From Oscillospiraceae bacterium (lineage in GTDB: Bacteria > Bacillota > Clostridia > Oscillospirales > Oscillospiraceae), in NCBI GenBank assembly GCA_017458065.1, contig JAFTGD010000006.1, positions 1 through 64,000 of the forward strand: 64,000 nt of DNA. Direction: 5' to 3'. Position numbers and translations under genes: made by a program. Of this stretch, positions 1 through 64,000 are shown piece by piece; position 1 is the stretch's first letter; each line of letters begins with the position of its first letter. The notes below the pieces were generated by a model. That model made no database searches. It was not told the DNA's origin and saw nothing but the letters and a program-made list of their open reading frames with translations.

Positions 1-109
1 CAGCCGGCGCCACTGGGGGAACATAGTCGTATTCGTCCTCGACAATGGCCTCGCCCTGCTCGACGACTACTTCATAGGTTTTGCCCTTTAGTGTGATTTT
101 ATACTTCAT
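1..109 (-). CDS. Biotin carrier subunit of a membrane decarboxylase (N-terminal part)
   Basis: Only the first 36 codons are inside the window; the rest continues past base 1. The protein starts MKYKITLKGKTYEVVVEQGE and moves into an acidic then Pro/Ala-rich linker (EDEYDY..PPVAPAG), the usual start of the small biotin carrier (gamma/delta-type) of sodium-pumping decarboxylases. The biotinylation MKM motif would lie outside the window. The start overlaps the OadG stop in an ATGA, so it is translationally coupled to the OadG and OadA subunits upstream. It would carry CO2 on biotin from the carboxyltransferase to the membrane subunit. Which substrate the complex uses (oxaloacetate, methylmalonyl-CoA or other) cannot be read from this piece. 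Confidence 0.8.
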   Translation of the reverse strand, partial: MKYKITLKGKTYEVVVEQGEAIVEDEYDYVPPVAPA

Positions 110-465
110 TCCTGGTTGTCCCCCTTGATTTCTTTAATAGAGAGAAATTGCAGTTCTTTCAGCGGGATCTGGGTGGTCTCAGCGACGATGGCCATGATCA
201 TGGCGGCGTCGCGCGGGTCAGTATCCCATAGCTTCAGCTCGCGGGTATAGCGCGGACCGGGTTTTTCTTCTTTGACCGGCTCCGCTGCCGCAGTGGGCGC
301 TGCTGCAACCGCCGGCGCGGCGCCGGCCGCGGCCAGGGCGGCCTTCTTCTCGGCGGCGTCGCCGACTGTGGTCATGATCTTGATGATGCACATCAGCAGG
401 ATCAGGGCAAAGAACACCACCAGCAGACCCGTCACGGAATACAGGCAGGCATCTCCAAACGTCAT
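106..465 (-). CDS. OadG-family subunit of a sodium-pumping decarboxylase
   Basis: 119 aa. A single N-terminal membrane helix (about residues 12-30, GLLVVFFALILLMCIIKI) is followed by an Ala/Pro linker and a soluble tail, the plan of oxaloacetate decarboxylase gamma chains, which hold the carboxyltransferase and membrane subunits together. A GAGGAG site lies 6 nt before the ATG, and only 3 nt separate it from the oadA stop. The last codons overlap the start of the biotin carrier by ATGA. It should sit in the cytoplasmic membrane. OadG proteins are poorly conserved in sequence, so the call rests on topology and neighbours. Confidence 0.8.
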   Translation of the reverse strand: MTFGDACLYSVTGLLVVFFALILLMCIIKIMTTVGDAAEKKAALAAAGAAPAVAAAPTAAAEPVKEEKPGPRYTRELKLWDTDPRDAAMIMAIVAETTQIPLKELQFLSIKEIKGDNQE

Positions 466-468
466 GGC

Positions 469-1857
469 TTACTCCTCCACGGCCTGAATGCTGTACTTGA
501 CAACATTCTCTTCCCGTTCCTTGCGCTGCTGGAAGAACTTCTCCGCGACCTGCGGGAAGGCGATGTAGCTGAGGACATCCTCTTCGCAGCGGGCGGTATC
601 GCCAAGCTCGGCCTCCGCCTTCTCATAGATGTCTGTGGGCAGGGTGTCGGCATAGCGGACCTTGAGAGGCTCTTCGCCGTTCAGGATCTTGGCGCGGATC
701 TCCGGATCGATGGGAGCCGGGGTCTTGCCGTATTCGCCGCGGCAGTAGGCCTTGATCTCGGCGCCGACGTTCTTGTAGCGCTCGCCGGCCAGGACGTTCT
801 GCACGGCCTGGGTGCCGACCAGCTGGCTGGTCGGGGTGACCAGCGGGGGATAGCCCATGTCCTTGCGGACCCGCGGGGTCTCGAGCAGGGCTTCGTCGAA
901 CTTGTCCAGCGCGTTCAGAGTTTTCAGCTGGCTCAGAAGGTTCGAGAGCATGCCGCCGGGGATCTGGTAGGTCAGACACTGGGTGTCGGTTGCCATGGAG
1001 ATCGGGTTCAGAGTGCCCTTCTCCAGGAACTCGGCACGGATGGGCTTGAAGTAGTTGGCCATCTTCAGAAGCTTGTCGTCATCCAGGTCGACCTCGTAGC
1101 CGAACTCTCTCAGCGCATAGGCGAGGGTCTCGGTGGCAGGCTGGCTGGTACCGCCGGAGAAGGGGGAGATGGCGGTGTCGATGACATCGCAGCCGGCTTC
1201 CACCGCCTTCAGCGCGGTCATGAACGCAAGACCGGCGGTGCAGTGGGTGTGCAGGACGACCGGCAGATCCACGGCGTCCTTGATGGCGGAGACCAGGTCA
1301 TAGGCGGCCTTCGGCGTGCAGATACCGGCCATGTCCTTGATGCAGATGGAGGCAACACCCATCTGCTTGAGCTCTTTGACCATCTCGACATACTTTTCGA
1401 GCGTGTGGACAGGGCTGGTGGTGTAGGAAATGGCGCCGGAAGCCATGGCGCCGGAATTGACGGCCTCTTCGATGGCGACCTTGAGGTTGTCAACGTCGTT
1501 CAGGGCGTCAAAAATGCGGATAATGTCGATGCCGTTGCGGACCGAGGCGCGTACGAAGCGGCGGACCACGTCGTCGCTGTAGTGCTTGTAGCCCAGGATG
1601 TTCTGCCCGCGAAGGAGCATCTGCAGTTTGGTGTTGGGCATTTTTGCCCGGATCTTCCGAAGCCGTTCCCACGGGTCCTCATTCAGGAAGCGAAGGCAGA
1701 CGTCAAAGGTCGCGCCGCCCCAGCACTCGACAGAATAGAAACCCGCCTCATCGATCACGGGGAGAATATCCTCAAACTGATCGTAAGCCAGACGCGTCGC
1801 GATCAGGGACTGACCAGCGTCACGCAGCACGGTTTCGGTAAATTGAACTTTCTTCAT
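469..1857 (-). CDS. oadA: Oxaloacetate decarboxylase alpha subunit / carboxyltransferase (OadA-like)
   Basis: 462 aa. The TIM-barrel carboxyltransferase of the oxaloacetate decarboxylase/pyruvate carboxylase family is shown by LRDAGQSLIATR near the start, the biotin-site MLLRGQNILGY, and the metal-binding HTHCTAG, followed by the conserved C-terminal PYC/OADA domain. It ends without a biotinyl domain, matching a separate biotin carrier two genes downstream. It transfers CO2 from oxaloacetate (or a related acid) to biotin, and the complex then decarboxylates biotin to pump Na+. AGGAGG lies 7 nt before the ATG. Next to pckA it makes a PEP-oxaloacetate-pyruvate branch. A methylmalonyl-CoA alpha subunit is excluded by sequence type; pyruvate carboxylase subunit B is the main alternative name. 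Confidence 0.9.
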   Translation of the reverse strand: MKKVQFTETVLRDAGQSLIATRLAYDQFEDILPVIDEAGFYSVECWGGATFDVCLRFLNEDPWERLRKIRAKMPNTKLQMLLRGQNILGYKHYSDDVVRRFVRASVRNGIDIIRIFDALNDVDNLKVAIEEAVNSGAMASGAISYTTSPVHTLEKYVEMVKELKQMGVASICIKDMAGICTPKAAYDLVSAIKDAVDLPVVLHTHCTAGLAFMTALKAVEAGCDVIDTAISPFSGGTSQPATETLAYALREFGYEVDLDDDKLLKMANYFKPIRAEFLEKGTLNPISMATDTQCLTYQIPGGMLSNLLSQLKTLNALDKFDEALLETPRVRKDMGYPPLVTPTSQLVGTQAVQNVLAGERYKNVGAEIKAYCRGEYGKTPAPIDPEIRAKILNGEEPLKVRYADTLPTDIYEKAEAELGDTARCEEDVLSYIAFPQVAEKFFQQRKEREENVVKYSIQAVEE

Positions 1858-1896
1858 CCGTTTTCCTCCTGCTGGTATGTGTAGTTATTTTACATG

Positions 1897-1922
1897 AAGC
1901 GGGGGCACGGAGTCCCCCGCTT
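1897..1922 (-). terminator. Hairpin between pckA and oadA
   Basis: A perfect 9-bp inverted repeat (AAGCGGGGG / CCCCCGCTT, 8-nt loop) lies in the 80-bp gap after the pckA stop and before the oadA ribosome site. On the minus strand it is followed by TCATGTAAAATAA rather than a clean T-run, so it may terminate only partly, leaving read-through into the oad genes. No separate strong promoter for oadA is obvious in the gap. Confidence 0.6.
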
Positions 1923-1937
1923 GATACAACCGGATAA

Positions 1938-3551
1938 TCAGAGCTGCGGACCGGCGGCGACCAGGGCCTTGCCGGCTTCGTTGCTCTCGTATTTGGCAAA
2001 GTTCTTGATGAAGCGGCCGGCCAGATCCTTGGCCTTGGCATCCCACTCGGCGGGATCGGCATAGGTGTCGCGGGGATCCAGAATGCCGGTGTCGACGCCC
2101 TTGAGCTCGGTGGGTACTTCAAAGTTGAAGTACGGGATCTTCTTGGTGGGGGCGCCCAGAATATCGCCGTTGAGGATGGCGTCGATGATGCCGCGGGTGT
2201 CCTTGATGGAGATGCGCTTGCCGGTGCCGTTCCAGCCGGTGTTGACGAGGTAGGCCTTGGCGCCGCTCTTTTCCATCTTCTTGACGAGCTCTTCGGCATA
2301 CTTGGTCGGGTGCAGCTCCAGGAAGGCCTGGCCGAAGCAGGCGGAGAAGGTCGGGGTCGGCTCGGTAATGCCGCGCTCCGTGCCGGCGAGCTTTGCGGTG
2401 AAGCCGGAGAGGAAGTAGTACTTGGTCTGCTCAGGCGTCAGGACGGAGACCGGGGGCAGCACGCCGAAGGCGTCGGCGGAGAGGAAGATGACGTTCTTGG
2501 CATCCGGGCCGGAAGAGACCGGGCGGACGTTCTTGACGATCTTCTCAATGTGCTCGATGGGATAGGAAACGCGGGTGTTCTCGGTGACGCTCTTGTCGGC
2601 GAAGTCGATCTTGCCTTCGGCGTCGACGGTGACGTTCTCAAGGAGGGCGTCGCGCTTGATGGCGTTGTAGATGTCAGGCTCGGAGTCCTTGTCCAGGTTG
2701 ATGACCTTGGCATAGCAGCCGCCTTCAAAGTTGAAGACGCCGTTGTCGTCCCAGCCGTGCTCGTCGTCGCCGATCAGGAGGCGCTTCGGGTCGGTGGAGA
2801 GGGTGGTCTTGCCGGTGCCGGACAGGCCGAAGAAGATGGCGGTGTTCTCGCCGTTCATATCGGTGTTGGCGGAGCAGTGCATCGCGGCAATGCCCTTGAG
2901 CGGAAGATAATAGTTCATCATGGAGAACATACCCTTCTTCATCTCGCCGCCGTACCAGGTGTTGATGATGACCTGCTCACGGCTGGTGACGTTGAAGGCG
3001 ACGACGGTCTCGGAGTTGAGGCCCAGTTCCTTGTAGTTCTCGCACTTTGCCTTGGACGCGGTGTAGACGACAAAGTCAGGCTCAAAGTCCTCAAGCTCTT
3101 CCTCCGTCGGCTTGATGAACATGTTGCGGACGAAGTGGGCCTGCCATGCGACTTCCATGATGAAGCGGATGGCCATGCGGGTGTCCTTGTTGGCGCCGCA
3201 GAACGCGTCGACGACATAGAGCTTCTTGTCGCAGAGCTGATTCTTGGCCAGATCTCTGACGACAGCCCAGGTCTCCTGGGTCATGGGGTGGTTGTCGTTC
3301 TTGTAGCCCTCGGTGGTCCACCACACGGTGTCCTTGGAGTTGTCATCGACGACAATGTACTTGTCCTTGGGGGAGCGGCCGGTGTAGATACCGGTCATGA
3401 CGTTGACGGCGCCAAGCTCAGTCAGAACGCCCTTGTCAAAACCCTCGAGAGAGGGGTCCATCTCGTCTTTGAAGAGCTGTTCATAACTGGGATTATAAAA
3501 AATCTCCTTGGTGCCGGTAATACCGTATTTGCTCAGATCAATTTTAGCCAT
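1938..3551 (-). CDS. pckA: Phosphoenolpyruvate carboxykinase (ATP)
   Basis: 537 aa, the usual length of the ATP-dependent family. Signature segments include the P-loop [13 protein letters not shown], the metal-binding [14 protein letters not shown] with [10 protein letters not shown], and RVSYPI. It converts oxaloacetate + ATP to PEP + CO2 + ADP, or runs in reverse to fix CO2 and make ATP in fermenters. The latter direction is plausible beside a sodium-pump decarboxylase that consumes oxaloacetate. An AGGAGG site precedes the ATG, and a sigma-A type promoter is seen upstream. The monocistronic leader and strong promoter suggest high expression. Confidence 0.97.
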
Positions 3552-3586
3552 AAAATATTACAACCTCCTAAAAAAGATTCGCATAT

Positions 3587-3616
3587 AATATACCACAACA
3601 GAGGGCCTTCCGTCAA
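3587..3616 (-). promoter_or_regulatory. pckA promoter
   Basis: On the minus strand TTGACG and TATATT are separated by 18 bp, about 30 bp before the AGGAGG site of pckA. This is a close match to the vegetative consensus. Confidence 0.65.
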
Positions 3617-3727
3617 TGAAACGGGGCGCAAGATCTTGTGGTCAGAACGCCGAAATTTTGTTAAAAAAACGTCCAGGATTCGAGACCTTTCTGGTGAAAA
3701 TTGCTTTTGAGCGGTCTGAAAAAAGGA

Positions 3728-4456
3728 TCACACGGCGGAATCCGGGCGGGATTTGCGGTATTCCTTCGGCAGAACGCCGTACTGGCCCTTGAAGGCGGAG
3801 GCAAACTTGCTCTGGCTGTCGTAGCCGACCTGCGCTGCGATCTCGGCGATGCTGAGGCCGGTCCCGGTCAGAAGCTCTGCTGCCCGTTCCATGCGGTGTT
3901 CCTTGATGTGGGAGGCGAGCGAGTCGCCGTAGACCGATTTGAAGACGGACTTCAGCGTTGTGGCATTCATGTGGAACTGTCTGGAAAGTGCGTCAATGGT
4001 GATTTTTTCATCCAGGTGCTGCAGCAGATATTCATGGACCTCGTGGATGAGCGCGGCCTGGTCGGCACGGCAGTCCGAAAGGAGGATCGCCTCCTCCGGG
4101 CAGGTGATGCTCATGGTCTGCTCGATCATGTGGTGCAGCAGCTGTGCGACCTCGCTGTCCGAGGCCCGGTAGAAGACCTCCTTCCCCTCGCGGCGGCTGA
4201 CGATGAGCCCGGTGTCCCGAAGCGAGCGGAGATGGTGGGAGATCGCGGGACTGGACATGTCCATGAGCGCTGCGATGTTGATGACGCACTCCTCGCAGTG
4301 GCAGAGCATCCAGAAGATGCGCAGCCGCGTCGGATCGCTGAGCTGGCCGAAAACCTCGGCCACGACGCCGAATTCCTTGACGTTGGAGAGCGCCTGCGTG
4401 AGAAACAGGCTGTTTTTGTGATCGGTATGGTGATGGGGCAGATGCGCGTCCGCCAT
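3728..4456 (-). CDS. ArsR-AraC fusion metal-responsive regulator
   Basis: 242 aa. Residues about 30-115 are an ArsR/SmtB winged helix (VFGQLSDPTRLRIFWML, SPAISHHLRSLRDTGLI), and about 140-236 are an AraC-type DNA-binding domain with two HTHs (ALSRQFHMNATTLKSVFK, SIAEIAAQVGYDSQSKFASA). Cys52, Cys54 and Cys57 (LCHCEEC) sit where CadC/ArsR sensors carry their CxC metal ligands, and an N-terminal HHHTDH could add ligands. The ATG at 4456 is chosen because GGAGG lies 9 nt upstream; a longer frame reaches 4567 but would start inside the divergent promoter. Divergent from the HMA and CadA genes, it very likely represses them until Cd/Zn/Pb binds. The double DNA-binding architecture is unusual. Confidence 0.88.
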   Translation of the reverse strand: MADAHLPHHHTDHKNSLFLTQALSNVKEFGVVAEVFGQLSDPTRLRIFWMLCHCEECVINIAALMDMSSPAISHHLRSLRDTGLIVSRREGKEVFYRASDSEVAQLLHHMIEQTMSITCPEEAILLSDCRADQAALIHEVHEYLLQHLDEKITIDALSRQFHMNATTLKSVFKSVYGDSLASHIKEHRMERAAELLTGTGLSIAEIAAQVGYDSQSKFASAFKGQYGVLPKEYRKSRPDSAV

Positions 4457-4525
4457 GGTCAAAAACCTCCTTTGGCCCGTTTGGAAGCAGTTTTCTCCCA
4501 AATGGAAGAGACTGCGGTCCGAGCC

Positions 4526-4554
4526 TTGATTTTTCGCTGCGGGGACAGTATACT
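4526..4554 (+). promoter_or_regulatory. Promoter of the HMA-cadA genes
   Basis: TTGATT and TATACT with a 17-bp spacer. Transcription would begin near 4561, which is the left edge of the palindrome at 4562-4589, so a protein bound there would block initiation. Confidence 0.75.
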
Positions 4555-4561
4555 GCAGACA

Positions 4562-4589
4562 CAACAAATAAACAAGTGCTTAATTGTTG
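4562..4589. promoter_or_regulatory. Candidate ArsR-type operator
   Basis: A 28-bp imperfect palindrome starts CAACAAATAA and ends TTAATTGTTG; 11 of 14 base pairs are symmetric. It resembles the AT-rich 12-2-12 sites bound by CadC/SmtB proteins and overlaps the predicted +1 of the HMA-cadA promoter. It lies in the gap between this gene set and the divergent ArsR-AraC gene. Binding is inferred. Confidence 0.65.
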
Positions 4590-4616
4590 AATGAGAAAAC
4601 CATGGAGGGATTCGCA

Positions 4617-4835
4617 ATGAAAAAGACCTATAAGATCGAAGTGGACTGCGCCAACTGTGCCAATCTCATGGAAGATACGACCCGCAAGGTGGCCGGTGTT
4701 GCCGGCGCGACGGTAAACTTTATTACGCAGAAGATGACGGTGGAGTTTGAAGAGGGACAGGATCCCAAAACCGTGATGAAGGACGTGCTGAAGGCCTGCA
4801 AGAAGGTCGAGCCCGACTGCGAGATCGAATTCTGA
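4617..4835 (+). CDS. Free-standing heavy-metal-associated (HMA) domain protein
   Basis: 72 aa with the ferredoxin-like HMA pattern. A metal-binding DCANCA (Cys11, Cys14) lies in the first loop, followed by a VAGVAGATVNFITQKMTVEF segment. Two extra Cys occur near the C-terminus (CKKVEPDCEIEF). The downstream CadA has no N-terminal HMA domain, so this protein may act in trans as its metallochaperone or buffer. The ATG at 4617 is preferred over the in-frame one at 4584 because GGAGGG lies 7 nt before it. It is first in the transcript, with an attenuator-like hairpin before cadA, which predicts more HMA protein than pump. Confidence 0.88.
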   Translation: MKKTYKIEVDCANCANLMEDTTRKVAGVAGATVNFITQKMTVEFEEGQDPKTVMKDVLKACKKVEPDCEIEF

Positions 4836-4847
4836 ACAACAGCCGCA

Positions 4848-4877
4848 CGCCTCATTCGCCGAATGGGGCGTTTTTTT
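4848..4877 (+). terminator. Terminator or attenuator between HMA gene and cadA
   Basis: CGCCTCATTC and GAATGGGGCG pair over 10 bp (one G-U type pair) around a 3-nt loop, then seven T. This is a textbook intrinsic terminator only 12 nt after the HMA stop. No new promoter is evident before cadA, so cadA probably depends on read-through. Confidence 0.8.
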
Positions 4878-4921
4878 ACTGCGGAACATGGAAACTGTAG
4901 GAAACGGACCGGGAAACAGAC

Positions 4922-6805
4922 ATGAGCAAGAAACAGAAGAAAATGCTGATCAGGATCATCATTGCATCCCTGCTGATGATCCTGCTGAATGTGCTGAAGC
5001 TGCCGAAGGCGGTGTCGGCGGCGGGCTATCTCGTCACCTATCTGGTGATCGGCTGGGATATCCTGCGCAAGGCCTGGAAGGGCGTCCTGAACCGGAGGCC
5101 TTTTGACGAGTGCTTTCTGATGGCGGTGGCCACGCTGGGCGCCATCGGGCTTGCGGTCTATGAGCGGAGCGGGGACTACAATGAAGCGGTCGCGGTCATG
5201 CTGTTCTACCAGATCGGCGAGTTTTTCCAGAGCTATGCCGTCGGCCGAAGCCGCCGAAACATCACCGAGCTCATGGATATCCGACCCGACTATGCAAACA
5301 TCGAGCGCGATGGAGCGCTGGAACAGGTCGATCCGGACGAGGTGGAGATCGGTACCGTGATCGTGGTCCAGCCGGGGGAGAAGGTACCCATCGACGGCAC
5401 GGTCATCGAGGGCAGCTCCACGCTGAACACCAGCGCCCTCACCGGCGAGAGCGTCCCCCGGGAGTGCAGGGCCGGGGATGAGATCATCAGTGGCTGCATC
5501 AACCTCACCGGCGTTTTGAAGATCCGTACGACCAAAGAGTTCGGCGAATCCACAGTCTCGAAGATCCTCGAGCTGGTGGAGAACGCCAGCTCCCGCAAAT
5601 CGCGCTCGGAGGAGTTCATCTCCCGCTTTGCCCGCGTCTATACGCCCGCGGTGGTCTACAGTGCTTTGGCCCTCGCGATCCTGCCGCCGCTGGTACGGCT
5701 GGTCGCGGGCATGCCGGCGGACTGGAACATCTGGATTTACCGCGCGCTGACCTTCCTGGTCATCAGCTGCCCCTGCGCGCTGGTCATCAGCATCCCGCTG
5801 AGCTTCTTTGCCGGGATCGGCGGCGCCAGCCACGAGGGTGTGCTCATCAAGGGCTCGAACTATCTGGAGACGCTGTCCCAGGTCAAGACGGTGGTCTTCG
5901 ACAAGACCGGTACCCTGACCAAAGGCGTCTTCGAGGTCAGCGGCGTTCACCACAGCCCCCTGGAGGACGCGGAGCTGCTGGAGCTGGCAGCTCTGGTGGA
6001 GTGCGCCTCCTCCCACCCGATCAGCAGAAGCCTGCAGCGTGCCCACGGCAAAGAGATCGACCGCGGCCGTGTCGCGGACATTGAGGAGATCAGCGGCGAG
6101 GGCGTCGTCGGCAGAGTGGACGGCCGTCCGGTCGCAGCCGGCAATGACAAGCTGATGAAGCGGCTCGGCATCGCCTGGCAGGACTGCCGCAGCGTCGGGA
6201 CCGTCATCCATATCGCGGTCGACGGGGCATACGCCGGTCATATCGTGATCTCGGACCTCGAGAAGCCAAACGTGAAAGAGGCGATCCGTGCCCTCCGCGA
6301 CGCGGGGATCAGAAGAATTATTATGTTAACCGGAGACGCCGAGAAGGTGGCGTCCCATGTGGCGGCGGACCTCGGGATCGACGAATACCATGCCCAGCTG
6401 CTGCCGGGGGACAAGGTCGACCTGGTCGAACGCTTCCTCGCGGAGCAGAGCGGCCGGGAGAAGCTGGCCTTCGTGGGGGACGGCATCAACGACGCGCCGG
6501 TCCTCTCAAGGGCGGACATCGGCATCGCCATGGGGGCGCTGGGCTCCGACGCGGCCATCGAGGCGGCGGATATTGTCCTGATGGACGACGACCCGATGAA
6601 GATTGCCAAGGGGATCAGAATTTCGCGCAAATGCATCCGTATCGTCTACGAGAACATCGTTTTTGCGCTGGCAGTCAAGTTCGGCTGCCTGATCCTGGGC
6701 GCGCTGGGCATCGCCAACATGTGGGCGGCGATCTTTGCCGACGTGGGCGTGATGGTGATCGCCGTACTGAACGCGATCCGCGCCCTCCGGGTAAAGAACC
6801 TGTAA
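4922..6805 (+). CDS. cadA: P1B-type heavy-metal-exporting ATPase (Cd/Zn/Pb type)
   Basis: 627 aa. All catalytic parts are present: actuator TGES (LTGESVPRE), transmembrane SCPCALVIS with Cys283-Pro-Cys285, phosphorylation DKTGTLT at Asp327, the SSHPIS motif of the N-domain, and GDGINDAPVLSRADIGIAMG in the hinge. Two membrane helices precede the actuator domain pair (MA/MB layout). The N-terminal HMA domain common in CadA is absent; the separate HMA gene upstream may replace it. CPC with a C-terminal NxxR/K-rich tail fits divalent Zn/Cd/Pb rather than Cu. The ribosome site is weak (CGGGAAACAGAC), consistent with low-level expression of a membrane pump. Confidence 0.95.
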   Translation: MSKKQKKMLIRIIIASLLMILLNVLKLPKAVSAAGYLVTYLVIGWDILRKAWKGVLNRRPFDECFLMAVATLGAIGLAVYERSGDYNEAVAVMLFYQIGEFFQSYAVGRSRRNITELMDIRPDYANIERDGALEQVDPDEVEIGTVIVVQPGEKVPIDGTVIEGSSTLNTSALTGESVPRECRAGDEIISGCINLTGVLKIRTTKEFGESTVSKILELVENASSRKSRSEEFISRFARVYTPAVVYSALALAILPPLVRLVAGMPADWNIWIYRALTFLVISCPCALVISIPLSFFAGIGGASHEGVLIKGSNYLETLSQVKTVVFDKTGTLTKGVFEVSGVHHSPLEDAELLELAALVECASSHPISRSLQRAHGKEIDRGRVADIEEISGEGVVGRVDGRPVAAGNDKLMKRLGIAWQDCRSVGTVIHIAVDGAYAGHIVISDLEKPNVKEAIRALRDAGIRRIIMLTGDAEKVASHVAADLGIDEYHAQLLPGDKVDLVERFLAEQSGREKLAFVGDGINDAPVLSRADIGIAMGALGSDAAIEAADIVLMDDDPMKIAKGIRISRKCIRIVYENIVFALAVKFGCLILGALGIANMWAAIFADVGVMVIAVLNAIRALRVKNL

Positions 6806-6841
6806 GAGAAAACAGAAACCGGACTGAGCTCCGGGAGAACG

Positions 6842-6892
6842 GCAGACAGACGGCATTCTTTCCCCATTCGGGAGAAGGTGCCGTCTGTCTGC
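6842..6892 (+). terminator. Long inverted repeat after cadA
   Basis: A perfect 14-bp inverted repeat (GCAGACAGACGGCA and its complement) encloses a 23-nt loop, 37 bp after the cadA stop. The sequence after it is GCTTTCAAAG with no long T-run, so termination may be weak or factor-assisted. Confidence 0.6.
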
Positions 6893-6957
6893 GCTTTCAA
6901 AGCTTGCGGGAGAGAAACCCATCGTGAAGAGCGGGCAGCGGCGGGCGGAAAAATGTT

Positions 6958-6987
6958 TTGTCAAAACAGAAGCCCGTGTGTTATACT
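6958..6987 (+). promoter_or_regulatory. Promoter of the AEC transporter gene
   Basis: TTGTCA and TATACT separated by 18 bp. The predicted start near 6994 gives a 36-nt leader to the TTG start at 7030 and rules out the longer frame beginning at 6958. Confidence 0.65.
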
Positions 6988-7029
6988 ACATTATTACTGC
7001 ATTTCAGTCCGGTCAGGAGGTGCGCCGCT

Positions 7030-7971
7030 TTGGAAAACTTTATGCTATCGGTCAACGCCGTGGCGCCGATGTTCCTGCTGATGGCGGCGGGTCTTCTGTC
7101 TCAGAAGCTCGGGGTCCTGTCAAGAGCGGACGTGCCGCGCTTCAACAGGGTGGCTTTCCGTCTCTTCCTGCCCTGTCTGCTGTTCTATAATATCTACTGC
7201 TCCGACCTGGGGACTTCATTCAATCCGCGGCTGCTGCTGTTTGCAGTCTGCGGCGTGCTGATCGTCTTCTGCGCGGCGCTGCTTGCGGTACAGCGCTTTG
7301 TGCCCCGGGAGGACTGGAAGGGCGTCATCGCCCAGGGCATTTTCCGCAGCAATTTTGTCATCATGGGTATCCCGATTGCCCAGGCGCTGGTCGGCCATGA
7401 CCGGCTCGGTTCCGTGACGATCCTGATCGCAGTCGTGGTGCCGCTCTTCAACTTCCTCTCCGTCTATGTGCTGGAGCGTTTCCGCGGCGGCAGGGTGAAG
7501 GTCGGCGGAGTGCTGCTGCAGGTCGCGAAGAACCCCCTGATCGTGAGCTCCCTCATCGGGATCCTGTTCCAGCTGCTGAAGATCCGCCTCCCCTCCCTGC
7601 TGGAGGGGGCCGTTTCCAGCCTGGGCGGCATTGCAAGTCCGCTGCAGTTGTTCCTGCTGGGGGCGTTCTTCCGCTTCGACAGCCTGGGGCGCTATCGCAG
7701 GCCACTGGCCTTCGTCACCACCGTCAAGCTCTTTGTGACCCCGGCCATCTTCCTCGGCGCGGCGGCTCTGCTGGGGCTTCGGGGCGGGAATTTTGTCGGC
7801 CTGATCGGCATCTTCGCCTCTCCCACGGCAGTCAACTCCTTTACCATGGTCCAGCAGATGAAGTGCGGGGACGAGGAGCTGGCCGGGGATATCGTGGTGA
7901 TGACCTCTGCGGTGAGCATCCTCAGCTTCTTCCTCTGGATTCTGGTGTTCAAGACCGCAGGCGTCTTCTGA
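7030..7971 (+). CDS. AEC (auxin efflux carrier) family transporter
   Basis: 313 aa. A ten-helix hydrophobic protein with the AEC-type first helix (NAVAPMFLLMAAGLL) and the internal FRSNFVIMGIPIAQALVG, where bacterial AEC proteins carry a conserved FxN(T/S)xFxGxP-like patch. Bacterial members export or take up small carboxylates such as malate, or amino-acid-like compounds; the substrate here is unknown. TTG at 7030 is chosen because AGGAGG ends 9 nt before it; the next in-frame ATG (7042) is 21 nt from that site. The MATE gene follows 16 bp downstream and may share the transcript. Confidence 0.88.
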   Translation: MENFMLSVNAVAPMFLLMAAGLLSQKLGVLSRADVPRFNRVAFRLFLPCLLFYNIYCSDLGTSFNPRLLLFAVCGVLIVFCAALLAVQRFVPREDWKGVIAQGIFRSNFVIMGIPIAQALVGHDRLGSVTILIAVVVPLFNFLSVYVLERFRGGRVKVGGVLLQVAKNPLIVSSLIGILFQLLKIRLPSLLEGAVSSLGGIASPLQLFLLGAFFRFDSLGRYRRPLAFVTTVKLFVTPAIFLGAAALLGLRGGNFVGLIGIFASPTAVNSFTMVQQMKCGDEELAGDIVVMTSAVSILSFFLWILVFKTAGVF

Positions 7972-7987
7972 GAAAAGGACGGGTTCG

Positions 7988-9457
7988 ATGAGAAAAAAAG
8001 AAGGAACCCCGGCGCAGTCCGCGACCGAGGCAAAGTTCATACGCATGACCACCGAGCCGGTGGAAAAACTGATCCTGAAGCTTGCCGTGCCGACCATTAT
8101 CAGCATGCTGGTGACGGCCTTCTACAACCTGGCGGATACCTTCTTCATCCGTCAGCTGCAGAGCGACAGCATGGTCGCGGCGGTCGGGGTTGTGATGCCG
8201 CTGATGAACATCATCCAGGCCATCGGCTTCTACCACGGCCACGGCTCCGGCAACTACATCTCCAGAGCCTTCGGCCGGCAGGACCTGAAGGACGCGGAGA
8301 AAATGGCCGCGACCGGCTTCTTCTGTGCGGTGTCCTTCGGCCTGCTGCTTGCAGTGCTGGGGCTCAGCTTCCGCCAGAGCCTGGTCCGGCTGCTGGGGGC
8401 CAAGACGGAGGAGACGATCGGCAACAGCATCCGCTATATGCAGTATATCCTGCTGGCGGCGCCGCTGATGATGGGCAGCATCGTCCTGAACAACCAGCTG
8501 CGCTTTCAGGGCAACGCCTTCTTCTCTATGATCGGCCTCACCTCCGGCGCGGTGCTGAACATGTTCCTGGACCCCATTCTCATTTTTAAAGCCGGCGATT
8601 CCATCGGAATCGCGGGATTGAGGGCCGCTTTCGGCGCGGGGATGGGCATCTCGGGTGCGGCGCTCGCCACCGGTCTGAGCCAGTGCGTGAGCTTTGTCAT
8701 TCTGGCCATCGGCCTGAGCCGCAGCGACAACATCAAGATCCGCCTGCGCAACTTCTGCCCCAAACCATACTATCTCAAGGGCATCATGCAGGGTGGGCTT
8801 CCGTCCCTGGCCCGGCAGGGGATCGCCAGCATCTCCACAGCCAGCCTGAACCACGCCATCGGCCTCTATGTGTCCGGCGCGCTGCTCATTGATGCGGCGC
8901 AGGCGGCCATGACCGGCGTCAACCGCATCATGATGGTTCTGGCATCGATCCTCATCGGCTTCGGACAGGGCTTCCAGCCGGTGTGCGGCTTCAACTACGG
9001 AGCCAAACGCTACGACCGCGTGCTGAAGGCCTTCCGCTTCTGCGTAAAGCTTGCGGCGGTGATGCTGGTGGTTCTGGCGGTTGTGGGCTTCGTCTTTGCC
9101 TCGCCCGTAACCAACCTTGTGACCGGCGCGAGCGAAGAGGCTTCCCGTATCGCGGTGTTTGCCTTCCGCGCTCAGCTGGTGACACTGCCGCTCTCGGCCT
9201 GGATCGTCCTCTGCAACATGATGCTGCAGAACATCGGCGCCACCGGCAAGGCCACCGCGCTCGCGATCTCCCGGCAGGGTCTGGCCTTTATCCCCATGGT
9301 GCTGCTGCTCCCGGCCCTGATGGGCGCGGTCGGTGCGGCGCCGCTTCTGGGCATCGAGTTTGCCCAGCCGGTGGCGGATGTGATTAGCTTCCTGATCGCG
9401 ATCCCGGTCGGCCTCAGCGAGCTGAAGAAAATGCGGGGGACAGATGGCGAGTGCTGA
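7988..9457 (+). CDS. MATE family efflux transporter
   Basis: 489 aa, twelve predicted helices in two homologous halves. The N-terminal LILKLAVPTIISMLVTAFYNLADTFFI is diagnostic for the MatE fold, and the second half repeats with LARQGIASISTASLNHAIG and QGFQPVCGFNYGAKRYDR. It is of the bacterial NorM/DinF-like group found widely in Clostridia, which use a Na+ or H+ gradient to export cationic drugs or other small molecules. A short spacing from the AEC gene suggests co-transcription. The substrate cannot be read from sequence. Confidence 0.93.
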   Translation: MRKKEGTPAQSATEAKFIRMTTEPVEKLILKLAVPTIISMLVTAFYNLADTFFIRQLQSDSMVAAVGVVMPLMNIIQAIGFYHGHGSGNYISRAFGRQDLKDAEKMAATGFFCAVSFGLLLAVLGLSFRQSLVRLLGAKTEETIGNSIRYMQYILLAAPLMMGSIVLNNQLRFQGNAFFSMIGLTSGAVLNMFLDPILIFKAGDSIGIAGLRAAFGAGMGISGAALATGLSQCVSFVILAIGLSRSDNIKIRLRNFCPKPYYLKGIMQGGLPSLARQGIASISTASLNHAIGLYVSGALLIDAAQAAMTGVNRIMMVLASILIGFGQGFQPVCGFNYGAKRYDRVLKAFRFCVKLAAVMLVVLAVVGFVFASPVTNLVTGASEEASRIAVFAFRAQLVTLPLSAWIVLCNMMLQNIGATGKATALAISRQGLAFIPMVLLLPALMGAVGAAPLLGIEFAQPVADVISFLIAIPVGLSELKKMRGTDGEC

Positions 9458-9620
9458 CCTTTGGAATGTAGACAGATCTACTCAAAAAGAACTGCCACGG
9501 GTGTCCGGTAACGGGCTTGTTCTCAGGCATGGTTGGCGCAGACTGTCTTCTTCTATGTGACTATTGAGCATAGATTGGTTATAATTCATTAAGAAAACTG
9601 TTTGCGGTAGGAGGATTCCA

Positions 9621-9908
9621 ATGCTTACGGTACAACAGATCGCAGACAGCGTGAATGTAGCTTCGCGGGAGTATCCGCTTCGGAAGGTGGAGCTGTTTGG
9701 TTCATATGCCAGCGGAAGAAACACACCGCAGAGCGATGTGGATCTTCTGGTTGAGTTCGCGCAGCCGCGAGTTTCCCTGCTTACAATCAGCGCATTGAAA
9801 TTCCGTATGGAGGAACTGCTTGGTGCGGATGTGGACATTATCCACGGTCCATTACCAGAGGGCAGTATGCTGGAGGTAGACAGGAGGATTCCGCTGTATG
9901 GAGCGTAG
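9621..9908 (+). CDS. MNT-type minimal nucleotidyltransferase (MntA-like antitoxin)
   Basis: 95 aa. GSYASGRNTPQSDVDLLVEF carries the nucleotidyltransferase GSxARG-like turn and the two metal-binding Asp of the DxD motif, the core of minimal nucleotidyltransferases. In MntA-HepT systems such a protein adds AMP groups to the HEPN toxin to neutralise it. AGGAGG precedes the ATG, and the HEPN reading frame overlaps its last 11 bases as in intact pairs. Here the toxin is broken, so this is probably an orphan antitoxin. It opens the small island at 9.5-11.6 kb. Confidence 0.85.
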   Translation: MLTVQQIADSVNVASREYPLRKVELFGSYASGRNTPQSDVDLLVEFAQPRVSLLTISALKFRMEELLGADVDIIHGPLPEGSMLEVDRRIPLYGA

Positions 9909-10097
9909 AGATCGAATCATTCTGCAAATTTCCGCGATATCGCGGCGCACAAATACCAGACCCTCCGCATGGAGGATGTTTACGAAACCGTTGTGACAGA
10001 TTTCCCGTCGCTGAAAGAACAAATTGAAGAGATTCTTCGATCAAGGGGCTTTGTGATAGCAAGGCTCCTTGTCATAAAATCCAGCCCAGCCTTTTGA
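9898..10097 (+). pseudogene. HEPN (HepT/DUF86) toxin remnant
   Basis: The first codons read MERRDRIILQ, a typical HepT start. The same strand then continues in another frame with NFRDIAAHKYQTLRMEDVYE and VVTDFPSLKEQIEEIL, the C-terminal part of DUF86/HEPN proteins including the RNase motif R-x4-H-x-Y (RDIAAHKY). About 60 residues of the family's middle are missing and the frame changes near 9927, so no functional toxin can be made. The segment is joined to the MNT gene by the usual overlap. Confidence 0.8.
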
Positions 10098-10202
10098 ATT
10101 CAGCTCAGATGAAACAGAACAAAAGGAATCCGACCGAAGTTCATATAACATTCCACAATCTGTCGTGATGAAAAGGGAATCCCGTTGATCAGAGAAAATG
10201 AA

Positions 10203-10302
10203 TGGGGAATTATCTGTCAGATCTTTCGTATAATTCCCCAAGACAAGGGTAAAAGATAACGTTCTGGGGAATTATAACGGAGATATTGCTTATAATTCCC
10301 CA
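10203..10302. repeat. Two tandem hairpin units with GGGGAATTAT arms
   Basis: Unit 1 is a perfect 11-bp inverted repeat (10203-10213 and 10230-10240, TGGGGAATTAT). Unit 2 is a perfect 13-bp inverted repeat (10265-10277 and 10290-10302, TGGGGAATTATAA). The units are offset by 62 bp. No gene is convincing between 10098 and 10324. The hairpins could be REP-like elements, protein sites or the terminator/operator of neighbouring genes. Confidence 0.8.
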
Positions 10303-10324
10303 AGTGTACATCTAGTATTATGCC

Positions 10325-10531
10325 TTAGATATTCATATCCTTCCATACAAAGTCCATATCCGGAATGCCGCTGATGAACATCATGACCTGAACATTTCTG
10401 TCCTTCTCAAAACAATATGTCGAAACAGTGGTTTCTGCATGGAAGATAGCACATCGCATTTGATATGGCGTCCAGAAGAACATGAGCGGGAAAATCTGGC
10501 AATCGTAGAAATAGCCAAGCCTTGCTGCCAT
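10325..10531 (-). CDS. Hypothetical short protein
   Basis: 68 aa, not recognised. It begins MAARLGYFYDCQIFPLMFF and is rich in aromatic residues and Met. It starts 3 nt after the stop of the resolvase-SPFH chimera, which suggests translational coupling or a leftover fragment of a gene once downstream of the SPFH gene. No clear domain or signal peptide. It may be the C-terminal piece of a longer protein. Confidence 0.3.
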   Translation of the reverse strand: MAARLGYFYDCQIFPLMFFWTPYQMRCAIFHAETTVSTYCFEKDRNVQVMMFISGIPDMDFVWKDMNI

Positions 10532-10534
10532 TAT

Positions 10535-11164
10535 TCACAATAAGCTCATCTGAGCTGCTTGAGCTTCAGTCTGCGCCTGAATCAGTCTTCTTTCCGCATC
10601 GCGCCGTGCAATTTCCGTTTCTGTAGTTTGGCTTTCAAGGATAGCGCCTCTTTGAGCAACTTTGATCTTTGCCTCAGCTTCAGCCTCAGCAGTCATATAC
10701 GATGCTCGGCTTTGAGCCTGAGAGGTGCGGACCTCAGCCTCCGCAGCGGCCATCTTCTTTTGGAGTGCGATGGTGTGCAGCTCGCGGAGTCTTTTGAAAT
10801 TCGGATCACTTTCAGGAAGAACTATATTGGTCAGGAAAAATTGTGGAATTGTGAGTCCATAATCCTCAAAACCAGGGACAATTTTCTCGCGAAGAGCGTC
10901 TCCAATGTCTTTCGTGATGTTTTGCCACTGAACAAGAATCTCATTGTAGTTTCTACCCAAGCGATCCACGCTCTTTAGAATCAATAGGTCGCCGGGCTTC
11001 AAACGTTTCAGCATTTTCTGATAAGCCGGACGGTCAAAGTCTTTGCCGGACTGATAATCACAATAGATATTCTTCCGTGGAATGTTGTAGGGCTTCAGCG
11101 CTGCGAGCTGCCTGTCGATGTTTTGCTCTTTGGTTGAAACCCGTACATAAGCATATTCAGCCAT
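10535..11164 (-). pseudogene. Chimera of a serine-resolvase N-terminus and an SPFH-protein C-terminus
   Basis: 209 aa in one open frame. Residues 1 to about 86 are the N-terminal half of a small serine recombinase: YAYVRVSTKEQNIDRQ has the catalytic Ser in RVSTKEQ, and LKSVDRLGRNYNEI is the RLGR-type helix. From about residue 87 the sequence switches to the end of an SPFH/band-7 virion-core-like protein (FEDYGLTIPQFFLTNIVLPE, then an Ala/Glu-rich coiled coil AAEAEVRTSQAQSRASYMTA). The recombinase lacks its remaining catalytic helix and DNA-binding HTH, and the SPFH part lacks its N-terminus, so neither normal function is expected. GGAGGT precedes the ATG and a strong promoter lies upstream, so the fusion is likely expressed. 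Confidence 0.8.
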
Positions 11165-11230
11165 TGTCTTACCTCCTGTATGATGGTCTCAACCATTATC
11201 TACAGCAGGCAATATGGTACACCAGCTATA

Positions 11231-11246
11231 CCTTTGCAAAGGTAAT
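11231..11246. promoter_or_regulatory. 16-bp palindromic operator
   Basis: TACCTTTGCAAAGGTA is a perfect palindrome placed just after the -10 box of the minus-strand promoter. A half-site GCAAAGGTAAG recurs near 11283, on the other side of that promoter, and a looser ACAAGGGTAAG near 11330. The likely binder is the divergent XRE protein at 11363. Confidence 0.65.
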
Positions 11247-11251
11247 CGAAT

Positions 11252-11280
11252 TATAATCAAATTTTCGCCCAGAGTCAACT
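11252..11280 (-). promoter_or_regulatory. Promoter of the resolvase-SPFH chimera
   Basis: Minus strand TTGACT and TATAAT with a 17-bp spacer. The element is flanked on both sides by GCAAAGGTA sites, so repression by the neighbouring XRE protein is plausible. Confidence 0.65.
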
Positions 11281-11362
11281 ATGCAAAGGTAAGTTTTAAA
11301 GGCTCATCTGCTATCATATTCTTAACTTCACAAGGGTAAGATTATGATTCAGGAGATCCTCC

Positions 11363-11608
11363 ATGCATTACAATGAGCTTTTCGCACTCCGTATCCGACA
11401 GCTATGTACAGAGCAAGGTATTACAATCAATCGGCTGGCTACGCTGAGCGGATTAAAACAATCGACTATTGACAACATCATTCGGGGAACCAGCAAGAAC
11501 CCCAAGGTGCACACCCTCCACCAAATCGCAGTGACCTTTAATATGACCTTGAGTGAGTTTCTGGATTTTCCAGAGCTTAACGAATACCCGATTGATGATG
11601 AAGAATAG
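11363..11608 (+). CDS. XRE family helix-turn-helix regulator
   Basis: 81 aa. A single Cro/C1-type HTH fills the protein (LCTEQGITINRLATLSGLKQ, then STIDNIIRGTSKNPKVHTL), ending in an acidic tail. A GGAG-type site lies upstream of the ATG. It is divergent from the resolvase-SPFH chimera and separated from it by the GCAAAGGTA repeats, an arrangement typical of a self-regulating local repressor. No cognate toxin is seen beside it. Confidence 0.88.
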   Translation: MHYNELFALRIRQLCTEQGITINRLATLSGLKQSTIDNIIRGTSKNPKVHTLHQIAVTFNMTLSEFLDFPELNEYPIDDEE

Positions 11609-11702
11609 AAACAGGGACTCGGCCAGATAAGGCTGAATCCCTGTAAAACTTTTATGCCGACATCGGATCTGCTCCGAAAGATGCGGGACAGAGAAAACGG
11701 GA

Positions 11703-12587
11703 TCAGTTCCCGAAGGAGCGGACGCCGACGGAGCTTTCGAAGAACAGCGCGAGGGCCCCTGGACCGACGTGGCAGCCCGTTACTGGCTCGTACTCGACGG
11801 TGAGGATCTCCTTGGGCGGGTGATTCCTGCGCAGCAGCTCCGCCAGCTTCGCGGCATCCTCCCGGCAGGCGGCCTGGGCGATGCCGACAATCTGTTTCTC
11901 CGGCTCGACCACCAGCTTGTCATAGTACTCCGCCAGCGTCTCGATGGAGCGCTTCCTGCCGCGGACCTTGCTGAAAGCCACGATCTTGCCCTCCTCGTTG
12001 CCTTTGAGCAGCGGCTTGATCTGCAGCACCGAACCGACCACAGCCGAGAGGTTCGAAAGGCGGCCGCCGCGGCGCAGGTGCATCAGGTCGTCCACTGTAA
12101 AGACGTTGAACATGCGCTCCACGTGGTCGCGCAGGGCCTCGATGGCCTCCCGTGTGCTGCGGCCCGCTTTCTGCAGCTTTGCGGCGTAGAGCGCGATGAT
12201 GCCCTCGCCGAGCGAGGCACCGCGGGTGTCGATCACTTCGACGAGGCGGCCGGGATAGGCCTCCATCATCATCTGGGCTGCGATCCTGGCGGAATTGCAC
12301 GAGCCGCTGATCCCGGAGGACATGCAGATAAAGATCACATCCTTCCCGTCGCGCAGCGCGGGCTCAAAGAAGTCCGCATACTGCTGAGGCGGGATCTGAG
12401 AGGTGGTGACTTTCATTCCTTTGCGGATTCTGGCGTAGAAATCCTCCGCGTCGAAATCCGGATTCTTTACGGTGTTGTATTCCTTTCCGTCAATATAATA
12501 GGAAAAGGGGATGACGCTCAGCGAATTGTCCCGGATCAGATGCAGGGGCAGGTTGCCGGACGTGTCGGTCATGACTGCAAAAGACAT
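11703..12587 (-). CDS. DegV family fatty-acid-binding protein
   Basis: 294 aa. The start FAVMTDTSGNLP matches the DegV opening (V.TDSt.dLp), and SGISGSCNSARIAAQ is the second conserved lipid-binding loop. DegV/FakB proteins hold a fatty acid for phosphorylation by FakA; no FakA is in the window. ATG at 12587 is chosen because AAGGAG lies 10 nt before it, rather than the in-frame upstream codon at 12647. It is transcribed away from the serine-hydrolase-like gene. Confidence 0.9.
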   Translation of the reverse strand: MSFAVMTDTSGNLPLHLIRDNSLSVIPFSYYIDGKEYNTVKNPDFDAEDFYARIRKGMKVTTSQIPPQQYADFFEPALRDGKDVIFICMSSGISGSCNSARIAAQMMMEAYPGRLVEVIDTRGASLGEGIIALYAAKLQKAGRSTREAIEALRDHVERMFNVFTVDDLMHLRRGGRLSNLSAVVGSVLQIKPLLKGNEEGKIVAFSKVRGRKRSIETLAEYYDKLVVEPEKQIVGIAQAACREDAAKLAELLRRNHPPKEILTVEYEPVTGCHVGPGALALFFESSVGVRSFGN

Positions 12588-12752
12588 AAGGCAATACTCC
12601 TTTACGGTTGCTGTACATAAAATAAACCCGGATGCCGACAATGGCAAGCTACCGTTGGAAAAGCAGGCAAAATCGGACTTCTACTCTCTGTAGAACGGCG
12701 TGAAACGGGCGATCTCTTCTGAGTAGAGTCCGGAGGAGACACAAGATTTTCC

Positions 12753-12780
12753 TTGCATTTCCGGCGGGGCATGGTAGAAT
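12753..12780 (+). promoter_or_regulatory. Promoter of the serine-hydrolase-like gene
   Basis: TTGCAT and TAGAAT with a 16-bp spacer, 43 bp before the ATG at 12824. Confidence 0.5.
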
Positions 12781-12823
12781 ACAGACATTGAAACCGACAC
12801 TCTCTTAACCGGAGATTTTTCAT

Positions 12824-14626
12824 ATGAATCGGATGAAACAAACACCAATCACGATGGGCCTCAGCCTGCTGCTCTGTGTCCTGCTGCTGCTCGGGCTCTG
12901 CCCGTCTGGGCTCGCCGAAGGGGAAGCGCCGGAGGAAGCCGCCCTGACGGAGGCAGAGGCAGACGGCGGGGAGAGCACGCAGCGGGACGACTGGGAGACC
13001 CGCCTCCTGCTGATGCTGCAGGAGCACGATGCAAACCCCGAGACCGTCGGAGCGGGCTATTATAACCTCGTCACCGGGGAGGAACACTATTATAACGGGG
13101 ACCAGTACCGCGTGAGCGGCAGCATGTATAAGGTGCCGCTGAACATGCTCTTTCTCAACTGGATCGACGAGGGGAAGCTCACCATGGACGACTCTGTCGG
13201 CGGCTATCGCTATGCGCAGCTGCTGGAGGGGACCATCATCGACTCCAACAACGACTACGCCCGCATGCTATGGGACTACGCCGGCGCCACGATCGAGACA
13301 AACCCCGCCTCGACCTTCTATCACCGCTACCGGATCCTGATCGCCCCGCTCATGGGGGAGGACCCGGACAACGTCGACGACAAGTATTACGAGAACAACT
13401 TTTTTACCCCGCGACAGGTGATCTCTTGCCTGCGTCAGCTCTATGAGGGCCGTGAAAAGTACGACCGGCTGATCGAGACCATGCAGCGCGCGGAACCGGA
13501 GAAGTACTTCAAGCTCCGCGAGCGGCGTTTCAACATCGCGCATAAGTACGGCTGGTTTGCCGAGGACCCCGTCCTCTATCTGAACGACTGTGCGCTCTGC
13601 TTTACGGATGACCCGATTGCCATCGTGCTCTTCACCAGCGGGACGGAGAACGCCTACGGCGTCCTGACGGACTACTGCACCCTGATGTGCGACTATGCGC
13701 AGGAAAAGCACGAGGAGCGCATCGCGCGGGAACAGGAAGAGGCGGAAGCCGCGGCGCTTCAGGCGGAGCGGGACCGGCTCGCGGCGGAGGCCGCAGCCAC
13801 TGCGGCAGCAGCCTCGACGGCGGAGCCCGCGGGAGAGAGCCGCCCTGCCGCAGAAACCGAGAACCGCGAGCCGCAGCCCGCCGCCCGGAGAGCGGATGCC
13901 GACTGGCTGCATGAGCTGACCCTCGGGCCCATCATCTGTATGGGGCTGATCCTCGCGGGAACGCTCGCCGCCGTGATCTGGTTTGCGCTGCGCCGCAGAA
14001 GCGGAAGACTCAACCTCTGGTACGGGCTGGGGGCCATCCTGTTTGCCGCCCTCGCGATGATCCTGTGTTTCCCGGGCATGAGCGGCTGGAGCTACGTCGC
14101 CGAGCAGGAGGAAGACCCGCGCGAGGTCATTGAGGACTTCTTCACCGCCATGAAGAGCGGCGATCGGGAAGCCGCCGACGCCTGCCTCACAAGCGGTGCG
14201 GAATCGGGCCTCACGACGCTGCCGACGGACGAGATGCATGCCGCGGTCCGCGAGGCGCTGCGGGAGAGCTGGGACTTCAGCTTCCTGGGCGACTGCAGCT
14301 CGGAAAAGGCTTCGGCCTGGCAGGAGATCCAACTCCGCGTCCTGGACTTCTCGCGGATGGAAAAACAGCTGCAGACCGAGACCCGGATCCAGCTTCTGGA
14401 ACTGGCCAGAACCATGGACCGGGAGAGCGTCTATGACGAGGACGGCAACTACCGGCCAGAGGTCGCGGGCATGGCCTACGACCAGGCCATGGTCAGCCTG
14501 CTGCAGCAGCCGCAGGACTATTACGGTTCCGTCGGCGTGCGGGTCGAACTGGCCCTCACGAAGGGCGGCTGGAAGATCGTCCCGACCAAAGCGCTGGTCT
14601 CCGCCCTGACCGGCAGCCTGGCATAA
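12824..14626 (+). CDS. Membrane-anchored class A beta-lactamase-like serine hydrolase with a novel C-terminal domain
   Basis: 600 aa. A signal peptide or anchor (residues 10-30) leads into a domain with penicillin-binding landmarks: S100-M-Y-K103 (SxxK), S141-N-N (SxN) and K241-Y-G (KTG-like). An Ala/Glu/Arg-rich stalk follows (about 285-350), then two membrane helices (about 365-387 and 397-416), and a C-terminal soluble region that opens like a DUF4878/lumazine-type stress domain (DPREVIEDFFTAMKSGDREAA). It is probably an extracellular peptidoglycan or beta-lactam-interacting protein. The third box lacks the usual Thr/Ser, so activity is uncertain. The multi-domain plan is not one I can name. 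Confidence 0.75.
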   Translation: MNRMKQTPITMGLSLLLCVLLLLGLCPSGLAEGEAPEEAALTEAEADGGESTQRDDWETRLLLMLQEHDANPETVGAGYYNLVTGEEHYYNGDQYRVSGSMYKVPLNMLFLNWIDEGKLTMDDSVGGYRYAQLLEGTIIDSNNDYARMLWDYAGATIETNPASTFYHRYRILIAPLMGEDPDNVDDKYYENNFFTPRQVISCLRQLYEGREKYDRLIETMQRAEPEKYFKLRERRFNIAHKYGWFAEDPVLYLNDCALCFTDDPIAIVLFTSGTENAYGVLTDYCTLMCDYAQEKHEERIAREQEEAEAAALQAERDRLAAEAAATAAAASTAEPAGESRPAAETENREPQPAARRADADWLHELTLGPIICMGLILAGTLAAVIWFALRRRSGRLNLWYGLGAILFAALAMILCFPGMSGWSYVAEQEEDPREVIEDFFTAMKSGDREAADACLTSGAESGLTTLPTDEMHAAVREALRESWDFSFLGDCSSEKASAWQEIQLRVLDFSRMEKQLQTETRIQLLELARTMDRESVYDEDGNYRPEVAGMAYDQAMVSLLQQPQDYYGSVGVRVELALTKGGWKIVPTKALVSALTGSLA

Positions 14627-14644
14627 CGGAAACATAAAAGCAGC

Positions 14645-14666
14645 AAGCCCGCCGTGAGGCGGGCTT
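14645..14666. terminator. Bidirectional terminator
   Basis: AAGCCCGCC / GGCGGGCTT, a perfect 9-bp stem with a GTGA loop, lies between the convergent serine-hydrolase-like and glycosyltransferase genes. GTGTGTTT follows on the plus strand. Confidence 0.75.
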
Positions 14667-14672
14667 GTGTGT

Positions 14673-15719
14673 TTACTTGCGGTGTTTGATTTTCATGAAC
14701 AGGTCAGGGGCCTGTTCCCCGACCAGGGCGACCATGCGGAAGGTGTTCATGATGGTGCGGGGACTGCCCTTACGGAGGATCTGACACAGGGTGTTGGCGG
14801 GGAGACCGCCGGCCGTGTCACGGCAGCGCTGCTGCACCCGCGGGTTGGAGCGGATCTCTTTGATATAAATCATCCGGCCCTCATCCGAGAGCGTACACGA
14901 GGGACTGAAGAGCGTGGTCACACACGAGAAGACGGACTTTGCGAACATGTAGCGCAGGTCCGCGTCGTCTGAGATGTTGAACTTCTCGCAGAGCTCCTGC
15001 GCGCGGATATCCGCCTCGATACAGACGGAGAACTTTTTCGGATAGAACTTTGAGATGAGGCTCTCGCCGTTGTGCATGATATAGCGGTACTTGCACTCGC
15101 TGCGCACGGCGATCAGCGAGCAGCGCTCCAGATAGTCGAAGACAAACAGCCTGTCCTCGCCCCAGAGATAGTCCTTGAAGCAGAGCCCGCTCTCCCGCAG
15201 CAGGGGGGCGGAATACAGCTTCGCCCAGACCTGATTCAGCAGATTGGCCTTGTACAGGCGGGAGAAGGCGGTCTTCATATCCTGCGGCCGCACCAGACAG
15301 TCAAACTCGTTGTAGTCCCGCTCGCGTCCGTCCGCCTCCACGATGCAGAAGCCCAGCAGGATAAAGTCCGCTCCGCTGTCGGCCGCTTCCAGCGCATAGT
15401 CCAGCGCGTCCGGCAGCAGCTCGTCGTCGGCGTCGATAAAGGTGACAAACGCGGCGTCCTCGGCGATCAGCTTCAGCGCGGCGTTGCGCGCCTCGGCGGG
15501 ACCGTGGTTTTCGGTGCGGATATAGCGCAGTCTGCTGTCCGCGGCAGCCAGGCGGCGCAGGATCCCCGCCGTGCGGTCGGTCGAGCCGTCGTCAACCACG
15601 ATGAGCTCCAGATCCTCGTGGGTCTGGCTGAGCACGCTCTTGACCGAGCGCTCAATATACTTTTCGGAGTTGTAGGCGGGCATGATCACCGAAACTTTCA
15701 GGCTTTTATTCTCGTCCAT
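14673..15719 (-). CDS. Family 2 glycosyltransferase
   Basis: 348 aa. The GT-A nucleotide-sugar fold is shown by VIMPAYNSEKYIERSVKSVL, VVDDGSTDRT and the metal-binding FIDADDEL (DxD-type). The C-terminal part resembles cell-surface polysaccharide transferases of Firmicutes. It transfers a sugar from a UDP- or similar donor to an acceptor at the cytoplasmic face; donor and acceptor are unknown. AGGAG lies 8 nt before the ATG and the gene overlaps the end of the DUF2461 gene by 14 nt, so they form an operon. No glycan cluster surrounds it. Confidence 0.92.
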   Translation of the reverse strand: MDENKSLKVSVIMPAYNSEKYIERSVKSVLSQTHEDLELIVVDDGSTDRTAGILRRLAAADSRLRYIRTENHGPAEARNAALKLIAEDAAFVTFIDADDELLPDALDYALEAADSGADFILLGFCIVEADGRERDYNEFDCLVRPQDMKTAFSRLYKANLLNQVWAKLYSAPLLRESGLCFKDYLWGEDRLFVFDYLERCSLIAVRSECKYRYIMHNGESLISKFYPKKFSVCIEADIRAQELCEKFNISDDADLRYMFAKSVFSCVTTLFSPSCTLSDEGRMIYIKEIRSNPRVQQRCRDTAGGLPANTLCQILRKGSPRTIMNTFRMVALVGEQAPDLFMKIKHRK

Positions 15720-16416
15720 CGTCTGTTCTCCTCAGTTCGTCACGGTTCTGCTCCCGGACGGAGCGGCAGCATTCCTCAAAATAGTCATACAGCGGCATTA
15801 GTCGCTCATAGGCGCGGGTGATGGTCTTCGTGAGCTCCGGACCCAGCAGCGCGGGGTCAAAGTCCTTTGTGTGTTCGATGCCGGCGAGTCTCCGGTTGTA
15901 CCAGGGGTTGATCACCGGACCCAGATCCTTCTTCATCCGTTTGTATTCCGGCCCGATCACCTTGAAGCCGCGCATCTTCATCGCCTGAGCGGCCAGCCGC
16001 TCAAAGCGGGCGGGGTTCGCGTCCACACTGCTGCGGAAAGCGTCCATCTCGGCCGGCGTGATGTCGAAGAAGCCCAGGCCGTAGCTGAAGGTGGAGGCGG
16101 AGATCTCAAACCAGAAGCTTGGCCCTTCGGTCTGGCGGTTGTCGCCGTTGAAGATCGTAAACCACAGATGGTCCTTATAGGGCCCGCGGCCGAACAGGCG
16201 CCGCGCGTCGCGGTAGATCCGGGAGACATGCAGGGTGAAGTTCGCCAGAGGATAGTCCTTCTGCAGGATCGCCAAGGCGTCCTCGCCCAGGGCGTGGAAG
16301 GGCTCATGCAGGACTCGCATATACTGGTCCTTGTGCTCCTGGAACCAGGGGCGTTCGTTATGAAAAGTGAGCTCCCAGAGAAAATCGCTGGTCTCACGGG
16401 TGAAGCCTTCGAACAT
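15706..16416 (-). CDS. DUF2461 family protein
   Basis: 236 aa. The family pattern is clear: MFEGFTRETSDFLWEL, NERPWFQEHKDQY, HVSRIYRDARRLFG and GPYKDHLWF. Function is unknown; the family (TIGR02453) is widespread. The start at 16416 is preferred because related proteins begin MFEGF, and because the predicted transcript start near 16446 leaves almost no leader for the upstream ATG at 16440. It heads a two-gene unit with the glycosyltransferase. Confidence 0.85.
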   Translation of the reverse strand: MFEGFTRETSDFLWELTFHNERPWFQEHKDQYMRVLHEPFHALGEDALAILQKDYPLANFTLHVSRIYRDARRLFGRGPYKDHLWFTIFNGDNRQTEGPSFWFEISASTFSYGLGFFDITPAEMDAFRSSVDANPARFERLAAQAMKMRGFKVIGPEYKRMKKDLGPVINPWYNRRLAGIEHTKDFDPALLGPELTKTITRAYERLMPLYDYFEECCRSVREQNRDELRRTDDGRE

Positions 16417-16452
16417 GAATCTGCCGTCCGTTTCTGTCATATTGCTGTTCTT

Positions 16453-16481
16453 ATTATAAACAATCCGAAGGACTTTCGCAA
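16453..16481 (-). promoter_or_regulatory. Promoter of the DUF2461-GT2 operon
   Basis: Minus strand TTGCGA and TATAAT with a 17-bp spacer. It lies back-to-back with the psuK promoter, the two -35 boxes being 3 bp apart. Confidence 0.6.
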
Positions 16482-16484
16482 GTG

Positions 16485-16513
16485 TTGACAAACACGAAAA
16501 AAAGCGGTATATT
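16485..16513 (+). promoter_or_regulatory. psuK-psuG promoter
   Basis: A consensus TTGACA and TATATT with a 17-bp spacer. The predicted start near 16520 excludes the frame beginning at 16482 and supports the ATG at 16548. Confidence 0.8.
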
Positions 16514-16547
16514 GAATAAGCAAAAGCTGAGAAATAAGCAGTTCTTT

Positions 16548-17666
16548 ATGAAAGGCGTGCAAAGCGTGACACTGAGGGAGCGCCAGATCCTCAACTGGAT
16601 CGAAGAAAACCCCATGATAACACAGGAAGAGCTGGCCCGCAGGGCGGGGATCACAAGATCCTCGGTCGCGGTGCACATCTCCAACCTGATGAAGAAAGGG
16701 CATATTGCCGGCCGCGGCTATGTCCTGAGCGGGGCCGCCTATGTGGCGGTGGTCGGCGGTGTCAACATCGACATCGGCGGCAGGCCCTTCCGTCCCCTGA
16801 TCGCGCGGGACTCCAATCCCGGCCGGGTCTCGGTCAGCCTGGGCGGCGTCGGGCGGAACATCGCCCACAACATGAGCCTGCTGGGCCTGAACGTCCGTTT
16901 CCTGACCGCCTTCGGCGACGATCTCCACGCCCAGCGCATCGAGGCCAGCTGCGCCGACCTCGGCATCGACATCAGCCATGCCCGTAAGGTTGCCGGGGCC
17001 TCCACCTCGACCTATCTGTTCCTGGATGATGCGGACGGCGACATGGCGCTGGCCGTGTCAGATATGGAGATCTGCAACAGGATCACGCCGGACTATCTTG
17101 CGGCGAATCTGAGCCTGCTCAACAACGCCCAGGTCGTCGTGGCCGACGGCAACCTGCCGGAGGAGAGCCTCGTCTATCTTACCGAGCACTGCACGGCGCC
17201 GGTCTTCGCCGATCCTGTGTCGGTCGCCAAGGCGGGGAAGTTCCGGCCCGTTCTCGGAAGGCTCAACACCCTGAAGCCGAACCGCCTGGAGGCGGAGCTT
17301 CTGAGCGGCGTCCGGATTACGGATGAGCGCTCCATGCGCCGCGCCGCCGAGAAGCTGCTGGAGACCGGGCTACACCGGGTCTTCCTCTCCCTCGGCGCGG
17401 AGGGCGTCTATGCCGCAAACCGGGACGAGCAGTTCCGCTTCCCGGGGATGCGGGCTGACGTCCGCAGCACCACCGGCGCGGGCGACGCTTTCATGGCGGC
17501 TTTGGTATGGGCCTATCTGCAGGGCATGGACCTGAAGGAGACGACCCGGGCTGCATCCGCCGCGGCGGCGATCGCCACTGAGAGCAGCGAGACCATCAAC
17601 TCCGCCCTCTCGGAGGCAGCAATACAGCAAAGAGTAAAAATGGAAAATAAAGGAGAAGCAACATGA
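16548..17666 (+). CDS. psuK: Pseudouridine kinase of the PfkB family with N-terminal winged helix
   Basis: 372 aa. An N-terminal HTH (LRERQILNWIEENPMITQEE, LARRAGITRSSVAVHISNLM) precedes a ribokinase/PfkB fold: VVGGVNIDIGG is the first signature and TTGAGDAFMAAL the second, with the catalytic Asp. Phosphorylation of pseudouridine to its 5'-phosphate is inferred from the next gene, psuG, whose start overlaps this stop by ATGA. The fused HTH suggests it also regulates its own operon in response to substrate, as in other HTH-PfkB proteins. The start is fixed by the upstream promoter rather than by a strong ribosome site. Confidence 0.9.
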   Translation: MKGVQSVTLRERQILNWIEENPMITQEELARRAGITRSSVAVHISNLMKKGHIAGRGYVLSGAAYVAVVGGVNIDIGGRPFRPLIARDSNPGRVSVSLGGVGRNIAHNMSLLGLNVRFLTAFGDDLHAQRIEASCADLGIDISHARKVAGASTSTYLFLDDADGDMALAVSDMEICNRITPDYLAANLSLLNNAQVVVADGNLPEESLVYLTEHCTAPVFADPVSVAKAGKFRPVLGRLNTLKPNRLEAELLSGVRITDERSMRRAAEKLLETGLHRVFLSLGAEGVYAANRDEQFRFPGMRADVRSTTGAGDAFMAALVWAYLQGMDLKETTRAASAAAAIATESSETINSALSEAAIQQRVKMENKGEAT

Positions 17667-18580
17667 ATCAGTATCTGGATGTTAACCCCGAAGTCGCGGC
17701 GGCCATTGCCGCCGGCAAACCCGTTGTGGCGCTGGAATCCACGATCATCTCCCACGGCATGCCGTATCCGCAGAACGTGGAGACGGCCCTGAGTGTGGAG
17801 AAGATCATCCGGGAAAACGGTGCGACGCCTGCGACGATCGCCATCATCGGCGGACGCCTGAAGGTCGGCCTGACGCCGGAAGAGATCGACTACCTGGGCA
17901 AGACCGGCACCGCCGTCACCAAGGCCAGCCGCCGTGATCTCGCGGTCCTGGTCTCCAAGGGGATGGACGGCGCGACCACGGTGACGACCACCATGATGAT
18001 CGCTGCCATGGCCGGGATCAAGGTCTTTGCCACCGGCGGCATCGGCGGTGTGCACCGCGGCGCCGAGACGACCATGGACATCTCCGCCGACCTGGAAGAG
18101 CTGGCCAATACCCCCGTGGTTGTGGTCTGCGCCGGGGCCAAGGCGATCCTCGACCTGAAGCTGACCCTGGAGTATCTGGAGACCCATGGCGTCCCCGTTA
18201 TCGGCTACGGCACTGAGGAGCTCCCGGCCTTCTACAGCCGTCACTCCGGACTGAAGGTGGACTACCGCATGGACACGCCGGAGGAAGTCGCGGGCGCTTT
18301 CCATGTGCAGCAGACGCTGGGCATGAAGGGCGGCATGCTGGTGACGAATCCCATCCCGGAGGAGTACTCCATGGACGACGCCGTCATCAACAAGGCCATC
18401 GACGACGCCATCGACGAGATGAACGCCCTCGGCGTCCACGGCAAGGAGGCGACGCCCTTCCTGCTGGCGAAGGTGAAGGAGCTCACCGGCGGCGACAGCC
18501 TCGAGTCCAACATCCGCCTGGTATTTAACAATGCCATGGTTGCTTCCCGGATTGCCGGATGCTTGTGCAAAATGAAATAA
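17663..18580 (+). CDS. psuG: Pseudouridine-5'-phosphate glycosidase
   Basis: 305 aa, the usual family length. Conserved blocks are VALESTIISHGMPYPQN, the catalytic-lysine region GTAVTKASRRDLA, TTVTTTMMIA, and the GGIGGVHRG turn. It cleaves pseudouridine 5'-phosphate to uracil and ribose 5-phosphate. With PsuK it lets the cell recover uracil and pentose from degraded RNA. GGAG lies upstream and translation is coupled to psuK. A terminator follows within 10 bp. Confidence 0.96.
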   Translation: MNQYLDVNPEVAAAIAAGKPVVALESTIISHGMPYPQNVETALSVEKIIRENGATPATIAIIGGRLKVGLTPEEIDYLGKTGTAVTKASRRDLAVLVSKGMDGATTVTTTMMIAAMAGIKVFATGGIGGVHRGAETTMDISADLEELANTPVVVVCAGAKAILDLKLTLEYLETHGVPVIGYGTEELPAFYSRHSGLKVDYRMDTPEEVAGAFHVQQTLGMKGGMLVTNPIPEEYSMDDAVINKAIDDAIDEMNALGVHGKEATPFLLAKVKELTGGDSLESNIRLVFNNAMVASRIAGCLCKMK

Positions 18581-18588
18581 AAGATAGT

Positions 18589-18610
18589 CCCCTCCGCGGC
18601 TGCGGAGGGG
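18589..18610. terminator. Bidirectional terminator between psuG and the ABC transporter
   Basis: CCCCTCCGC / GCGGAGGGG, a perfect 9-bp stem with a GGCT loop, followed by AATCTTT on the plus strand and preceded by AAGAT, which also pairs. It serves two convergent genes. Confidence 0.8.
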
Positions 18611-18615
18611 AATCT

Positions 18616-20361
18616 TTATGCCTGGGACTGGGCGCGTTCGAGGGCGGCGTAGGCGCCGTCCTTTTTTAACAGCTCCTCGCGGGAGCCCTGCTCCACGATG
18701 TGCTGATCGTCGATGACGGCGATGCGGTCGGCATTGCGGATGGTGGAGAGCCGGTGGGCGATGACGATGCAGGTTTTCCCTTTGCTCAGCAGGTCCAGGC
18801 TGCGCTGGATCTTCTGCTCGGTGACGCTGTCCAGCGCGGAGGTCGCCTCGTCGAGAATGAGGATCGGCGGGTCCTTCAGAAACACGCGCGCAATGGAGAT
18901 GCGCTGCTTCTGCCCGCCTGAGAGCACCACGCCGCGCTCGCCGACAAAGCTTTCATATTTGTCCGGCATGGCCATGATGTCCTCATGGATCTCGGCGCGA
19001 ACGGCGGCCTCGATGACCTCGCGGTCGGTGGCGCCGGGGCGGCCGTAGCGGATGTTCTCCATGATAGTCCCGGCGAAGAGAAACACATCCTGCTGGATGA
19101 TGCCGATGTTCTGTCGAAGGCTCTCCTGCGTGAGATGCCGGACGTCTTTGCCGTCCACCAGCACCGCGCCGGAACTCACATCGTAGAAGCGGGGGATCAG
19201 GTGGCAGATGGTGGTCTTGCCGCCGCCGGAGGAGCCGACCAGAGCAAAGGTCTCGCCGGGCGATACGGTCAGGTTGATGTCGTCCAGGACCTGTGTGCCC
19301 TCCTGGTAGGAAAAGCTGACATGGTCGAAGCGGATCTCGCCGCGCACGCCGCCGAGGACCTCGGCATCCGGCGCGTCGGAGATCTCCGGCTGGGTCCGCA
19401 TGAGCTCCACAAAGCGGTCGAAGCCCGCGCTGCCCTGCGCGTAGACCTCCATGAACTGGACCAGCTTCCGAATCGGGGAGATGAAGGTGGAAACGTACAG
19501 CGTGAAGGTCAGCAGATCCACAAAGTCCAGCTCGCCGCGCATGATCAGCAGCCCGCCCGCCGTCACGACCGCCACCTGCATGATGCCGATGGTGGCTTCG
19601 ATGCCGGCGTTGAAGAGGCCCATGGCCTGATAGTAGCGGACCTTGCTCTTCTTGAAAGCTTCGTTCGCGAGGTCGAACTTGGCGTCTTCGGCCTTCTCCG
19701 CGGCAAAGGCCTTGGAGGTGCGGATGCCGGAGATGCCGCTCTCGATGGCGGCGTTGATTTCGCCGGTCTTCACCTTGACGTCGCGGTTGGCATCCTGCAT
19801 GTTCAGGCGCTGCCGCACCGAGAAGAGAATGCAGATCGGCAGAAGCACGATCAGCACCAGCGTGAGCCTCGCATTGATGGTCAGCAGGATGATCAGCGCG
19901 CCGAGCAGCGTGACGCTGCAGGTCAGGATGTTCTCCGGCCCGTGGTGCGCCAGCTCCACGATCTCGAACAGGTCGCTGGTGACGCGGGACATGAGCACGC
20001 CCGTCCGGTTCCGGTCAAAAAAGGAGAAGGACAGCGACTGCATATGCAAAAACACGTCACGACGCATATCGGCCTCCACAAGAGTACCCATGCGGTGGCC
20101 GACAATCGTAATCATGTATTGGAACCACGCCCGCAGCAGGTAGGCGGAGAAGAGGACGGCCATCACCGTGAAGAAGGCCGCAAACTTGCTCTCCGGGAGC
20201 AGGGTATTCATCGCCTGCCTTGTCACATACGGAAACGCCAGATCCACCAGCGCCACGGCGAGGGAGAGGCCCATGTCCAGGGCAAAGGCCGCTCCGTGCG
20301 GACGGATATAGGATGCGAAGATGGACAGCTTGGACTTGTCAAAGTCGATGTCTCGGTTCAT
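18616..20361 (-). CDS. ABC transporter, fused permease and ATPase (exporter type)
   Basis: 581 aa. An N-terminal six-helix exporter domain (about residues 15-305) precedes the ATPase, with Walker A GSSGGGKTT, signature LSGGQKQR, Walker B ILILDEATSALD and the switch AHRLSTIRN. This is the half-transporter plan of MsbA/LmrA-type exporters, which work as homodimers or as heterodimers with a neighbour; no second half is adjacent, so a homodimer is likely. It is the last gene of a minus-strand run and starts 15 bp after ricT. Substrate unknown (lipid, peptide or drug). Confidence 0.94.
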   Translation of the reverse strand: MNRDIDFDKSKLSIFASYIRPHGAAFALDMGLSLAVALVDLAFPYVTRQAMNTLLPESKFAAFFTVMAVLFSAYLLRAWFQYMITIVGHRMGTLVEADMRRDVFLHMQSLSFSFFDRNRTGVLMSRVTSDLFEIVELAHHGPENILTCSVTLLGALIILLTINARLTLVLIVLLPICILFSVRQRLNMQDANRDVKVKTGEINAAIESGISGIRTSKAFAAEKAEDAKFDLANEAFKKSKVRYYQAMGLFNAGIEATIGIMQVAVVTAGGLLIMRGELDFVDLLTFTLYVSTFISPIRKLVQFMEVYAQGSAGFDRFVELMRTQPEISDAPDAEVLGGVRGEIRFDHVSFSYQEGTQVLDDINLTVSPGETFALVGSSGGGKTTICHLIPRFYDVSSGAVLVDGKDVRHLTQESLRQNIGIIQQDVFLFAGTIMENIRYGRPGATDREVIEAAVRAEIHEDIMAMPDKYESFVGERGVVLSGGQKQRISIARVFLKDPPILILDEATSALDSVTEQKIQRSLDLLSKGKTCIVIAHRLSTIRNADRIAVIDDQHIVEQGSREELLKKDGAYAALERAQSQA

Positions 20362-20376
20362 GAAAAAGGGGACCTC

Positions 20377-21696
20377 TTAGGAATTGGAACTCGGTTTGCC
20401 GGAGGACTTCTTGCCGTGGTAGTATCTGCGGCGGGGCTTGTGCTTCTTTTCCGCCTGTCCCTCTCCGCCGGAGACCGGCTGTACGGTGACCTTCTGCGGC
20501 TTGATGTCGGCCGCGGGGGCGCTGTCGGCGCTCTTGCGGGGCGCGCCCTGCTCAGCGTGCTGGGAGGGCTTTTTCTTACTGTGGGACTTCCTCCCGGCGT
20601 CGGAGGCGTTCTTGCTCCGGACGGACTCTTCCTTTACGGGGACCACGATAGGCGCGGCATCGCCCGCAGCGGGTTTCGCGCCCTTGCGGCGGCTGCGGCT
20701 GCGGCGGCTCCGTCTGGTGTGCTCCTGCTCGTCGGCCGCGGGGGCAGGGACGGGCTCCTCGGGAACGGGCGTGACGATCATCGTCGGTACGGCCCACTCG
20801 TCCACAGGCTCTTCTGCGGGCTCTTCCGCCTCCGGCTCCACATACTCCAGTACGTGGGGCGGCTCCACGCCGTCCTTGGGGCGTCCGCCGGGCACGGCGG
20901 CCAGCTCGTAGGACTTGTACTCGTGCAGCACGTCCTCCCGGTCGTCGTCCAGTCTGACCTTCACGGTCGAGCGCAGAAGATTGACCTGTACGGCGGTGCC
21001 GTAGCCGTCCTTGGTCTCAACGAAAGCGCCCTGCTTGGGCACCTTCTTCACCAAGTCCTCATAGGCCTCCTGCTCATAGCGCAGGCAGCACATCAGCCGC
21101 CCGCAGCTGCCGGAGATCTTGGCCGGGTTCAGGGACAGGGACTGGATTTTCGCCATCTTGGTCGACACCGGGTGAAAGTCGTCCAGAAACTGGCTGCAGC
21201 AGTAGGGCCTGCCGCAGATGCCGAGACCGCCCAGCATCTTGGCCTCGTCGCGGACTCCGATCTGCCTCAGCTCGATGCGGTTATGCAGGATGCTTGCCAG
21301 GTCCTTGACCAGCGAGCGGAAGTCGACTCTCCCGTCGGAGGTGAAGAAGAAGGTGGTCTTGTTCCCTTCAAAGTTGCACTCCACATCCACCAGCTTCATA
21401 TCCAGCTGGTGTTCGCCGATCTTCTCTTTGCAGAGGTCGAAGGCGGTCTTTTCGCGCTGACGGTTCAGCTCCTCCGTGCGCAGGTCCATCTGCGTGGCAA
21501 TGCGGAGCACGCGGCGCAGCGGGTGGACGACGGCGGTGTCCTCCACGGGGTGGTTCTCCCGTGAGCAGACGGCGATCTCCATCCCGTTTGCGGTGTCGAC
21601 GATCACGGAATCGCCCTCGCGGATCTGCAGTCCGGCGGGGTCAAAATAATAGGCCTTTCCGCGGTTCTTAAAACGAATGCTAACTACTTCGGTCAT
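20377..21696 (-). CDS. ricT: PSP1-domain protein RicT (YaaT family) with a long charged C-terminal tail
   Basis: 439 aa. The PSP1 core includes GLGICGRPYCCSQFL and GSCGRLMCCLRYEQE, whose Cys are the likely iron-sulfur ligands known from the B. subtilis RicAFT complex, a factor for RNase Y activity. After about residue 270 comes a low-complexity tail, first acidic and Pro-rich, then Lys/Arg-rich, longer than in B. subtilis. The ATG at 21696 overlaps the delta' stop by ATGA, which fixes the start; a longer frame to 21978 is only the antisense-like extension through holB. The holB-ricT order is common in Firmicutes. Confidence 0.93.
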   Translation of the reverse strand: MTEVVSIRFKNRGKAYYFDPAGLQIREGDSVIVDTANGMEIAVCSRENHPVEDTAVVHPLRRVLRIATQMDLRTEELNRQREKTAFDLCKEKIGEHQLDMKLVDVECNFEGNKTTFFFTSDGRVDFRSLVKDLASILHNRIELRQIGVRDEAKMLGGLGICGRPYCCSQFLDDFHPVSTKMAKIQSLSLNPAKISGSCGRLMCCLRYEQEAYEDLVKKVPKQGAFVETKDGYGTAVQVNLLRSTVKVRLDDDREDVLHEYKSYELAAVPGGRPKDGVEPPHVLEYVEPEAEEPAEEPVDEWAVPTMIVTPVPEEPVPAPAADEQEHTRRSRRSRSRRKGAKPAAGDAAPIVVPVKEESVRSKNASDAGRKSHSKKKPSQHAEQGAPRKSADSAPAADIKPQKVTVQPVSGGEGQAEKKHKPRRRYYHGKKSSGKPSSNS

Positions 21697-22544
21697 GTTG
21701 TCTCTCCAATATTTTGATGCGCGGCGCCTGCTTCGGCCGCGCTGTCGGAAAACGGCAGCGCGCTCACCGTGAGCAGGCTGAATATATGCTTCGCGTTTAC
21801 ATTTACTTTCAGGTGGTCCGAGCACTGCTGCAGCAGACGGTAGAGATGCATCGTCTGCTCCGGTGACAGGGCGCCCGGCGGCGTCCTCCCGCAGAGCATG
21901 TCCGCCGTGCCCTGAAGCGCGGCCTCGATAAAGGCCGCAGTTGCGTCCAGCTTGCTGAGCTCGTTTTTCGCGATCCAACGGTACAGCTTCTCCCGGTTGC
22001 CGCTGCGCACCGCGGCGAGGAAGCCTTCTGCCAGCTTCCGGTTCTCGTCGTCGGGGGCGTCCTCCTCGCCGTTTACGGTGATCAGGGCGCAGCGCGAGCG
22101 AACGGTCTCCAGCAGGAGGGCGGGGTTCTGCGCACAGAGCAGGAAGACCACCGTCGCGGGCGGCTCCTCCAGCAGCTTCAGCGCGGCGTTCTGGGCGCTC
22201 AGATTCATAAGCTCGGCCTCTTCGATGATGTAGGCCTTGCGCGGGGATTCGTTCGGCAGCACCTGGGCGTCGACTGAGATCTCGCGGATCTGGTTCACCG
22301 TGAGCTCGCGCCGCAGGTTGCCGCTCTTGTCGGTCTGACGCCGGACGGTGATGATGTCCGGATGGATCCCGTCCGCCGCCTTCCGGCAGCCCCGGCAGAC
22401 CCCGCAGGGCACGTCATGCCCGTTCAGGCAGACTGCGGCGGAGGCAATCTCCCTCGCCTTGCGCAGCGCGTCCTCCCGGGAGGGGGAGGAGAGAATATAC
22501 GCGTGACCGACCGCGGCGGGACTGGAAAAACGGGACGGCTCCAA
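21693..22544 (-). CDS. holB: DNA polymerase III delta' subunit
   Basis: 283 aa. A clamp-loader AAA+ domain begins VGHAYILSS, with the zinc module C-x8-C-x2-C-x2-C (CLNGHDVPCGVCRGC) and the sensor region KAYIIEEAELMNLSAQNAAL followed by LLEEPP. As in other delta' proteins the Walker A lysine is missing (SSPSREDALRKA), so it does not hydrolyse ATP but fills one clamp-loader position. It is coupled to ricT by an ATGA overlap. The C-terminal third is diverged, as usual for the family. Confidence 0.92.
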   Translation of the reverse strand: MEPSRFSSPAAVGHAYILSSPSREDALRKAREIASAAVCLNGHDVPCGVCRGCRKAADGIHPDIITVRRQTDKSGNLRRELTVNQIREISVDAQVLPNESPRKAYIIEEAELMNLSAQNAALKLLEEPPATVVFLLCAQNPALLLETVRSRCALITVNGEEDAPDDENRKLAEGFLAAVRSGNREKLYRWIAKNELSKLDATAAFIEAALQGTADMLCGRTPPGALSPEQTMHLYRLLQQCSDHLKVNVNAKHIFSLLTVSALPFSDSAAEAGAAHQNIGETT

Positions 22545-22628
22545 CGAAACGCTCCTCCTTCTGCCCGAAAACAGGCGACTTGCGAAAAATAACCAACTAA
22601 TTTACTATACTTCCAAATTGCCCCTGCG

Positions 22629-23273
22629 TCAACTGTTTTCCGTGCCTGCTTCGGGCATCCGGGACAGGACGATCAGCAGCAGGCCCTCCCGCACACAGAT
22701 CTCCGCTTCCGCCTCCGTCCACTGGTTGCTGACGCCGAGCGGGAAGGAGGGCAGAAGCTCCGCATCCCGGAGCGGGTACTTGGCCCCGGCGATGGAGACG
22801 CCCCGGCAGGGGCCGTCCATGGCGAAGACGGACAGGGACCAGCCCTCGCGGCGCGGGACGTGAAGCGACCCGTCCTCGAGGGTGATCATTTCGGTGTCCT
22901 CGCTGCGCAGAACGGCGCGGACCCCATGCCGCTGCGCGAAGACCAGACTTTGAAGATTGGCGATCAGGTGGTCCAGACGCCCGCCCAGCGCGCAGCAGAG
23001 CAGCAGACTCTCAAAACCGTGCTCAACGGCATAGCGCACTGCCAGCATGGTGTCGGTGTCGTCCTTTTCCGAGGCGTAGGTGTTCAGCGGGACCGAGGGG
23101 GCCACGGGCCCGGAATAGGAATCAAAGTCCGAGATGACCAAATCAGGCCGGATGCCGAGCCGCTCGCAGTAGACGTAGCCTCTGTCGCAGGCGATGACAA
23201 AGTCGTCCGCCCCGAGACCGTCAACGGGACTGAAGTCGCCTCCCGAGACGATCACACAGCGCCTGTCTTTCAT
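22629..23273 (-). CDS. thiN: Thiamine pyrophosphokinase
   Basis: 214 aa. Key motifs are VIVSGGDFSP, FVIACDRGYVYCERLGIRPD with DLVISDFDS, the EKDDTDTMLAV stretch that binds Mg-ATP, and GGRLDHLIANL. It transfers pyrophosphate from ATP to thiamine, giving the active cofactor. It lies 7 nt after the dipeptidase stop with only a weak GGGG ribosome site, so it is read from that operon. No TPP riboswitch is seen nearby. Confidence 0.94.
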   Translation of the reverse strand: MKDRRCVIVSGGDFSPVDGLGADDFVIACDRGYVYCERLGIRPDLVISDFDSYSGPVAPSVPLNTYASEKDDTDTMLAVRYAVEHGFESLLLCCALGGRLDHLIANLQSLVFAQRHGVRAVLRSEDTEMITLEDGSLHVPRREGWSLSVFAMDGPCRGVSIAGAKYPLRDAELLPSFPLGVSNQWTEAEAEICVREGLLLIVLSRMPEAGTENS

Positions 23274-23280
23274 CCCCGGC

Positions 23281-24681
23281 TCAGTAGTCCAGCGCTTCCA
23301 GACGCAGAAGCGCGACGATGTAGATCTTCAGCGCCTCAAAGAAGTCTGACTTGCGCGCGGCCTCGTTGATGCCGTGGATCGGCCCGCAGAAGTCCGGCAT
23401 GGGGCGCTCCGGATGCTCGGGCCCGAAGGCCGCCGCACTGGGGAAGTGCCGGGCGTAGGTGCCGCCGCCGATGGTGATGGGGCGGGCATTCTCGCCGGTG
23501 ATGAGGTTGTAGCTCTCGATGCAGGCCTGGATGGCGGGGTTGTCCAAAGCGGCATAGAAGGGGACGTTGTCCGCGTCGACGAAGATGTCGGCGCAGCTGA
23601 CGGCTGCCTCCTTCAGCGCGGAGGTGATCTTCTCGCCGGTGACGGTGATGCCGTAGCGGCAGTCGATGGTCTGGGTGATGACGCCGTCCTCGGTGGTGAT
23701 CTTGCCGCCGACGGCCGTAAGGGGTGTGAAATAGTCGTCTTCGCTCTGCAGGCCGAAGCCGCTGCCGTCGGTGGCCTGAAGCAGCCTTGCAATGAAACGG
23801 AAGTACGGCAGCTCCTCCTCCACGGGGATCCCGCGCTCCAGCAGGTACTCGACGATCAGCGCGATGGCGTTGACCGTGCCGGCGGGCATGGAGGCGTGGC
23901 CGCTGATGCCGGCTGCTTCCAGCTCCCAGATGCCGGGCTCGGTCTCGCGGACGCTCACCCGGTCGCTGGGCTCCAGCCGCCCGGCCCGCACCGTGGCGGA
24001 GGCTTTGGCCGGGACGGCGTTTGCCGCGACGCCGCCGTTAACGGCAAGGACGTTCACCGGCGTGTGGCGCGAGACCAGCCGCCCGTGGTAAATGCCTTTC
24101 TCGCCGTTGATGAGGGGGAAGTCCGCGTCCGGACTGAAGCAGAACAGGGGAGCGGGATAGTGCTCCAGATAGTGCTCCACATCCAGCATGCCGGTTTCCT
24201 CATTGCTGCCAAGAAGGGCGCGGACCGGGTAGCGCAGCTCCACGCCGCTTTCCTTCAGGTACTTCAGCGCGTAGAGGCACAGAACGCTGGGGCCCTTGTC
24301 GTCCATTACGCCGCGGCCCAGCAGATACCCGTCCTGTTCGCGCAGCGTGAAGGGGTCCGAGGGCCAGCCCTCGCCCGCAGGGACGACGTCGAGATGGGTG
24401 ATGGTGGCAAGATACCCCCGGCCTCTGTCTTCACCCACGGCGGCGTAGCCGATCTTGTTCTCGCAGTTGACCGCCTCGAGGCCAAGCTCGGACGCGATCT
24501 GAAGCCCGCAGTCCAGGGCGCGGCGGGACTCGACGCCGAAGGGGGCGCCTTCCGCGGCAGGACCCTCGACGCTGGGGATGCTGACCAGGCGAGCAATATC
24601 GCGGATGACGGCGTCTTCGTTCTCGCTGACAAAGCGTTCGATATCCGCAAGTCTCTTTTCGTCAATCGGATTGCAGTTCAC
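23281..24681 (-). CDS. M20 family dipeptidase (PepV/Sapep-like)
   Basis: 466 aa. The dinuclear zinc enzyme motifs are present: THLDVVPAGEGW for the first zinc site, GRGVMDDKGPSVL with the bridging Asp, and SNEETGMLD with the catalytic Glu pair. FGPEHPERPMPDFCGPIHGINEA carries the C-terminal zinc ligand. PepV-type enzymes cleave dipeptides inside the cell. An overall length near 470 aa and a central lid domain fit the PepV group rather than DapE. It starts about 30 bp after the rhomboid-like gene and continues into thiN. Confidence 0.92.
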   Translation of the reverse strand: MNCNPIDEKRLADIERFVSENEDAVIRDIARLVSIPSVEGPAAEGAPFGVESRRALDCGLQIASELGLEAVNCENKIGYAAVGEDRGRGYLATITHLDVVPAGEGWPSDPFTLREQDGYLLGRGVMDDKGPSVLCLYALKYLKESGVELRYPVRALLGSNEETGMLDVEHYLEHYPAPLFCFSPDADFPLINGEKGIYHGRLVSRHTPVNVLAVNGGVAANAVPAKASATVRAGRLEPSDRVSVRETEPGIWELEAAGISGHASMPAGTVNAIALIVEYLLERGIPVEEELPYFRFIARLLQATDGSGFGLQSEDDYFTPLTAVGGKITTEDGVITQTIDCRYGITVTGEKITSALKEAAVSCADIFVDADNVPFYAALDNPAIQACIESYNLITGENARPITIGGGTYARHFPSAAAFGPEHPERPMPDFCGPIHGINEAARKSDFFEALKIYIVALLRLEALDY

Positions 24682-24711
24682 TTGGGAACCTCCTTATTAA
24701 TAGACGGAGCA

Positions 24712-25542
24712 TTACTCCGTAAAATGAATGTGGTTGTTGATGTGGTCGATGCAGAAGCAGTGATACCCGGCGCAGCGCGAGCAGTAACGGAACTCCAGCC
24801 CCGGATACTCGGTGTCCGTCCGTCCGCAGACGGCGCACTTGTGGTGGTACAGCTGCTGGCGCTGTTCCTGGCGGATCTGGCGCGAGGCCTTGCGGAAGTT
24901 GACGGTGGAGGCGGAGGGCTTGCGCGGCAGATTGCGCATCAGCGTCCCCGAGAAGAAGATCACAAAGTTCAGCACCGCGACGATCGGCAGCAGGTTGAAG
25001 GGGAAGGGATTTGAGACCACCGCGAGGATAAAATACACCGCGTCGATCAGCGCCATGTACTTCATCCTGATCGGGATGAAGAAGAACAGCAGCACCTGCT
25101 GATTCGGGAAAAGCGCCGCGTAGGAGAAGAACATCGACAGGTACAGATACTGCGCGTCGATGCGGATGCGGTAGCCGCCCAGGAAGTACACCAGGAAGCC
25201 GTAGACCACCGTGATGAACCAGCCGATCAGCAGATAGACGTTGAACTGCGCCGTGCCCCAGTACTGCTCCAGCGTGCTGCCCATCCAGTAGTAGAAGTAA
25301 AACACCAGGAAGGCGAGCATGCCCATGCTGGGCGGATAGACCATGAAGGTGACCAGACGCCAGACCTGGCCGCGCAGAATCAGCGCCGCGTCAAAGCTCA
25401 GATAGCTCAGCAGCACGCTGTTTGCGGTCCCCAGAATCCAGAACACGACGTTCGCAATCGTCAGATAGCGCATCAGATTCGGGATCCCGAAGTTGGGATG
25501 ACGGTAACAGAACCGGTCAATCAGGCGCATGGGATCTTTCAC
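24712..25542 (-). CDS. Rhomboid/derlin-like membrane protein with C-terminal zinc finger
   Basis: 276 aa. About six membrane helices (residues 25-190) follow the rhomboid-superfamily layout, including WRLVTFMVYPPSMGMLAFLV with the conserved WR and LEQYWGTAQFN. The GxSG serine motif is absent at the expected helix (GWFITVVYGF), so it is likely a non-proteolytic pseudo-rhomboid. The C-terminus carries CAVCGRT and CSRCAGYHCFCIDH, a compact zinc-binding cluster. The start is GTG at 25542, with GGAGG 8 nt before it. Such proteins may retain membrane clients; function unknown. It leads the minus-strand run to pepV and thiN. Confidence 0.75.
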   Translation of the reverse strand: MKDPMRLIDRFCYRHPNFGIPNLMRYLTIANVVFWILGTANSVLLSYLSFDAALILRGQVWRLVTFMVYPPSMGMLAFLVFYFYYWMGSTLEQYWGTAQFNVYLLIGWFITVVYGFLVYFLGGYRIRIDAQYLYLSMFFSYAALFPNQQVLLFFFIPIRMKYMALIDAVYFILAVVSNPFPFNLLPIVAVLNFVIFFSGTLMRNLPRKPSASTVNFRKASRQIRQEQRQQLYHHKCAVCGRTDTEYPGLEFRYCSRCAGYHCFCIDHINNHIHFTE

Positions 25543-25750
25543 GGATCATTCCTCCGAACAGTAAAATAATAAATAGTATGATAGAGTACTATACTGTTTT
25601 TCCGCGAGAAAGTCTACTGAAAATTGTTAAACTTTCAAAAGAAACTTTGAAAAGAACTCTTTCCATTTTCTGTATCTTGTGTTATATTGTAAGTTGCATT
25701 CAAATATTTTGTGATGAGGGCGGCGTTTTCTGCCGCTGACGGAGATCGGA
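25543..25750. promoter_or_regulatory. Divergent intergenic region with a nested inverted repeat
   Basis: Between the rhomboid-like gene and rlmB lies a very AT-rich stretch. Two nested inverted repeats occur at about 25559-25612: outer AACAGTA/TACTGTT, inner ATAGTA/TACTAT. The structure ends in TTTTT on the plus strand. A TATATT box near 25684 is a candidate -10 for rlmB, without a good -35. Confidence 0.45.
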
Positions 25751-26506
25751 ATGGAGCACGCAAACGGAATCGAGAACGAACTGATAGAAGGCCGCAACGC
25801 GGTCACCGAGGCCCTGCGCGCCGGCAGACCTATCGACAAGATCTTTCTTGCCGGCGGGGAAGGGGACCGGACGCTCGGCTTTATCTCCACCGTTGCCCGG
25901 GACAAGGGCATCACGGTGGTGGAGTGCGACCGCAGGAAGCTGGACGGAATGAGCGAAACCCACGCCCACCAGGGCGTGATCGCTGTCTGTGCGGTGCGGG
26001 AGTACGAGTCGGTGCAGGACATTCTCGACCGGGCCGCGGCGCTCGGGGAGGACCCCTTTGTTGTGGTCTGTGATGAGATCACCGACAGCCACAACCTCGG
26101 CGCCATCATTCGTTCGGCCGAGTGCGCGGGCGCCCACGGCGTCATCATTCCGAAGCGTCGCAGCGCCGGTCTCACCGCGGTGGTCAACAAGGCCTCGGCC
26201 GGCGCGGCCGAGCATCTGCCCGTGGCCCGGGTGCCGAATCTCCGTGCGGCTCTGGAAGAGCTGAAGGAGAAGGGCGTCTGGATCTACGGCACCGCGGCGG
26301 ACGGAGCATGCCCTCTCTGGAAGACAGAACTCACCGGCCCCATCGCTCTGGTGATCGGGTCCGAGGGCTCCGGCATGGGGCGCCTCGTCCGTGAGAGCTG
26401 TGACTTTATCCTGTCGCTCCCCATGAAGGGGAAGATCTCGTCCCTCAACGCCTCTGTCGCGGGGGCCATCGTGATGTATGAGATCATGCGGCAGCGCAGT
26501 ACCTGA
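25751..26506 (+). CDS. rlmB: 23S rRNA (guanosine-2'-O)-methyltransferase RlmB/TrmH family
   Basis: 251 aa. A substrate-binding domain at the N-terminus (EGRNAVTEALRAGRPIDKIF) leads into the SPOUT knot, with DEITDSHNLGAIIRSAECAG, then LVIGSEGSGMGRLVRESCD and ISSLNASVAGAIVMYE, the three family motifs. It methylates a ribose 2'-OH in 23S rRNA (G2251 in E. coli) using SAM. GGAG is 6 nt before the ATG. The large P-type-ATPase-like gene starts 60 bp downstream and may be co-transcribed. Confidence 0.94.
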   Translation: MEHANGIENELIEGRNAVTEALRAGRPIDKIFLAGGEGDRTLGFISTVARDKGITVVECDRRKLDGMSETHAHQGVIAVCAVREYESVQDILDRAAALGEDPFVVVCDEITDSHNLGAIIRSAECAGAHGVIIPKRRSAGLTAVVNKASAGAAEHLPVARVPNLRAALEELKEKGVWIYGTAADGACPLWKTELTGPIALVIGSEGSGMGRLVRESCDFILSLPMKGKISSLNASVAGAIVMYEIMRQRST

Positions 26507-26566
26507 GCGAAGATCGTGCGCGAGTACAAAATCAGAACGCCGTTTGCACGGCGGAATGGGGTACAT

Positions 26567-29500
26567 ATGAAACGGGACAAATGGGACCCGGAGACGGCGG
26601 AGCCTCAGGAATACCTGACGGACGACGCAGCGGAACCGGATGCCGACGCGGAGTCAATGGAGTTCTCGCTGGAGGATATCCTCTTTGAGTTCTCCGGCGG
26701 CGGCCGCGCCGGGGTCGAAGAGCCGGAAGAGGAAGAAGCGCTCTTCGATTCTGACAAGGAATACGAATTTCATATTGACCCGGACGAGGGGAAAGCAGCG
26801 ACAGCGGAGCCGGACCTTGATAAGCCGGAGTCCGGCGGAGAAGCGGCCTTTGCCCTTTACAGGGACGAAACGCCTGCCGCCTCCCGGGAGGAACCGGAAG
26901 CGGAGGAAGCCGAAGAAGCCCCCGAAGAGCCGGAAGAATACACCGACAGCTGGTATGAGGAAGAACCGGAGCAGGCAGCGAGTCTGCCCGAAGAGGAGCT
27001 CCCCCCGCCGGAGGCGGAAGAGCCCGCCGGGGAACCGGAGGAGCCTGCCGGCGCGGAACCCGAGGAAGAGCCCGAACAGCCCTCCCGCGGACGCAGATGG
27101 CCGCTTCACGCAAGGAAGCACAAGGTCTGGGAAGAGTTCCCGGACAGCAGCGCGGAAGAGGACCTGAGCGCCCAAAGCGGAGAGGACACGGTGGATTATT
27201 CGGCCCTGTTCCGGATGTTTGCCGACCCCGTGGAGGAAGAGACCGGGAACCCGGCGGCGGACCGCCCCGCGGTGGACAGCCCCGCCGAGCGGGAGAGCCC
27301 CCGGCGCGAAGCGGGGGAGACCGGCGGCGCCCACGAGCCGAAAATGGAGCCCGCACCGGAAGAGGAACAGCCTCTTTTTGCCGAGAACCCGCTGGACTTC
27401 CGGGATATTCTGAGAGAGTTCATGCTGGGCGACCAGCATCCCATCTATGACGACACGCCGGGCATCGGCTCGCGGCCGGACAGCGCCTCACTGATCGACA
27501 GCGGCCTGGACGACCTGGACGATATGCTCCGCGGCGTCATCAACAACGTCCCGGAATCCAAGAGCCGCACCGGGGAAGCCCCGCAGAAGGAAGAAGAACC
27601 GGAAGCGCCGAAAGCTGAAGAAACCGAAGAGGCTCCGGAGACGCCGAAGCCCGGGAAGCCTGCACGCTCAGCTCTCGCGGACGCGGGCCTTGCCAAGTGG
27701 AAAGAGCGCTGGGGCCGCCCGAGGCAGAAAAAGGAGCCGAAGGAAGCCAAAGCGGTCAAAGAGCCCGGCGAGACCGGTAAGCCGAAAGAATACACCGTCG
27801 AGGAAGACTTCCCGCTGGACCGGGCGGAGAACCCGGAGCCTGCGGAAGCGCCGGAACAGACCGGCGACGGCCGACAGAATGAAGCGGGCTGGAACAGCCT
27901 GCCCGACCTCGACAGCATTGTCGTCCCCGGAACGGCTCCGGCCCTGGATCCGGCCGCCCCTCCCCACAGGGAGGAGCCCTCGCCGGAGGAGGAGACCGCC
28001 GAGGAGACGGAGGAAGAGCCGGAAGGCGGCATCAGCAAGCTGATGCGCCGCTTCGGCGTCCGCAGCGGCAACAGCAAAAAGCGCGCCCTGAACGAGCCGA
28101 AGGCCTATGCCGGCTTCGAGGACTATGTCCCGCAGGAAGAGGCCCCGAAACCCGCCGAGACCGCACCCGCTTCCGCAGGCGAGGCGCAGTCTGCCGAGGC
28201 CGCTCCCGAAGCCCCGGAGGCCCGGATCCCCACGCCGAGCCAGGAAGAGCTGGACGACGAGATCCTCTACTCCGGCGACTTCCCCTCCTTCGGCCAGTGG
28301 ATCCTGAACGAGCTGATGACGCTCTGGATCCGCCTCAACGGCATCGGAGACCGCGAGAGCACGGCCACGATGGAGGATGACGCCGAAGACCTCGGCCGTG
28401 AGGTCAACGTCGCCAATGCCTCCCGCTACTACGGGTCGCAGGTGACGATGCTGCGGATGCGCTTCCAGATCGGCCTGGTGCTGCTCGCGATCCTGGCGTA
28501 TATCACGTTGGGCTTCCCGCTGAGCGGCATGCTCAAGACCGCCAAGGTCGCCTCGGCCATGTGCCTCGGCCTGCAGCTGACCATCATGCTGCTCTGCCTC
28601 GACATTGTGACGAACGCGGCTGTCAATCTCGTCCGCCGCAGGTTCGGCGCGGACGCGCTCGCGGTGCTGGCCTGTGTGATCAGCTCCTTCGACGCGCTGA
28701 GCGTCGCCGTGGGCGGTTTCGGCAACCCGCATATCCCGCTCTGCCTGTTTTCCAGCCTCGCCCTGATGGGCGTGCTGTTCTCCGCTCTGCTCTCGGCCAG
28801 GGGTCTGCGCAAGGCAACCCGCGTCCCCGCCATCGGAAAACGCGTCTACTGCGTGACGGCGGAAGAGGGCGTGCGCGGCGGGGGAGACCTGACCCTCCTG
28901 AAGTCAGTCCGGCCCAGCGCGGGCTTTGTGCGCCGCGCCGAGGAAGCGCCGCCCGATGAGGCGCTCTTCAACCGGACGGCCCTGATCCAGCTGCTGGCGG
29001 CGATCGTCCTGTCGCTGCTCACGGCCGTGGTCAAGCACAGCGTCGGGGATATGCTGTATATCCTCTCGGCGATTCTGTCCTGCGCGGTCCCGGTGACGGC
29101 GCTGCTGGCCTTCGCGCTGCCGTTCTTCATCGGCTCCGAGCGCATTTTCTCCAGCGGTGCGGCGGTCGCCGGCTGGTCCGGCATCCATGACATCGGCTGC
29201 AGCCGCAACCTGATCGTGACCGACCGCGACCTCTTCCCCGAGGAGACCATCGCCATCGAGACGGTCCGCATCTTTGCCGACGACAGCGCCGAGCGCGTGA
29301 TCGGCTTTGCCGGGACGATGATCGCGGCCTCCGGCTCGGGTCTCGCCCCCTGCTTTGCCGAGCTGATGGAGAAGAACAACTGCCGCATGCGCCAGGTGGA
29401 GGACTTCCAGTGGCTCTCCGGCGGCGGACTGCAGGGCCGCATCGAGGGCAGCACGGTCCTCTGCGGCAGCTCCGATCTGATGCAGCTGATGAACGTCAAG

Positions 29501-30022
29501 GTGCCCTACCGCCTGGTGGACCGGACGACGGTGCTGCTGGCGATCGACGGGGTGCTCTACGGCATCTTCAAGATCAACTACACCGGACTGCCCGAGATCC
29601 GCACGGCGCTGCAGGAGCTGATCGCCTCCAACCGCCATCCGATCTTTGCCATCCGTGACTTCAACATCACGCCCGAGATGCTGCACGAGGTCTTTGACGT
29701 GGCCACCGACGGCTACGACTTCCCGCCCTACGGCGACCGCTTCCGCATCTCGGAGGCCAAGCCCTCCGAGACCAGCAAGGTCTCGGCCGTCATCTGCCGG
29801 GAAGGCCTCGGCCCCCTGACGCACCTGGCCGACACCGGGCGCAGTATGTATGTCGCCATCCGCCTGAACCTGATGATCACCGCGCTGGTGGCGGTGCTGG
29901 GGATGCTGCTGGTCTTCGTCAAGCTGATCGGAACCGGCGAAGTGAGCGCGTGGCTGCCCTTCGTGCTGATGCTGCTGGATGCCGTTATGGTGACGCTGAT
30001 CAGCCTGTTTATGAGATTTTGA
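26567..30022 (+). CDS. Large acidic protein with a catalytically degenerate P1B-ATPase-like membrane domain
   Basis: 1151 aa from the ATG at 26567; a GTG-started frame adds 17 residues from 26516. Residues 1 to about 620 are Glu/Pro-rich, low in complexity, and probably disordered. Then eight membrane helices follow the P1B order (MA-MB, M1-M6). Helix 6 holds SCAVPVTALLAF where CadA in this window has SCPCALVIS, and HDIGCSRNLIVTDRDLFPEE aligns with the phosphorylation loop; Asp886 is kept but DKTGT has become DRDLF. The actuator between helices 4 and 5 is only about 55 aa with no TGES, and no GDGxND is found. It cannot be a working pump; a sensor or scaffold role is a guess. It precedes the EF-G-like gene. 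Confidence 0.75.
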   Translation: MKRDKWDPETAEPQEYLTDDAAEPDADAESMEFSLEDILFEFSGGGRAGVEEPEEEEALFDSDKEYEFHIDPDEGKAATAEPDLDKPESGGEAAFALYRDETPAASREEPEAEEAEEAPEEPEEYTDSWYEEEPEQAASLPEEELPPPEAEEPAGEPEEPAGAEPEEEPEQPSRGRRWPLHARKHKVWEEFPDSSAEEDLSAQSGEDTVDYSALFRMFADPVEEETGNPAADRPAVDSPAERESPRREAGETGGAHEPKMEPAPEEEQPLFAENPLDFRDILREFMLGDQHPIYDDTPGIGSRPDSASLIDSGLDDLDDMLRGVINNVPESKSRTGEAPQKEEEPEAPKAEETEEAPETPKPGKPARSALADAGLAKWKERWGRPRQKKEPKEAKAVKEPGETGKPKEYTVEEDFPLDRAENPEPAEAPEQTGDGRQNEAGWNSLPDLDSIVVPGTAPALDPAAPPHREEPSPEEETAEETEEEPEGGISKLMRRFGVRSGNSKKRALNEPKAYAGFEDYVPQEEAPKPAETAPASAGEAQSAEAAPEAPEARIPTPSQEELDDEILYSGDFPSFGQWILNELMTLWIRLNGIGDRESTATMEDDAEDLGREVNVANASRYYGSQVTMLRMRFQIGLVLLAILAYITLGFPLSGMLKTAKVASAMCLGLQLTIMLLCLDIVTNAAVNLVRRRFGADALAVLACVISSFDALSVAVGGFGNPHIPLCLFSSLALMGVLFSALLSARGLRKATRVPAIGKRVYCVTAEEGVRGGGDLTLLKSVRPSAGFVRRAEEAPPDEALFNRTALIQLLAAIVLSLLTAVVKHSVGDMLYILSAILSCAVPVTALLAFALPFFIGSERIFSSGAAVAGWSGIHDIGCSRNLIVTDRDLFPEETIAIETVRIFADDSAERVIGFAGTMIAASGSGLAPCFAELMEKNNCRMRQVEDFQWLSGGGLQGRIEGSTVLCGSSDLMQLMNVKVPYRLVDRTTVLLAIDGVLYGIFKINYTGLPEIRTALQELIASNRHPIFAIRDFNITPEMLHEVFDVATDGYDFPPYGDRFRISEAKPSETSKVSAVICREGLGPLTHLADTGRSMYVAIRLNLMITALVAVLGMLLVFVKLIGTGEVSAWLPFVLMLLDAVMVTLISLFMRF

Positions 30023-30042
30023 CACGGAAGATAAAATTTCTG

Positions 30043-30072
30043 TTGCCAAACACAGGGTGTATCGTGTAAAAT
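30043..30072 (+). promoter_or_regulatory. Promoter of the EF-G-like gene
   Basis: TTGCCA and TAAAAT with an 18-bp spacer, about 80 bp before the ATG at 30151. Confidence 0.55.
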
Positions 30073-30150
30073 AGAACGAATCACGCTTCAGACTCCCTGT
30101 CTGTTGAAATCAGTCAATTCATTATATTTTTTCGAGAGAGGAAGCATACT

Positions 30151-32163
30151 ATGGAAAGTAAAAACATTCGCAACATCGCCCTTCTCGGGCACGGAAACAG
30201 CGGTAAGACCAGCCTTGCCGAGAGCATGCTGTTCGTCACCGGCGCGGTAGACCGTCTCGGCAAAGTCAGCGACGGCAATACCGCGTGCGACTATGACGCG
30301 GAAGAGATCAAGCGTCAGATCACGATCGCATCTTCCCTGGCCCCGATCTCCTTCGGTGCCAACAAGGTGAATGTTCTGGACTGCCCGGGCTACTTTGACT
30401 TTGTCGGCGAGGTCCTCTGCGCCCTGCGCGCGGTGGAAGCGGGTGTGATTCTGTGCTCCGCCAAGGACGGCATCTCCGTCGGCGCCGAGCGCAGCTGGAA
30501 GTATCTGAAGGCTGCTAACCTCCCCACCGCTTTCGTCGTCTCCAAGTGCGATGAAGAGCACGGCGACTACTTTGCCGTGGTCGATGCGCTGCGCGCCAAG
30601 TACGGCAGCATCGTCGCTCCCGTCACCATCCCGACCGGCGACGGCAAGGGCGTTATCGACCTGGTCCACAACGTCTGCTACACCACCAACGGCGCCAAGA
30701 GCACCAAGGGCGCCATCCCCGCGGACGATGCCGGTCATGCCGAGGACCTGAGAATGGAACTCATGGAGACCGCCGCCGGCGCCACCGAGGAGCTGATGGA
30801 GAAGTTCTTTGATACCATGGAGCTGGATGAGGCCGACATGATCGCCGGTATCCGCGCAGGTATGAAGGACCGCAGCGTCGTCCCCGTGTTTGCAAGCTCC
30901 GCCATGCAGAACATCGGCACCGAGGCCTTCCTCCAGGGTGTTGTGGACTATGTCCCGGCTCCCACTGAGATGGACGGCATCGACGCCGCCGCCCCGACCC
31001 AGGGCTTTGTCTTCAAGACGGTTTCCGACCAGTTCGGCAAGTACAGCTTCGTCAAGGTCATGAAGGGCAGCATCAGCTCCGATCTGTCCCTGCGTAACGT
31101 CCGCGCTTCCTCCACCGACAAGCTCGGCCGTCTCTACAGCATCTGCGGCAAGAAGACCACCGAAGTCAAGGACGCCTGCTGCGGTGACATCGTCGCCGTC
31201 GGCAAGATGGACTGGAAGACCGGCGACACGGTCTGCGACCCGAAGAACGAGGTCGAGCTTCCCGCCATCGAGATGCCCGAACCCTGCTACTCCATGGCCA
31301 TCTCCCCGAAGACCAAGGGCCAGGACGACAAGGTTGCCGGCGGTCTTGCCAGACTGAACGAAGAAGACATCTCCTTCACCCTCGTCAACAACGCCGAGAC
31401 CCACCAGATGGTCATCTCCGGCCAGGGCGACATCCAGGTCGACGTCCTCTGCGCCAAGCTGAAGAGCCGCTTCGGTGTTGAGACCGAGCTGGCCCCGGCC
31501 CGCGTCGCCTACCGCGAGAAGATCAAGGGCAAGGTCGAAGCCCACGGCCGTCACAAGAAGCAGTCCGGCGGTTCCGGCCAGTTCGGTGATGTGTGGATCC
31601 GCTTCGAGCCGCAGGATGAGTCCGACGAGATGGTCTTCGCCGAGGAAGTCTTCGGCGGTTCCGTTCCCAAAAACTTCTTCCCGTCCGTTGAAAAGGGCCT
31701 GCGCAACGCGGTGCAGAAGGGCGTCCTTGCGGGTTACCCGCTGGTCGGCCTGAAGGCCACGCTGTATGACGGCTCCTATCACCCGGTCGACTCCAACGAT
31801 ATGGCTTTCCAGACGGCTGCCCGTCTTGCGTATCAGGACGGCATCCCCAAGGCCAAGCCCACCATCCTCGAGCCCATCGGCCTGCTTCAGGTCACCATCC
31901 CCGATGCCAACCTCGGCGACATCATGAGCGACATCAGCTCCAAGCGCCGCGGCACCGTGCTCGGCATGAACGCCGAGGACGGCATGCAAACGGTCGAGGC
32001 CGAGGTCCCGATGGCCGAGATGAGCTCCTACACCATCGACCTGCGCTCCATGACTCAGGGACGCGGCTCCTTCTCCTGCAAGTTCATCCGCTATGAGGAG
32101 GCCCCGGGCAACGTCCAGCAGAAGGTCATCGAAGAAGCCAAAGCTTTGGCTGAGCAGGAATGA
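30151..32163 (+). CDS. Elongation factor G-like GTPase (EF-G paralogue)
   Basis: 670 aa with the five-domain EF-G plan. G1 is GHGNSGKT (13-20), G2 region IKRQITIAS, G3 DCPGYFDF (77-84) and G4 SKCDEE (131-136). Canonical EF-G has DTPGH and NKxD, so the catalytic His is Tyr81 here and the base-reading Asn is Ser131. Both changes are known in the EF-G-2/FusA2-like family, which has weak or ribosome-independent GTPase behaviour. Domain IV starts near AYREKIKGKVEAHGRHKKQS. It is probably not the main translocase. GAGAGG precedes the ATG, and the next gene overlaps its stop by ATGA. Tet(M)-like protection protein is a less likely alternative. Confidence 0.9.
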   Translation: MESKNIRNIALLGHGNSGKTSLAESMLFVTGAVDRLGKVSDGNTACDYDAEEIKRQITIASSLAPISFGANKVNVLDCPGYFDFVGEVLCALRAVEAGVILCSAKDGISVGAERSWKYLKAANLPTAFVVSKCDEEHGDYFAVVDALRAKYGSIVAPVTIPTGDGKGVIDLVHNVCYTTNGAKSTKGAIPADDAGHAEDLRMELMETAAGATEELMEKFFDTMELDEADMIAGIRAGMKDRSVVPVFASSAMQNIGTEAFLQGVVDYVPAPTEMDGIDAAAPTQGFVFKTVSDQFGKYSFVKVMKGSISSDLSLRNVRASSTDKLGRLYSICGKKTTEVKDACCGDIVAVGKMDWKTGDTVCDPKNEVELPAIEMPEPCYSMAISPKTKGQDDKVAGGLARLNEEDISFTLVNNAETHQMVISGQGDIQVDVLCAKLKSRFGVETELAPARVAYREKIKGKVEAHGRHKKQSGGSGQFGDVWIRFEPQDESDEMVFAEEVFGGSVPKNFFPSVEKGLRNAVQKGVLAGYPLVGLKATLYDGSYHPVDSNDMAFQTAARLAYQDGIPKAKPTILEPIGLLQVTIPDANLGDIMSDISSKRRGTVLGMNAEDGMQTVEAEVPMAEMSSYTIDLRSMTQGRGSFSCKFIRYEEAPGNVQQKVIEEAKALAEQE

Positions 32164-32996
32164 GAGGCAGACTGACTGCAATTAAAAACATCGCCTGGGC
32201 ACTGGCGATTGTCCTGTGTCTGCTGGCGGTTTTCATCGGGCTGCTGTTTTCGGCCTTCACCCGCAACAGTGAGGAACAGTTTCGCGGCGGGGTGAAGCTG
32301 GGCACCAAAGCGGTCAAAACGGAAACCGTCGCGGACGCGGGCACTCGTCCTGCGCAGATGGGCGACGGCACGCTCCAGACGCTGCCGGAGACCCAGGATG
32401 CGGGCCAGGAGTACATCGATTCTCTCACCTTCCTGGTTGACAGTCCGTGGATCGGCCTGCGCAACTACGGCATGCTGAGCGGCGGCGAGAGCACCTCACA
32501 GGTCTGGACCTCGCCCTCGGGCGTGATGGCCGTCGCGGACCTCGCCGACAGCCGGATCGTCTTCCCGCGCGACGGCTCCATCGTCACGGCGGCCAACGCC
32601 GCCATGATCCTCGCCCCTCCGATCCTTGTGATCGCGCTGGGCAACGACGGTATCCAGAGCGTCGACCAGTTCGACTTTATCGACCGGTACGAAACCCTGA
32701 TCCGGAGCATCCGCGCCGTAAGCCCCAACACCTGGATCCTCTGCATCCCGTTGACCTCGGTCACGCTGGACTATGACACCTCTGACGGCCTGAGTCCCGC
32801 CCGCTGCAACGAGGCCAACACCTGGATCCAGACGGTCTGCTCCGACACGGGCGCCTACTATGTGGACGCGGTGTCCGCGGTACAGGATGTGAGCGGTACG
32901 CTTCTGCAGGAGTACGCCTCCGCAGACGGCAGGACGCTCAACTCCACCGGCATCAACCAGATCCTGCAGTACCTGCGCTACCACGCAGCCCAGTGA
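32160..32996 (+). CDS. Membrane-anchored SGNH-hydrolase-like protein with altered active site
   Basis: 278 aa. One N-terminal helix (residues 12-30) anchors an extracellular domain. LTFLVDSPWIGLRNYGML stands where SGNH/GDSL proteins have a GDSxxxG block I, and ILVIALGNDGIQS matches block III. The block V region DGRTLNSTG lacks the usual Asp-x-x-His. The nucleophile context and His are altered, so it may be an inactive relative that binds polysaccharide. It is coupled to the EF-G-like gene by ATGA, although the two proteins have no obvious link. A strong terminator follows. Confidence 0.65.
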   Translation: MRGRLTAIKNIAWALAIVLCLLAVFIGLLFSAFTRNSEEQFRGGVKLGTKAVKTETVADAGTRPAQMGDGTLQTLPETQDAGQEYIDSLTFLVDSPWIGLRNYGMLSGGESTSQVWTSPSGVMAVADLADSRIVFPRDGSIVTAANAAMILAPPILVIALGNDGIQSVDQFDFIDRYETLIRSIRAVSPNTWILCIPLTSVTLDYDTSDGLSPARCNEANTWIQTVCSDTGAYYVDAVSAVQDVSGTLLQEYASADGRTLNSTGINQILQYLRYHAAQ

Positions 32997-33017
32997 CCGG
33001 ACAATATGAAAGCAACA

Positions 33018-33052
33018 GAAAGCACCCCGAGGCGCTGCCTCGGGGTGCTTTC
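33018..33052. terminator. Strong bidirectional terminator
   Basis: A perfect 15-bp stem (GAAAGCACCCCGAGG and complement) with a 5-nt CGCTG loop lies between two convergent operons, the SGNH-like gene and pyrimidine-nucleoside phosphorylase. Confidence 0.85.
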
Positions 33053-33066
33053 ATTGATAGCAGGGA

Positions 33067-34374
33067 TTATCCGCGGATGATTTTGCGGACGAGCGGCGGG
33101 CGGCTCACAGCCTTGTCGCTGAGCTCGTAGCACTCGCGCAGCATCTGCACCGCGTCCCTGGCGCTCGCTTCGTCTGCGGCGTGGATGCTGGCGAGGGACT
33201 CGCCCTCTCTTACCGCATCGCCCAGCTTCTTGTGCAGGATGACGCCGACCCGCGGGTCGATGACGTCCTCTTTGGTGGCGCGGCCGCCGCCCAGCTTCAT
33301 GCTGACAAGGCCGACGGCCTCCGCGTGGATGCGGCTGACGGTACCGGCCCGCTCGGAGAGCGCTTCACACACGACAGGCGCCTGGGGCAGCAGCTCGGGC
33401 TGGTACACGGCGGCGCTGTCGCCGCCCTGCGCCGCGACCATCTCGGCCAGCTTGTCCAGTGCCTTGCCGCTGCGCACAGCCTCGCGGAGCAGCTGCTCGG
33501 CCTCTTCGGTTGTGGCGGCAAAGCCCGCCTCGGTCAGCATGCAGCTGCCCAGCGCGAGGCAGAGCTGCAACAGGTCGCCCTCTTCCTCGCCCTTCAGGAC
33601 CGCGATCGCCTCTTTGACTTCCAGGGCGTTGCCGACGGCGTAGCCCAGAGGCTGGTCCATGTCGGTGATGATGGCGGCGCACTTCTTCCCGGCGAGGCGG
33701 CCGATCCTTGTGAGGTTCCGGGCCAGCTCCTCCGCGTCCGCCTCCGTCTTCATGAACGAGCCGTCGCCGCACTTGACATCCAGCACAATGACATCGGCGC
33801 CGGAGGAGAGCTTCTTCGACATGATGGAGCTCACGATCAGCGGGATCGAGGGCACCGTCCCGGTCACGTCGCGCAGAGTGTAGAGCTTCTTGTCCGCCGG
33901 GACGAGGTTGGCCGTCTGGCCCATGATGGCAATGCCGTGCCGGTTCACGTTCTCAAAAAACTGTTCCTCTGTCAGCGCGGTGGAGAAGCCACTGAAGCTC
34001 TCCAGCTTGTCGATGGTGCCGCCGGTATGGCCCAGCCCGCGGCCGGACATCTTTGCCACCTTCAGTCCGCAGGCGGCCACCATGGGGCAGAGCACCAGGC
34101 TGGTCTTGTCCCCGACGCCGCCGGTGGAATGCTTGTCGACCTTGATGCCGTGGATAGGGCTGAGGTCCAGCATGTCGCCGGAATGGGCCATCGCCATGGT
34201 CAGGTCCAGCACCTCGCGGTCGTCCATGCCACGCAGCAGGATCGCCATACACATGGCGGACATCTGGTAATCCGGGATGATGCCCGCGGTATAGTCGCGG
34301 ATCATGAATTGGATCTCTTCTGTGGACAGAACCTGTCCGTCGCGCTTCTTCGCGATCAGATCGGTCATACGCAT
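33067..34374 (-). CDS. pdp: Pyrimidine-nucleoside phosphorylase
   Basis: 435 aa. The family is clear from KVDKHSTGGVGDKTSL (phosphate-binding loop), MSGRGLGHTGGTIDKLES, and VKCGDGSFMKT. It cleaves uridine and thymidine-type nucleosides with phosphate to the base and (deoxy)ribose 1-phosphate. The Firmicutes enzyme of this type accepts both uridine and thymidine. It is the last gene of a six-gene minus-strand run that begins with uracil-DNA glycosylase. With psuK-psuG elsewhere in the window it shows several routes for nucleoside salvage. Confidence 0.95.
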   Translation of the reverse strand: MRMTDLIAKKRDGQVLSTEEIQFMIRDYTAGIIPDYQMSAMCMAILLRGMDDREVLDLTMAMAHSGDMLDLSPIHGIKVDKHSTGGVGDKTSLVLCPMVAACGLKVAKMSGRGLGHTGGTIDKLESFSGFSTALTEEQFFENVNRHGIAIMGQTANLVPADKKLYTLRDVTGTVPSIPLIVSSIMSKKLSSGADVIVLDVKCGDGSFMKTEADAEELARNLTRIGRLAGKKCAAIITDMDQPLGYAVGNALEVKEAIAVLKGEEEGDLLQLCLALGSCMLTEAGFAATTEEAEQLLREAVRSGKALDKLAEMVAAQGGDSAAVYQPELLPQAPVVCEALSERAGTVSRIHAEAVGLVSMKLGGGRATKEDVIDPRVGVILHKKLGDAVREGESLASIHAADEASARDAVQMLRECYELSDKAVSRPPLVRKIIRG

Positions 34375-34387
34375 GAAAACCTACCTC

Positions 34388-35116
34388 CTAAAATAAAAAA
34401 CCGCCGTCTACGGTCAGAACCTGGCCGGTGATGTAATCCGCCGTGGCGAGGTGCAGCACGGACCGGGCGACTTCCTCCGGAGTGCCGAAGCGCCGGAAGG
34501 GCATCTCCTCCCGCAGGACCGACAGCGTCTCCGCGCCGAGGGCCTGGATCATGTCCGTCTCGATGACGCCGGGCGCCACACAGTTGACCCGGATACCGCT
34601 GGGGGCGAGCTCGGCCGCCAGCGAGCGTGTGAGCCCGATGATCCCGTGCTTGGATGCGGAATAGACGCTCTCGCAGGAGGCGCCGTGACTGCCCCAGATT
34701 GAGCTGATATTCACGATGCAGCCGCTGTGCGCCTGCAGCATGGGCCGGATCACGGCCTGGCTGCAGTTGAAGCAGCCGCCGAGGTTGACCGAGAGGACCC
34801 GGTGCCAGGTCTCCGCATCCACATCCTGAAACTGCTGCTGACGCGCGATGCCGGCGTTGTTGACCAGCAGCGTCACATGGCCGAGGGAATCCTCCACCTG
34901 CCGGACCATGGCGTCCACCTGCGCGCGGTCGGCGACGTCCGCCTGTACGCACATGGCGATGCCGCCCTCCGCCCGCAGCGCGGCGACAAGGGCCTCGGCC
35001 TTTTCGCGCTGCTCGATATAGTTAATGCAGACGGCCCAGCCTTCCCGGCAGAGCAGCGCCGCGATGGCAGCGCCGATGCCGCGGGAAGAGCCTGTGACGA
35101 GCGCAGTTTTTTCCAT
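34388..35116 (-). CDS. SDR family 3-oxoacyl-[ACP] reductase-like oxidoreductase
   Basis: 242 aa classical short-chain dehydrogenase: cofactor loop TGSSRGIGAAIA, structural NNAG, and catalytic Ser with YSASK. The closest group is FabG, which reduces beta-ketoacyl-ACP with NADPH. It lies beside PlsC rather than in a fatty-acid synthesis cluster, so a role with another substrate is possible. GGAGG is seen before the ATG, and the PlsC stop is 4 bp upstream, which indicates co-translation. Confidence 0.88.
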   Translation of the reverse strand: MEKTALVTGSSRGIGAAIAALLCREGWAVCINYIEQREKAEALVAALRAEGGIAMCVQADVADRAQVDAMVRQVEDSLGHVTLLVNNAGIARQQQFQDVDAETWHRVLSVNLGGCFNCSQAVIRPMLQAHSGCIVNISSIWGSHGASCESVYSASKHGIIGLTRSLAAELAPSGIRVNCVAPGVIETDMIQALGAETLSVLREEMPFRRFGTPEEVARSVLHLATADYITGQVLTVDGGFLF

Positions 35117-35120
35117 TTTG

Positions 35121-35942
35121 TCAGCCCTCCTGCTTTTCGCTGCGGTCCAGGTCCGCCTGGATGATCGCTCTTACCTGCTCCGACAGGGAGTCGGTACGCA
35201 GCGCGCAGACCGTCTCCGCGGGGATGACTTCCAGGATGTCCAGATATACCTTCTCACCGGCGAAAAAGCGAAAGCGCCGGAGATCTTCAGTCCCGCGAAC
35301 AGAGGCGACAACGATCGGCGCCTTTGCCCGCTGGGCGATTTTGAAGCTGCCCGCATGGAAGGGGAGCATCTCGTTGGTCTTGCTGCGCGTCCCCTCCGGG
35401 TAGATGCCGATGCTGCAGAGGTCCCGCTTCATATAGTCCGCCGCAGTGAGGATGGTCTTCAGCGCGTTCCGGTCATTCTCACGGTCGATGGCGAGAAAGC
35501 CCGTGGCGTAGGCAATGCGCCCGCCCAGAGGAATGTTCATGTTGGAGGGCTTGGAGATGAAAGAGATGTTGTACTTGCGCAGCTTGTCGATGACAATGAT
35601 CGGGTCGAGCATCGAGCGGTGGTTGCTGACAAAGAGAAAGCGCCTGTCCGTCGGAAGCTTCTCGGTTCCGCTAATGATTACCCGGGCTCCGGCATAGAAG
35701 TTGACCAGGGAGAGAATGGAGGCGGCGCCGAAGCGGCAGATGGCGTTCTGCTTCTCCAGCGGCCTGTCATTCGGGACCGTCGATGCCACCAGCCCGAAGA
35801 AAACAAAATAGAGCGCGTGCAGCAGAATAAACGCCGCCGCCGTGATCAGAATCGACGCCGGCAGCGAAAGCTGCCACACGGAGAGGCAGAGGGGCAGCAC
35901 GCCCAGCAGAGACACTGCGGCAAAACAGAGAACCGGGATCAT
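35121..35942 (-). CDS. plsC: 1-acyl-sn-glycerol-3-phosphate acyltransferase
   Basis: 273 aa. Two N-terminal membrane helices are followed by the acyltransferase motif SNHRSMLDPI (NHx4D), and then the glycerol-phosphate-binding YPEGTRSK. It adds the second acyl chain to make phosphatidic acid. The ATG at 35942 is used because GAGGTG is 10 nt upstream; an in-frame TTG at 35951 lies too close to that site. It is read with the SDR gene 4 bp after it. Confidence 0.9.
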   Translation of the reverse strand: MIPVLCFAAVSLLGVLPLCLSVWQLSLPASILITAAAFILLHALYFVFFGLVASTVPNDRPLEKQNAICRFGAASILSLVNFYAGARVIISGTEKLPTDRRFLFVSNHRSMLDPIIVIDKLRKYNISFISKPSNMNIPLGGRIAYATGFLAIDRENDRNALKTILTAADYMKRDLCSIGIYPEGTRSKTNEMLPFHAGSFKIAQRAKAPIVVASVRGTEDLRRFRFFAGEKVYLDILEVIPAETVCALRTDSLSEQVRAIIQADLDRSEKQEG

Positions 35943-35969
35943 AAGGAGCAATCACCTCGGATAAAGAGT

Positions 35970-36740
35970 TCAGTCAAAAGTCAGATTCCAAATAAAACCC
36001 TCCGGCAAAGGCGCATCAGAGCAGAGGTAGGGGACGGTGACCGGTGAAAAGGCCTCCGGGACCGGCTTCAGCGGGTCAAAGAGAAGCAGCTCCGGGACGA
36101 CCCAGCCGTCCGCTTCCTGATAGGCGCAGAAAATCCCGTCTTCAAAACGGAAAAGGCCTCCGCCGTAAACCCTGCACAGTTCCTGCTGAAAGGCCATGGA
36201 AGCGGGGGTGGGCGTCACATGCGGCACCTCCCGCAGCAGCGTCTCCCGCGTGGCGGAATAGTCCTCCGCCCGGAGCGCTTCGGCCGGCGGCAGCTCGCGG
36301 CTGCGGTACGCGGTACGTTCGGTCCGATGACGCAGGTCGAGGATCTCTCCGTACCAGCGGTAGAGTGACCCCTCCGCGGGCAGCGTGCAGAGAATCTCCG
36401 CGCCGTTCTGCCGTCCGAGCGCCGCCGCCTCCCGGCTGAGCGCCGTCCCAAGGCCAAGACCCCGGGCGTCCTTATCAACCCCCACCGCGTACAGATAGCC
36501 GCAGCGGACAGGGGAGGAGCCGGGGGCGCTGAGCATGAAGCCGTGGATCAGATACGCCGCCCCCAGAATCTGTCCGTCCCGTTCGGCGACGGCGCCGCGG
36601 CCCATCCCGGGCAGCAGCGCGAGGAAGCGCTCGGCCAGCTCCGGCGGATCGCCGAAAACACGGTTCCAAAGCGCAATCAGCTGCTCCGCGTCCCGCGCCT
36701 CCCAGGGCCTCAGCAGAATTACGTGATCAGAAGCCGTCAT
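35970..36740 (-). CDS. GNAT family N-acetyltransferase
   Basis: 256 aa. The acetyl-CoA binding stretch is GVDKDARGLGLGTALSREA, with the R/Q-x-x-G-x-G/A loop. The C-terminal half (about 150-256) is an extra domain like the Eis/sterol-carrier type found in two-domain GNATs. The start MTASDHV at 36740 is placed 4 bp after the DUF2156 stop; upstream codons in the frame are inside that gene. Substrate unknown. Confidence 0.82.
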   Translation of the reverse strand: MTASDHVILLRPWEARDAEQLIALWNRVFGDPPELAERFLALLPGMGRGAVAERDGQILGAAYLIHGFMLSAPGSSPVRCGYLYAVGVDKDARGLGLGTALSREAAALGRQNGAEILCTLPAEGSLYRWYGEILDLRHRTERTAYRSRELPPAEALRAEDYSATRETLLREVPHVTPTPASMAFQQELCRVYGGGLFRFEDGIFCAYQEADGWVVPELLLFDPLKPVPEAFSPVTVPYLCSDAPLPEGFIWNLTFD

Positions 36741-36744
36741 CGTC

Positions 36745-37650
36745 TCAGCCGACCCATCTGGCCAGATACTTCTGCAGCAGAAACTCCGGCTTATAGGAGA
36801 GTTTGGAGGTGCGCAGCGCCTCAATGCCCATGTCGTCTTCGCGGTTGATATACCGCAGGCCCGGGTGCACCGCTATCATGCTGCGGGTCAGCTCCCGGCA
36901 GACCATGGGATAGGCGCCGTTGATGCTGATTTCGGCCTTTTCAAAGTGGACGTCAAAGGTGTCCGGGCTCGTCATCTCGCCAAGGGAGAAGCCGATAATC
37001 TTCCCACCGCTGCGGAGGACGCCGCCCTCCAGCCCCAGCATCTCAAAGGCCGCGAAGGCGCGGATGATGGCGTCGTGTTCATAGCTGACGCTGTCCTCCA
37101 GCCGCCCGGAGTTCTCCTCCGTCCAGACGTCCAGCATGTCAAGGCAGCCGGGGATCAGCGCGCGTGTCAGAGGGAGAAAGTCCCAGTCCTGTTCCGCCTC
37201 AAAGCGGTTGCAGTGGTTCTTCTTCCCGTGGAGCGCCTTGCCGGAATAGGTGGCCAGCTTCTCGGCCGGATAGATGTAGTCAGACAGCCGCTCTTCCAGC
37301 GTATAGCTGAAGCAGCCGGGATAGGTCTCATCCAGCTGGGCGCGGTGTTTCTCCGTCACACCGCGGAGCAGCAGGGGATAGCCCCGCTCGCGGCAGAAGT
37401 CCCGCAGCGCCTCAATCGCGGGGACCAGGGGGCCCGTGCCGATGGGGAAGACGAAAGCGCGCTCGCCCTCATAGCGCAGCTTGGTGATCATGCGGTCCTC
37501 AAAGCGGCAGATCAGCTGCTTGTAGAACTTGTCCCAGATATAGATGTTGCCGAAGTTGTAGTCGGCGCTGGGGCTGTTCTCCGCCATCACGATGGAGTCG
37601 ACCCAGGGCTTGTCACAGAGCGTGACGGTTTTGAAGGATAAGGAACTCAT
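36745..37650 (-). CDS. DUF2156 family protein (lysyl-PG-transferase-like GNAT fold)
   Basis: 301 aa. YNFGNIYIWDKFY near the N-terminus, the basic core LHGKKNHCNRF, and the C-terminal LRYINREDDMGIEALRTSKLSYKP are typical of DUF2156, which shares its fold with the C-terminal domain of MprF and with Fem/GNAT enzymes. No membrane segment is present, so a soluble aminoacyl or acyl transferase is likely. It overlaps the uracil-DNA glycosylase stop by ATGA and is followed by a second GNAT. Confidence 0.85.
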   Translation of the reverse strand: MSSLSFKTVTLCDKPWVDSIVMAENSPSADYNFGNIYIWDKFYKQLICRFEDRMITKLRYEGERAFVFPIGTGPLVPAIEALRDFCRERGYPLLLRGVTEKHRAQLDETYPGCFSYTLEERLSDYIYPAEKLATYSGKALHGKKNHCNRFEAEQDWDFLPLTRALIPGCLDMLDVWTEENSGRLEDSVSYEHDAIIRAFAAFEMLGLEGGVLRSGGKIIGFSLGEMTSPDTFDVHFEKAEISINGAYPMVCRELTRSMIAVHPGLRYINREDDMGIEALRTSKLSYKPEFLLQKYLARWVG

Positions 37651-38216
37651 ATCTTGTCGGCGCTGTGCAGCGCGCGGTACTCCTTTCGTATTTCACGCAG
37701 GTCCATGAAAGCCTCCGGACGCTTCGACGGATCCCGAAGCAGAGCGGAGGGGTGGAAGGTGGCGAGGATGCGCCGGTCGCCGATGTCGAACCAGATCCCG
37801 TGCTCCCGTGTGATGCGGAAGTCCTCCCGGATCAGCGCCGTGGCCGAGATCCGCCCCAGACAGACGATCAGCTTCGGATTCACCAGGGCGATCTGCCGCT
37901 CCAGCCAGCTCCGGCAGGCCGCCATCTCCGTGCCCTGCGGGTCCCGGTTGTGCGGCGGGCGGCATTTCACCATGTTGGCGATGTACACCTTGCTGCGGTC
38001 CAGGTCGATCATCTCCAGCATCGAGTCCAGCAGCTTCCCGGCGGGCCCCACAAAGGGCAAGCCCTGCAGGTCTTCCTGCTCGCCCGGACCCTCGCCGATC
38101 AGCATCAGGTCGGCGCTCTCGTTCCCCACGCCGAAGACCAGGTTGTGGCGGCCTTCGCACAGGGGACATGAGCGGCACCCGGCGCATTCTTTTTTCAAGT
38201 CTTCCCAGCTTTCCAT
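37647..38216 (-). CDS. Type 4 uracil-DNA glycosylase
   Basis: 189 aa. The four iron-sulfur Cys are visible: C-x2-C with CPLC near the N-terminus, and KCRPPHNRDPQGTEMAACRS further on. The active-site block is GEGPGEQEDLQGLPFVG, and TFHPSALLRDP is the uracil-site HPS motif. It removes uracil from DNA. The ATG at 38216 has GGGAGG 9 nt upstream, so it is chosen over the frame start at 38258. The gene is divergent from murC and leads the minus-strand run. Confidence 0.93.
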   Translation of the reverse strand: MESWEDLKKECAGCRSCPLCEGRHNLVFGVGNESADLMLIGEGPGEQEDLQGLPFVGPAGKLLDSMLEMIDLDRSKVYIANMVKCRPPHNRDPQGTEMAACRSWLERQIALVNPKLIVCLGRISATALIREDFRITREHGIWFDIGDRRILATFHPSALLRDPSKRPEAFMDLREIRKEYRALHSADKI

Positions 38217-38242
38217 CCCTGGCATCCTCCCGGAGAAAAAGC

Positions 38243-38271
38243 TTGCAATCACACCCATGCTGGTTTATAAT
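38243..38271 (+). promoter_or_regulatory. murC promoter
   Basis: TTGCAA and TATAAT with a 17-bp spacer, overlapping the 5' region of the divergent glycosylase gene. The leader contains a perfect 8-bp hairpin, GCAGATGA at 38284-38291 and TCATCTGC at 38303-38310, whose role is unknown. Confidence 0.75.
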
Positions 38272-38351
38272 ACACAAGCTTGTGCAGATGACAATTATTT
38301 TATCATCTGCAGGGAAGAAACTCAACAGCATTTTTGTTACGGAGTAGATTC

Positions 38352-39722
38352 ATGGCTGAGTTTGCAAATTACATGTCACCCGGCAGAAAGGGCTATCTCA
38401 TCGGCATCGGCGGCGTGTCCATGTCCTCCCTGGCGGAGGTCCTTCTGGGCATGGGGATCACGGTCTGCGGGTCCGATTCCAACCGCAGCCGCAACGTGCG
38501 TTCGCTGGAGGCCAAGGGCATCCATATCGAGATTGGCCACCGGGCTGAGAATATCCCTTCGGATACCGACTTTGTCGTCCGTACGGCGGCTGTCCGGGAC
38601 GAGAATCCCGAGGTCATCCGCGCCCACGAAATGAATATCCCGGTCTTTGAGCGGACCGAGGCCTGGGGCGCTATCTCAAGGGACTACGGCAACGCACTTT
38701 GCATCTCCGGTACCCACGGCAAGACCACCACCACGTCCATGTGCACCCATATTCTCATGGCCGCGGACAAGGACCCCACCGTCATGATCGGTGGGACGCT
38801 TCCGCTGCTGAATGCGGGGCACCGCGTGGGCCACGGCAACGTGATCGTCATGGAGGCCTGCGAGTATTATAACTCTTTCCTGTCCTTCCATCCTACCATC
38901 GCCGTCATCCTGAACATCGAGGCGGACCATCTGGACTTCTTCAAGGACCTCTACGATGTGGAGAAGAGCTTCCGCGCTTTTGCCTCTCGCGTCCCCCAGG
39001 ACGGCTATGTGGTCGCCAACTACGACGATCTCAACACCATGCAGACCCTCATGGATCTGGACCGCAAGATGATCACCTTCGGCCTCAGTGAAAAGGCCGA
39101 TGTCCACGCCGAGAACATCGAGTACATCGGCGCCAACTCGCACTTTGACATTGTCTACAAGGGCAAGCGCTTCACCGACGTGACGCTGCATGTCCCCGGC
39201 GAGCATAACGTGAAAAACGCTCTCGCCGCCACCGCCGCGGCCATCTGTCTCGGCATCCGTCCCTACGCGGTCAAGTACGGCCTTGCCGGCTTCAACGGCG
39301 CCGGCCGCCGCTTCGAGTTCAAGGGCAAGTTCAACGGCGCGGACGTGTACGATGACTACGCCCACCATCCCGGCGAGCTGAAGTGTCTGCTCGACACGGT
39401 GGAAACGCTGAACTACAAGCGCACCGTGCTGGTGTTCCAGCCCCATACCTATTCCAGAACCGCCGCCCTGTTCCAGGACTTTGTGCGGCAGCTGAAGCGG
39501 CCCGACGTGGTCTTCCTGGCAGAGATCTTTGCCGCCCGCGAGCAGAACACCATCGGCATCTCCTCCGCGGCGCTGGCGGAGCAGATCGAAGGAGCCTGCT
39601 TCTGCCCCTCCTTTGAGGAGCTGGAGGCCGCCCTGCGCGAGACGGCCCAGCCGGGCGACATCATCCTCACGGTCGGCGCGGGGGACGTCTACAAAATCGG
39701 AGAGCATCTGACCGCCGAATAA
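38352..39722 (+). CDS. murC: UDP-N-acetylmuramate-L-alanine ligase
   Basis: 456 aa. The Mur ligase domains are in order: N-terminal UDP-binding GIGGVSMSSLAEVLLGMG, ATP loop SGTHGKTTTTSM, central LNIEADHLDFF, and C-terminal YDDYAHHPGEL, the block typical of MurC. It adds L-Ala to UDP-MurNAc, the first step of the peptide stem. The ATG at 38352 follows CGGAGTAG. It is monocistronic, between its own promoter and the tRNA-Ser promoter. Confidence 0.95.
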   Translation: MAEFANYMSPGRKGYLIGIGGVSMSSLAEVLLGMGITVCGSDSNRSRNVRSLEAKGIHIEIGHRAENIPSDTDFVVRTAAVRDENPEVIRAHEMNIPVFERTEAWGAISRDYGNALCISGTHGKTTTTSMCTHILMAADKDPTVMIGGTLPLLNAGHRVGHGNVIVMEACEYYNSFLSFHPTIAVILNIEADHLDFFKDLYDVEKSFRAFASRVPQDGYVVANYDDLNTMQTLMDLDRKMITFGLSEKADVHAENIEYIGANSHFDIVYKGKRFTDVTLHVPGEHNVKNALAATAAAICLGIRPYAVKYGLAGFNGAGRRFEFKGKFNGADVYDDYAHHPGELKCLLDTVETLNYKRTVLVFQPHTYSRTAALFQDFVRQLKRPDVVFLAEIFAAREQNTIGISSAALAEQIEGACFCPSFEELEAALRETAQPGDIILTVGAGDVYKIGEHLTAE

Positions 39723-39738
39723 GCCTTGCTTCTGGGGC

Positions 39739-39767
39739 TTGATTTTTGAGGTACTTTTCGTTATAAT
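39739..39767 (+). promoter_or_regulatory. tRNA-Ser promoter
   Basis: TTGATT and TATAAT with a 17-bp spacer; predicted start about 7 bp before the mature tRNA 5' end. Confidence 0.75.
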
Positions 39768-39779
39768 ATCTGCGCAATT

Positions 39780-39870
39780 GGAGAGATACCCAAGTGGTCG
39801 AAGGGTCCGCACTCGAAATGCGGTAGCCGGTGCAAGCCGGGCAAGGGTTCGAATCCCTTTCTCTCCGCCA
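39780..39870 (+). tRNA. tRNA-Ser (anticodon CGA)
   Basis: 91 nt including an encoded CCA. The acceptor arm GGAGAGA pairs with TCTCTCC; the anticodon loop CTCGAAA gives CGA for UCG codons. A long variable arm (about 39827-39842) is present as expected for a class II tRNA, and the T arm is GGGTTCGAATCCC. It marks the left edge of the accessory region; no copy of its 3' end was seen elsewhere in the window. Confidence 0.97.
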
Positions 39871-39873
39871 AAT

Positions 39874-39916
39874 AAACAGCTTGAAATTGTTGCGATTTCG
39901 GGCTGTTTTTCTTTTT
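39874..39916 (+). terminator. Terminator of the tRNA gene
   Basis: AAACAGC and GCTGTTT pair, with an inner GAAAT/ATTTC stem, followed by TTCTTTTT. Confidence 0.85.
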
Positions 39917-40139
39917 AATCGCAGTGTTCGACACGAAATGGTTTCTAAATTGTAAGACAAGAAACTGTTTTCCCACTACTTTTCCCGCTACCAGCGTCTA
40001 AACAATGAAGAAACCGCCCTTTAGAGGGTTGAACTTAGGGATTTGCCAAAACAAGCAATTGTAAGCCGACCTTCTTCAAGCGGGACAACGAAAAGAACGA
40101 CCATGTAAGAGTAGAAATGCTCCTGCATGGTCGTTTTCT
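39917..40139. other. Noncoding stretch after tRNA-Ser
   Basis: About 220 bp without a plausible gene. A perfect 10-bp stem at 40096-40105 and 40126-40135 (AACGACCATG and complement) has T-rich sequence on both sides, so it can terminate transcription in either direction; it is the end signal for the Abi_C fragment on the minus strand. A smaller CCCT/AGGG hairpin occurs near 40017. Confidence 0.6.
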
Positions 40140-40331
40140 TTATGTTGCATTGGCTTTATTCTCTACTGATAAAATGAAATCTGCCATTGCCATTGCTGTA
40201 TTAACAAATAGACGGGCATGGTGCTCATCAATCGCGATTCTGTTTGCTCCAACGCCGTGAGCATCGCTATCTTTGTTTCTCATTTCAGAGATTGCAGATA
40301 AAGGACAACCACTTGCTGTGTCTATAGCCAT
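40140..40331 (-). pseudogene. C-terminal fragment of an abortive-infection (Abi_C) protein
   Basis: The last about 55 codons read EMRNKDSDAHGVGANRIA and HHARLFVNTAMAMADFIL, the Abi C-terminal motif (RNKxxDAHG...HxxLxVN). Everything upstream of about 40295 belongs to a different gene, the Mod methylase in another frame, so a deletion or insertion has joined the two. No start of its own is convincing. A terminator follows. Confidence 0.75.
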
Positions 40332-40931
40332 CTAAAGCATCGACATAATTATCATCATATATAAAATCTTCGCTTCCAGTATTGTATGGTGGATTATGGG
40401 TTATCTGGAGTCTTGGGGTAGCACAGAACGGGTCCCAAGTCAAGGCAAAGGAAGGGTCCTCGCCGTGCGGCCTTGACGTGAGACCCGTTCTGTACAAGGA
40501 AGTAGATAAGACATCATAGGAGATGTCTTTTTTCAAGGAAAAGGGAGGCATATTGTGCATCATGCTGCTTCCTCCAGAGGGCTGTTTGGACTCCAGATAT
40601 CGATATAAATAACATCAATCAGGCCTTTGTGAGTTTTCTCCAGCAAATACAAACTTTGCAGATTATCCCCTTCAAGTATAAAGTTATAGACACCGTCTGC
40701 GGATGCGGTTATTTTCTTATCAACATCTTCTGTGAAAATGGGAATATTTCCTTCGAGCATCTCATCCACTCGCTCTGAATGCTCCTCCCAAACAAGTCCA
40801 TATTTTTTGTCGCGCAGATGGTTTTCAATTTCCGTGAACGCCCGGATTGATTCATTATCCGTATGCTCTTTGCGAAGCGTCTCCAGAAAATCCAGCATCC
40901 GCTGACGCTTTATCTGCGATAGGTTAGGCAT
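40288..40931 (-). pseudogene. Type III-like Mod DNA methyltransferase, interrupted and truncated
   Basis: The 5' part (40931 to 40599) starts MPNLSQIKRQRMLDFLE and runs through FILEGDNLQSLYLLEKTHKG to IDVIYID. The 3' part (40392 to about 40297) resumes PPYNTGSEDFIYDDNYVDAL and ends HSKWLSF. Together they form the catalytic DPPY motif and flanks of a beta-class N6-adenine methylase. A 206-bp insertion separates D from PPY, and the gene is then cut off by fusion to the Abi_C fragment. GGAGG precedes the ATG, which overlaps the YhcG stop. It was once the methylase of a restriction system; it is now inactive. Confidence 0.88.
40393..40598. mobile_element. 206-bp MITE-like insertion in the Mod gene
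   Basis: It splits the GAT codon from CCACCA in the DPPY motif. Near the ends, TATCTGGAGTC (40402-40412) is inverted as GACTCCAGATA (40589-40599). Inside, AGAACGGGTC and GACCCGTTCT pair, as do GTCAAGGC and GCCTTGAC, making a long hairpin at about 40424-40491. A second hairpin AGACATC/GATGTCT with six T lies near 40509-40532. It has no coding capacity. An AT at both junctions may be a 2-bp target duplication. A mobile origin is inferred from structure and position. Confidence 0.7.
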
Positions 40932-41931
40932 TATCACTACCTCCTGTGTTTTCTTCGATCTCCGGTAAGTTGGACAATTCCTGCAGTTTCTTTCGCAGGA
41001 CATCCTTATCCGGCAGTTGTAACTGATACTGTGATACCATCATAGGCGAGAGTGTGCGGCTCATAGCATATTCGACCACCTCGTCATTTTTGGACGCACA
41101 CAGCAGCAGTCCCACGCTCGGATTCTCATCCGGTTTTCTTATCTGCCGATCCAGTCCCTCAAGATAAAAATCCATCTTGGAAACATATTCCGGCTTGAAT
41201 TTTCCGACTTTCAATTCTATCGCAACAAGACAGCGCAGGCTGCGGTGGAAGAACAGTAAGTCGATACGATAGTCCTCGCCGCCAACCTGAATCGGGTATT
41301 CTTCGCCGACAAAGGTAAAATCCCTGCCCAATTCGAGTATAAAGTCGCGCATTCCCTTGACAAGTGCTCTGCGGAAGTCATTTTCATGGAAAGTATCCGG
41401 AAGGTCAAGAAATTCCACCACATATTGATCGAGGAACGGATTCTGCTCTGAGTGCAGCGGTTCCGGCAGCAGTTTGTTCTTGGAAAGCATATAGCGCTCA
41501 TAATATCCGCTGTCCATCTGCCGCTCAAGCTGACGCTTACTGTAGCGTTCCTTAATTGCAAGACGCATATAAAATTCCCGTTCTTCATCACTTTTACTGC
41601 CAGACATAATGAGCAGATGATTCGTCCAGCTTAATTGTGTCACCAGTGGAGACACTTTTTCGTTTCCGGCGTAGGTCTCGTAAAATTGCTTCATACGATA
41701 AAGCCCACGGCGGTTGAAACCTTTGATTCCGGGAAACTGATTTTGGATATAATCTGCAAGAGAATCGATATAGCCATCACCATAGTTTGCTTCTTTTGAT
41801 TTTTCTGAAAGAAACTGCCCAACGCGCTGGTACATCAGAATCAGTTCCTCGTTCACCTTGCGATAAGCGTTGTCGCGAGCTTCTTCTATTATCATCGCTA
41901 TTTCAGCGAACGTATTATCAAGTTCGTTCAT
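40924..41931 (-). CDS. YhcG/DUF1016-type PDDEXK nuclease
   Basis: 335 aa. The N-terminal domain (EARDNAYRKVNEELILMYQR, NRRGLYRMKQFYETY) and the C-terminal nuclease, with YRIDLLFFHRSLRCLVAIEL followed by KVGKF, show the D-x(n)-E-x-K active site of the PDDEXK fold. Such proteins are frequently linked to mobile elements and restriction islands. The stop overlaps the ATG of the broken Mod gene by 8 nt, so they were one operon. This gene looks intact, although its partner is dead. A 27-bp stretch within it recurs just upstream of its start. Confidence 0.9.
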   Translation of the reverse strand: MNELDNTFAEIAMIIEEARDNAYRKVNEELILMYQRVGQFLSEKSKEANYGDGYIDSLADYIQNQFPGIKGFNRRGLYRMKQFYETYAGNEKVSPLVTQLSWTNHLLIMSGSKSDEEREFYMRLAIKERYSKRQLERQMDSGYYERYMLSKNKLLPEPLHSEQNPFLDQYVVEFLDLPDTFHENDFRRALVKGMRDFILELGRDFTFVGEEYPIQVGGEDYRIDLLFFHRSLRCLVAIELKVGKFKPEYVSKMDFYLEGLDRQIRKPDENPSVGLLLCASKNDEVVEYAMSRTLSPMMVSQYQLQLPDKDVLRKKLQELSNLPEIEENTGGSDNA

Positions 41932-41980
41932 AACTCATTTCCTTTCGGATCAGATTGTGTCACCAGTGGTGTCACTTTTT
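41634..41980. repeat. 27-bp direct repeat inside and upstream of the YhcG gene
   Basis: Copies at 41634-41660 and 41954-41980 match at 25 of 27 positions and contain GTGTCACCAGTGG. The first encodes KVSPLVTQ in YhcG; the second spans the stop codon of the next gene. The second copy is also near-palindromic (GTGTCACCA / TGGTGTCAC). Confidence 0.75.
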
Positions 41981-43069
41981 ATTTTTCTCCGCCTGCGCTT
42001 TTTCTATAGCCTTGCGGCGGCGGTAATCCCGCTGGTTTTTTGCGTTACGCGCCTTTTGGCAATCCGGGCGGTCGCAGTACTGCTGATGCTTTGCATTCCT
42101 TATAAAGAAGCGTCCGCAGTGATGGCAGCATATCATGATACCTTCCGGGCGTTCATCCTCTTTGCCGAAGTCTTCCGGCGCGGGATCTTCCGACATCATC
42201 CGTGCCAGCACATACCATGCTATATCAAATACGGAATTCACATCGGCGGAGAACACGAGCCTGTTGTTTTGCGGATTGACCTTTAACCGCAGCTTGAAAT
42301 CCGGGATACAGTCAATCAGCCGTTCACGCAGCTTCTCGTATTCATCATACGGCTCGGTATAGAATTCTCCCTCCGGCGGCTGTTCCAGCGGATGCTCCGC
42401 AAGATACTTATTGCCGAGTTTCATCTCTTCGAGCAGGTCACCTTTTGCCGCACTCAAATCGATATCGGGAATCTCCATATTCAACTTGTACCGTTCGAAA
42501 TACGGAAGACCCTGAAAATGCCTTCCTGTTTGGTACATCTCGTAGGCAGGCTCATTATCCGCGAAACAGAAAGCCTCCAGCGCAATGTAAAAACGCGCGG
42601 CATTATAAAGATTCTCCAGATCGGTCATAAAATCCTCTATGGAGAAGATGCCGTCACGCGCAGCCATCTCCGCGTCAATATCAGCGATGTCGAAGTTGTC
42701 ATCGGTAAGAGCGTTATAAAGGTAGTCGATAGCGTAGGGATGCATATTTTCTTTGCACCACTCGATGATTAACGCCTTGTGGTCGTTCTCCTCTGAAACA
42801 TCATCTACCCGCCGCGCAAGTTCGCACAGGCTGGTCAATATCTCTTTTCCCGACAGATTGTCCTTCGGTGTTAAATCCGGAGGACTTTTTTTGTTGCAGA
42901 CGGGACAGGCAAGCAGCCCGGACTTTTTATCATTCTTCAATTTGTAGTCGGCAAAGCGGAAGTTGTGATAGATAAGCTGTCCCACGCCGCCGATCTCACC
43001 AAAGCCGAGGATGTCCGTATTCTTATCGGCTCTGGATTCTATATAATCGCCGTTCCAGTTATATGGCAT
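41972..43069 (-). CDS. Hypothetical protein with two zinc-binding clusters
   Basis: 365 aa, not confidently named; it resembles DUF6076-type proteins of Clostridia elements. CPVCNKK lies near residue 55. The C-terminus carries CCHHCGRFFIRNAKHQQYC-type ligands followed by DRPDCQKARNAKNQRDYRRR, a zinc ribbon like those of CGNR-type transcription factors, then a basic tail. The middle is acidic and probably helical. AAGGGG lies 7 nt before the ATG. It is placed upstream of YhcG in the same direction. A nucleic-acid-binding role is likely. Confidence 0.6.
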   Translation of the reverse strand: MPYNWNGDYIESRADKNTDILGFGEIGGVGQLIYHNFRFADYKLKNDKKSGLLACPVCNKKSPPDLTPKDNLSGKEILTSLCELARRVDDVSEENDHKALIIEWCKENMHPYAIDYLYNALTDDNFDIADIDAEMAARDGIFSIEDFMTDLENLYNAARFYIALEAFCFADNEPAYEMYQTGRHFQGLPYFERYKLNMEIPDIDLSAAKGDLLEEMKLGNKYLAEHPLEQPPEGEFYTEPYDEYEKLRERLIDCIPDFKLRLKVNPQNNRLVFSADVNSVFDIAWYVLARMMSEDPAPEDFGKEDERPEGIMICCHHCGRFFIRNAKHQQYCDRPDCQKARNAKNQRDYRRRKAIEKAQAEKNKK

Positions 43070-43378
43070 CTGTGAACCCCTTTCATTAAATCGTAAGCGT
43101 GACCGTAAGCGGCTCTAATTAGATTACGATTACATTATAGTCTACAATAGCGTTAAACACAATACCAAATTGTAAATTCGCTTTGATTTTTTTTCGCACC
43201 TTGACAACTGAACAGTCCGATCCGTAAGGGTTACCCGCCGGAGCACAGCGCGATGACCGCAAGAGAGCCTGTCCCTCCCGGCAGAGAAAACGCGGAGTCC
43301 TTAGACAAGAGGCTGCCGCAGGAAACGTAGCGGACGGATGCAAAAGCAAAATCTACAGAAATGGAGGTAATGAAGATT
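43070..43378. other. Noncoding region between the zinc protein and the excisionase gene
   Basis: 309 bp with no gene. AATCGTAA at about 43089 is inverted as TTACGATT near 43123, close to the start of the minus-strand gene and a possible operator. Further on is CACCTTGACAACTGAACAG, a leader seen upstream of small excisionase genes in clostridial conjugative elements; TTGACA in it can be a -35 box. Confidence 0.5.
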
Positions 43379-43558
43379 ATGGAAAAGACAACCATGAGCG
43401 TGCAGGAATTATCCACCCAGATGGGCATCTCCCTTCCGAAAGCATACGAACTTGTCAAAACGCCGGGATTCCCGTCCATCCGCATCGGAACGAGAATCCT
43501 CATCCCGATTGACGCGTTCCGGGAATGGCTGGTCATCACTTCTAACAAAGAGGAATGA
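43379..43558 (+). CDS. Excisionase-type helix-turn-helix protein
   Basis: 59 aa. SVQELSTQMGISLPKAYELV is a MerR-like winged HTH, then PGFPSIRIGTRILIPIDAFREW, the standard pattern of small Xis/AlpA-like proteins of conjugative elements. The ATG at 43379 is preferred, since GGAGG is 10 nt upstream. It is followed by a truncated primase and an integrase tail, which are the other remains of the same element. It may still bind DNA, but there is no intact integrase to direct. Confidence 0.82.
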   Translation: MEKTTMSVQELSTQMGISLPKAYELVKTPGFPSIRIGTRILIPIDAFREWLVITSNKEE

Positions 43559-43595
43559 CCGCCGCAAAAATATCGAAGGAAGGAGGTGACGCCGG

Positions 43596-43890
43596 ATGCA
43601 CATGGATGAGCTGATGCAACAAAAAATATGGTTCTGCTGGAACTATGAGACCCGTAACGGTAAACGGACAAAGGTTCCCATATCCGCCTGCGGTACACCG
43701 ACAGGCACGAACGCTCCGTATGCGAATACATGGGTAACATACGAAGAAGCCGCAAAAGCCGCCAAGGATCGAGGTTATGACGGCGTCGGATTCAAAATCC
43801 CTGAGGGCTACTTATTCCTTGATATTCCTGACAACAGGGATGGCGAGAACGATTATGCCGATTTTTTCAGGGATTATATACTCCCTAAGT
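43596..43890 (+). pseudogene. 5' fragment of an element primase (PrimPol-like)
   Basis: The protein reads QQKIWFCWNYETRNGKRTKV, then ANTWVTYEEAAKAAKDRGYD and GVGFKIPEGYLFLDI, the N-terminal domain of primases carried by conjugative elements and phages. AGGAGGTGA precedes the ATG. Homology stops near 43885 after about 97 codons, where the family would continue for several hundred residues. The frame runs on to 44060 through unrelated DNA that encodes an integrase tail on the other strand. Confidence 0.78.
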
Positions 43891-43893
43891 TGC

Positions 43894-43918
43894 ACCGCCT
43901 TTTGAGGCGGTCTTTTTT
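43894..43918 (+). terminator. Intrinsic terminator
   Basis: ACCGCCT / AGGCGGT, 7-bp stem with 4-nt loop, then CTTTTTT. It stops plus-strand reading from the excisionase and primase remnant and sits just after the integrase stop codon. Confidence 0.8.
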
Positions 43919-44042
43919 AGCTTATAAGACTTTCAATAAACGCCTGTTGCCGTCGTGCGCTTTCTTCCTTCATCCGCTCCGATACATGCCCGTGTACGTC
44001 AAGAGTGAAAGCGGCTGTTGCATGACCCAAAACAAGATAATA
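43917..44042 (-). pseudogene. C-terminal tail of a tyrosine recombinase (integrase)
   Basis: The minus strand reads YYLVLGHATAAFTLDVHGHV, followed by SERMKEESARRQQAFIESLI and a stop. LGHA...TLDVHGHV is the end of the catalytic domain in Tn916-like integrases, although the catalytic Tyr of the family is replaced by His in this stretch (DVHGH for DxYxH). Only about 40 codons remain; the sequence upstream does not continue the gene. It proves that an integrating element once occupied this tRNA-proximal site. Confidence 0.8.
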
Positions 44043-44135
44043 AGCCGAAGACCCCACTGACAGGCATGAAATGTCTGTTAGCGGGGGTTCTGCTATTGTT
44101 TACCCTTTGTTCACTTGTGTTATGACACATAATGA

Positions 44136-44164
44136 TTGAAAATAACCTATTCGCATGGTATGCT
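44136..44164 (+). promoter_or_regulatory. Promoter of the lipase fragment, flavodoxin and peroxidase genes
   Basis: TTGAAA and TATGCT with a 17-bp spacer. Downstream, CCCCGGA/TCCGGGG forms a short hairpin at about 44203-44220, just before the ribosome site. Another hairpin with CCCC/GGGG ends at 44052-44087 upstream. Confidence 0.6.
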
Positions 44165-44235
44165 TTATCTGGTAAAAGTTCGCCGCCGGTTTCATTTGCC
44201 ATCCCCGGATGACTCCGGGGTCAGAAAGGTCTCTT

Positions 44236-44415
44236 ATGCAGTACATTTTTGTCCATGGCCTGTCCGGATGGGGCAGTTATGATGAGGCCTACCGCTGGAT
44301 GCCCTACTGGGGAATGCTGGGCGGGATTATGAAGGTTAATAACATTCGGCCTTTTTACTCGGAATTGCTGAAAATGATCGACAGCTTACCTGTCTGTGAA
44401 ACAGAGAAAGGATGA
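44236..44415 (+). pseudogene. Lipase fragment
   Basis: 59 codons. It begins MQYIFVHGLSGWGSYDEAYR with WMPYWGMLGG, the N-terminus of clostridial triacylglycerol-lipase-like alpha/beta hydrolases, and then jumps to an end (FYSELLKMIDSLP) that looks like their C-terminus. The catalytic Ser, Asp and His region is missing. GAAAGG lies 6 nt before the ATG, so the short product may be made, but it cannot be a lipase. Confidence 0.65.
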
Positions 44416-44419
44416 TCTT

Positions 44420-44809
44420 ATGAAAACCGCAGTTCGATACTATTCCAAGCTTGGGAACACGGAAAAGATCGCGCAGGCGATCGCAGAAGGAGCGGGCATA
44501 GAGGCACGATCCATCGTGGAAGAGCCTGCCTTGCCTGAAAAGGTGGACGTCCTTTTCCTGGGAGGCGCCCCTTACGCCAACATCATGGCGCCGGAGCTGA
44601 AGTCATATGCCGAGAGGTTGACAACGGAACTGGTAGGAAAGGTGATTTTGTTTACTACCTCCAACTGGTCGCGCCGCACGGTGCTGGCTTTGAAAAAGCT
44701 GCTCAAGGAGAAGAACATTCCCGTCGAAGAGGAATATTTCTATGCGCACATGCTCAATATCAGCGGTAGAACAGAAGCCGCGAAAGAATTTGGGAGGAAA
44801 ATGGTATGA
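44420..44809 (+). CDS. Flavodoxin family protein
   Basis: 129 aa. YYSKLGNTEKIAQAIAEGAG is the FMN phosphate loop, and DVLFLGGAPYAN is the second flavin contact. It is a small electron carrier or quinone-reducing flavoprotein. GAAAGG lies 8 nt before the ATG, and its end overlaps the glutathione peroxidase start. The pairing suggests a joint oxidative-stress role, perhaps supplying electrons. Confidence 0.88.
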   Translation: MKTAVRYYSKLGNTEKIAQAIAEGAGIEARSIVEEPALPEKVDVLFLGGAPYANIMAPELKSYAERLTTELVGKVILFTTSNWSRRTVLALKKLLKEKNIPVEEEYFYAHMLNISGRTEAAKEFGRKMV

Positions 44810-45276
44810 ACGTTTATGATTTTACCGTTGCAGACAACAAGGGCAATCCGACGTCCCTGGCCGCCTATGCCGGCAAGGTGCTGCTTATCGTCAACACCGC
44901 CACCAAATGCGGTCTGACCCCGCAGTATGAGGGCCTTGAAGCGCTCTACGAGAAGTATCATGACCGGGGCTTTGAGGTCCTGGACTTTCCCTGCAATCAG
45001 TTTGCCTTCCAGGCGCCCGGTAGCGCGGAGAAAATCGATTCCTTCTGCAGGCTGCGCTACGACACCAAGTTCCCGCGCTTTGCCAAAATCAAGGTGAACG
45101 GCAGTGACGCCGATCCGTTGTATGTTTATCTGAAGGAGCAGAAGCCGGGGCGCATCCAGTGGAACTTTGCAAAGTTCCTGATCGACCGGCGCGGCGAGGT
45201 TGTCGCCCGCTTCGCTCCAACGGAAAAGCCTGACAGCCTGGAGGCAGTTATCGAGCGGGAATTGGCGAAAGAATAA
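44806..45276 (+). CDS. Glutathione peroxidase family protein (Cys type)
   Basis: 156 aa. NTATKCGLTPQY contains the peroxidatic Cys encoded by TGC, FPCNQFAFQAPG is the second signature, and WNFAKFLIDRRGEV the third with the catalytic Trp-Asn. Bacterial Cys forms usually take electrons from thioredoxin. The ATGA overlap with the flavodoxin gene shows tight coupling. No selenocysteine codon is involved. Confidence 0.95.
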   Translation: MNVYDFTVADNKGNPTSLAAYAGKVLLIVNTATKCGLTPQYEGLEALYEKYHDRGFEVLDFPCNQFAFQAPGSAEKIDSFCRLRYDTKFPRFAKIKVNGSDADPLYVYLKEQKPGRIQWNFAKFLIDRRGEVVARFAPTEKPDSLEAVIERELAKE

Positions 45277-45386
45277 AGGATCGTCGGAAGTCCTCTTTTG
45301 AATACTTGCACAACGACAGCATGAAAAAGGTACGACGAGTGGGGCCGTAACGAGTTTTCTCCAGAGGTAATATGTTTATGGGTCGG

Positions 45387-46664
45387 TTATAGAACAGATC
45401 TGATCCCGGCTGTCTGCAGGATCCTGCCTTCAATCTCGGCAGCCTTCGGATATCCGCTTGCCTGAAGATCTTCGGAAGCCGCATGAAGAGCTGCCCGGAA
45501 CCGCTCGGCCATCGCATCGAACCGACGCATGGCCATCCTCTCACCGAGGCCAACTTCCTGTGCAGACTGCCGGAAAGAATCCCGGGTCAGCTCATCCAGT
45601 GATAGTGCGCCGCCGATGCTGAAAGCCATGTCCCTGGTGCTCTGCTCGTATATAACTGTACTCACGATGTCGTAGGCCGGAGCGAGCCTGATCTGTTTCA
45701 GGTCCTTCCCGTACAGCAAAGAGAAGTTCTTGATATGCGCGTCGGTATTGCCGATCAGGTAGTCAAAAACAATGATGTCCCACAGCTTCAGCTGATCAGT
45801 GATAGGATCGGCAGAATGCTTTCTGAGGATTTCAAACATGCCTTTCAGGTATCCCCGCGGTTCTTTCTCATACTTTGCCGTGGCCGGAATCCCCATAGCC
45901 TGGGCAAAATCCTCCTGATGGAGACGGTACGGCTTCGGCATCCCGTCGATAACCGCGCCGCCTGGCTCAAACATCCTGTCGTACCGCTGCGTGGCAAAGA
46001 GCACCTCATGTTCCTTGCCCTTCCCGGTGTTGATAATGAAGCTGTCCGGTGTGTCGAGTCCGCAGCGAGCGGCGGTCATCAGCGACAGTTTCTCATTGGT
46101 CACGATCGCCTCAAGCCGCACGTGGCTTTGCTTAACAATGTGAGTGCTTGGCGCCGTTCCACGGGGCAGATACCACGTTCCTGTCCGGGCATCGTAATAT
46201 AGACCGACCTTGCCGGATGCGCCAGTAAGCGACAGGTGCGACTTGGTGACAAGCTCTGCGGACTTTGACGCTCCCTCAGCTGCAAGTTCCTGAACCTCCG
46301 CTTCTGTAATCCGCTCATAGGAAGCGCCTACCGAATCGCTGTCATCCGTGATGCAGACAGCACCCAGGCACTCGCGGCCTAACCCATGAAGAATGGACAG
46401 ATAGTCTCCCTCGTCGACGTGCATCCACTGGGCAACCGTACGCCGGGTGAAGCCTTCCGGGAGAAGACCCTCAAAATAGCTGGCCGTCTGTTCTGCGGTA
46501 AAGTCGTCTTCCTGCATGGGCAGGCTGACGGAAACCGGCGTTCCGTTTCCGTTCCGGTACTCGTCGAGGTACCGAAAACGGGCATCTGAAGCCGCCTCTC
46601 CTGTTATCGTGCCAACGGGGACAAGCTCTCCGTTCTTTTCTATGCTTACATGCAGCTCTTTCAT
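45387..46664 (-). CDS. hipA: HipA-family serine/threonine kinase toxin
   Basis: 425 aa, the usual length. The N-terminal subdomain YFEGLLPEGFTRR is typical; the kinase core has KVGLYYDARTGTWYLP, the catalytic loop FDYLIGNTDAHIKNFSLLY, and the metal-binding LAPAYDIVST. In E. coli HipA phosphorylates glutamyl-tRNA synthetase and slows growth; here the target is unknown. It follows hipB with GAGGAG before the ATG. It appears intact and is part of the accessory region. Confidence 0.95.
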   Translation of the reverse strand: MKELHVSIEKNGELVPVGTITGEAASDARFRYLDEYRNGNGTPVSVSLPMQEDDFTAEQTASYFEGLLPEGFTRRTVAQWMHVDEGDYLSILHGLGRECLGAVCITDDSDSVGASYERITEAEVQELAAEGASKSAELVTKSHLSLTGASGKVGLYYDARTGTWYLPRGTAPSTHIVKQSHVRLEAIVTNEKLSLMTAARCGLDTPDSFIINTGKGKEHEVLFATQRYDRMFEPGGAVIDGMPKPYRLHQEDFAQAMGIPATAKYEKEPRGYLKGMFEILRKHSADPITDQLKLWDIIVFDYLIGNTDAHIKNFSLLYGKDLKQIRLAPAYDIVSTVIYEQSTRDMAFSIGGALSLDELTRDSFRQSAQEVGLGERMAMRRFDAMAERFRAALHAASEDLQASGYPKAAEIEGRILQTAGIRSVL

Positions 46665-46667
46665 CGG

Positions 46668-46877
46668 TCAGCTCCTCGGTGTTAGCGAACAGTCCAGTCC
46701 GAGAAGGTTGGCAAGATAGATTGCTTTTCCCAGTTCCGCGGTGCTCTTTCCGTTTTCCAGATCAGAGATAAAAGTCACGCTGAACCCGCTGAATTCGGAA
46801 AGAAAAGCCTGCGTATATCCCAGTTCTTTGCGCCGCCGGCGCAGAGCTTCTCCGAAATCTTTTGCATCCGTGACCAT
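46668..46877 (-). CDS. hipB: HipB-type XRE antitoxin
   Basis: 69 aa with one HTH (LRRRRKELGYTQAFLSEFSG, FISDLENGKSTAELGKAI). GGAGG lies 7 nt before the ATG, and the stop is 3 bp before hipA. It should neutralise HipA and repress the operon through the GCCGAACGGC sites upstream. Confidence 0.93.
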   Translation of the reverse strand: MVTDAKDFGEALRRRRKELGYTQAFLSEFSGFSVTFISDLENGKSTAELGKAIYLANLLGLDCSLTPRS

Positions 46878-46895
46878 AAAATCGCCTCCAATTCA

Positions 46896-46991
46896 GCCGT
46901 TCGGCGAAATTGCCATCAATATCGATTGCATTTTGCCGTTCGGCTAATTTCTTTTGCCGCCATTATACTCTATGCCGTTCGGCTAAGTCAA
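46896..46991 (-). promoter_or_regulatory. hipBA promoter with three operators at 39-bp steps
   Basis: The palindromic core GCCGTTCGGC occurs at 46896, 46935 and 46974, exactly 39 bp apart. On the minus strand TTGACT (46986-46991) and TATAAT (46962-46967) have an 18-bp spacer, and the 46974 site fills that spacer. The other two lie downstream toward the hipB start. Confidence 0.85.
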
Positions 46992-47027
46992 GAAGAACAG
47001 GAGGAGAGTCAGAAATTCAGTTATTGA

Positions 47028-47213
47028 CACATCGCATCAAAATACAGCATCGTCCAGCAAAAAATCGATAATTCCGATGTTCAAGACTCCATTGTCGTCA
47101 TACGGCATCTCCTGCTGCTACACTACGCCGCCTGCTGGGCGCCAAAGGCCGAGGAGATCTGGGAAGCCAGAAAAGAGCAGCAGGCCCGCGAAAAAGCGGC
47201 CATGGAGCAGTAA
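47028..47213 (+). pseudogene. Unrecognised open frame without a start codon
   Basis: 62 codons from a TGA to TAA, reading KIDNSDVQDSIVVIRHLLLL and WEARKEQQAREKAAMEQ near the end. An AGGAGGAG site lies at 47000, but there is no ATG, GTG or TTG in frame before the coding-like part. It may be the end of a decayed gene, or spurious. It fills the otherwise empty gap between the hip promoter and the short peptide gene. Confidence 0.3.
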
Positions 47214-47245
47214 TTTATTAACGAAACCGAGAGGAGGAAAATGAC

Positions 47246-47335
47246 GTGAACAAGAAAAAGCTCACCGCACTGTGCGCTCTTTGCATCACCGCCGCTGCGG
47301 CGCTGGTCTTTGCAAAGAAAAAGCTGAGCAACTGA
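47246..47335 (+). CDS. Short membrane peptide
   Basis: 29 aa with a GTG start, beginning MNKKKLTALCALCITAAAAL and ending FAKKKLSN: Lys-rich at both ends with a hydrophobic centre of about 16 residues. GAGGAGG is 8 nt before the GTG, and a strong hairpin follows 20 bp after the stop, so it looks like a real gene. It could be a small membrane peptide or a type I-toxin-like product; no antisense RNA was identified. Confidence 0.5.
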   Translation: MNKKKLTALCALCITAAAALVFAKKKLSN

Positions 47336-47355
47336 TGTTTCAGCTGATAACGGTC

Positions 47356-47385
47356 ATGGCCGATCCCATCAAACGGATCGGCCAT
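47356..47385 (+). terminator. Hairpin after the short peptide gene
   Basis: A perfect 11-bp stem, ATGGCCGATCC and complement, with an 8-nt loop. Followed by CACTCCATCTCT, so the T-run is poor. Confidence 0.6.
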
Positions 47386-47501
47386 CACTCCATCTCTCTA
47401 TACTTTCTCATTATAATGGGAAGTTAAGCATTAATTTCTGATTGTCCGTACTCATGTTTGCGTAATATTGGTAAAATGTCATCACGAGAAGAGGTGGTAC
47501 T

Positions 47502-48233
47502 GTGGCCCTGCGTGAATTCGGGGAATCCAAACAACTGGAACAGTTTTTGCTCTCGCGCCTCGCCAAACGCGAGGTAACCGATATCGTACACAAATATGCC
47601 AGGCCATATAAAGAACTCATGGCCTACTATCGCTGTGCCATGATGGAGGTATCCGCAAAATTCAATGTACTCAATGAGGAGCTGTCTCTCCAATACGACC
47701 GCAATCCCATCGAAACCATCAAGACCCGGCTGAAATCCCCAGAGAGCATCGTGGAAAAGCTGCAGCGCCGCGGCTATCCTCTGACCGTGGAAAGTATTGA
47801 GAGCAACCTCAACGACGTAGCAGGCGTACGGGTGATCTGCTCTTATACTTCTGATATTTACATGCTGGCGGAGGCGTTTATCCGACAGGATGACATTTCG
47901 CTCCTGGAGCGGAAGGATTATATCGAAAATCCAAAGCCCAACGGTTACCGGAGCCTCCATCTGATCGTGGAAATCCCCATCTTCCTGCACGATGAAAAGC
48001 GGATGATGAAGGTGGAGGTACAGTTCCGTACGATCTCCATGGATTTCTGGGCCAGCCTTGAGCACAAGATCCGCTATAAAAAAGATCTTCCCGTCAATGA
48101 GGAAGTGGAAAAAGAACTCTATGAATGCGCCATCGTGTCGGCGGAATTGGAAAACCGGATGGAGAGGATCCAGAAAATGGCTGACCGGTACCGGACAAAC
48201 GAGGCCGATCAGCAGGGCGGCCGCCCATGGTAA
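47502..48233 (+). CDS. Small alarmone synthetase (RelQ-like GTP pyrophosphokinase)
   Basis: 243 aa with only the RelA/SpoT synthetase domain: SPESIVEKLQRRGYPLTVES, the G-loop-like NDVAGVRVICSYTSDIYMLA, and NPKPNGYRSLHLIVEIPIFL with VEVQFRT. There is no hydrolase domain, TGS or ACT. It makes (p)ppGpp from ATP and GTP/GDP under transcriptional or ligand control. The start is GTG at 47502, with GAGGTGG upstream. It is convergent with an XRE gene. Confidence 0.93.
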   Translation: MALREFGESKQLEQFLLSRLAKREVTDIVHKYARPYKELMAYYRCAMMEVSAKFNVLNEELSLQYDRNPIETIKTRLKSPESIVEKLQRRGYPLTVESIESNLNDVAGVRVICSYTSDIYMLAEAFIRQDDISLLERKDYIENPKPNGYRSLHLIVEIPIFLHDEKRMMKVEVQFRTISMDFWASLEHKIRYKKDLPVNEEVEKELYECAIVSAELENRMERIQKMADRYRTNEADQQGGRPW

Positions 48234-48347
48234 CGGCCGTCCTGCCCCGCACATTTGCGGAATCCGTCGCACTTCTTACGGAAGTGTAAAATCATAGTAC
48301 CATCAATCACCCGCAGCTTCAACGGATCAGACAAGATGGATATAGAA

Positions 48348-48375
48348 ACAGGTACGGCAGCTGTGCCATACCTGT
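48348..48375. repeat. Inverted repeat between relQ-like and XRE genes
   Basis: ACAGGTACGGCA and TGCCATACCTGT pair at 11 of 12 positions with a 4-nt loop. It lies between convergent genes and may end both transcripts, although no long T-run follows. Confidence 0.55.
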
Positions 48376-48399
48376 TATCGTGGGGCGTTATCATGGATC

Positions 48400-48705
48400 T
48401 TACGCTTCTGACAGGGCCGATCGGTTTTTTTCTCTCAGGTGCTTCGCCAGAGCTTGCAGCATTGCAACATCCTTCTCGGATAGTCCTGCGGTGTCGATCG
48501 TCTCTCTCCGATCGAGGCCAAGAAGATAATCCGTTGAAACGTGAAACACACCTGACAGCTTTACCAACACAAGGGGTGAGGGCGAGCGATCCTGCAGTTC
48601 GTAGAAACTGATGACCGACTTTGTCACGCCGATCAGTTGTCCCAATTGTTTTTGGGATAAGCCTGCGTTCTTTCGCAGTTCCTTTAAGCGCTGGCCAAAT
48701 TCCAC
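48400..48705 (-). CDS. XRE family helix-turn-helix regulator
   Basis: 101 aa. FGQRLKELRKNAGLSQKQLG with LIGVTKSVISFYELQDRSPS is a Cro/C1 HTH. The remainder (STDYLLGLDRRETIDTAGLS, then EKDVAMLQALAKHLREKN) is the usual short dimer helix of clostridial YLLGL proteins. GTG at 48705 is used because GGAG lies 10 nt upstream; longer in-frame starts run into the TetR promoter. It is divergent from the TetR gene. Confidence 0.85.
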   Translation of the reverse strand: MEFGQRLKELRKNAGLSQKQLGQLIGVTKSVISFYELQDRSPSPLVLVKLSGVFHVSTDYLLGLDRRETIDTAGLSEKDVAMLQALAKHLREKNRSALSEA

Positions 48706-48779
48706 TAATATCACACTCCATTCCACATACATTATGCAACAAAGAGGTGCAATATTGGTAGATTTAGAAACTAAAATTG

Positions 48780-48809
48780 TTGACTGATTAGCCTGAAATC
48801 TGCTATAAT
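48780..48809 (+). promoter_or_regulatory. TetR gene promoter
   Basis: TTGACT and TATAAT with an 18-bp spacer, 30 bp before the ATG at 48839. Confidence 0.7.
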
Positions 48810-48838
48810 AAAAAAAAGCAAATCGGGGGAGACAGTCC

Positions 48839-49405
48839 ATGGCGAATACCAGTATTACAAAAAAGGTGATTCGGGAAGCTTTTGTTGAACTCCTGAATGA
48901 GCGCGCTCTGAGCAAAATAACGGTCAAGGATATTACGGATCGCTGCGGCATCAACCGCAACACGTTTTATTATCATTATCAGGACGTGCCGGCGCTGGTA
49001 GAAGAGATTTGCTCCTTGCAAGTTGACCGTATCGTACAGGATTATCCGACGCTTAACTCCCTTGATGGCTGCATCCAGGCTGCGATGAAGTTCGCGATGG
49101 AGAACAAGCGTGCGATCTACCATCTTTATTATTCTGACAATCGCAGCACCTATGTCAGTGCCCTGTGGCGCATCTGTGAGCAGGCCGTCCGAACTTATAT
49201 TGATACGGTCTTCTCAGAGAACGAGCTCTCCGGTCGTGATCGGGAGATCATCATCCGTTACCATAAATGTGAATGCTTTGGTCTGATTATCGACTGGATC
49301 AGCAATGGGATGCGGGAAGATCTTCTTGAGGATATGCACCGGCTCCTCCAGCTCCGCAAGGGCTCGACAGAGGAATTGATCCGAAGAAGCAAGAAAAAAT
49401 CATAA
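48839..49405 (+). CDS. TetR family regulator
   Basis: 188 aa. The HTH is clear: KVIREAFVELLNERALSKIT, VKDITDRCGINRNTFYYHYQD. The C-terminal ligand domain is of the TetR_C_8/DhaS-like type (ECFGLIIDWISNGMREDLLE). GGGGAGA precedes the ATG. The HdeD-like gene about 310 bp downstream is the only obvious local target. Confidence 0.92.
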   Translation: MANTSITKKVIREAFVELLNERALSKITVKDITDRCGINRNTFYYHYQDVPALVEEICSLQVDRIVQDYPTLNSLDGCIQAAMKFAMENKRAIYHLYYSDNRSTYVSALWRICEQAVRTYIDTVFSENELSGRDREIIIRYHKCECFGLIIDWISNGMREDLLEDMHRLLQLRKGSTEELIRRSKKKS

Positions 49406-49714
49406 AGTCAGAATTGCAGAAAAGGCAGCCGCCCGAGAGAGAACGGGCGGCTGCCTTCCCGCATCGTTGGAACGGAGTGCGGTAACGCTCCGGGAGTGAA
49501 GCGCTGCAAACAGTATATAGGGATTTAGACTGGATTTCAATAATCAGGGAGCTTGAATCGGCGAAGAATTGTGCTGGCAGCCACCGGGTGTTCAATAATT
49601 CGGCATTGGAAGAATATTGAATAACTTTTTCTCAAATTTGCAGTCTTGCCAGTGGTCGTTTCCCTCCTTTAACATTACAATAATGCTGAAGTATGTAACA
49701 AGGAGGGCGGTCCC
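49406..49714. other. Noncoding gap between TetR and HdeD-like genes
   Basis: 309 bp without a gene. A perfect 14-bp inverted repeat at 49422-49435 and 49444-49457 (AAGGCAGCCGCCCG) is the likely end of the TetR transcript. Near 49589-49620, TTCAATA...TATTGAA is an inverted repeat of about 31 bp and a candidate TetR operator. TTGCCA and TAACAT with an 18-bp spacer, around 49645-49675, could be the HdeD promoter. Confidence 0.5.
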
Positions 49715-50326
49715 ATGCGCTCTGTGGCCCCCATGCGGGTAGCTAAAATCGGATATATCGTAATATCTTTGGCTCTTTGCGGCTTAGGTATTATGCTTAT
49801 CATTAATCCTGGCATTTCCATCACGGCTTTTGGTTTGTTCACCGGCGTCTGCCTGATCGTCTTTGGGGCGGTCAAAATCATTGGCTATCTCTCAAAGGAT
49901 CTCTATCGTCTTGCGTTTCAGTACGACCTGGCTTTCGGGATCTTAATGATCGCACTCGGCATTATGGTGATCCTGGAGCCGAATAACGTGATCGACACCA
50001 TCTGCGTTGCCATCGGGATCGCGTTTTTAACCGATGGCCTTTTGAAGATCCAGATCGCCATCGATGCAAGGAGCTTTGGCATCAAGCAGTGGTGGCTGGT
50101 TCTGTCCATGGCAGTTCTCGCTGTGGTTGTGGGTATTCTGCTGGTCTTCCGAACGGCAGAGAGCGTGCGCACGCTTATGGTGCTGCTTGGAATATCTCTG
50201 CTGGCGGACGGTATTCTGAATCTGACCACGGTGCTTACCACGGTGAAAATCATTCACCATCAGTTCCCCGATGAAATAACCGTTGAATACGGAGACGTGG
50301 TCCTGGATGATACGGACACTCCGTAA
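49715..50326 (+). CDS. HdeD/DUF308 family membrane protein
   Basis: 203 aa. Six hydrophobic helices are arranged as three repeated hairpins (GYIVISLALCGLGIMLIINP, GILMIALGIMVILEPNN, LAVVVGILLVFRTAE), the DUF308 plan. HdeD in E. coli is linked to acid resistance at high cell density; function here is unknown. AGGAGG is 8 nt before the ATG. It probably answers to the upstream TetR regulator and closes the accessory region. Confidence 0.85.
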   Translation: MRSVAPMRVAKIGYIVISLALCGLGIMLIINPGISITAFGLFTGVCLIVFGAVKIIGYLSKDLYRLAFQYDLAFGILMIALGIMVILEPNNVIDTICVAIGIAFLTDGLLKIQIAIDARSFGIKQWWLVLSMAVLAVVVGILLVFRTAESVRTLMVLLGISLLADGILNLTTVLTTVKIIHHQFPDEITVEYGDVVLDDTDTP

Positions 50327-50355
50327 AGCATAATACCTTTCGCCCTCTCTTTTCT

Positions 50356-50401
50356 CGGCTCCTCCGTTATTCTCTCACGGGAATAATGAAGGAGCCGTTT
50401 T
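50356..50401 (+). terminator. Terminator after the HdeD-like gene
   Basis: CGGCTCC / GGAGCCG outer stem, with an inner TTATTC/GAATAA stem, then TTTT. Confidence 0.75.
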
Positions 50402-50615
50402 CACTATAAAAAAGGAATACCACTCATGCGATCCGGGGGCATTGCTCGCTTTTTAAGCAAATCCACAGATTTGATCGTATTTCCCGGCCTTTGGTTTCCC
50501 AGGGTGAAAATGCGGGATTTCGGAGGTTTTGGTTGCTTTTTCAGGCCGCAGATGGTACATTGAGAACAGAAGAATCGAGACGACGGTTTTGAATCAGACA
50601 AAACGGAGGTATGAG

Positions 50616-51503
50616 ATGAAACAGACAATCGCGATCCTGATCACCGTCCTGCTGGTACTGAGTCTGCAGATCGGCTGCGTGAGCGCCTTCGCGGCGGAGC
50701 TTCCGGGCGCGGCTCCCGACGCCTTCGTGGTCCGGGATCCCGCTCCGGAGATGGACCCCGCCCTGACCTTTGACTGGGAACTGCTGCTGAAGCAGAACGA
50801 CCTGAAGAACATCCTCAGCTGGTTCCCCGCGGTGAAGATCTACAGCAAGAGTTTTGACATGGATAACTGCACATGGCTCTTCCGCCACGGCGAGAACCCC
50901 GTCATGCTGACGGATGCCTATGGCTCGGTCTACGGCCAGTTCAGGGGCTGCTATTTCGAGCTGGCGGAGAGTACCGACGGCGTGGTGCGGCCGCAGATCA
51001 ACGGCCTGGCTGACGCCGCCGGATCCCTGGAGAACCTCAACAGCTTCTTCCTGGGCTATATCGGGGAGCCGGTGCGCATGCAGCTTGACCGCATCGAAGG
51101 GGATCTGATCTGGGCGGATGCGTACTACCTGGGCGGTTACCGGGAGAAGATCGCCTTCGACCGAGGGATCCTGGTGATCCGCGAGATCATGGGAATCTCC
51201 GATACGGGAGAGGTGGTCAACGTGACGGCTTTCGACTATGACAAGCTGCCGACAAAGTACGCTTTCCTCGACAGCTGGGACGACGTGCTGCGGAGAGTGG
51301 ACGTCCTGTGGGAGAGCTATTCCGGCATGGAGCGGCAGCTCCGCAGCGAGACGCTCTGGATCCCGATGGACTGGGAATACTATCCCGTTGAGTGCCGGTG
51401 GGGCGAGGTGACCCCGTATACCAACGACCGGTATATCGGGCCGTATCAGTATCCGGGAGACGGCGTGAACTACTCCCTGTACCTCACAACGGCAAAGGGC
51501 TGA
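50616..51503 (+). CDS. Secreted or lipid-anchored protein of unknown function
   Basis: 295 aa. A signal sequence (MKQTIAILITVLLVLSLQIG) ends near C21; LQIGC is a weak lipobox, and SAFAA could serve signal peptidase I instead. The mature part is acidic and rich in Trp, Tyr and Phe, with repeats of short beta-like segments (FRGCYFELAESTDGVVRPQI). No family was recognised. CGGAGG precedes the ATG at 50616; an upstream in-frame TTG at 50529 has no ribosome site. A terminator follows. Confidence 0.7.
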   Translation: MKQTIAILITVLLVLSLQIGCVSAFAAELPGAAPDAFVVRDPAPEMDPALTFDWELLLKQNDLKNILSWFPAVKIYSKSFDMDNCTWLFRHGENPVMLTDAYGSVYGQFRGCYFELAESTDGVVRPQINGLADAAGSLENLNSFFLGYIGEPVRMQLDRIEGDLIWADAYYLGGYREKIAFDRGILVIREIMGISDTGEVVNVTAFDYDKLPTKYAFLDSWDDVLRRVDVLWESYSGMERQLRSETLWIPMDWEYYPVECRWGEVTPYTNDRYIGPYQYPGDGVNYSLYLTTAKG

Positions 51504-51521
51504 GCAGAATACAGACCAAGA

Positions 51522-51548
51522 CAAGGGGCGGAGACGATCCGCCTCTTG
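51522..51548 (+). terminator. Terminator after the secreted-protein gene
   Basis: CAAGGGGCGG and CCGCCTCTTG form a 10-bp stem with one G-U pair, followed by TTTAC. Confidence 0.65.
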
Positions 51549-51821
51549 TTTACATAATGATACCAAAATGTTAATCTTTGAATGAAAACAGAAACTTTAT
51601 CGCCTTAAAACTGTGACTTTTTCACGGATTTTTTTGTAAAAAGGCGACTTTTTTGGAAGATTTATATGGAAATACTTCTCGTCATGTGATATACTTATCA
51701 TGCGCTTTTGTGCGGCAAAAAATGGAAAAGCACTGAAAAAACTTGCCAACATGGCGATTCTGTGGTAGTATGTTTTGCTGGTGTTGCACGTGCGGCGCCA
51801 TAGCAAACGGGAAGGTGTTCC
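51549..51821 (+). promoter_or_regulatory. murA upstream region with hairpin and two promoters
   Basis: TCGCCTT (51600) and AAGGCGA (51641) enclose a second small stem GTGA/TCAC and end in TTTTTT, like a terminator or small-RNA end. Two sigma-A-type promoters follow: TGGAAA-17-TATACT (51667-51695) and TTGCCA-17-TAGTAT (51743-51771). Confidence 0.55.
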
Positions 51822-53123
51822 ATGGATCAGTATATTATTCACGGCGGTACCACGCTGCAGGGCGAGGTTGAGATCAGCGGAGCGAAGAATGCGGCGGTTG
51901 CGATTATTCCGGCCGCGCTTCTGGTGCAGGGGGTCTGCCGCATTGAGAATATCCCTCAGATCAGCGACACGGACACGCTGCTGACGATTCTGACTCAGCT
52001 CGGCGCGCGGGTGAGCTATCTGAACAAGAGTACCATTGAGATTGACTGCACGGATACCCGCTATCAGGATGCACCCTACGACCTGATGCGAAAGATTCGC
52101 GCGTCCTACTACCTGATCGGCTCGATGCTGGGCCGTTTCGGCAGTGCCAAGACCACGATGCCCGGCGGATGCAACTTCGGCGTCCGTCCCATCGACCAGC
52201 ATATCAAGGGCATGCGGGCCCTGGGCGCTGATATCAGCGTCAAGAACGGCTTTGTCTACGCCGACGCCAAGGGCGGCAGGCTCCACGGCGCAAGAGTGTA
52301 TCTGGACAAGGTCTCGGTCGGCGCAACGATGAACATCATGATTGCCGCGGTCCTCGCCGAGGGCAGAACGGTGATCGAGAATGCGGCGCGCGAGCCGCAC
52401 ATTGTCGACCTCGCCAACTTCCTCAACTCCATGGGTGCGGATGTCCGCGGCGCGGGTACCGACACCATCAAGATTAACGGCGTGGAGGCCCTGCACGGCG
52501 GGACCTACACCATTATCCCGGACCAGATCGAGGCGGGTACCTACATGGTCGCCGCCGCTGCGACGGGTGGGGAAGTCCTCATCAAGAACGTGATTCCCAA
52601 GCACCTTGAGGGCATCAGCGCGAAGCTACGCGAGACGGGCACCCTCGTCGAGGAATACGAAGAAGCCGTCCTGGTCAAGGGACCGGATACGCTGCGCCGC
52701 ATCAACCTCAAGACCATGCCCTATCCCGGATTCCCGACGGACATGCAGCCTCAGTTCGGCGTGCTGCTGTGCCTTGCAAACGGCACCTCCGTCATCACCG
52801 AGGGGATTTACGACAACCGCTTCAAGTATGTCAACGAGCTGCGCAAGATGGGTGCGGAGATCCAGGTGGACAGCCGCGTCGCGGTCATCGACGGCGGGCG
52901 GAGGCTCACCGGCGCACCGGTGCACGCCTGCGACCTGCGCGCCGGCGCCGCCATGGTGATTGCCGGCATGGTCGCCTCCGGCGTGACGGAGATCGACGAT
53001 ATCCACTATATTGAGCGCGGCTATGAGCGCTTTGTGGAGAAGCTGAACGCCCTGGGGGCGAATATCCAGGTCCACTATGACGAGGAGGCCGGCGCTTCCT
53101 CGAGGATGTTCTCGGTCTGCTGA
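51822..53123 (+). CDS. murA: UDP-N-acetylglucosamine 1-carboxyvinyltransferase
   Basis: 433 aa. ISGAKNAAVAIIPAALL is the substrate loop, and PGGCNFGVRPIDQHIKGM carries the catalytic Cys that fosfomycin attacks. It joins PEP to UDP-GlcNAc, the first committed step of peptidoglycan synthesis. GGAAGGTG precedes the ATG. The stop shares a base with the rlmH start (TGATG). A second MurA copy, common in Firmicutes, is not in this window. Confidence 0.96.
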   Translation: MDQYIIHGGTTLQGEVEISGAKNAAVAIIPAALLVQGVCRIENIPQISDTDTLLTILTQLGARVSYLNKSTIEIDCTDTRYQDAPYDLMRKIRASYYLIGSMLGRFGSAKTTMPGGCNFGVRPIDQHIKGMRALGADISVKNGFVYADAKGGRLHGARVYLDKVSVGATMNIMIAAVLAEGRTVIENAAREPHIVDLANFLNSMGADVRGAGTDTIKINGVEALHGGTYTIIPDQIEAGTYMVAAAATGGEVLIKNVIPKHLEGISAKLRETGTLVEEYEEAVLVKGPDTLRRINLKTMPYPGFPTDMQPQFGVLLCLANGTSVITEGIYDNRFKYVNELRKMGAEIQVDSRVAVIDGGRRLTGAPVHACDLRAGAAMVIAGMVASGVTEIDDIHYIERGYERFVEKLNALGANIQVHYDEEAGASSRMFSVC

Positions 53124-53605
53124 TGCTCGCCGTCAGGCTGATCTGCGTCGGGAAACTGAAGGAACGCTACTTTGCCGACGCGGTCGCGGAGTACGAAAAG
53201 CGCCTCGGCGCGTTCTGCCGGCTGGAGCTGATCGAGATCCCGGAAGAGCGGCTGCCGGAGCGGCCCGCCCCGTCCGAGATCGAAGCCGCCCTGGAACGGG
53301 AAGCCCGGCAGATCGAAAAGAAGCTTCTGAAAGACGGCTTGCTTGTCTGCCTCTGCGTGGAGGGGACCCAGCAGAGCAGCGAGGCCTTCGCCGGGCTGCT
53401 CTCCCGGGCGGAGAGCTCCGGGAGGCCGCGCATCTCCTTCGTGATCGGCGGTTCTTTCGGACTGTCGGAGGGACTGAAGGCGAAGGCGGACGTCCGCTTG
53501 AGTATGTCAAAGATGACCTTTCCTCATCATCTGGCCCGCGTAATGCTTGCAGAACAGCTTTATCGCGGGTTTCAGATTAAGGAAGGCACCAGATATCATA
53601 AATGA
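53123..53605 (+). CDS. rlmH: 23S rRNA (pseudouridine1915-N3)-methyltransferase
   Basis: 160 aa. The SPOUT knot is seen in ISFVIGGSFGLSEGLKAKAD and LSMSKMTFPHHLARVMLAEQ, ending YRGFQIKEGTRYHK, the C-terminal H-x-x-H-like end that binds SAM. It methylates the pseudouridine in helix 69 of 23S rRNA. Its start overlaps murA by one base. Confidence 0.97.
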   Translation: MLAVRLICVGKLKERYFADAVAEYEKRLGAFCRLELIEIPEERLPERPAPSEIEAALEREARQIEKKLLKDGLLVCLCVEGTQQSSEAFAGLLSRAESSGRPRISFVIGGSFGLSEGLKAKADVRLSMSKMTFPHHLARVMLAEQLYRGFQIKEGTRYHK

Positions 53606-53624
53606 AGAAAGGGAAGAAGGAAAT

Positions 53625-55355
53625 ATGCATACGTACATGGATGAGTATAAGCGCTGGCTGGACAGCCCCGCGCTCAGTGAAGCGGAGTGGGCCGAGCTCA
53701 ACGCCATTGCCGACGACGAGAAGGAAATCCGGGAGCGCTTTTACGCCCCGCTGGAGTTCGGTACCGCCGGACTGCGCGGCACCATGAAGACCGGTCTGCA
53801 CAACATGAACATCCATATTATCCGCCACGCAACCCAGGCATTCGCGGATGTGATCTGTGCAGAGGGCGAGGCCGCAAAGAAGAAGGGCATCGTCATTGCC
53901 CACGACTGCCGCCTCAACGGCAGGCAGTACGCCGAGGAGGCTGCCGCAGTCATGGCCGCCAACGGCATCTATGTACGCATTTTTGACGCGCTGCGCCCCA
54001 CGCCGGAACTGAGCTTTGCCGTGCGCTACTACGGCGCCACCGCCGGCCTGAACGTGACGGCCAGCCACAACCCCAAAGAGTACAACGGCTATAAAGTCTA
54101 CTGGTCCGACGGCGCCCAGCTGCCCCCGCAGCATGCCGACGCCATCGCAAAGCGCATGGCCGAGACCGACCTCTTCACCTGCTTCAAGACCTGCGATTAC
54201 GCAGAGGCCGTCAAGAACGGCCAGATCGCCGTGATCGGCGACGAGACCGACGAAGCTTTCCTGGCGGAAGTTATGAAACAGGCCATCAACCCCGAGGCTG
54301 TCGAGGCGGTGGCGGACGAATTCCGCATTGTCTACACCCCGTTCCACGGCTGCGGTCACAAGCTGGTCCCCGAAGCGCTCAAGCGCCTCGGCATGAAGCA
54401 CATTTATCCGGTGCCCGAGCAGATGGTCATCGACGGCAGCTTCCCGACGGTGGTGAGCCCGAACCCGGAGAACCCCGAGGGCTTCTATCTGGCGGTTGAC
54501 CTGGCGAAGAAGGTCGACAGCGACCTCATCATCGGCACCGACCCGGATTCCGACCGCGTCGGCACCATGGTCCGCAACGAGAACGGCGAGTACGTCACCA
54601 TCACCGGCAACCAGATGGGTGTGCTGCTGCTGGACTACATCATCCAGGCCCGCAAGACCACCGGCTCCATGCCGCCCTCCCCGGGCACCCTCTGCAGCCT
54701 GGTCTCCACCACGATGGCCCGCACCGTCGCGGAGGCAAACGGCGTTCATTTTGAAGACACCTTCACCGGCTTCAAGTTTATGGCCGAGAGAGTCGCCGCA
54801 TGGGAAGCGGAGAAGAGCTACAACTACATCTTTGCCTTTGAAGAGAGCTACGGCTATATGGTCGGCGACTACGTCCGCGACAAGGACGCCGTCACCATCT
54901 CGATGCTGATCGCCGAGATGGCGGCCTGGTACCATGCCAAGGGTATGACCCTGCTGGATGCGCTGCATGCGCTGTACGAAAAGTACGGCTGGTACATGGA
55001 GAAGACCCTGAACCTCGTGATGCCCGGCGTGGACGGCCTGGAGAAGATGCGCGCTCTGATGAAGACGCTGCGCGGCAACCCGCCCACCAGCATCGGCGGC
55101 ACCGAGGTGATCCGCCTGCGCGACTACCAGGACGGCAGCATCAACGTCATGGGCCTCGGCAAAGTCGATAAGACCCCGTACTATGGCTCGAATGTCCTGT
55201 ATTTTGAGCTCGCCGACGGCAGCATCTTCATCGTCCGTCCGTCCGGCACCGAGCCGAAGATCAAGGTCTACCTGATGGTGCGCGGCGGCAGCGCCGATGA
55301 ATGCAGCGCGAAGCTGGACAAGCTTGTCGCATACGCCCAGGAACTTGGAAAATGA
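53625..55355 (+). CDS. Phosphoglucomutase / phosphomannomutase
   Basis: 576 aa. The catalytic phosphoserine loop is NVTASHNPKEYNGYKVYW, the metal loop GTDPDSDRVGTMV, the sugar loop FAFEESYGYMVGDY, and the phosphate-binding end RPSGTEPKIK. The length near 570 aa fits the alpha-phosphoglucomutase/PgcA group of Firmicutes. It converts glucose 1-phosphate to glucose 6-phosphate. The ATG at 53625 follows AAGGAA; earlier in-frame codons are inside rlmH. The next gene overlaps its stop by ATGA. Confidence 0.95.
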   Translation: MHTYMDEYKRWLDSPALSEAEWAELNAIADDEKEIRERFYAPLEFGTAGLRGTMKTGLHNMNIHIIRHATQAFADVICAEGEAAKKKGIVIAHDCRLNGRQYAEEAAAVMAANGIYVRIFDALRPTPELSFAVRYYGATAGLNVTASHNPKEYNGYKVYWSDGAQLPPQHADAIAKRMAETDLFTCFKTCDYAEAVKNGQIAVIGDETDEAFLAEVMKQAINPEAVEAVADEFRIVYTPFHGCGHKLVPEALKRLGMKHIYPVPEQMVIDGSFPTVVSPNPENPEGFYLAVDLAKKVDSDLIIGTDPDSDRVGTMVRNENGEYVTITGNQMGVLLLDYIIQARKTTGSMPPSPGTLCSLVSTTMARTVAEANGVHFEDTFTGFKFMAERVAAWEAEKSYNYIFAFEESYGYMVGDYVRDKDAVTISMLIAEMAAWYHAKGMTLLDALHALYEKYGWYMEKTLNLVMPGVDGLEKMRALMKTLRGNPPTSIGGTEVIRLRDYQDGSINVMGLGKVDKTPYYGSNVLYFELADGSIFIVRPSGTEPKIKVYLMVRGGSADECSAKLDKLVAYAQELGK

Positions 55356-55891
55356 AACTGCTTACACTGTTTCTCAGCTTTGCCAAGGTCGGAGTGATGA
55401 CCTTCGGCGGCGGTTACGCGATGATTCCGATCCTGGAGCGCGAGATCGTTGATAAGCACGGATGGGCGAGCAGTGAAGAATTGATGGACTATTACGCCGT
55501 GGGTCAATGTACCCCCGGCGTAATTGCCGTCAATACAGCCACGTTCATCGGATACAAGGTCGGCGGGGGTGTCGGCGGTGTCGTCGCGACCATGGGCGTC
55601 ATTTTCCCGTCGCTGATCATCATCATGCTGATCGCCGGGATCCTGACCAACTTTGCCGAAATCCCCGCGGTGAAGAGCGCCTTCTCCGCGATCCGCGTCT
55701 GCGTCTGCGTGCTGATCTTCAACTCGGTCCTGAAGCTCTGGAAGGGCGCCATCAAGGACAAGGCGGCGGTCGTGCTGTTTGCAATCGTATTTGGCATCTC
55801 GCTGTTTTTTGACGTGTCGCCGATCGTGTTTGTGGTCTTCTGCGCGGCAGCGGGCATCATCCTCACCAGAACGGGGGTGCGGGGGAAATGA
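55352..55891 (+). CDS. Chromate transporter, half-size subunit 1
   Basis: 179 aa. One CHR domain: FAKVGVMTFGGGYAMIPILE and QCTPGVIAVNTATFIGYKV are its signatures. Short ChrA proteins occur as pairs of oppositely oriented halves. The second half follows with an ATGA overlap. Chromate export is the family label; in anaerobes the real anion is unknown. Read with the phosphoglucomutase gene. Confidence 0.93.
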   Translation: MKLLTLFLSFAKVGVMTFGGGYAMIPILEREIVDKHGWASSEELMDYYAVGQCTPGVIAVNTATFIGYKVGGGVGGVVATMGVIFPSLIIIMLIAGILTNFAEIPAVKSAFSAIRVCVCVLIFNSVLKLWKGAIKDKAAVVLFAIVFGISLFFDVSPIVFVVFCAAAGIILTRTGVRGK

Positions 55892-56472
55892 TTTTTCTTC
55901 GGCTGTTTTGGGAGTTTTTCAAGACCGGACTCTTCGCGGTCGGCGGCGGGCTCGCGACGCTTCCGTTCCTCTATGACATCAGTACGAGGACGGGCTGGTA
56001 TACACAGGCGCAGCTGGCCGACATGATCGCGGTCTCCGAATCCACACCAGGCGCCATCGGCGTCAATATGGCGACCTATGTCGGGTTTACGACGGCAGGG
56101 ATCCCCGGCGCGGTTGTGGCAACGCTGGGGTTGGTCTGCCCGTCGATCATCATCATTATCCTGATTGCCCGGGTGCTGAAGCAGTTCCGGAACAACAAGA
56201 CGGTGGACGCGGCCTTCTACGGACTGCGTGCCTGCTCGATCGCGTTGATCGCGTCTGCGGGCCTGCTGGTGGCCAGGATCACCTTCCTGAATCCCGGCGC
56301 CCTGCAGCTGGAAGGCGCGGCGGCCGTGCTGAAGGGCCTTCTCAACTGGAAGGCGGTGGCGCTGGCGGCCGTGCTGTTGGCGGCGACGCGGGGCATCAAG
56401 CCGCTGAAGAAGCTGCATCCCATCGTGTTTATCGCCGCGTCTGCGGTGATCGGTATTTTGTTTTCCTTCTGA
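55888..56472 (+). CDS. Chromate transporter, half-size subunit 2
   Basis: 194 aa. The second CHR domain has FFKTGLFAVGGGLATLPFLY and SESTPGAIGVNMATYVGFTT. It should pair with subunit 1 as a heterodimer. Start and stop show tight coupling with its neighbours (ATGA overlap before, 17 bp to phoH after). Confidence 0.93.
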   Translation: MIFLRLFWEFFKTGLFAVGGGLATLPFLYDISTRTGWYTQAQLADMIAVSESTPGAIGVNMATYVGFTTAGIPGAVVATLGLVCPSIIIIILIARVLKQFRNNKTVDAAFYGLRACSIALIASAGLLVARITFLNPGALQLEGAAAVLKGLLNWKAVALAAVLLAATRGIKPLKKLHPIVFIAASAVIGILFSF

Positions 56473-56489
56473 GGAGTTGATCAAACCCC

Positions 56490-57593
56490 ATGATAGACAG
56501 AAGCATCGAAGTGGAGAGAATGGAGCACGTCATCAGCGTGTTCGGCTCCTTCGACCAGAACCTCCGCCTTATTGAGACGGAGCTCAATGTAAAGATCCTG
56601 GACCGGGATAACCTGATCCACATCACCGGCGAGGAAGAGAACGTCATGCTCGCCGAGAAGGCCATCAACGGTCTGTTGGCCCTGGCGGCCCGCGGCGAGA
56701 ACATCGATGCGCAGAACGTGCGCTATATTCTCGGTCTTGTCCGCAGCGGCAAGGAGAGCGAGATCCAGAAGCTGGCCGGGGACGTGGTCTGCATTACGGC
56801 CAAGGGCAAGCCCATCAAGCCTAAGACCCTTGGACAGAAAGAATACTGCGACGCCATCGCCAAGAACACCGTCACCCTGGGCATCGGCCCCGCGGGCACC
56901 GGCAAGACCTATCTCGCCGTGGCGGCCGCGGTGGCCGCCTTCCGCGCCGAGAAGGTCAACCGCATCATCCTGACCAGACCTGCCGTGGAGGCGGGGGAGC
57001 GGCTGGGCTTCCTGCCGGGCGACCTGCAGAGCAAGGTGGACCCCTACCTGCGGCCCCTGTACGACGCCCTTTTTGACATGCTGGGCGCCGATACCTACCA
57101 GAAGTATCTGGAGCGGGGGAACATCGAGGTCGCGCCGTTGGCCTATATGCGCGGCCGCACGCTGGACGACAGCTTCATCATCCTCGACGAGGCGCAGAAC
57201 ACCTCCCGCGAACAGATGAAGATGTTCCTGACCCGCATCGGCTTCGGTTCCAAGGTCGTCATCACCGGCGACATCACCCAGATCGACCTGCCGGAGGACA
57301 AGGTAAGCGGCCTGAAGGTCGCGATGCGCGTTCTGGAGGGCATCGACGACATTGCCATCTGCACCCTGACCGGGGCCGACGTGGTCCGTCACCGGCTGGT
57401 GCAGAAGATCATCGAGGCCTACGAGGACTACGAGAAGCAGAACCCGGTGGAAGAGCCCCGGCGGGACGGGCGGTCCGGCGGAAGGAACGCGGGACAAAAG
57501 CGCGGCAGCACGGGAACCGCCTCGACCGGCGCGGAGAGAAGCGCCGCCCCGAGAGGCAGAGTGCCCGCCGGAAGGAGAAAAGGCCATGCATGA
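56490..57593 (+). CDS. phoH: PhoH-like ATPase
   Basis: 367 aa. An N-terminal KH-like region is followed by the ATPase, with Walker A GPAGTGKTYLAVAAAVAAFR, RPAVEAGERLGFLPGDLQSK, and Walker B FIILDEAQNTSREQMKMFLT. It is probably an RNA helicase-like ATPase working with YbeY, encoded next. The last 45 residues are a Gly/Arg-rich tail. Its end overlaps ybeY by 8 bp. Confidence 0.95.
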   Translation: MIDRSIEVERMEHVISVFGSFDQNLRLIETELNVKILDRDNLIHITGEEENVMLAEKAINGLLALAARGENIDAQNVRYILGLVRSGKESEIQKLAGDVVCITAKGKPIKPKTLGQKEYCDAIAKNTVTLGIGPAGTGKTYLAVAAAVAAFRAEKVNRIILTRPAVEAGERLGFLPGDLQSKVDPYLRPLYDALFDMLGADTYQKYLERGNIEVAPLAYMRGRTLDDSFIILDEAQNTSREQMKMFLTRIGFGSKVVITGDITQIDLPEDKVSGLKVAMRVLEGIDDIAICTLTGADVVRHRLVQKIIEAYEDYEKQNPVEEPRRDGRSGGRNAGQKRGSTGTASTGAERSAAPRGRVPAGRRKGHA

Positions 57594-58062
57594 GATCGCA
57601 GTCAGCAGAGAAGTGGCAAATCTCGGCCACCGCAACGCGGCGGCGCTGATCCGGAAGGCTGTGAACCGGGCGCTGGACGCGGAGAACGTGCAGGTGCCCT
57701 GCCTGATCAGCGTGATGCTGACAGACGCCGAGGGCATCCGGCAGGTGAACAGGGAGTTCCGCGGCATCGACCGGGAGACGGACGTGCTGTCCTTCCCGCT
57801 GAACGAGCTCACGCCCGGCAGCTTTGATCCCGAGGCATGCGAGCGCGACTGGGACACCGGCGCCGTGATGCTGGGGGACATGATGATCTCGCTTCCCGCC
57901 TGTGAGAGGCAGGGGGAGGAGTTCGGCCACGGCTTTGAGCGCGAGATCCAGTATCTCGCCGTGCACTCGGTACTGCATCTGCTGGGTTATGACCACGTGG
58001 ACGAGGGAGAGCAGAAGCGCCTCATGCGGGCCCGGGAAAAGGCCATCATGGGCGACGACTGA
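57586..58062 (+). CDS. ybeY: Endoribonuclease YbeY
   Basis: 158 aa. The zinc motif HSVLHLLGYDHVDEGEQKRL supplies H-x3-H-x5-H; REFRGIDRETDVLSFPL is the second conserved stretch. It acts in rRNA processing and ribosome quality control. Placed between phoH and era, the classic order. Confidence 0.96.
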   Translation: MHEIAVSREVANLGHRNAAALIRKAVNRALDAENVQVPCLISVMLTDAEGIRQVNREFRGIDRETDVLSFPLNELTPGSFDPEACERDWDTGAVMLGDMMISLPACERQGEEFGHGFEREIQYLAVHSVLHLLGYDHVDEGEQKRLMRAREKAIMGDD

Positions 58063-58114
58063 ACAGGGAGATAAAAAAGAGCGATCAGCTGATCGGATGA
58101 ATAAGGAGCAAAGA

Positions 58115-59011
58115 GTGAACAACGAGATGACAAGAAGCGCCATGATCACCATCTGCGGACGGCCGAACGTGGGCAAATCCACCCTCACCAACGCCCTTGT
58201 GGGTGAGAAGATCGCCATCGTTTCCAGCAAGCCGCAGACGACCCGCAACCGCATCACGGCCATTGTGAGCCGCGGTGAGACCCAGTTTGTCCTGATGGAC
58301 ACACCGGGCTTCCACAAGCCCCGCACGCGACTGGGCGATTACATGGTGAACGTCGTACGGGAAAGCGTGGCGGACGTGGACGGCGTGCTGCTGGTGGTGG
58401 AGCCGATCCCCGCCATCGGACCTCAGGAGGAGGCCCTGATTGCCCGGATTGAGGAGCAGAAGCTGCCGGCTGTTCTGGTGATCAACAAGATCGACACGGT
58501 CGAGAAGGAGAAGCTGCTGGAGGTCATGGCGGTCTATGCGGCACGGCATAACTTCGACGCGATCCTGCCGATCTCGGCGAAAACGGGCGAAGGCCTGGAC
58601 GAGCTGATGACCGAGCTGGAGCGCTATGCCGAGGAGGGTCCGCATCTCTTCCCGGAGGACATGATCACCGATCAGCCTGAGCGCCAGATCTGCGCCGAGC
58701 TCATCCGCGAGAAGCTGCTTCTCTGCCTGGAGAAGGAGATCCCCCACGGAACAGCGGTGGAGATCACGGGCTTCTCTGAGCGCGAGAACGGCATCGTGGA
58801 TATCGAGGCCACGATCTACTGTGAGAAGGAAAGCCACAAGGGCATCATCATCGGCAAGAAGGGCGCCATGCTCAAGAAGATCGGGGCGCTGGCCCGCGAG
58901 GACATGGAGGACTTCCTTGGGACAAAGGTCAACCTCCAGACCTGGGTCAAGGTGAAGGACAGCTGGCGGGACTCCCTTGCGCAGCTCCGCAACTTCGGCT
59001 ACACGGAGTAA
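58115..59011 (+). CDS. era: GTPase Era
   Basis: 298 aa. G1 GRPNVGKS, G3 DTPGFHKP, G4 NKID, and a C-terminal KH domain with the GKKGAMLKKIG loop that binds the 3' end of 16S rRNA. GTG at 58115 has AGGAG 6 nt upstream and is preferred; ATG at 58097 (six codons earlier) and 58127-region ATG are possible. It checks 30S assembly. recO follows after 3 bp. Confidence 0.96.
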   Translation: MNNEMTRSAMITICGRPNVGKSTLTNALVGEKIAIVSSKPQTTRNRITAIVSRGETQFVLMDTPGFHKPRTRLGDYMVNVVRESVADVDGVLLVVEPIPAIGPQEEALIARIEEQKLPAVLVINKIDTVEKEKLLEVMAVYAARHNFDAILPISAKTGEGLDELMTELERYAEEGPHLFPEDMITDQPERQICAELIREKLLLCLEKEIPHGTAVEITGFSERENGIVDIEATIYCEKESHKGIIIGKKGAMLKKIGALAREDMEDFLGTKVNLQTWVKVKDSWRDSLAQLRNFGYTE

Positions 59012-59014
59012 GGC

Positions 59015-59755
59015 ATGTTCCGCACGGAGAACGCGCTCATCCTGCGGGAGGTGCGCTTCAAAGAGTCGGACCGGATCCTCACCGCGCTGACGGCCGACGC
59101 CGGCAAGATGACCCTGGCGGCCCACGGCGCCCTCAGCAAGCACAGCCGCATCGCGGCCGCCACCCAGCAGCTGACCTATGCCGAGCTCACGCTTTTCGAG
59201 AAGAACGGACGCTATACGGTCCGGGAGGGCGTCACAAAAGAGGGCTTCCCCGGCCTGCGTCAGGACCTCGGGAAGCTGGCTCTGGGCAGCTATTTTGCCG
59301 AGTGTCTGGAGCAGTACGCGGGGGAGGACCAGCCGGAGCCGGAGCTCATGCAGCTCGGGCTCAACAGCCTCTATGCCCTGAGCGAGGGGCTCGGCAGCTG
59401 TGAGAAGATCAAGGCCGCATTCGAGCTGCGGCTTATGACGCTGGAGGGCTACGCCCCCGCGGAGGAGAGCTGCCCGGTCTGCGGACGCGGGGACATCAGG
59501 GAACCGGTCTTTCTCCCGGAGGAGGGCCAGACCGTGTGCCGCGCCTGCCGGAAGGCGGGGCGCTCGCTGCCCCTGACGGAGAACGCCCTTGCCGCCATGC
59601 GGCATATTCTGCACGCGCCGGCAAAGAAGCTGCTGGCTTTCCGCCTAACGGAGGAGGAGCAGAGTCTGCTCTCGGCGGTGGCGGAGAGCTGGCTGCTGCA
59701 CTGCTCGGACAGGAACTTCCCGACGCTGGCGTATTACAGGAACCTGAAGCTCTGA
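59015..59755 (+). CDS. recO: DNA repair protein RecO
   Basis: 246 aa. The OB-fold start LILREVRFKESDRILTALTA and the zinc-finger CPVCGRGD ... CRACRKAG are typical. It loads RecA onto SSB-coated DNA with RecR. It is next to era as in most Firmicutes, and mutS2 follows after an 80-bp gap. Confidence 0.95.
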   Translation: MFRTENALILREVRFKESDRILTALTADAGKMTLAAHGALSKHSRIAAATQQLTYAELTLFEKNGRYTVREGVTKEGFPGLRQDLGKLALGSYFAECLEQYAGEDQPEPELMQLGLNSLYALSEGLGSCEKIKAAFELRLMTLEGYAPAEESCPVCGRGDIREPVFLPEEGQTVCRACRKAGRSLPLTENALAAMRHILHAPAKKLLAFRLTEEEQSLLSAVAESWLLHCSDRNFPTLAYYRNLKL

Positions 59756-59833
59756 CGGGGCTGCCCCCGAACGGGAGCGGAACGCTCCGGACAGAGCAGG
59801 ACGATACAAGACCTGCGAAGACAGGAGAACAAC

Positions 59834-62203
59834 ATGCTGGAGAAATCTTATCAGATACTGGAGCTGCCCGCCGTGCTGGAGATGCTGGCGGCGCAGGCGG
59901 AGTCGGAACTGGGGAAGGCGGCGGCGCTGTCGCTGCAGCCCTCCGCAAACGCGGAAGAGGTACGCCGGCGCCTGCTGGAGACCACGGATGCCGCGCGGCT
60001 GATGACGCTACGGGGCAGCCCGTCGTTTTCCGGGGCGAAGGACATCCGCCCCGCGCTGGAGCGCGCCCGGCTGGGCGGCGCGCTGAACACGAGGGAGCTG
60101 CTGGACATTGCCGGGCTTGCCCGCTGCGCCAGACTCTGCAAGGCCTACCTCGCCGACGAGAAAAACGAGAAGACCAGCATTGACAGCCTTTTCCACGCCC
60201 TGCGGGCCAACAAGTACCTGGAGGAGCGGATTTACACCGCCATCCCGGGCGAGGACGAGATCGCCGACAGCGCGTCCTCGGACCTGGCGGATATCCGCCG
60301 CAAGATGCGCGCCGCGGCGGCCCGGGCGCGAGAGGCCCTGAACAAGATCCTCTCTTCCCCGTCCTATGCCAAGGCGCTGCAGGAGCCGATCATCACCATG
60401 CGCTCGGACCGCTATGTCCTGCCGGTAAGGGCGGACCACAAAAGCGCGGTGCCCGGCCTGGTGCACGATATCTCCTCCTCGGGGATGACGCTGTTTATCG
60501 AGCCGATGGCCGCCGTCAAGGCCAACAACGAGCTGCGCGAGCTTGCCGCGAAGGAGAAGCTGGAGATCGAGCGCATCCTGGCGGAGCTCTCGGCCGAGTG
60601 CGCGGACCACGCGGACGACTTTGCCGAGGACTGCGTGCTGCTGGTGCGGATGGATCTGATCTTTGCCAAAGCGCGGCTGGCCTACAAGATGGAGGCCGCC
60701 CCCGCTGAGACCTCCGAGCGCGGCATCACGCTGCACCGGGCGCGGCACCCGCTACTGGACCCGGCGAAGGCGGTGCCCATTGACCTGACCCTCGGGGAGG
60801 AGTTTGACACGCTGGTGATCACCGGGCCCAACACCGGCGGCAAGACCGTAGCGCTGAAGACCATCGGCCTGCTCGCGGCAATGAATCAGTGCGGCCTGCA
60901 CATCCCCGCCGCCGACGGCAGCGCCCTGCCGGTGTTCTTCCATATCCTGGCGGACATCGGCGACGAACAGAGCATCGAGCAGAACCTCTCCACCTTCTCG
61001 GCGCATATGAAGAACATCGTGGAGATCCTGGAGGTCTGTGAGGACCGGTCTCTGGTGCTGTTTGACGAGCTGGGTGCCGGCACCGACCCGACGGAGGGCG
61101 CGGCCCTCGCCATCGCCATCATCGAGCACGCCCGCAAGTGCGGCGCGGTCATTGCCGCCACCACGCACTATGCCGAGCTCAAGGTCTACGCCACCAATGA
61201 GCCGGGGGTCCAGAACGCCTCCTGCGAGTTCGACGTCGAGACGCTGCGTCCGACCTACCGCCTGCTGGTGGGCATCCCGGGCAAGTCCAACGCCTTTGCC
61301 ATCTCCAAGCGGCTGGGCCTGGACGAGAACATCATCCGGGACGCGGGCACCCGCATCGGGACCGAGACACAGAGCTTTGAGGCGACGATCGAAAAGCTGG
61401 AACAGACGAGGCACGCTCTGGAGCGCGACCGCGAGACCGCCGCCGCGCACCTGAAGAAGGCCGCCGAGGAGGAGAAGAAGGCCTCGCAGCTGAGGGCGGA
61501 GCTTTCCGTCCGGCTGGAGAAGGCCGAGATCAAGGCGCGCCGGGACGCCCAGCGCATCCTGGACGAAGCCAGAGAGACCGCCGAGGGCGTGTATGCCGAG
61601 CTGGATGAGATGCGCCGTCACGCAAACGACGAGCAGCAGGCGGACGAGATCAACCGCGCCCGGACCGAGCTGCGCCGCCGCCTGAACGAGAAGGAAGCCT
61701 CCCTGAGGGAGCCGGAGAGCCTGGTGCCGCAGGAGGAGAAAAAGTCCTCCCGGGCGCTGCGCGTGGGGGACACGGTGCAAATCAGGAGCATGGGCGTCAA
61801 GGCAGAGGTGCTCTCCGTCTCCAGGGACGGCAGCGTGAACCTCAAAGCCGGGATCATGAACGTCACCGCGAAGGAGGACGAGCTGCTCCTCCTCGAGGGC
61901 GAGACAAACCGGAAACCGAAGCCTGTCCCGGCCGCCTCCGGCGGCAGCAGACTGATGCACGTCGCACCGGAGATCGACCTGCGCGGCATGGAGTCGCTGG
62001 AAGGGGTGCTGGCGGCCGAGCGCTATCTCGACAGCGCCGTGATGGCGAAGATGAAAACCGTCACCATCATTCACGGAAAGGGGACCGGAGCTCTGCGCGA
62101 GGCCGTCCAGCAGATGCTCAAGCGCAACAAACTGGTCAAAAGCTATCGCCTGGGCCGTTACGGAGAGGGCGAAGCAGGCGTCACCGTGGTCGAACTGAAA
62201 TAA
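59834..62203 (+). CDS. mutS2: Endonuclease MutS2
   Basis: 789 aa. MutS-core ATPase with Walker A GPNTGGKTVALKTIGLL, the D-loop DELGAGTDPTEGAALAIA, a long coiled-coil (about 515-620), a KOW-like segment (VGDTVQIRSMGVKAEVLSVS), and C-terminal Smr domain with IDLRGMESLE and HGKGTGALRE. It lacks the mismatch-recognition domain I of MutS. Roles are suppression of homologous recombination and rescue of collided ribosomes. AGGAGAAC lies before the ATG. Confidence 0.96.
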   Translation: MLEKSYQILELPAVLEMLAAQAESELGKAAALSLQPSANAEEVRRRLLETTDAARLMTLRGSPSFSGAKDIRPALERARLGGALNTRELLDIAGLARCARLCKAYLADEKNEKTSIDSLFHALRANKYLEERIYTAIPGEDEIADSASSDLADIRRKMRAAAARAREALNKILSSPSYAKALQEPIITMRSDRYVLPVRADHKSAVPGLVHDISSSGMTLFIEPMAAVKANNELRELAAKEKLEIERILAELSAECADHADDFAEDCVLLVRMDLIFAKARLAYKMEAAPAETSERGITLHRARHPLLDPAKAVPIDLTLGEEFDTLVITGPNTGGKTVALKTIGLLAAMNQCGLHIPAADGSALPVFFHILADIGDEQSIEQNLSTFSAHMKNIVEILEVCEDRSLVLFDELGAGTDPTEGAALAIAIIEHARKCGAVIAATTHYAELKVYATNEPGVQNASCEFDVETLRPTYRLLVGIPGKSNAFAISKRLGLDENIIRDAGTRIGTETQSFEATIEKLEQTRHALERDRETAAAHLKKAAEEEKKASQLRAELSVRLEKAEIKARRDAQRILDEARETAEGVYAELDEMRRHANDEQQADEINRARTELRRRLNEKEASLREPESLVPQEEKKSSRALRVGDTVQIRSMGVKAEVLSVSRDGSVNLKAGIMNVTAKEDELLLLEGETNRKPKPVPAASGGSRLMHVAPEIDLRGMESLEGVLAAERYLDSAVMAKMKTVTIIHGKGTGALREAVQQMLKRNKLVKSYRLGRYGEGEAGVTVVELK

Positions 62204-62259
62204 ATTTCAGCCCGTCAGGGTGTCTAAAATAGGCAAAACAACGAAAGCACGAAAAGCAG

Positions 62260-62288
62260 TTGACGCGGGGCCCGAAATTTGATAAAGT
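62260..62288 (+). promoter_or_regulatory. HPr-like gene promoter
   Basis: TTGACG and TAAAGT with a 17-bp spacer, 58 bp before the ATG at 62347. Confidence 0.65.
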
Positions 62289-62346
62289 ATCACACAGCAA
62301 AGTCTCAGATTATGTTTATTCTTACTGCAAACAAGGAGTGGCAAGT

Positions 62347-62610
62347 ATGATCAGCAAAGAGGTAGTTATTGACAATCAGGTCGGCCTGCATGCCAGACCC
62401 GCGACTTTCTTTATTCAGAAGGCCAATGAGTTCAAGAGCAGTATCTGGGTGGAGAAGGAAGAGAGAAGAGTCAATGCGAAGAGCCTTCTCGGCGTGCTCT
62501 CCCTTGGCATTGTGAAGGGGACTGCTGTGAAGATCATTGCCGACGGTGTGGATGAGGAAGCCGCAATCGAGACGCTGTCCGCGTTGATTGACTCCGATTT
62601 TTCTGAGTGA
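62347..62610 (+). CDS. HPr family phosphocarrier protein
   Basis: 87 aa. NQVGLHARPATFF holds the His phosphorylated by enzyme I, and RVNAKSLLGVLSLGI has Ser at the HPr-kinase site. AAGGAG precedes the ATG. Both regulatory residues are kept, so it may work in sugar uptake or in catabolite control; no enzyme I gene is nearby. Monocistronic, with its own promoter and terminator. Confidence 0.94.
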   Translation: MISKEVVIDNQVGLHARPATFFIQKANEFKSSIWVEKEERRVNAKSLLGVLSLGIVKGTAVKIIADGVDEEAAIETLSALIDSDFSE

Positions 62611-62637
62611 TTGCCGCCGTTTGGCAAAATAAAGTTC

Positions 62638-62681
62638 AGGACTGCCATTGCGGGAGACGCAAGGGCAGTCCTGCTTTTTAG
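62638..62681 (+). terminator. Terminator of the HPr-like gene
   Basis: AGGACTGCC / GGCAGTCCT outer 9-bp stem with inner TTGCG/CGCAA, then GCTTTTT. It ends about 10 bp before the uvrC start. Confidence 0.9.
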
Positions 62682-62690
62682 GACGGAACG

Positions 62691-64000
62691 ATGGAACGTT
62701 TGCAAACGCTGCTGAAAAAAGCAAATCAGCTTCCGCTGCTCCCCGGCGTATATATCATGCTGGACGGACAGGGGGAGGTCATCTATGTCGGCAAGGCGAA
62801 GAAGCTCAAGAACCGTGTCAGCAGCTACTTTCACGGGGAGCACCTGCCGAAGGTGGCCGCCATGGTGGACAAGGTGGCGGACTTTCAGGTCATTGTGGCC
62901 GGGAGCGAGTTTGAGGCGCTGGTGCTGGAAAACTCCCTCATCAAGCGCCACAAGCCCCATTACAACATCCTTCTGAAGGACGACAAGGGCTACCCCTTTA
63001 TCCGGATGGACAACAGGCAGGAATACCCGAGGCTGGAGATCTCCTCCCGGGCGGAGAAGGACGGCGCGGACTACTATGGCCCCTTCGGAGGCCGTTACCA
63101 GAGCCGTGAGATCATCGACGCCATCTCCAAGGCCCTGCTGCTGCCGGACTGCTCCAGAAGCTTCCCGCGGGACATCGGGAAGGAGCGGCCCTGTCTGAAC
63201 TATCATATGGAAAAGTGCGCGGGCTGGTGCCTGCGCGACGCGAGCGCCGAGGACTACCGCACGCGCTGCCGCCAGGCCGCCCTGATTCTGGAGGGCAAGA
63301 GCGGCGAACTCATCGACAGCCTCCGGCAGGAGATGGAGAAGGCGGCGGAGGAACTGCGCTTTGAGCGCGCGGCCGAGATCCGCGACCGGATCCGCGCCAT
63401 CGAGGGCCTGCAGAACCACCAGCGCGTGATCGCCACCGCCTTCAACGACACCGACGCCGTCGGCTTCCGCCGGGGGGCGAAAAGCTGCTTCACCGTGCTC
63501 CATTTTGTCAGCGGCGACCTCGCCGGCAAGGACGTGGAGATGATGGACGAACCGCTGGAGGAGGACGGCGAGGCGGTGGCGGAGCTGGTCCGCCAGTACT
63601 ATACCGCGTCCGGTGCCGGCCAGCCGAAGACCATCCTTCTGCCCTGCGATATCGACGGGGCGGAGGATCTGGAAAAGCTGATCGGGGAACCGTCCGGCAG
63701 GAGAGTGCACATCGAAGTGCCGAAGCGCGGCGAGCGTCTGCGCCTGGTGGAGAGCGCCCAGCTCAACGCCCAGGAGGAGATCCTGCGCCGTACCACGGTC
63801 GAGCAGCGCCGCAGCAAAACGCTGGAGTGGCTGCAGAAGGCGCTGGAGCTGGAGAGCTTTCCGCACCGGATCGAGGCCTTCGATATCTCGAACCTCGGCA
63901 GCATGGGCATCGTCGCCGCGATGACGGTGTTCCAGGACGGCAAACCCCGCAAGTCCGACTACCGCAAGTTCCGCATCCGGGACCTGGAGGGACCGGACGA
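62691..64000 (+). CDS. uvrC: Excinuclease ABC subunit C (5' part)
   Basis: 436 codons in the window; the gene runs off the end. The GIY-YIG domain LPGVYIMLDGQGEVIYVGKA performs the 3' incision. The UvrB-binding UVR helix (ELRFERAAEIRDRIRAIE) follows, then the start of the RNase H-like domain (FDISNLGSMGIVAAMTVFQD) that makes the 5' incision. The start is placed at 62691 after AGGACGG, inside the region of the HPr terminator; no separate promoter was found. Confidence 0.95.
   Translation, partial: MERLQTLLKKANQLPLLPGVYIMLDGQGEVIYVGKAKKLKNRVSSYFHGEHLPKVAAMVDKVADFQVIVAGSEFEALVLENSLIKRHKPHYNILLKDDKGYPFIRMDNRQEYPRLEISSRAEKDGADYYGPFGGRYQSREIIDAISKALLLPDCSRSFPRDIGKERPCLNYHMEKCAGWCLRDASAEDYRTRCRQAALILEGKSGELIDSLRQEMEKAAEELRFERAAEIRDRIRAIEGLQNHQRVIATAFNDTDAVGFRRGAKSCFTVLHFVSGDLAGKDVEMMDEPLEEDGEAVAELVRQYYTASGAGQPKTILLPCDIDGAEDLEKLIGEPSGRRVHIEVPKRGERLRLVESAQLNAQEEILRRTTVEQRRSKTLEWLQKALELESFPHRIEAFDISNLGSMGIVAAMTVFQDGKPRKSDYRKFRIRDLEGPD

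Follow-up and report, generated by a model that had tools for sequence, protein, structure and literature searches.

The locus and its neighbours

The gene under study lies in a window of 64,000 nucleotides, which is the whole stretch of DNA that was analysed (the start of contig JAFTGD010000006.1 from an Oscillospiraceae bacterium), and is flanked on the same strand by rlmB and by a gene for an EF-G-like translational GTPase (Table 1). The frame is intact from an ATG at 26567 to a stop at 30022 and encodes 1151 amino acids, in agreement with the preliminary description, which had reported an unbroken frame of more than 1100 codons. The protein consists of an N-terminal tail and a core of 520 amino acids that is homologous to P1B-type ATPases.

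Table 1. Coordinates of the gene, its parts and its neighbours in the window
Feature	Position	Strand	Basis or remark
rlmB, 23S rRNA (G2251)-2'-O-methyltransferase	25751..26506	+	directly upstream; TIGR00186 238.1 bits, cut-off 160.15
Putative pseudo-P1B-ATPase gene, 1151 aa	26567..30022	+	open frame; family order-wide
Acidic, Pro-rich, Cys-free tail, residues 1-631	26567..28459	+	composition; evolves faster than core
N-terminal short motif EFSLEDILFEF	26660..26692	+	commonest family forms FS[LI][DE]DILAE[FV]
Helices 1-4 (P1B MA, MB, M1, M2 equivalents), residues 632-750	28460..28816	+	approximate limits; hydropathy of window protein and family mean, hhalign
Shrunken actuator replacement without TGES, residues 761-798	28847..28960	+	TGE[ST] 0/93; large gap opposite actuator
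Helices 5-6 (M3, M4 equivalents)	28973..29134	+	SCAVPVTAL (29078-29104) replaces SCPCAL
VTDRDLFPEE, residues 884-893, replacing the DKTGT phosphorylation loop	29216..29245	+	family signature DxDxFP; DKTG 0/93
N-domain-like part	29255..29566	+	two structural glycines kept (GGGLQG 29420-29437); HP motif absent
IRDFNIT, residues 1029-1035, replacing TGDN	29651..29671	+	Asp1031 and Asn1033 conserved
Site of missing P-domain segment with GDGxND	29774..29806	+	GDGxND 0/93; shorter C-terminal stretch
Helices 7-8 (M5, M6 equivalents)	29858..30019	+	approximate limits; hydropathy, hhalign
EF-G-like translational GTPase gene	30151..32163	+	downstream; NF009381 800.7 bits, cut-off 583

The constant neighbour of the family is rlmB, which a script placed no more than 300 nt upstream, in the same orientation, in 84 of 92 loci, and which after inspection adjoins the family gene in 87 of 88 evaluable loci. 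The EF-G-like gene, next to which a search for homologues had been proposed, follows the family gene in 27 of the 82 loci that could be evaluated, from 9 of the 22 families, and is thus a recurrent but non-universal neighbour; as a key partner it was downgraded in favour of rlmB. Since rlmB is itself universal (118/118 class genomes), its adjacency may stem from shared transcription and not from function. Outside the order, none of the 16 rlmB loci located (from 26 taken) had a match to the family profile within a flank of up to 1.5 kb, two of them having no listed frame there; the test is a weak one, as the window's own locus also goes unmatched because the tail fills the flank. In at least 8 of these 16 loci other genes follow rlmB, which by eye we take to be yacP-like in four and sigma-factor-like in four.

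A core of P1B ancestry without the pump motifs

Profile comparisons bear out the proposed P1B ancestry. Alignment of the core with P1B heavy-metal P-type ATPases by hhalign gave a profile-profile probability of 99.9% (E 4.5e-37, 484 columns), with a reversed decoy in the same comparison reaching 0.8%. In a search of PDB profiles, P1B ATPases came out on top, the first of them being Legionella CopA (3rfu, E 2.1e-24); the match to CopA covers profile positions 171-439 and runs through the soluble P/N domain. No curated model fits the family: Pfam matched neither the window protein nor any of 28 family members, the NCBIfam CopA model matched 24 of the 28, all under its cut-off, and TIGR01525 scored 35.3 bits (E 6e-9) on the window frame, a tenth of its cut-off of 346.25. 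The CadA of the same window (4922-6805), a genuine P1B ATPase, reaches 548.2 bits with that model and 498.6 bits with TIGR01512 (cut-off 313.5). The lack of Pfam matches might suggest that the P-type similarity arises artefactually from hydrophobic helices and sequence composition, but this is highly improbable given a best match that runs through a soluble domain, the failure of the decoy, and the CopA matches in most members, sub-threshold as they are. In a tree of 59 sequences with an arbitrary root inside the pumps, the family adjoins a CopA-like group, and a branch of 1.24 with a support of 1.0 separates it from all 27 pumps.

The P1B-like membrane topology described beforehand is also recovered. 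The mean hydropathy of the family presents exactly eight peaks, spaced 4-2-2, and the more fragmented profile of the window protein clusters at the same eight places. By sequence, the family thus retains a membrane part of eight helices together with the general layout of the P and N domains.

With regard to the catalytic motifs, which were counted over 93 family sequences that all cover the phosphorylation loop, DKTG, TGE[ST], GDGxND and the His of the N-domain HP motif were each found in 0/93, and 91 of these sequences extend past the place of GDGxND. A Cys at either CPC position is present in 5 members and absent from 88, including the window protein, in which the substitution of SCPCAL by SCAVPVTAL holds as described; the M4 Pro is kept in 69. 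The shrunken actuator without TGES and the loss of the GDGxND hinge, both noted earlier for this one protein, prove to be features of the family, with a large hhalign gap opposite the actuator and a median distance from the Asp to the C-terminus of 122 aa, compared with 155.5 aa in 26 true P1B ATPases (about 33 aa shorter). The earlier statement that the phosphorylation loop keeps only its Asp stands in part: the DKTGT loop is lost and Asp886 is present, but in three profile alignments the phospho-Asp column is occupied by Thr885 and the Lys column by Asp886, so that the statement needs a shift of one residue. Across the family, Asp occupies the phospho-Asp column in 18 of 93 members and the following column in 73, and is found at neither in 10.

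Other residues have become conserved in place of the lost ones. The DxDxFP motif has Phe or Tyr in 89/93 and Pro in 75/93, with Asp in 73 members and Asp or Glu in 84 at DxD spacing behind a hydrophobic strand. At the TGDN site, the RDxN motif keeps Asp in 90/93 and Asn in 74/93, the Thr position of TGD holding Thr in 58 and Ser in 12, and its Gly position Gly in none of the 93. In the N domain, the second Gly of GxG and the Gly of GN are found in 91 and 92 members, respectively, and Tyr1005 is conserved in 85/93. All three invariant columns of a 28-sequence alignment fall in the cytosolic P/N part and not in the helices. The mean fraction of the commonest residue is 0.357 in the P/N part versus 0.315, 0.324 and 0.369 in the helix groups; since these values lie close together, the membrane part is not free of constraint. 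A more strongly constrained P/N part was considered and set aside, as by this measure it is only slightly so, and the reading favoured below is not based on it.

Distribution, selection and the acidic tail

The gene family was found in 93 of 97 genomes of an order-level sample and in 22 of 22 families of the order, and outside the order the class and phylum samples yielded, at E 1e-30 or better, no more than partial matches of pump-like character. A contig scan with a narrower alignment confirmed 164 relatives, of which the best 80 were kept and fetched; no stop was present within the matched core in any of the 74 loci examined. One scan of viral contigs gave no relative. The core dN/dS was 0.045-0.205 in 28 pairs. 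Selection, which had been argued for over decay, is what these data indicate, and the homologues are far from being isolated decaying copies. The idea of a decaying P1B pseudogene, which could invoke the lost catalytic motifs and two broken copies among the relatives (G016 and G046), is already refuted by this conservation and retains a negligible probability.

The four genomes without a full match look like assembly gaps. In G049, rlmB lies near a contig end and is followed by a cut frame that begins like a family tail; in G079, G102 and G114 rlmB is likewise unmatched, and the gene may be truly absent from these three. In the search around rlmB, a family-like frame start was seen behind it in G014 and G035 and was not seen behind it in G025 and G028, the latter at a contig edge, and five further genomes had no rlmB match.

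The acidic and proline-rich character previously ascribed to the N-terminus is evident in the composition of its 631 residues, with 26.8% Asp/Glu, 9.8% Lys/Arg and 11.4% Pro. They include no Cys, so the window protein has no CxxC metal-binding domain there. The tail is variable in sequence across the family, with a dN/dS of 0.19-0.38 in 25 of 28 pairs, the other 3 being saturated. A motif near FS[LI]DDILAEF occurs in 29 of 82 tails compared with 0.1 expected from shuffles, the pattern having been chosen post hoc and 10 of the 92 sequences having been left out for want of a measurable tail; its strong form is absent from 53 of the 82. A search with a related tail pattern hit nothing outside the family except the leading fragment of a single broken family gene. 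In one family of the order, all 7 loci have frames of 550-554 aa in which the tail is nearly absent; the tail therefore cannot be needed everywhere, and its candidacy as a universal working part was ruled out.

A possible role at the membrane

The gene very likely belongs to an order-wide family of P1B-derived pseudo-ATPases, as judged from alignments and motif counts. With DKTG, HP, TGES and GDGxND lost in all 93 members and the CPC cysteines in 88, the family is very unlikely to be capable of a pump's phosphorylation cycle. Its retention in nearly every sampled genome of the order suggests that it has probably taken on a new function at the cell membrane, other than pumping. The reading that we favour, by a modest measure of confidence, is that of a P1B-derived pseudo-ATPase with a scaffolding or regulatory role at the membrane and no pumping activity.

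Regarding the mechanism of such a scaffold or regulator, on which our judgement is evenly balanced, the protein would serve as a non-transporting membrane anchor, whose remodelled P/N pseudo-domain, with DxDxFP, RDxN and the near-invariant glycines, could form a docking surface. If the topology is P1B-like, the acidic tail would be cytosolic and might extend outward to capture a partner through the N-terminal FSLDDILAEF-like motif. The close association of the gene with rlmB, together with the recurrence of an EF-G-like gene, weakly suggests that this partner belongs to the ribosome or the translation machinery, a link to translation that we consider doubtful. The full scenario, in which a bacterial order converted a copper-type pump into a near-universal core-genome membrane scaffold, encoded behind rlmB and often ahead of an EF-G-like GTPase gene, that maybe tethers or tunes a translation-related partner via an acidic tail bearing a family-specific docking motif, is unlikely as a whole.

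Among the alternatives, the P1B membrane domain could have become an ATP-independent facilitator, channel or lipid-handling protein. All eight helices are kept, with the M4 Pro in 69/93, the commonest residue accounts for similar mean fractions in the helices (0.32-0.37) and in the P/N part (0.36), and human TMEM94 holds lipid in its membrane part with ATPase activity undetected (PMC12134183). However, the metal-coordinating Cys are missing in 88/93, and the three invariant columns lie outside the helices, which makes such a passive transporter rather improbable. New phosphoryl chemistry or nucleotide sensing, with DxDxFP as a HAD-like DxD pair or an N domain binding nucleotide as a signal, could draw on the DxD spacing, the RDxN Asp and the N-domain glycines. 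The HAD-type residues that remain, namely the Thr (58/93) and Asp (90/93) of TGD, may indeed permit residual nucleotide or phosphate binding. With the GDGxND segment, Mg2+ ligands needed for HAD chemistry are lost; the HP motif is missing throughout, and 10 of the 93 members lack Asp at both candidate positions. We therefore regard this second alternative as quite unlikely.

The scaffold or regulator reading can be set beside known systems. Few ion pumps are understood as well as the P-type ATPases. The family resembles the P1B pumps (CopA, CadA/ZntA; TIGR01525, TIGR01511, TIGR01512) in helix order, the M4 Pro, the P/N outline and 484 alignable columns, and differs from them in the motif losses described above and, for the window member, in the Cys-free tail and a TIGR01525 score of 35.3 of the 346 bits needed. 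Conserved membrane proteins that lost catalysis and now act as regulators are known from the iRhom-type pseudo-proteases, which followed the same path with an unrelated fold.

With regard to catalytically dead P-type members, TMEM94 was the only candidate, and a disputed one, among the papers listed in a search of the open-licence literature. This human protein has a P-type architecture, TGES is absent and ATPase activity was undetected; it binds a nucleotide analogue at micromolar affinity, and may be autoinhibited (PMC12134183). It has ten helices, has the Ca2+ pump SPCA as its closest structural relative and resides in the ER of eukaryotes (PMC12134183), whereas the family studied here is bacterial and has eight helices. 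The partial text of another source argues that TMEM94 is a Mg2+-ATPase (ERMA), which is disputed (PMC13322241). TMEM94 serves as a precedent for P-type folds that lack a pump cycle. CtpE, by the partial text of its source, is an active Ca2+ pump.

No example of an order-wide bacterial pseudo-P-type ATPase was found by title or abstract start among the papers listed from the open-licence literature; the family would be one if the scaffold reading is true. With dozens of diverged members, a constant gene partner and a presence in 93 of 97 genomes of one order, it offers a direct system for asking what the pump fold does without its cycle. It is also a near-core gene, as yet without a name, of gut-type bacteria; none of the 28 members tested has a Pfam match, and their NCBIfam matches are weak at most. 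By their titles, the best 80 of the 164 relatives come mostly from uncultured Oscillospiraceae, Ruminococcaceae or Clostridia MAGs and from Candidatus Limivicinus.

Membrane core and relationship to P1B ATPases

The reading frame of the window protein is open across its whole length, and its N-terminal part is acidic and Pro-rich, as the preliminary description had it, with residues 1-631 containing 26.8% acidic and 9.8% basic residues, 11.4% Pro and no Cys. In the C-terminal core, the mean hydropathy of the family displays eight hydrophobic peaks spaced 4-2-2, the groups being separated by one small and one large insertion, and the peaks of the window protein, which are split into fragments, lie at the same eight places. 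A Pfam search with this protein gave no match up to E 10. The NCBIfam model TIGR01525 (heavy-metal P-type ATPase) was matched with 35.3 bits (E 6e-9), the cut-off of 346 being far above, and the true CadA of the window reaches 548.2 bits against the same model.

Features of the window discussed here
Feature	Positions	Strand	Assignment
Family member (1151 aa)	26567-30022	+	very probable P1B-derived pseudo-ATPase
EF-G-like gene	30151-32163		translational GTPase, NF009381 (800.7 bits)
Small Cys-pair frame and CadA	4584-6805		CadA-type P1B ATPase at 4922-6805
Recombinase-like ORF	10535-11164	-	serine-recombinase-like

Comparison of profiles upheld the P1B relationship first proposed from the window alone. 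A family profile of 28 members searched against PDB sequences ranked P1B ATPases first, with Legionella CopA (3rfu) at the top (E 2.1e-24), and P2-type pumps appeared only from E 0.021 onward. Aligned with a profile of 27 P1B sequences, the family scored 99.9% (E 4.5e-37) over 484 columns with 13% identity, as against 0.8% for a decoy control of the same sequences reversed. At E 0.01 or better, the NCBIfam CopA model was matched by 24 of the 28 members; TIGR01525 was matched by 22, and none of the 28 matched Pfam at E 0.01. In a FastTree phylogeny of 59 sequences and 290 columns (27 P1B sequences and 32 of the family, namely every third member and the window protein), the family was separated from all pumps with a support of 1.0 and a branch of 1.24. 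With the tree rooted arbitrarily within the Cd/Zn-type pumps, it stands beside the CopA-like group, a position in which long-branch effects are possible. Judged by these alignments, the family is descended from P1B ATPases.

Catalytic positions

Motifs were counted in 93 sequences, the window protein and those of 92 loci, which include a few truncated at contig ends and a single fragment of a broken copy; the P loop is covered in all 93, the place of RDxN in 92 and the region beyond GDGxND in 91. DKTG, TGE[ST], GDGxND and the HP motif were found in none of the 93, and the gaps of the profile-profile alignment coincide with the GDGxND segment and the actuator, in agreement with the loss of TGES and GDGxND and the reduced actuator noted earlier. 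The bare string GDG occurs in two sequences, both times within the first helices, and TGD in nine, never in register. At the CPC positions, Cys is present in 5/93 and Pro in 69/93. The preliminary description also held that the phosphorylation loop keeps only its Asp; this has to be corrected, since in three profile alignments the phosphorylated Asp of the pumps faces Thr885 of the window protein and Asp886 is out of register. This loop has well-kept residues of its own, with Asp in 73/93, Asp or Glu two residues later in 84/93, Phe or Tyr in 89/93 and Pro in 75/93. The old TGD loop now reads RDxN (Asp 90/93, Asn 74/93), where the Thr column holds Thr 58 times and Ser 12 times in the 93 and the Gly column never holds Gly, and two N-domain glycines are retained (91/93 and 92/93). 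The distance from the RDxN Asp to the C-terminus has a median of 122 aa, compared with 155.5 in 26 true pumps. The former catalytic positions have thus been replaced by new conserved ones.

Spread, constraint and the acidic tail

Of 40 relatives searched initially, 36 gave a match, and the weak matches among these have scores that look like those of true pumps. The order of the family members is taken to be Oscillospirales. In an order-wide search with a profile that includes rows from the window and 12 of the sampled genomes, 93 of 97 genomes (at least 90% complete, 63 genera) reached at least 163 bits. One match at 159.9 bits is the second piece of a contig-split member, after which the order-sample matches, among those listed, drop to 104.7 bits and lower. 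Candidatus Limivicinus is placed by the NCBI taxonomy in Clostridia, Eubacteriales. Samples of the class (243 genomes) and phylum (249) at E 1e-30 or better gave nine matches outside the order, all partial, at 105.8-115.8 bits; DKTGT and GDGxND were seen in seven of these, the other two being unchecked or cut. Since 5-6 candidates were scored per genome in these two samples, a very diverged member outside the order could be missed.

No stop was found within the matched core in the 74 loci examined out of 80 named. In our own NG86 estimates, where many dS values exceed 1, dN/dS is 0.045-0.205 for the core (28 pairs from 8 close sequences) and 0.19-0.38 for the tail in 25 finite pairs, with three pairs saturated. 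The wide presence in the order, the stop-free core and its low dN/dS rule out the decay of a pump gene and bear out the selection argued for earlier. Two relatives carry the gene in two pieces (L020 in genome G016, L206 in G046), which may be either MAG sequencing error or true loss; many of the genomes compared are MAGs.

The tail was analysed in 82 sequences, 10 of 92 being dropped; it is net acidic in 74 and spans 22-904 aa. A motif of the type FS[LI][DE]DILAE[FV], variants allowed, occurs within the first 150 residues of 29/82 tails, with 0.1 expected from shuffles, an excess that is indicative rather than a clean test because the pattern was composed post hoc from the sequences and close relatives are counted several times. 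When six-frame frames of these loci, 1.02 million residues in all, were scanned, the only other place with a related pattern was the first piece of the broken family gene, and a looser form is visible by eye in many other members. In one taxonomic family (f10), the frames are just 550-554 aa with almost no tail at 7/7 loci (L042, L213, L215-L219), in all of which the fetched stretch also holds a frame presumably YebC-like, by its start GHSKW.

Gene neighbourhood and putative role

The 23S rRNA methyltransferase gene rlmB was located by script at 84/92 loci, in the same orientation and no more than 300 nt upstream. Four of the other eight run off the contig (L178, L183, L211, L245) and are not evaluable; L036 and L187 are cases of overlapping stop-to-stop frames, and at L206 the first piece of the broken copy follows it. 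With these three added, rlmB adjoins the family gene at 87 of 88 evaluable loci, the sole exception being L034 (G025), where the fetched stretch lacks rlmB and the same genome has it on another contig (L257). The first in-frame ATG lies a median of 28 nt past rlmB (100 nt or less in 68/87), and rlmB itself was found in 118/118 class genomes. In a weak comparison outside the order, rlmB was located by script at 16 of 26 loci, and none of the frames downstream matched the family profile; the flanks there are at most 1.5 kb, and the window's own locus gave no match in this test either, its tail occupying the flank. An EF-G-like gene is a recurrent neighbour, lying downstream at 27 of the 82 loci whose flanks were long enough (22 loci within 400 nt on the same strand), but the constant neighbour is rlmB. 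As the EF-G-like gene recurs in 9 of 22 families, the trio with rlmB may be old. No other same-strand neighbour cluster within flanks of about 5 kb exceeds 11 loci, and the larger opposite-strand clusters are, judging by position, antisense shadows of these genes.

Sequence comparison establishes P1B descent, loss of the tested catalytic motifs, strong constraint, constant rlmB pairing and a recurrent docking-like motif. The protein would no longer pump, and its pseudo P/N domain and tail would bind partners, so that a role as membrane scaffold or regulator has about an even chance of being correct. A link to translation, suggested by gene order, seems rather doubtful. Among known proteins, TMEM94 is the closest precedent found: this P-type-like protein lacks TGES, no ATPase activity was detected in it, and it still bound a nucleotide analogue (PMC12134183); another report (PMC13322241) disputes the absence of ATPase activity.

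Two further frames of the window deserve mention. Directly 5' of CadA, the small frame, which carries the Cys pair DCANCANLM, resembles a heavy-metal domain by eye and has no NCBIfam match. The recombinase-like ORF, also recognised by eye, is a possible mobile element remnant.
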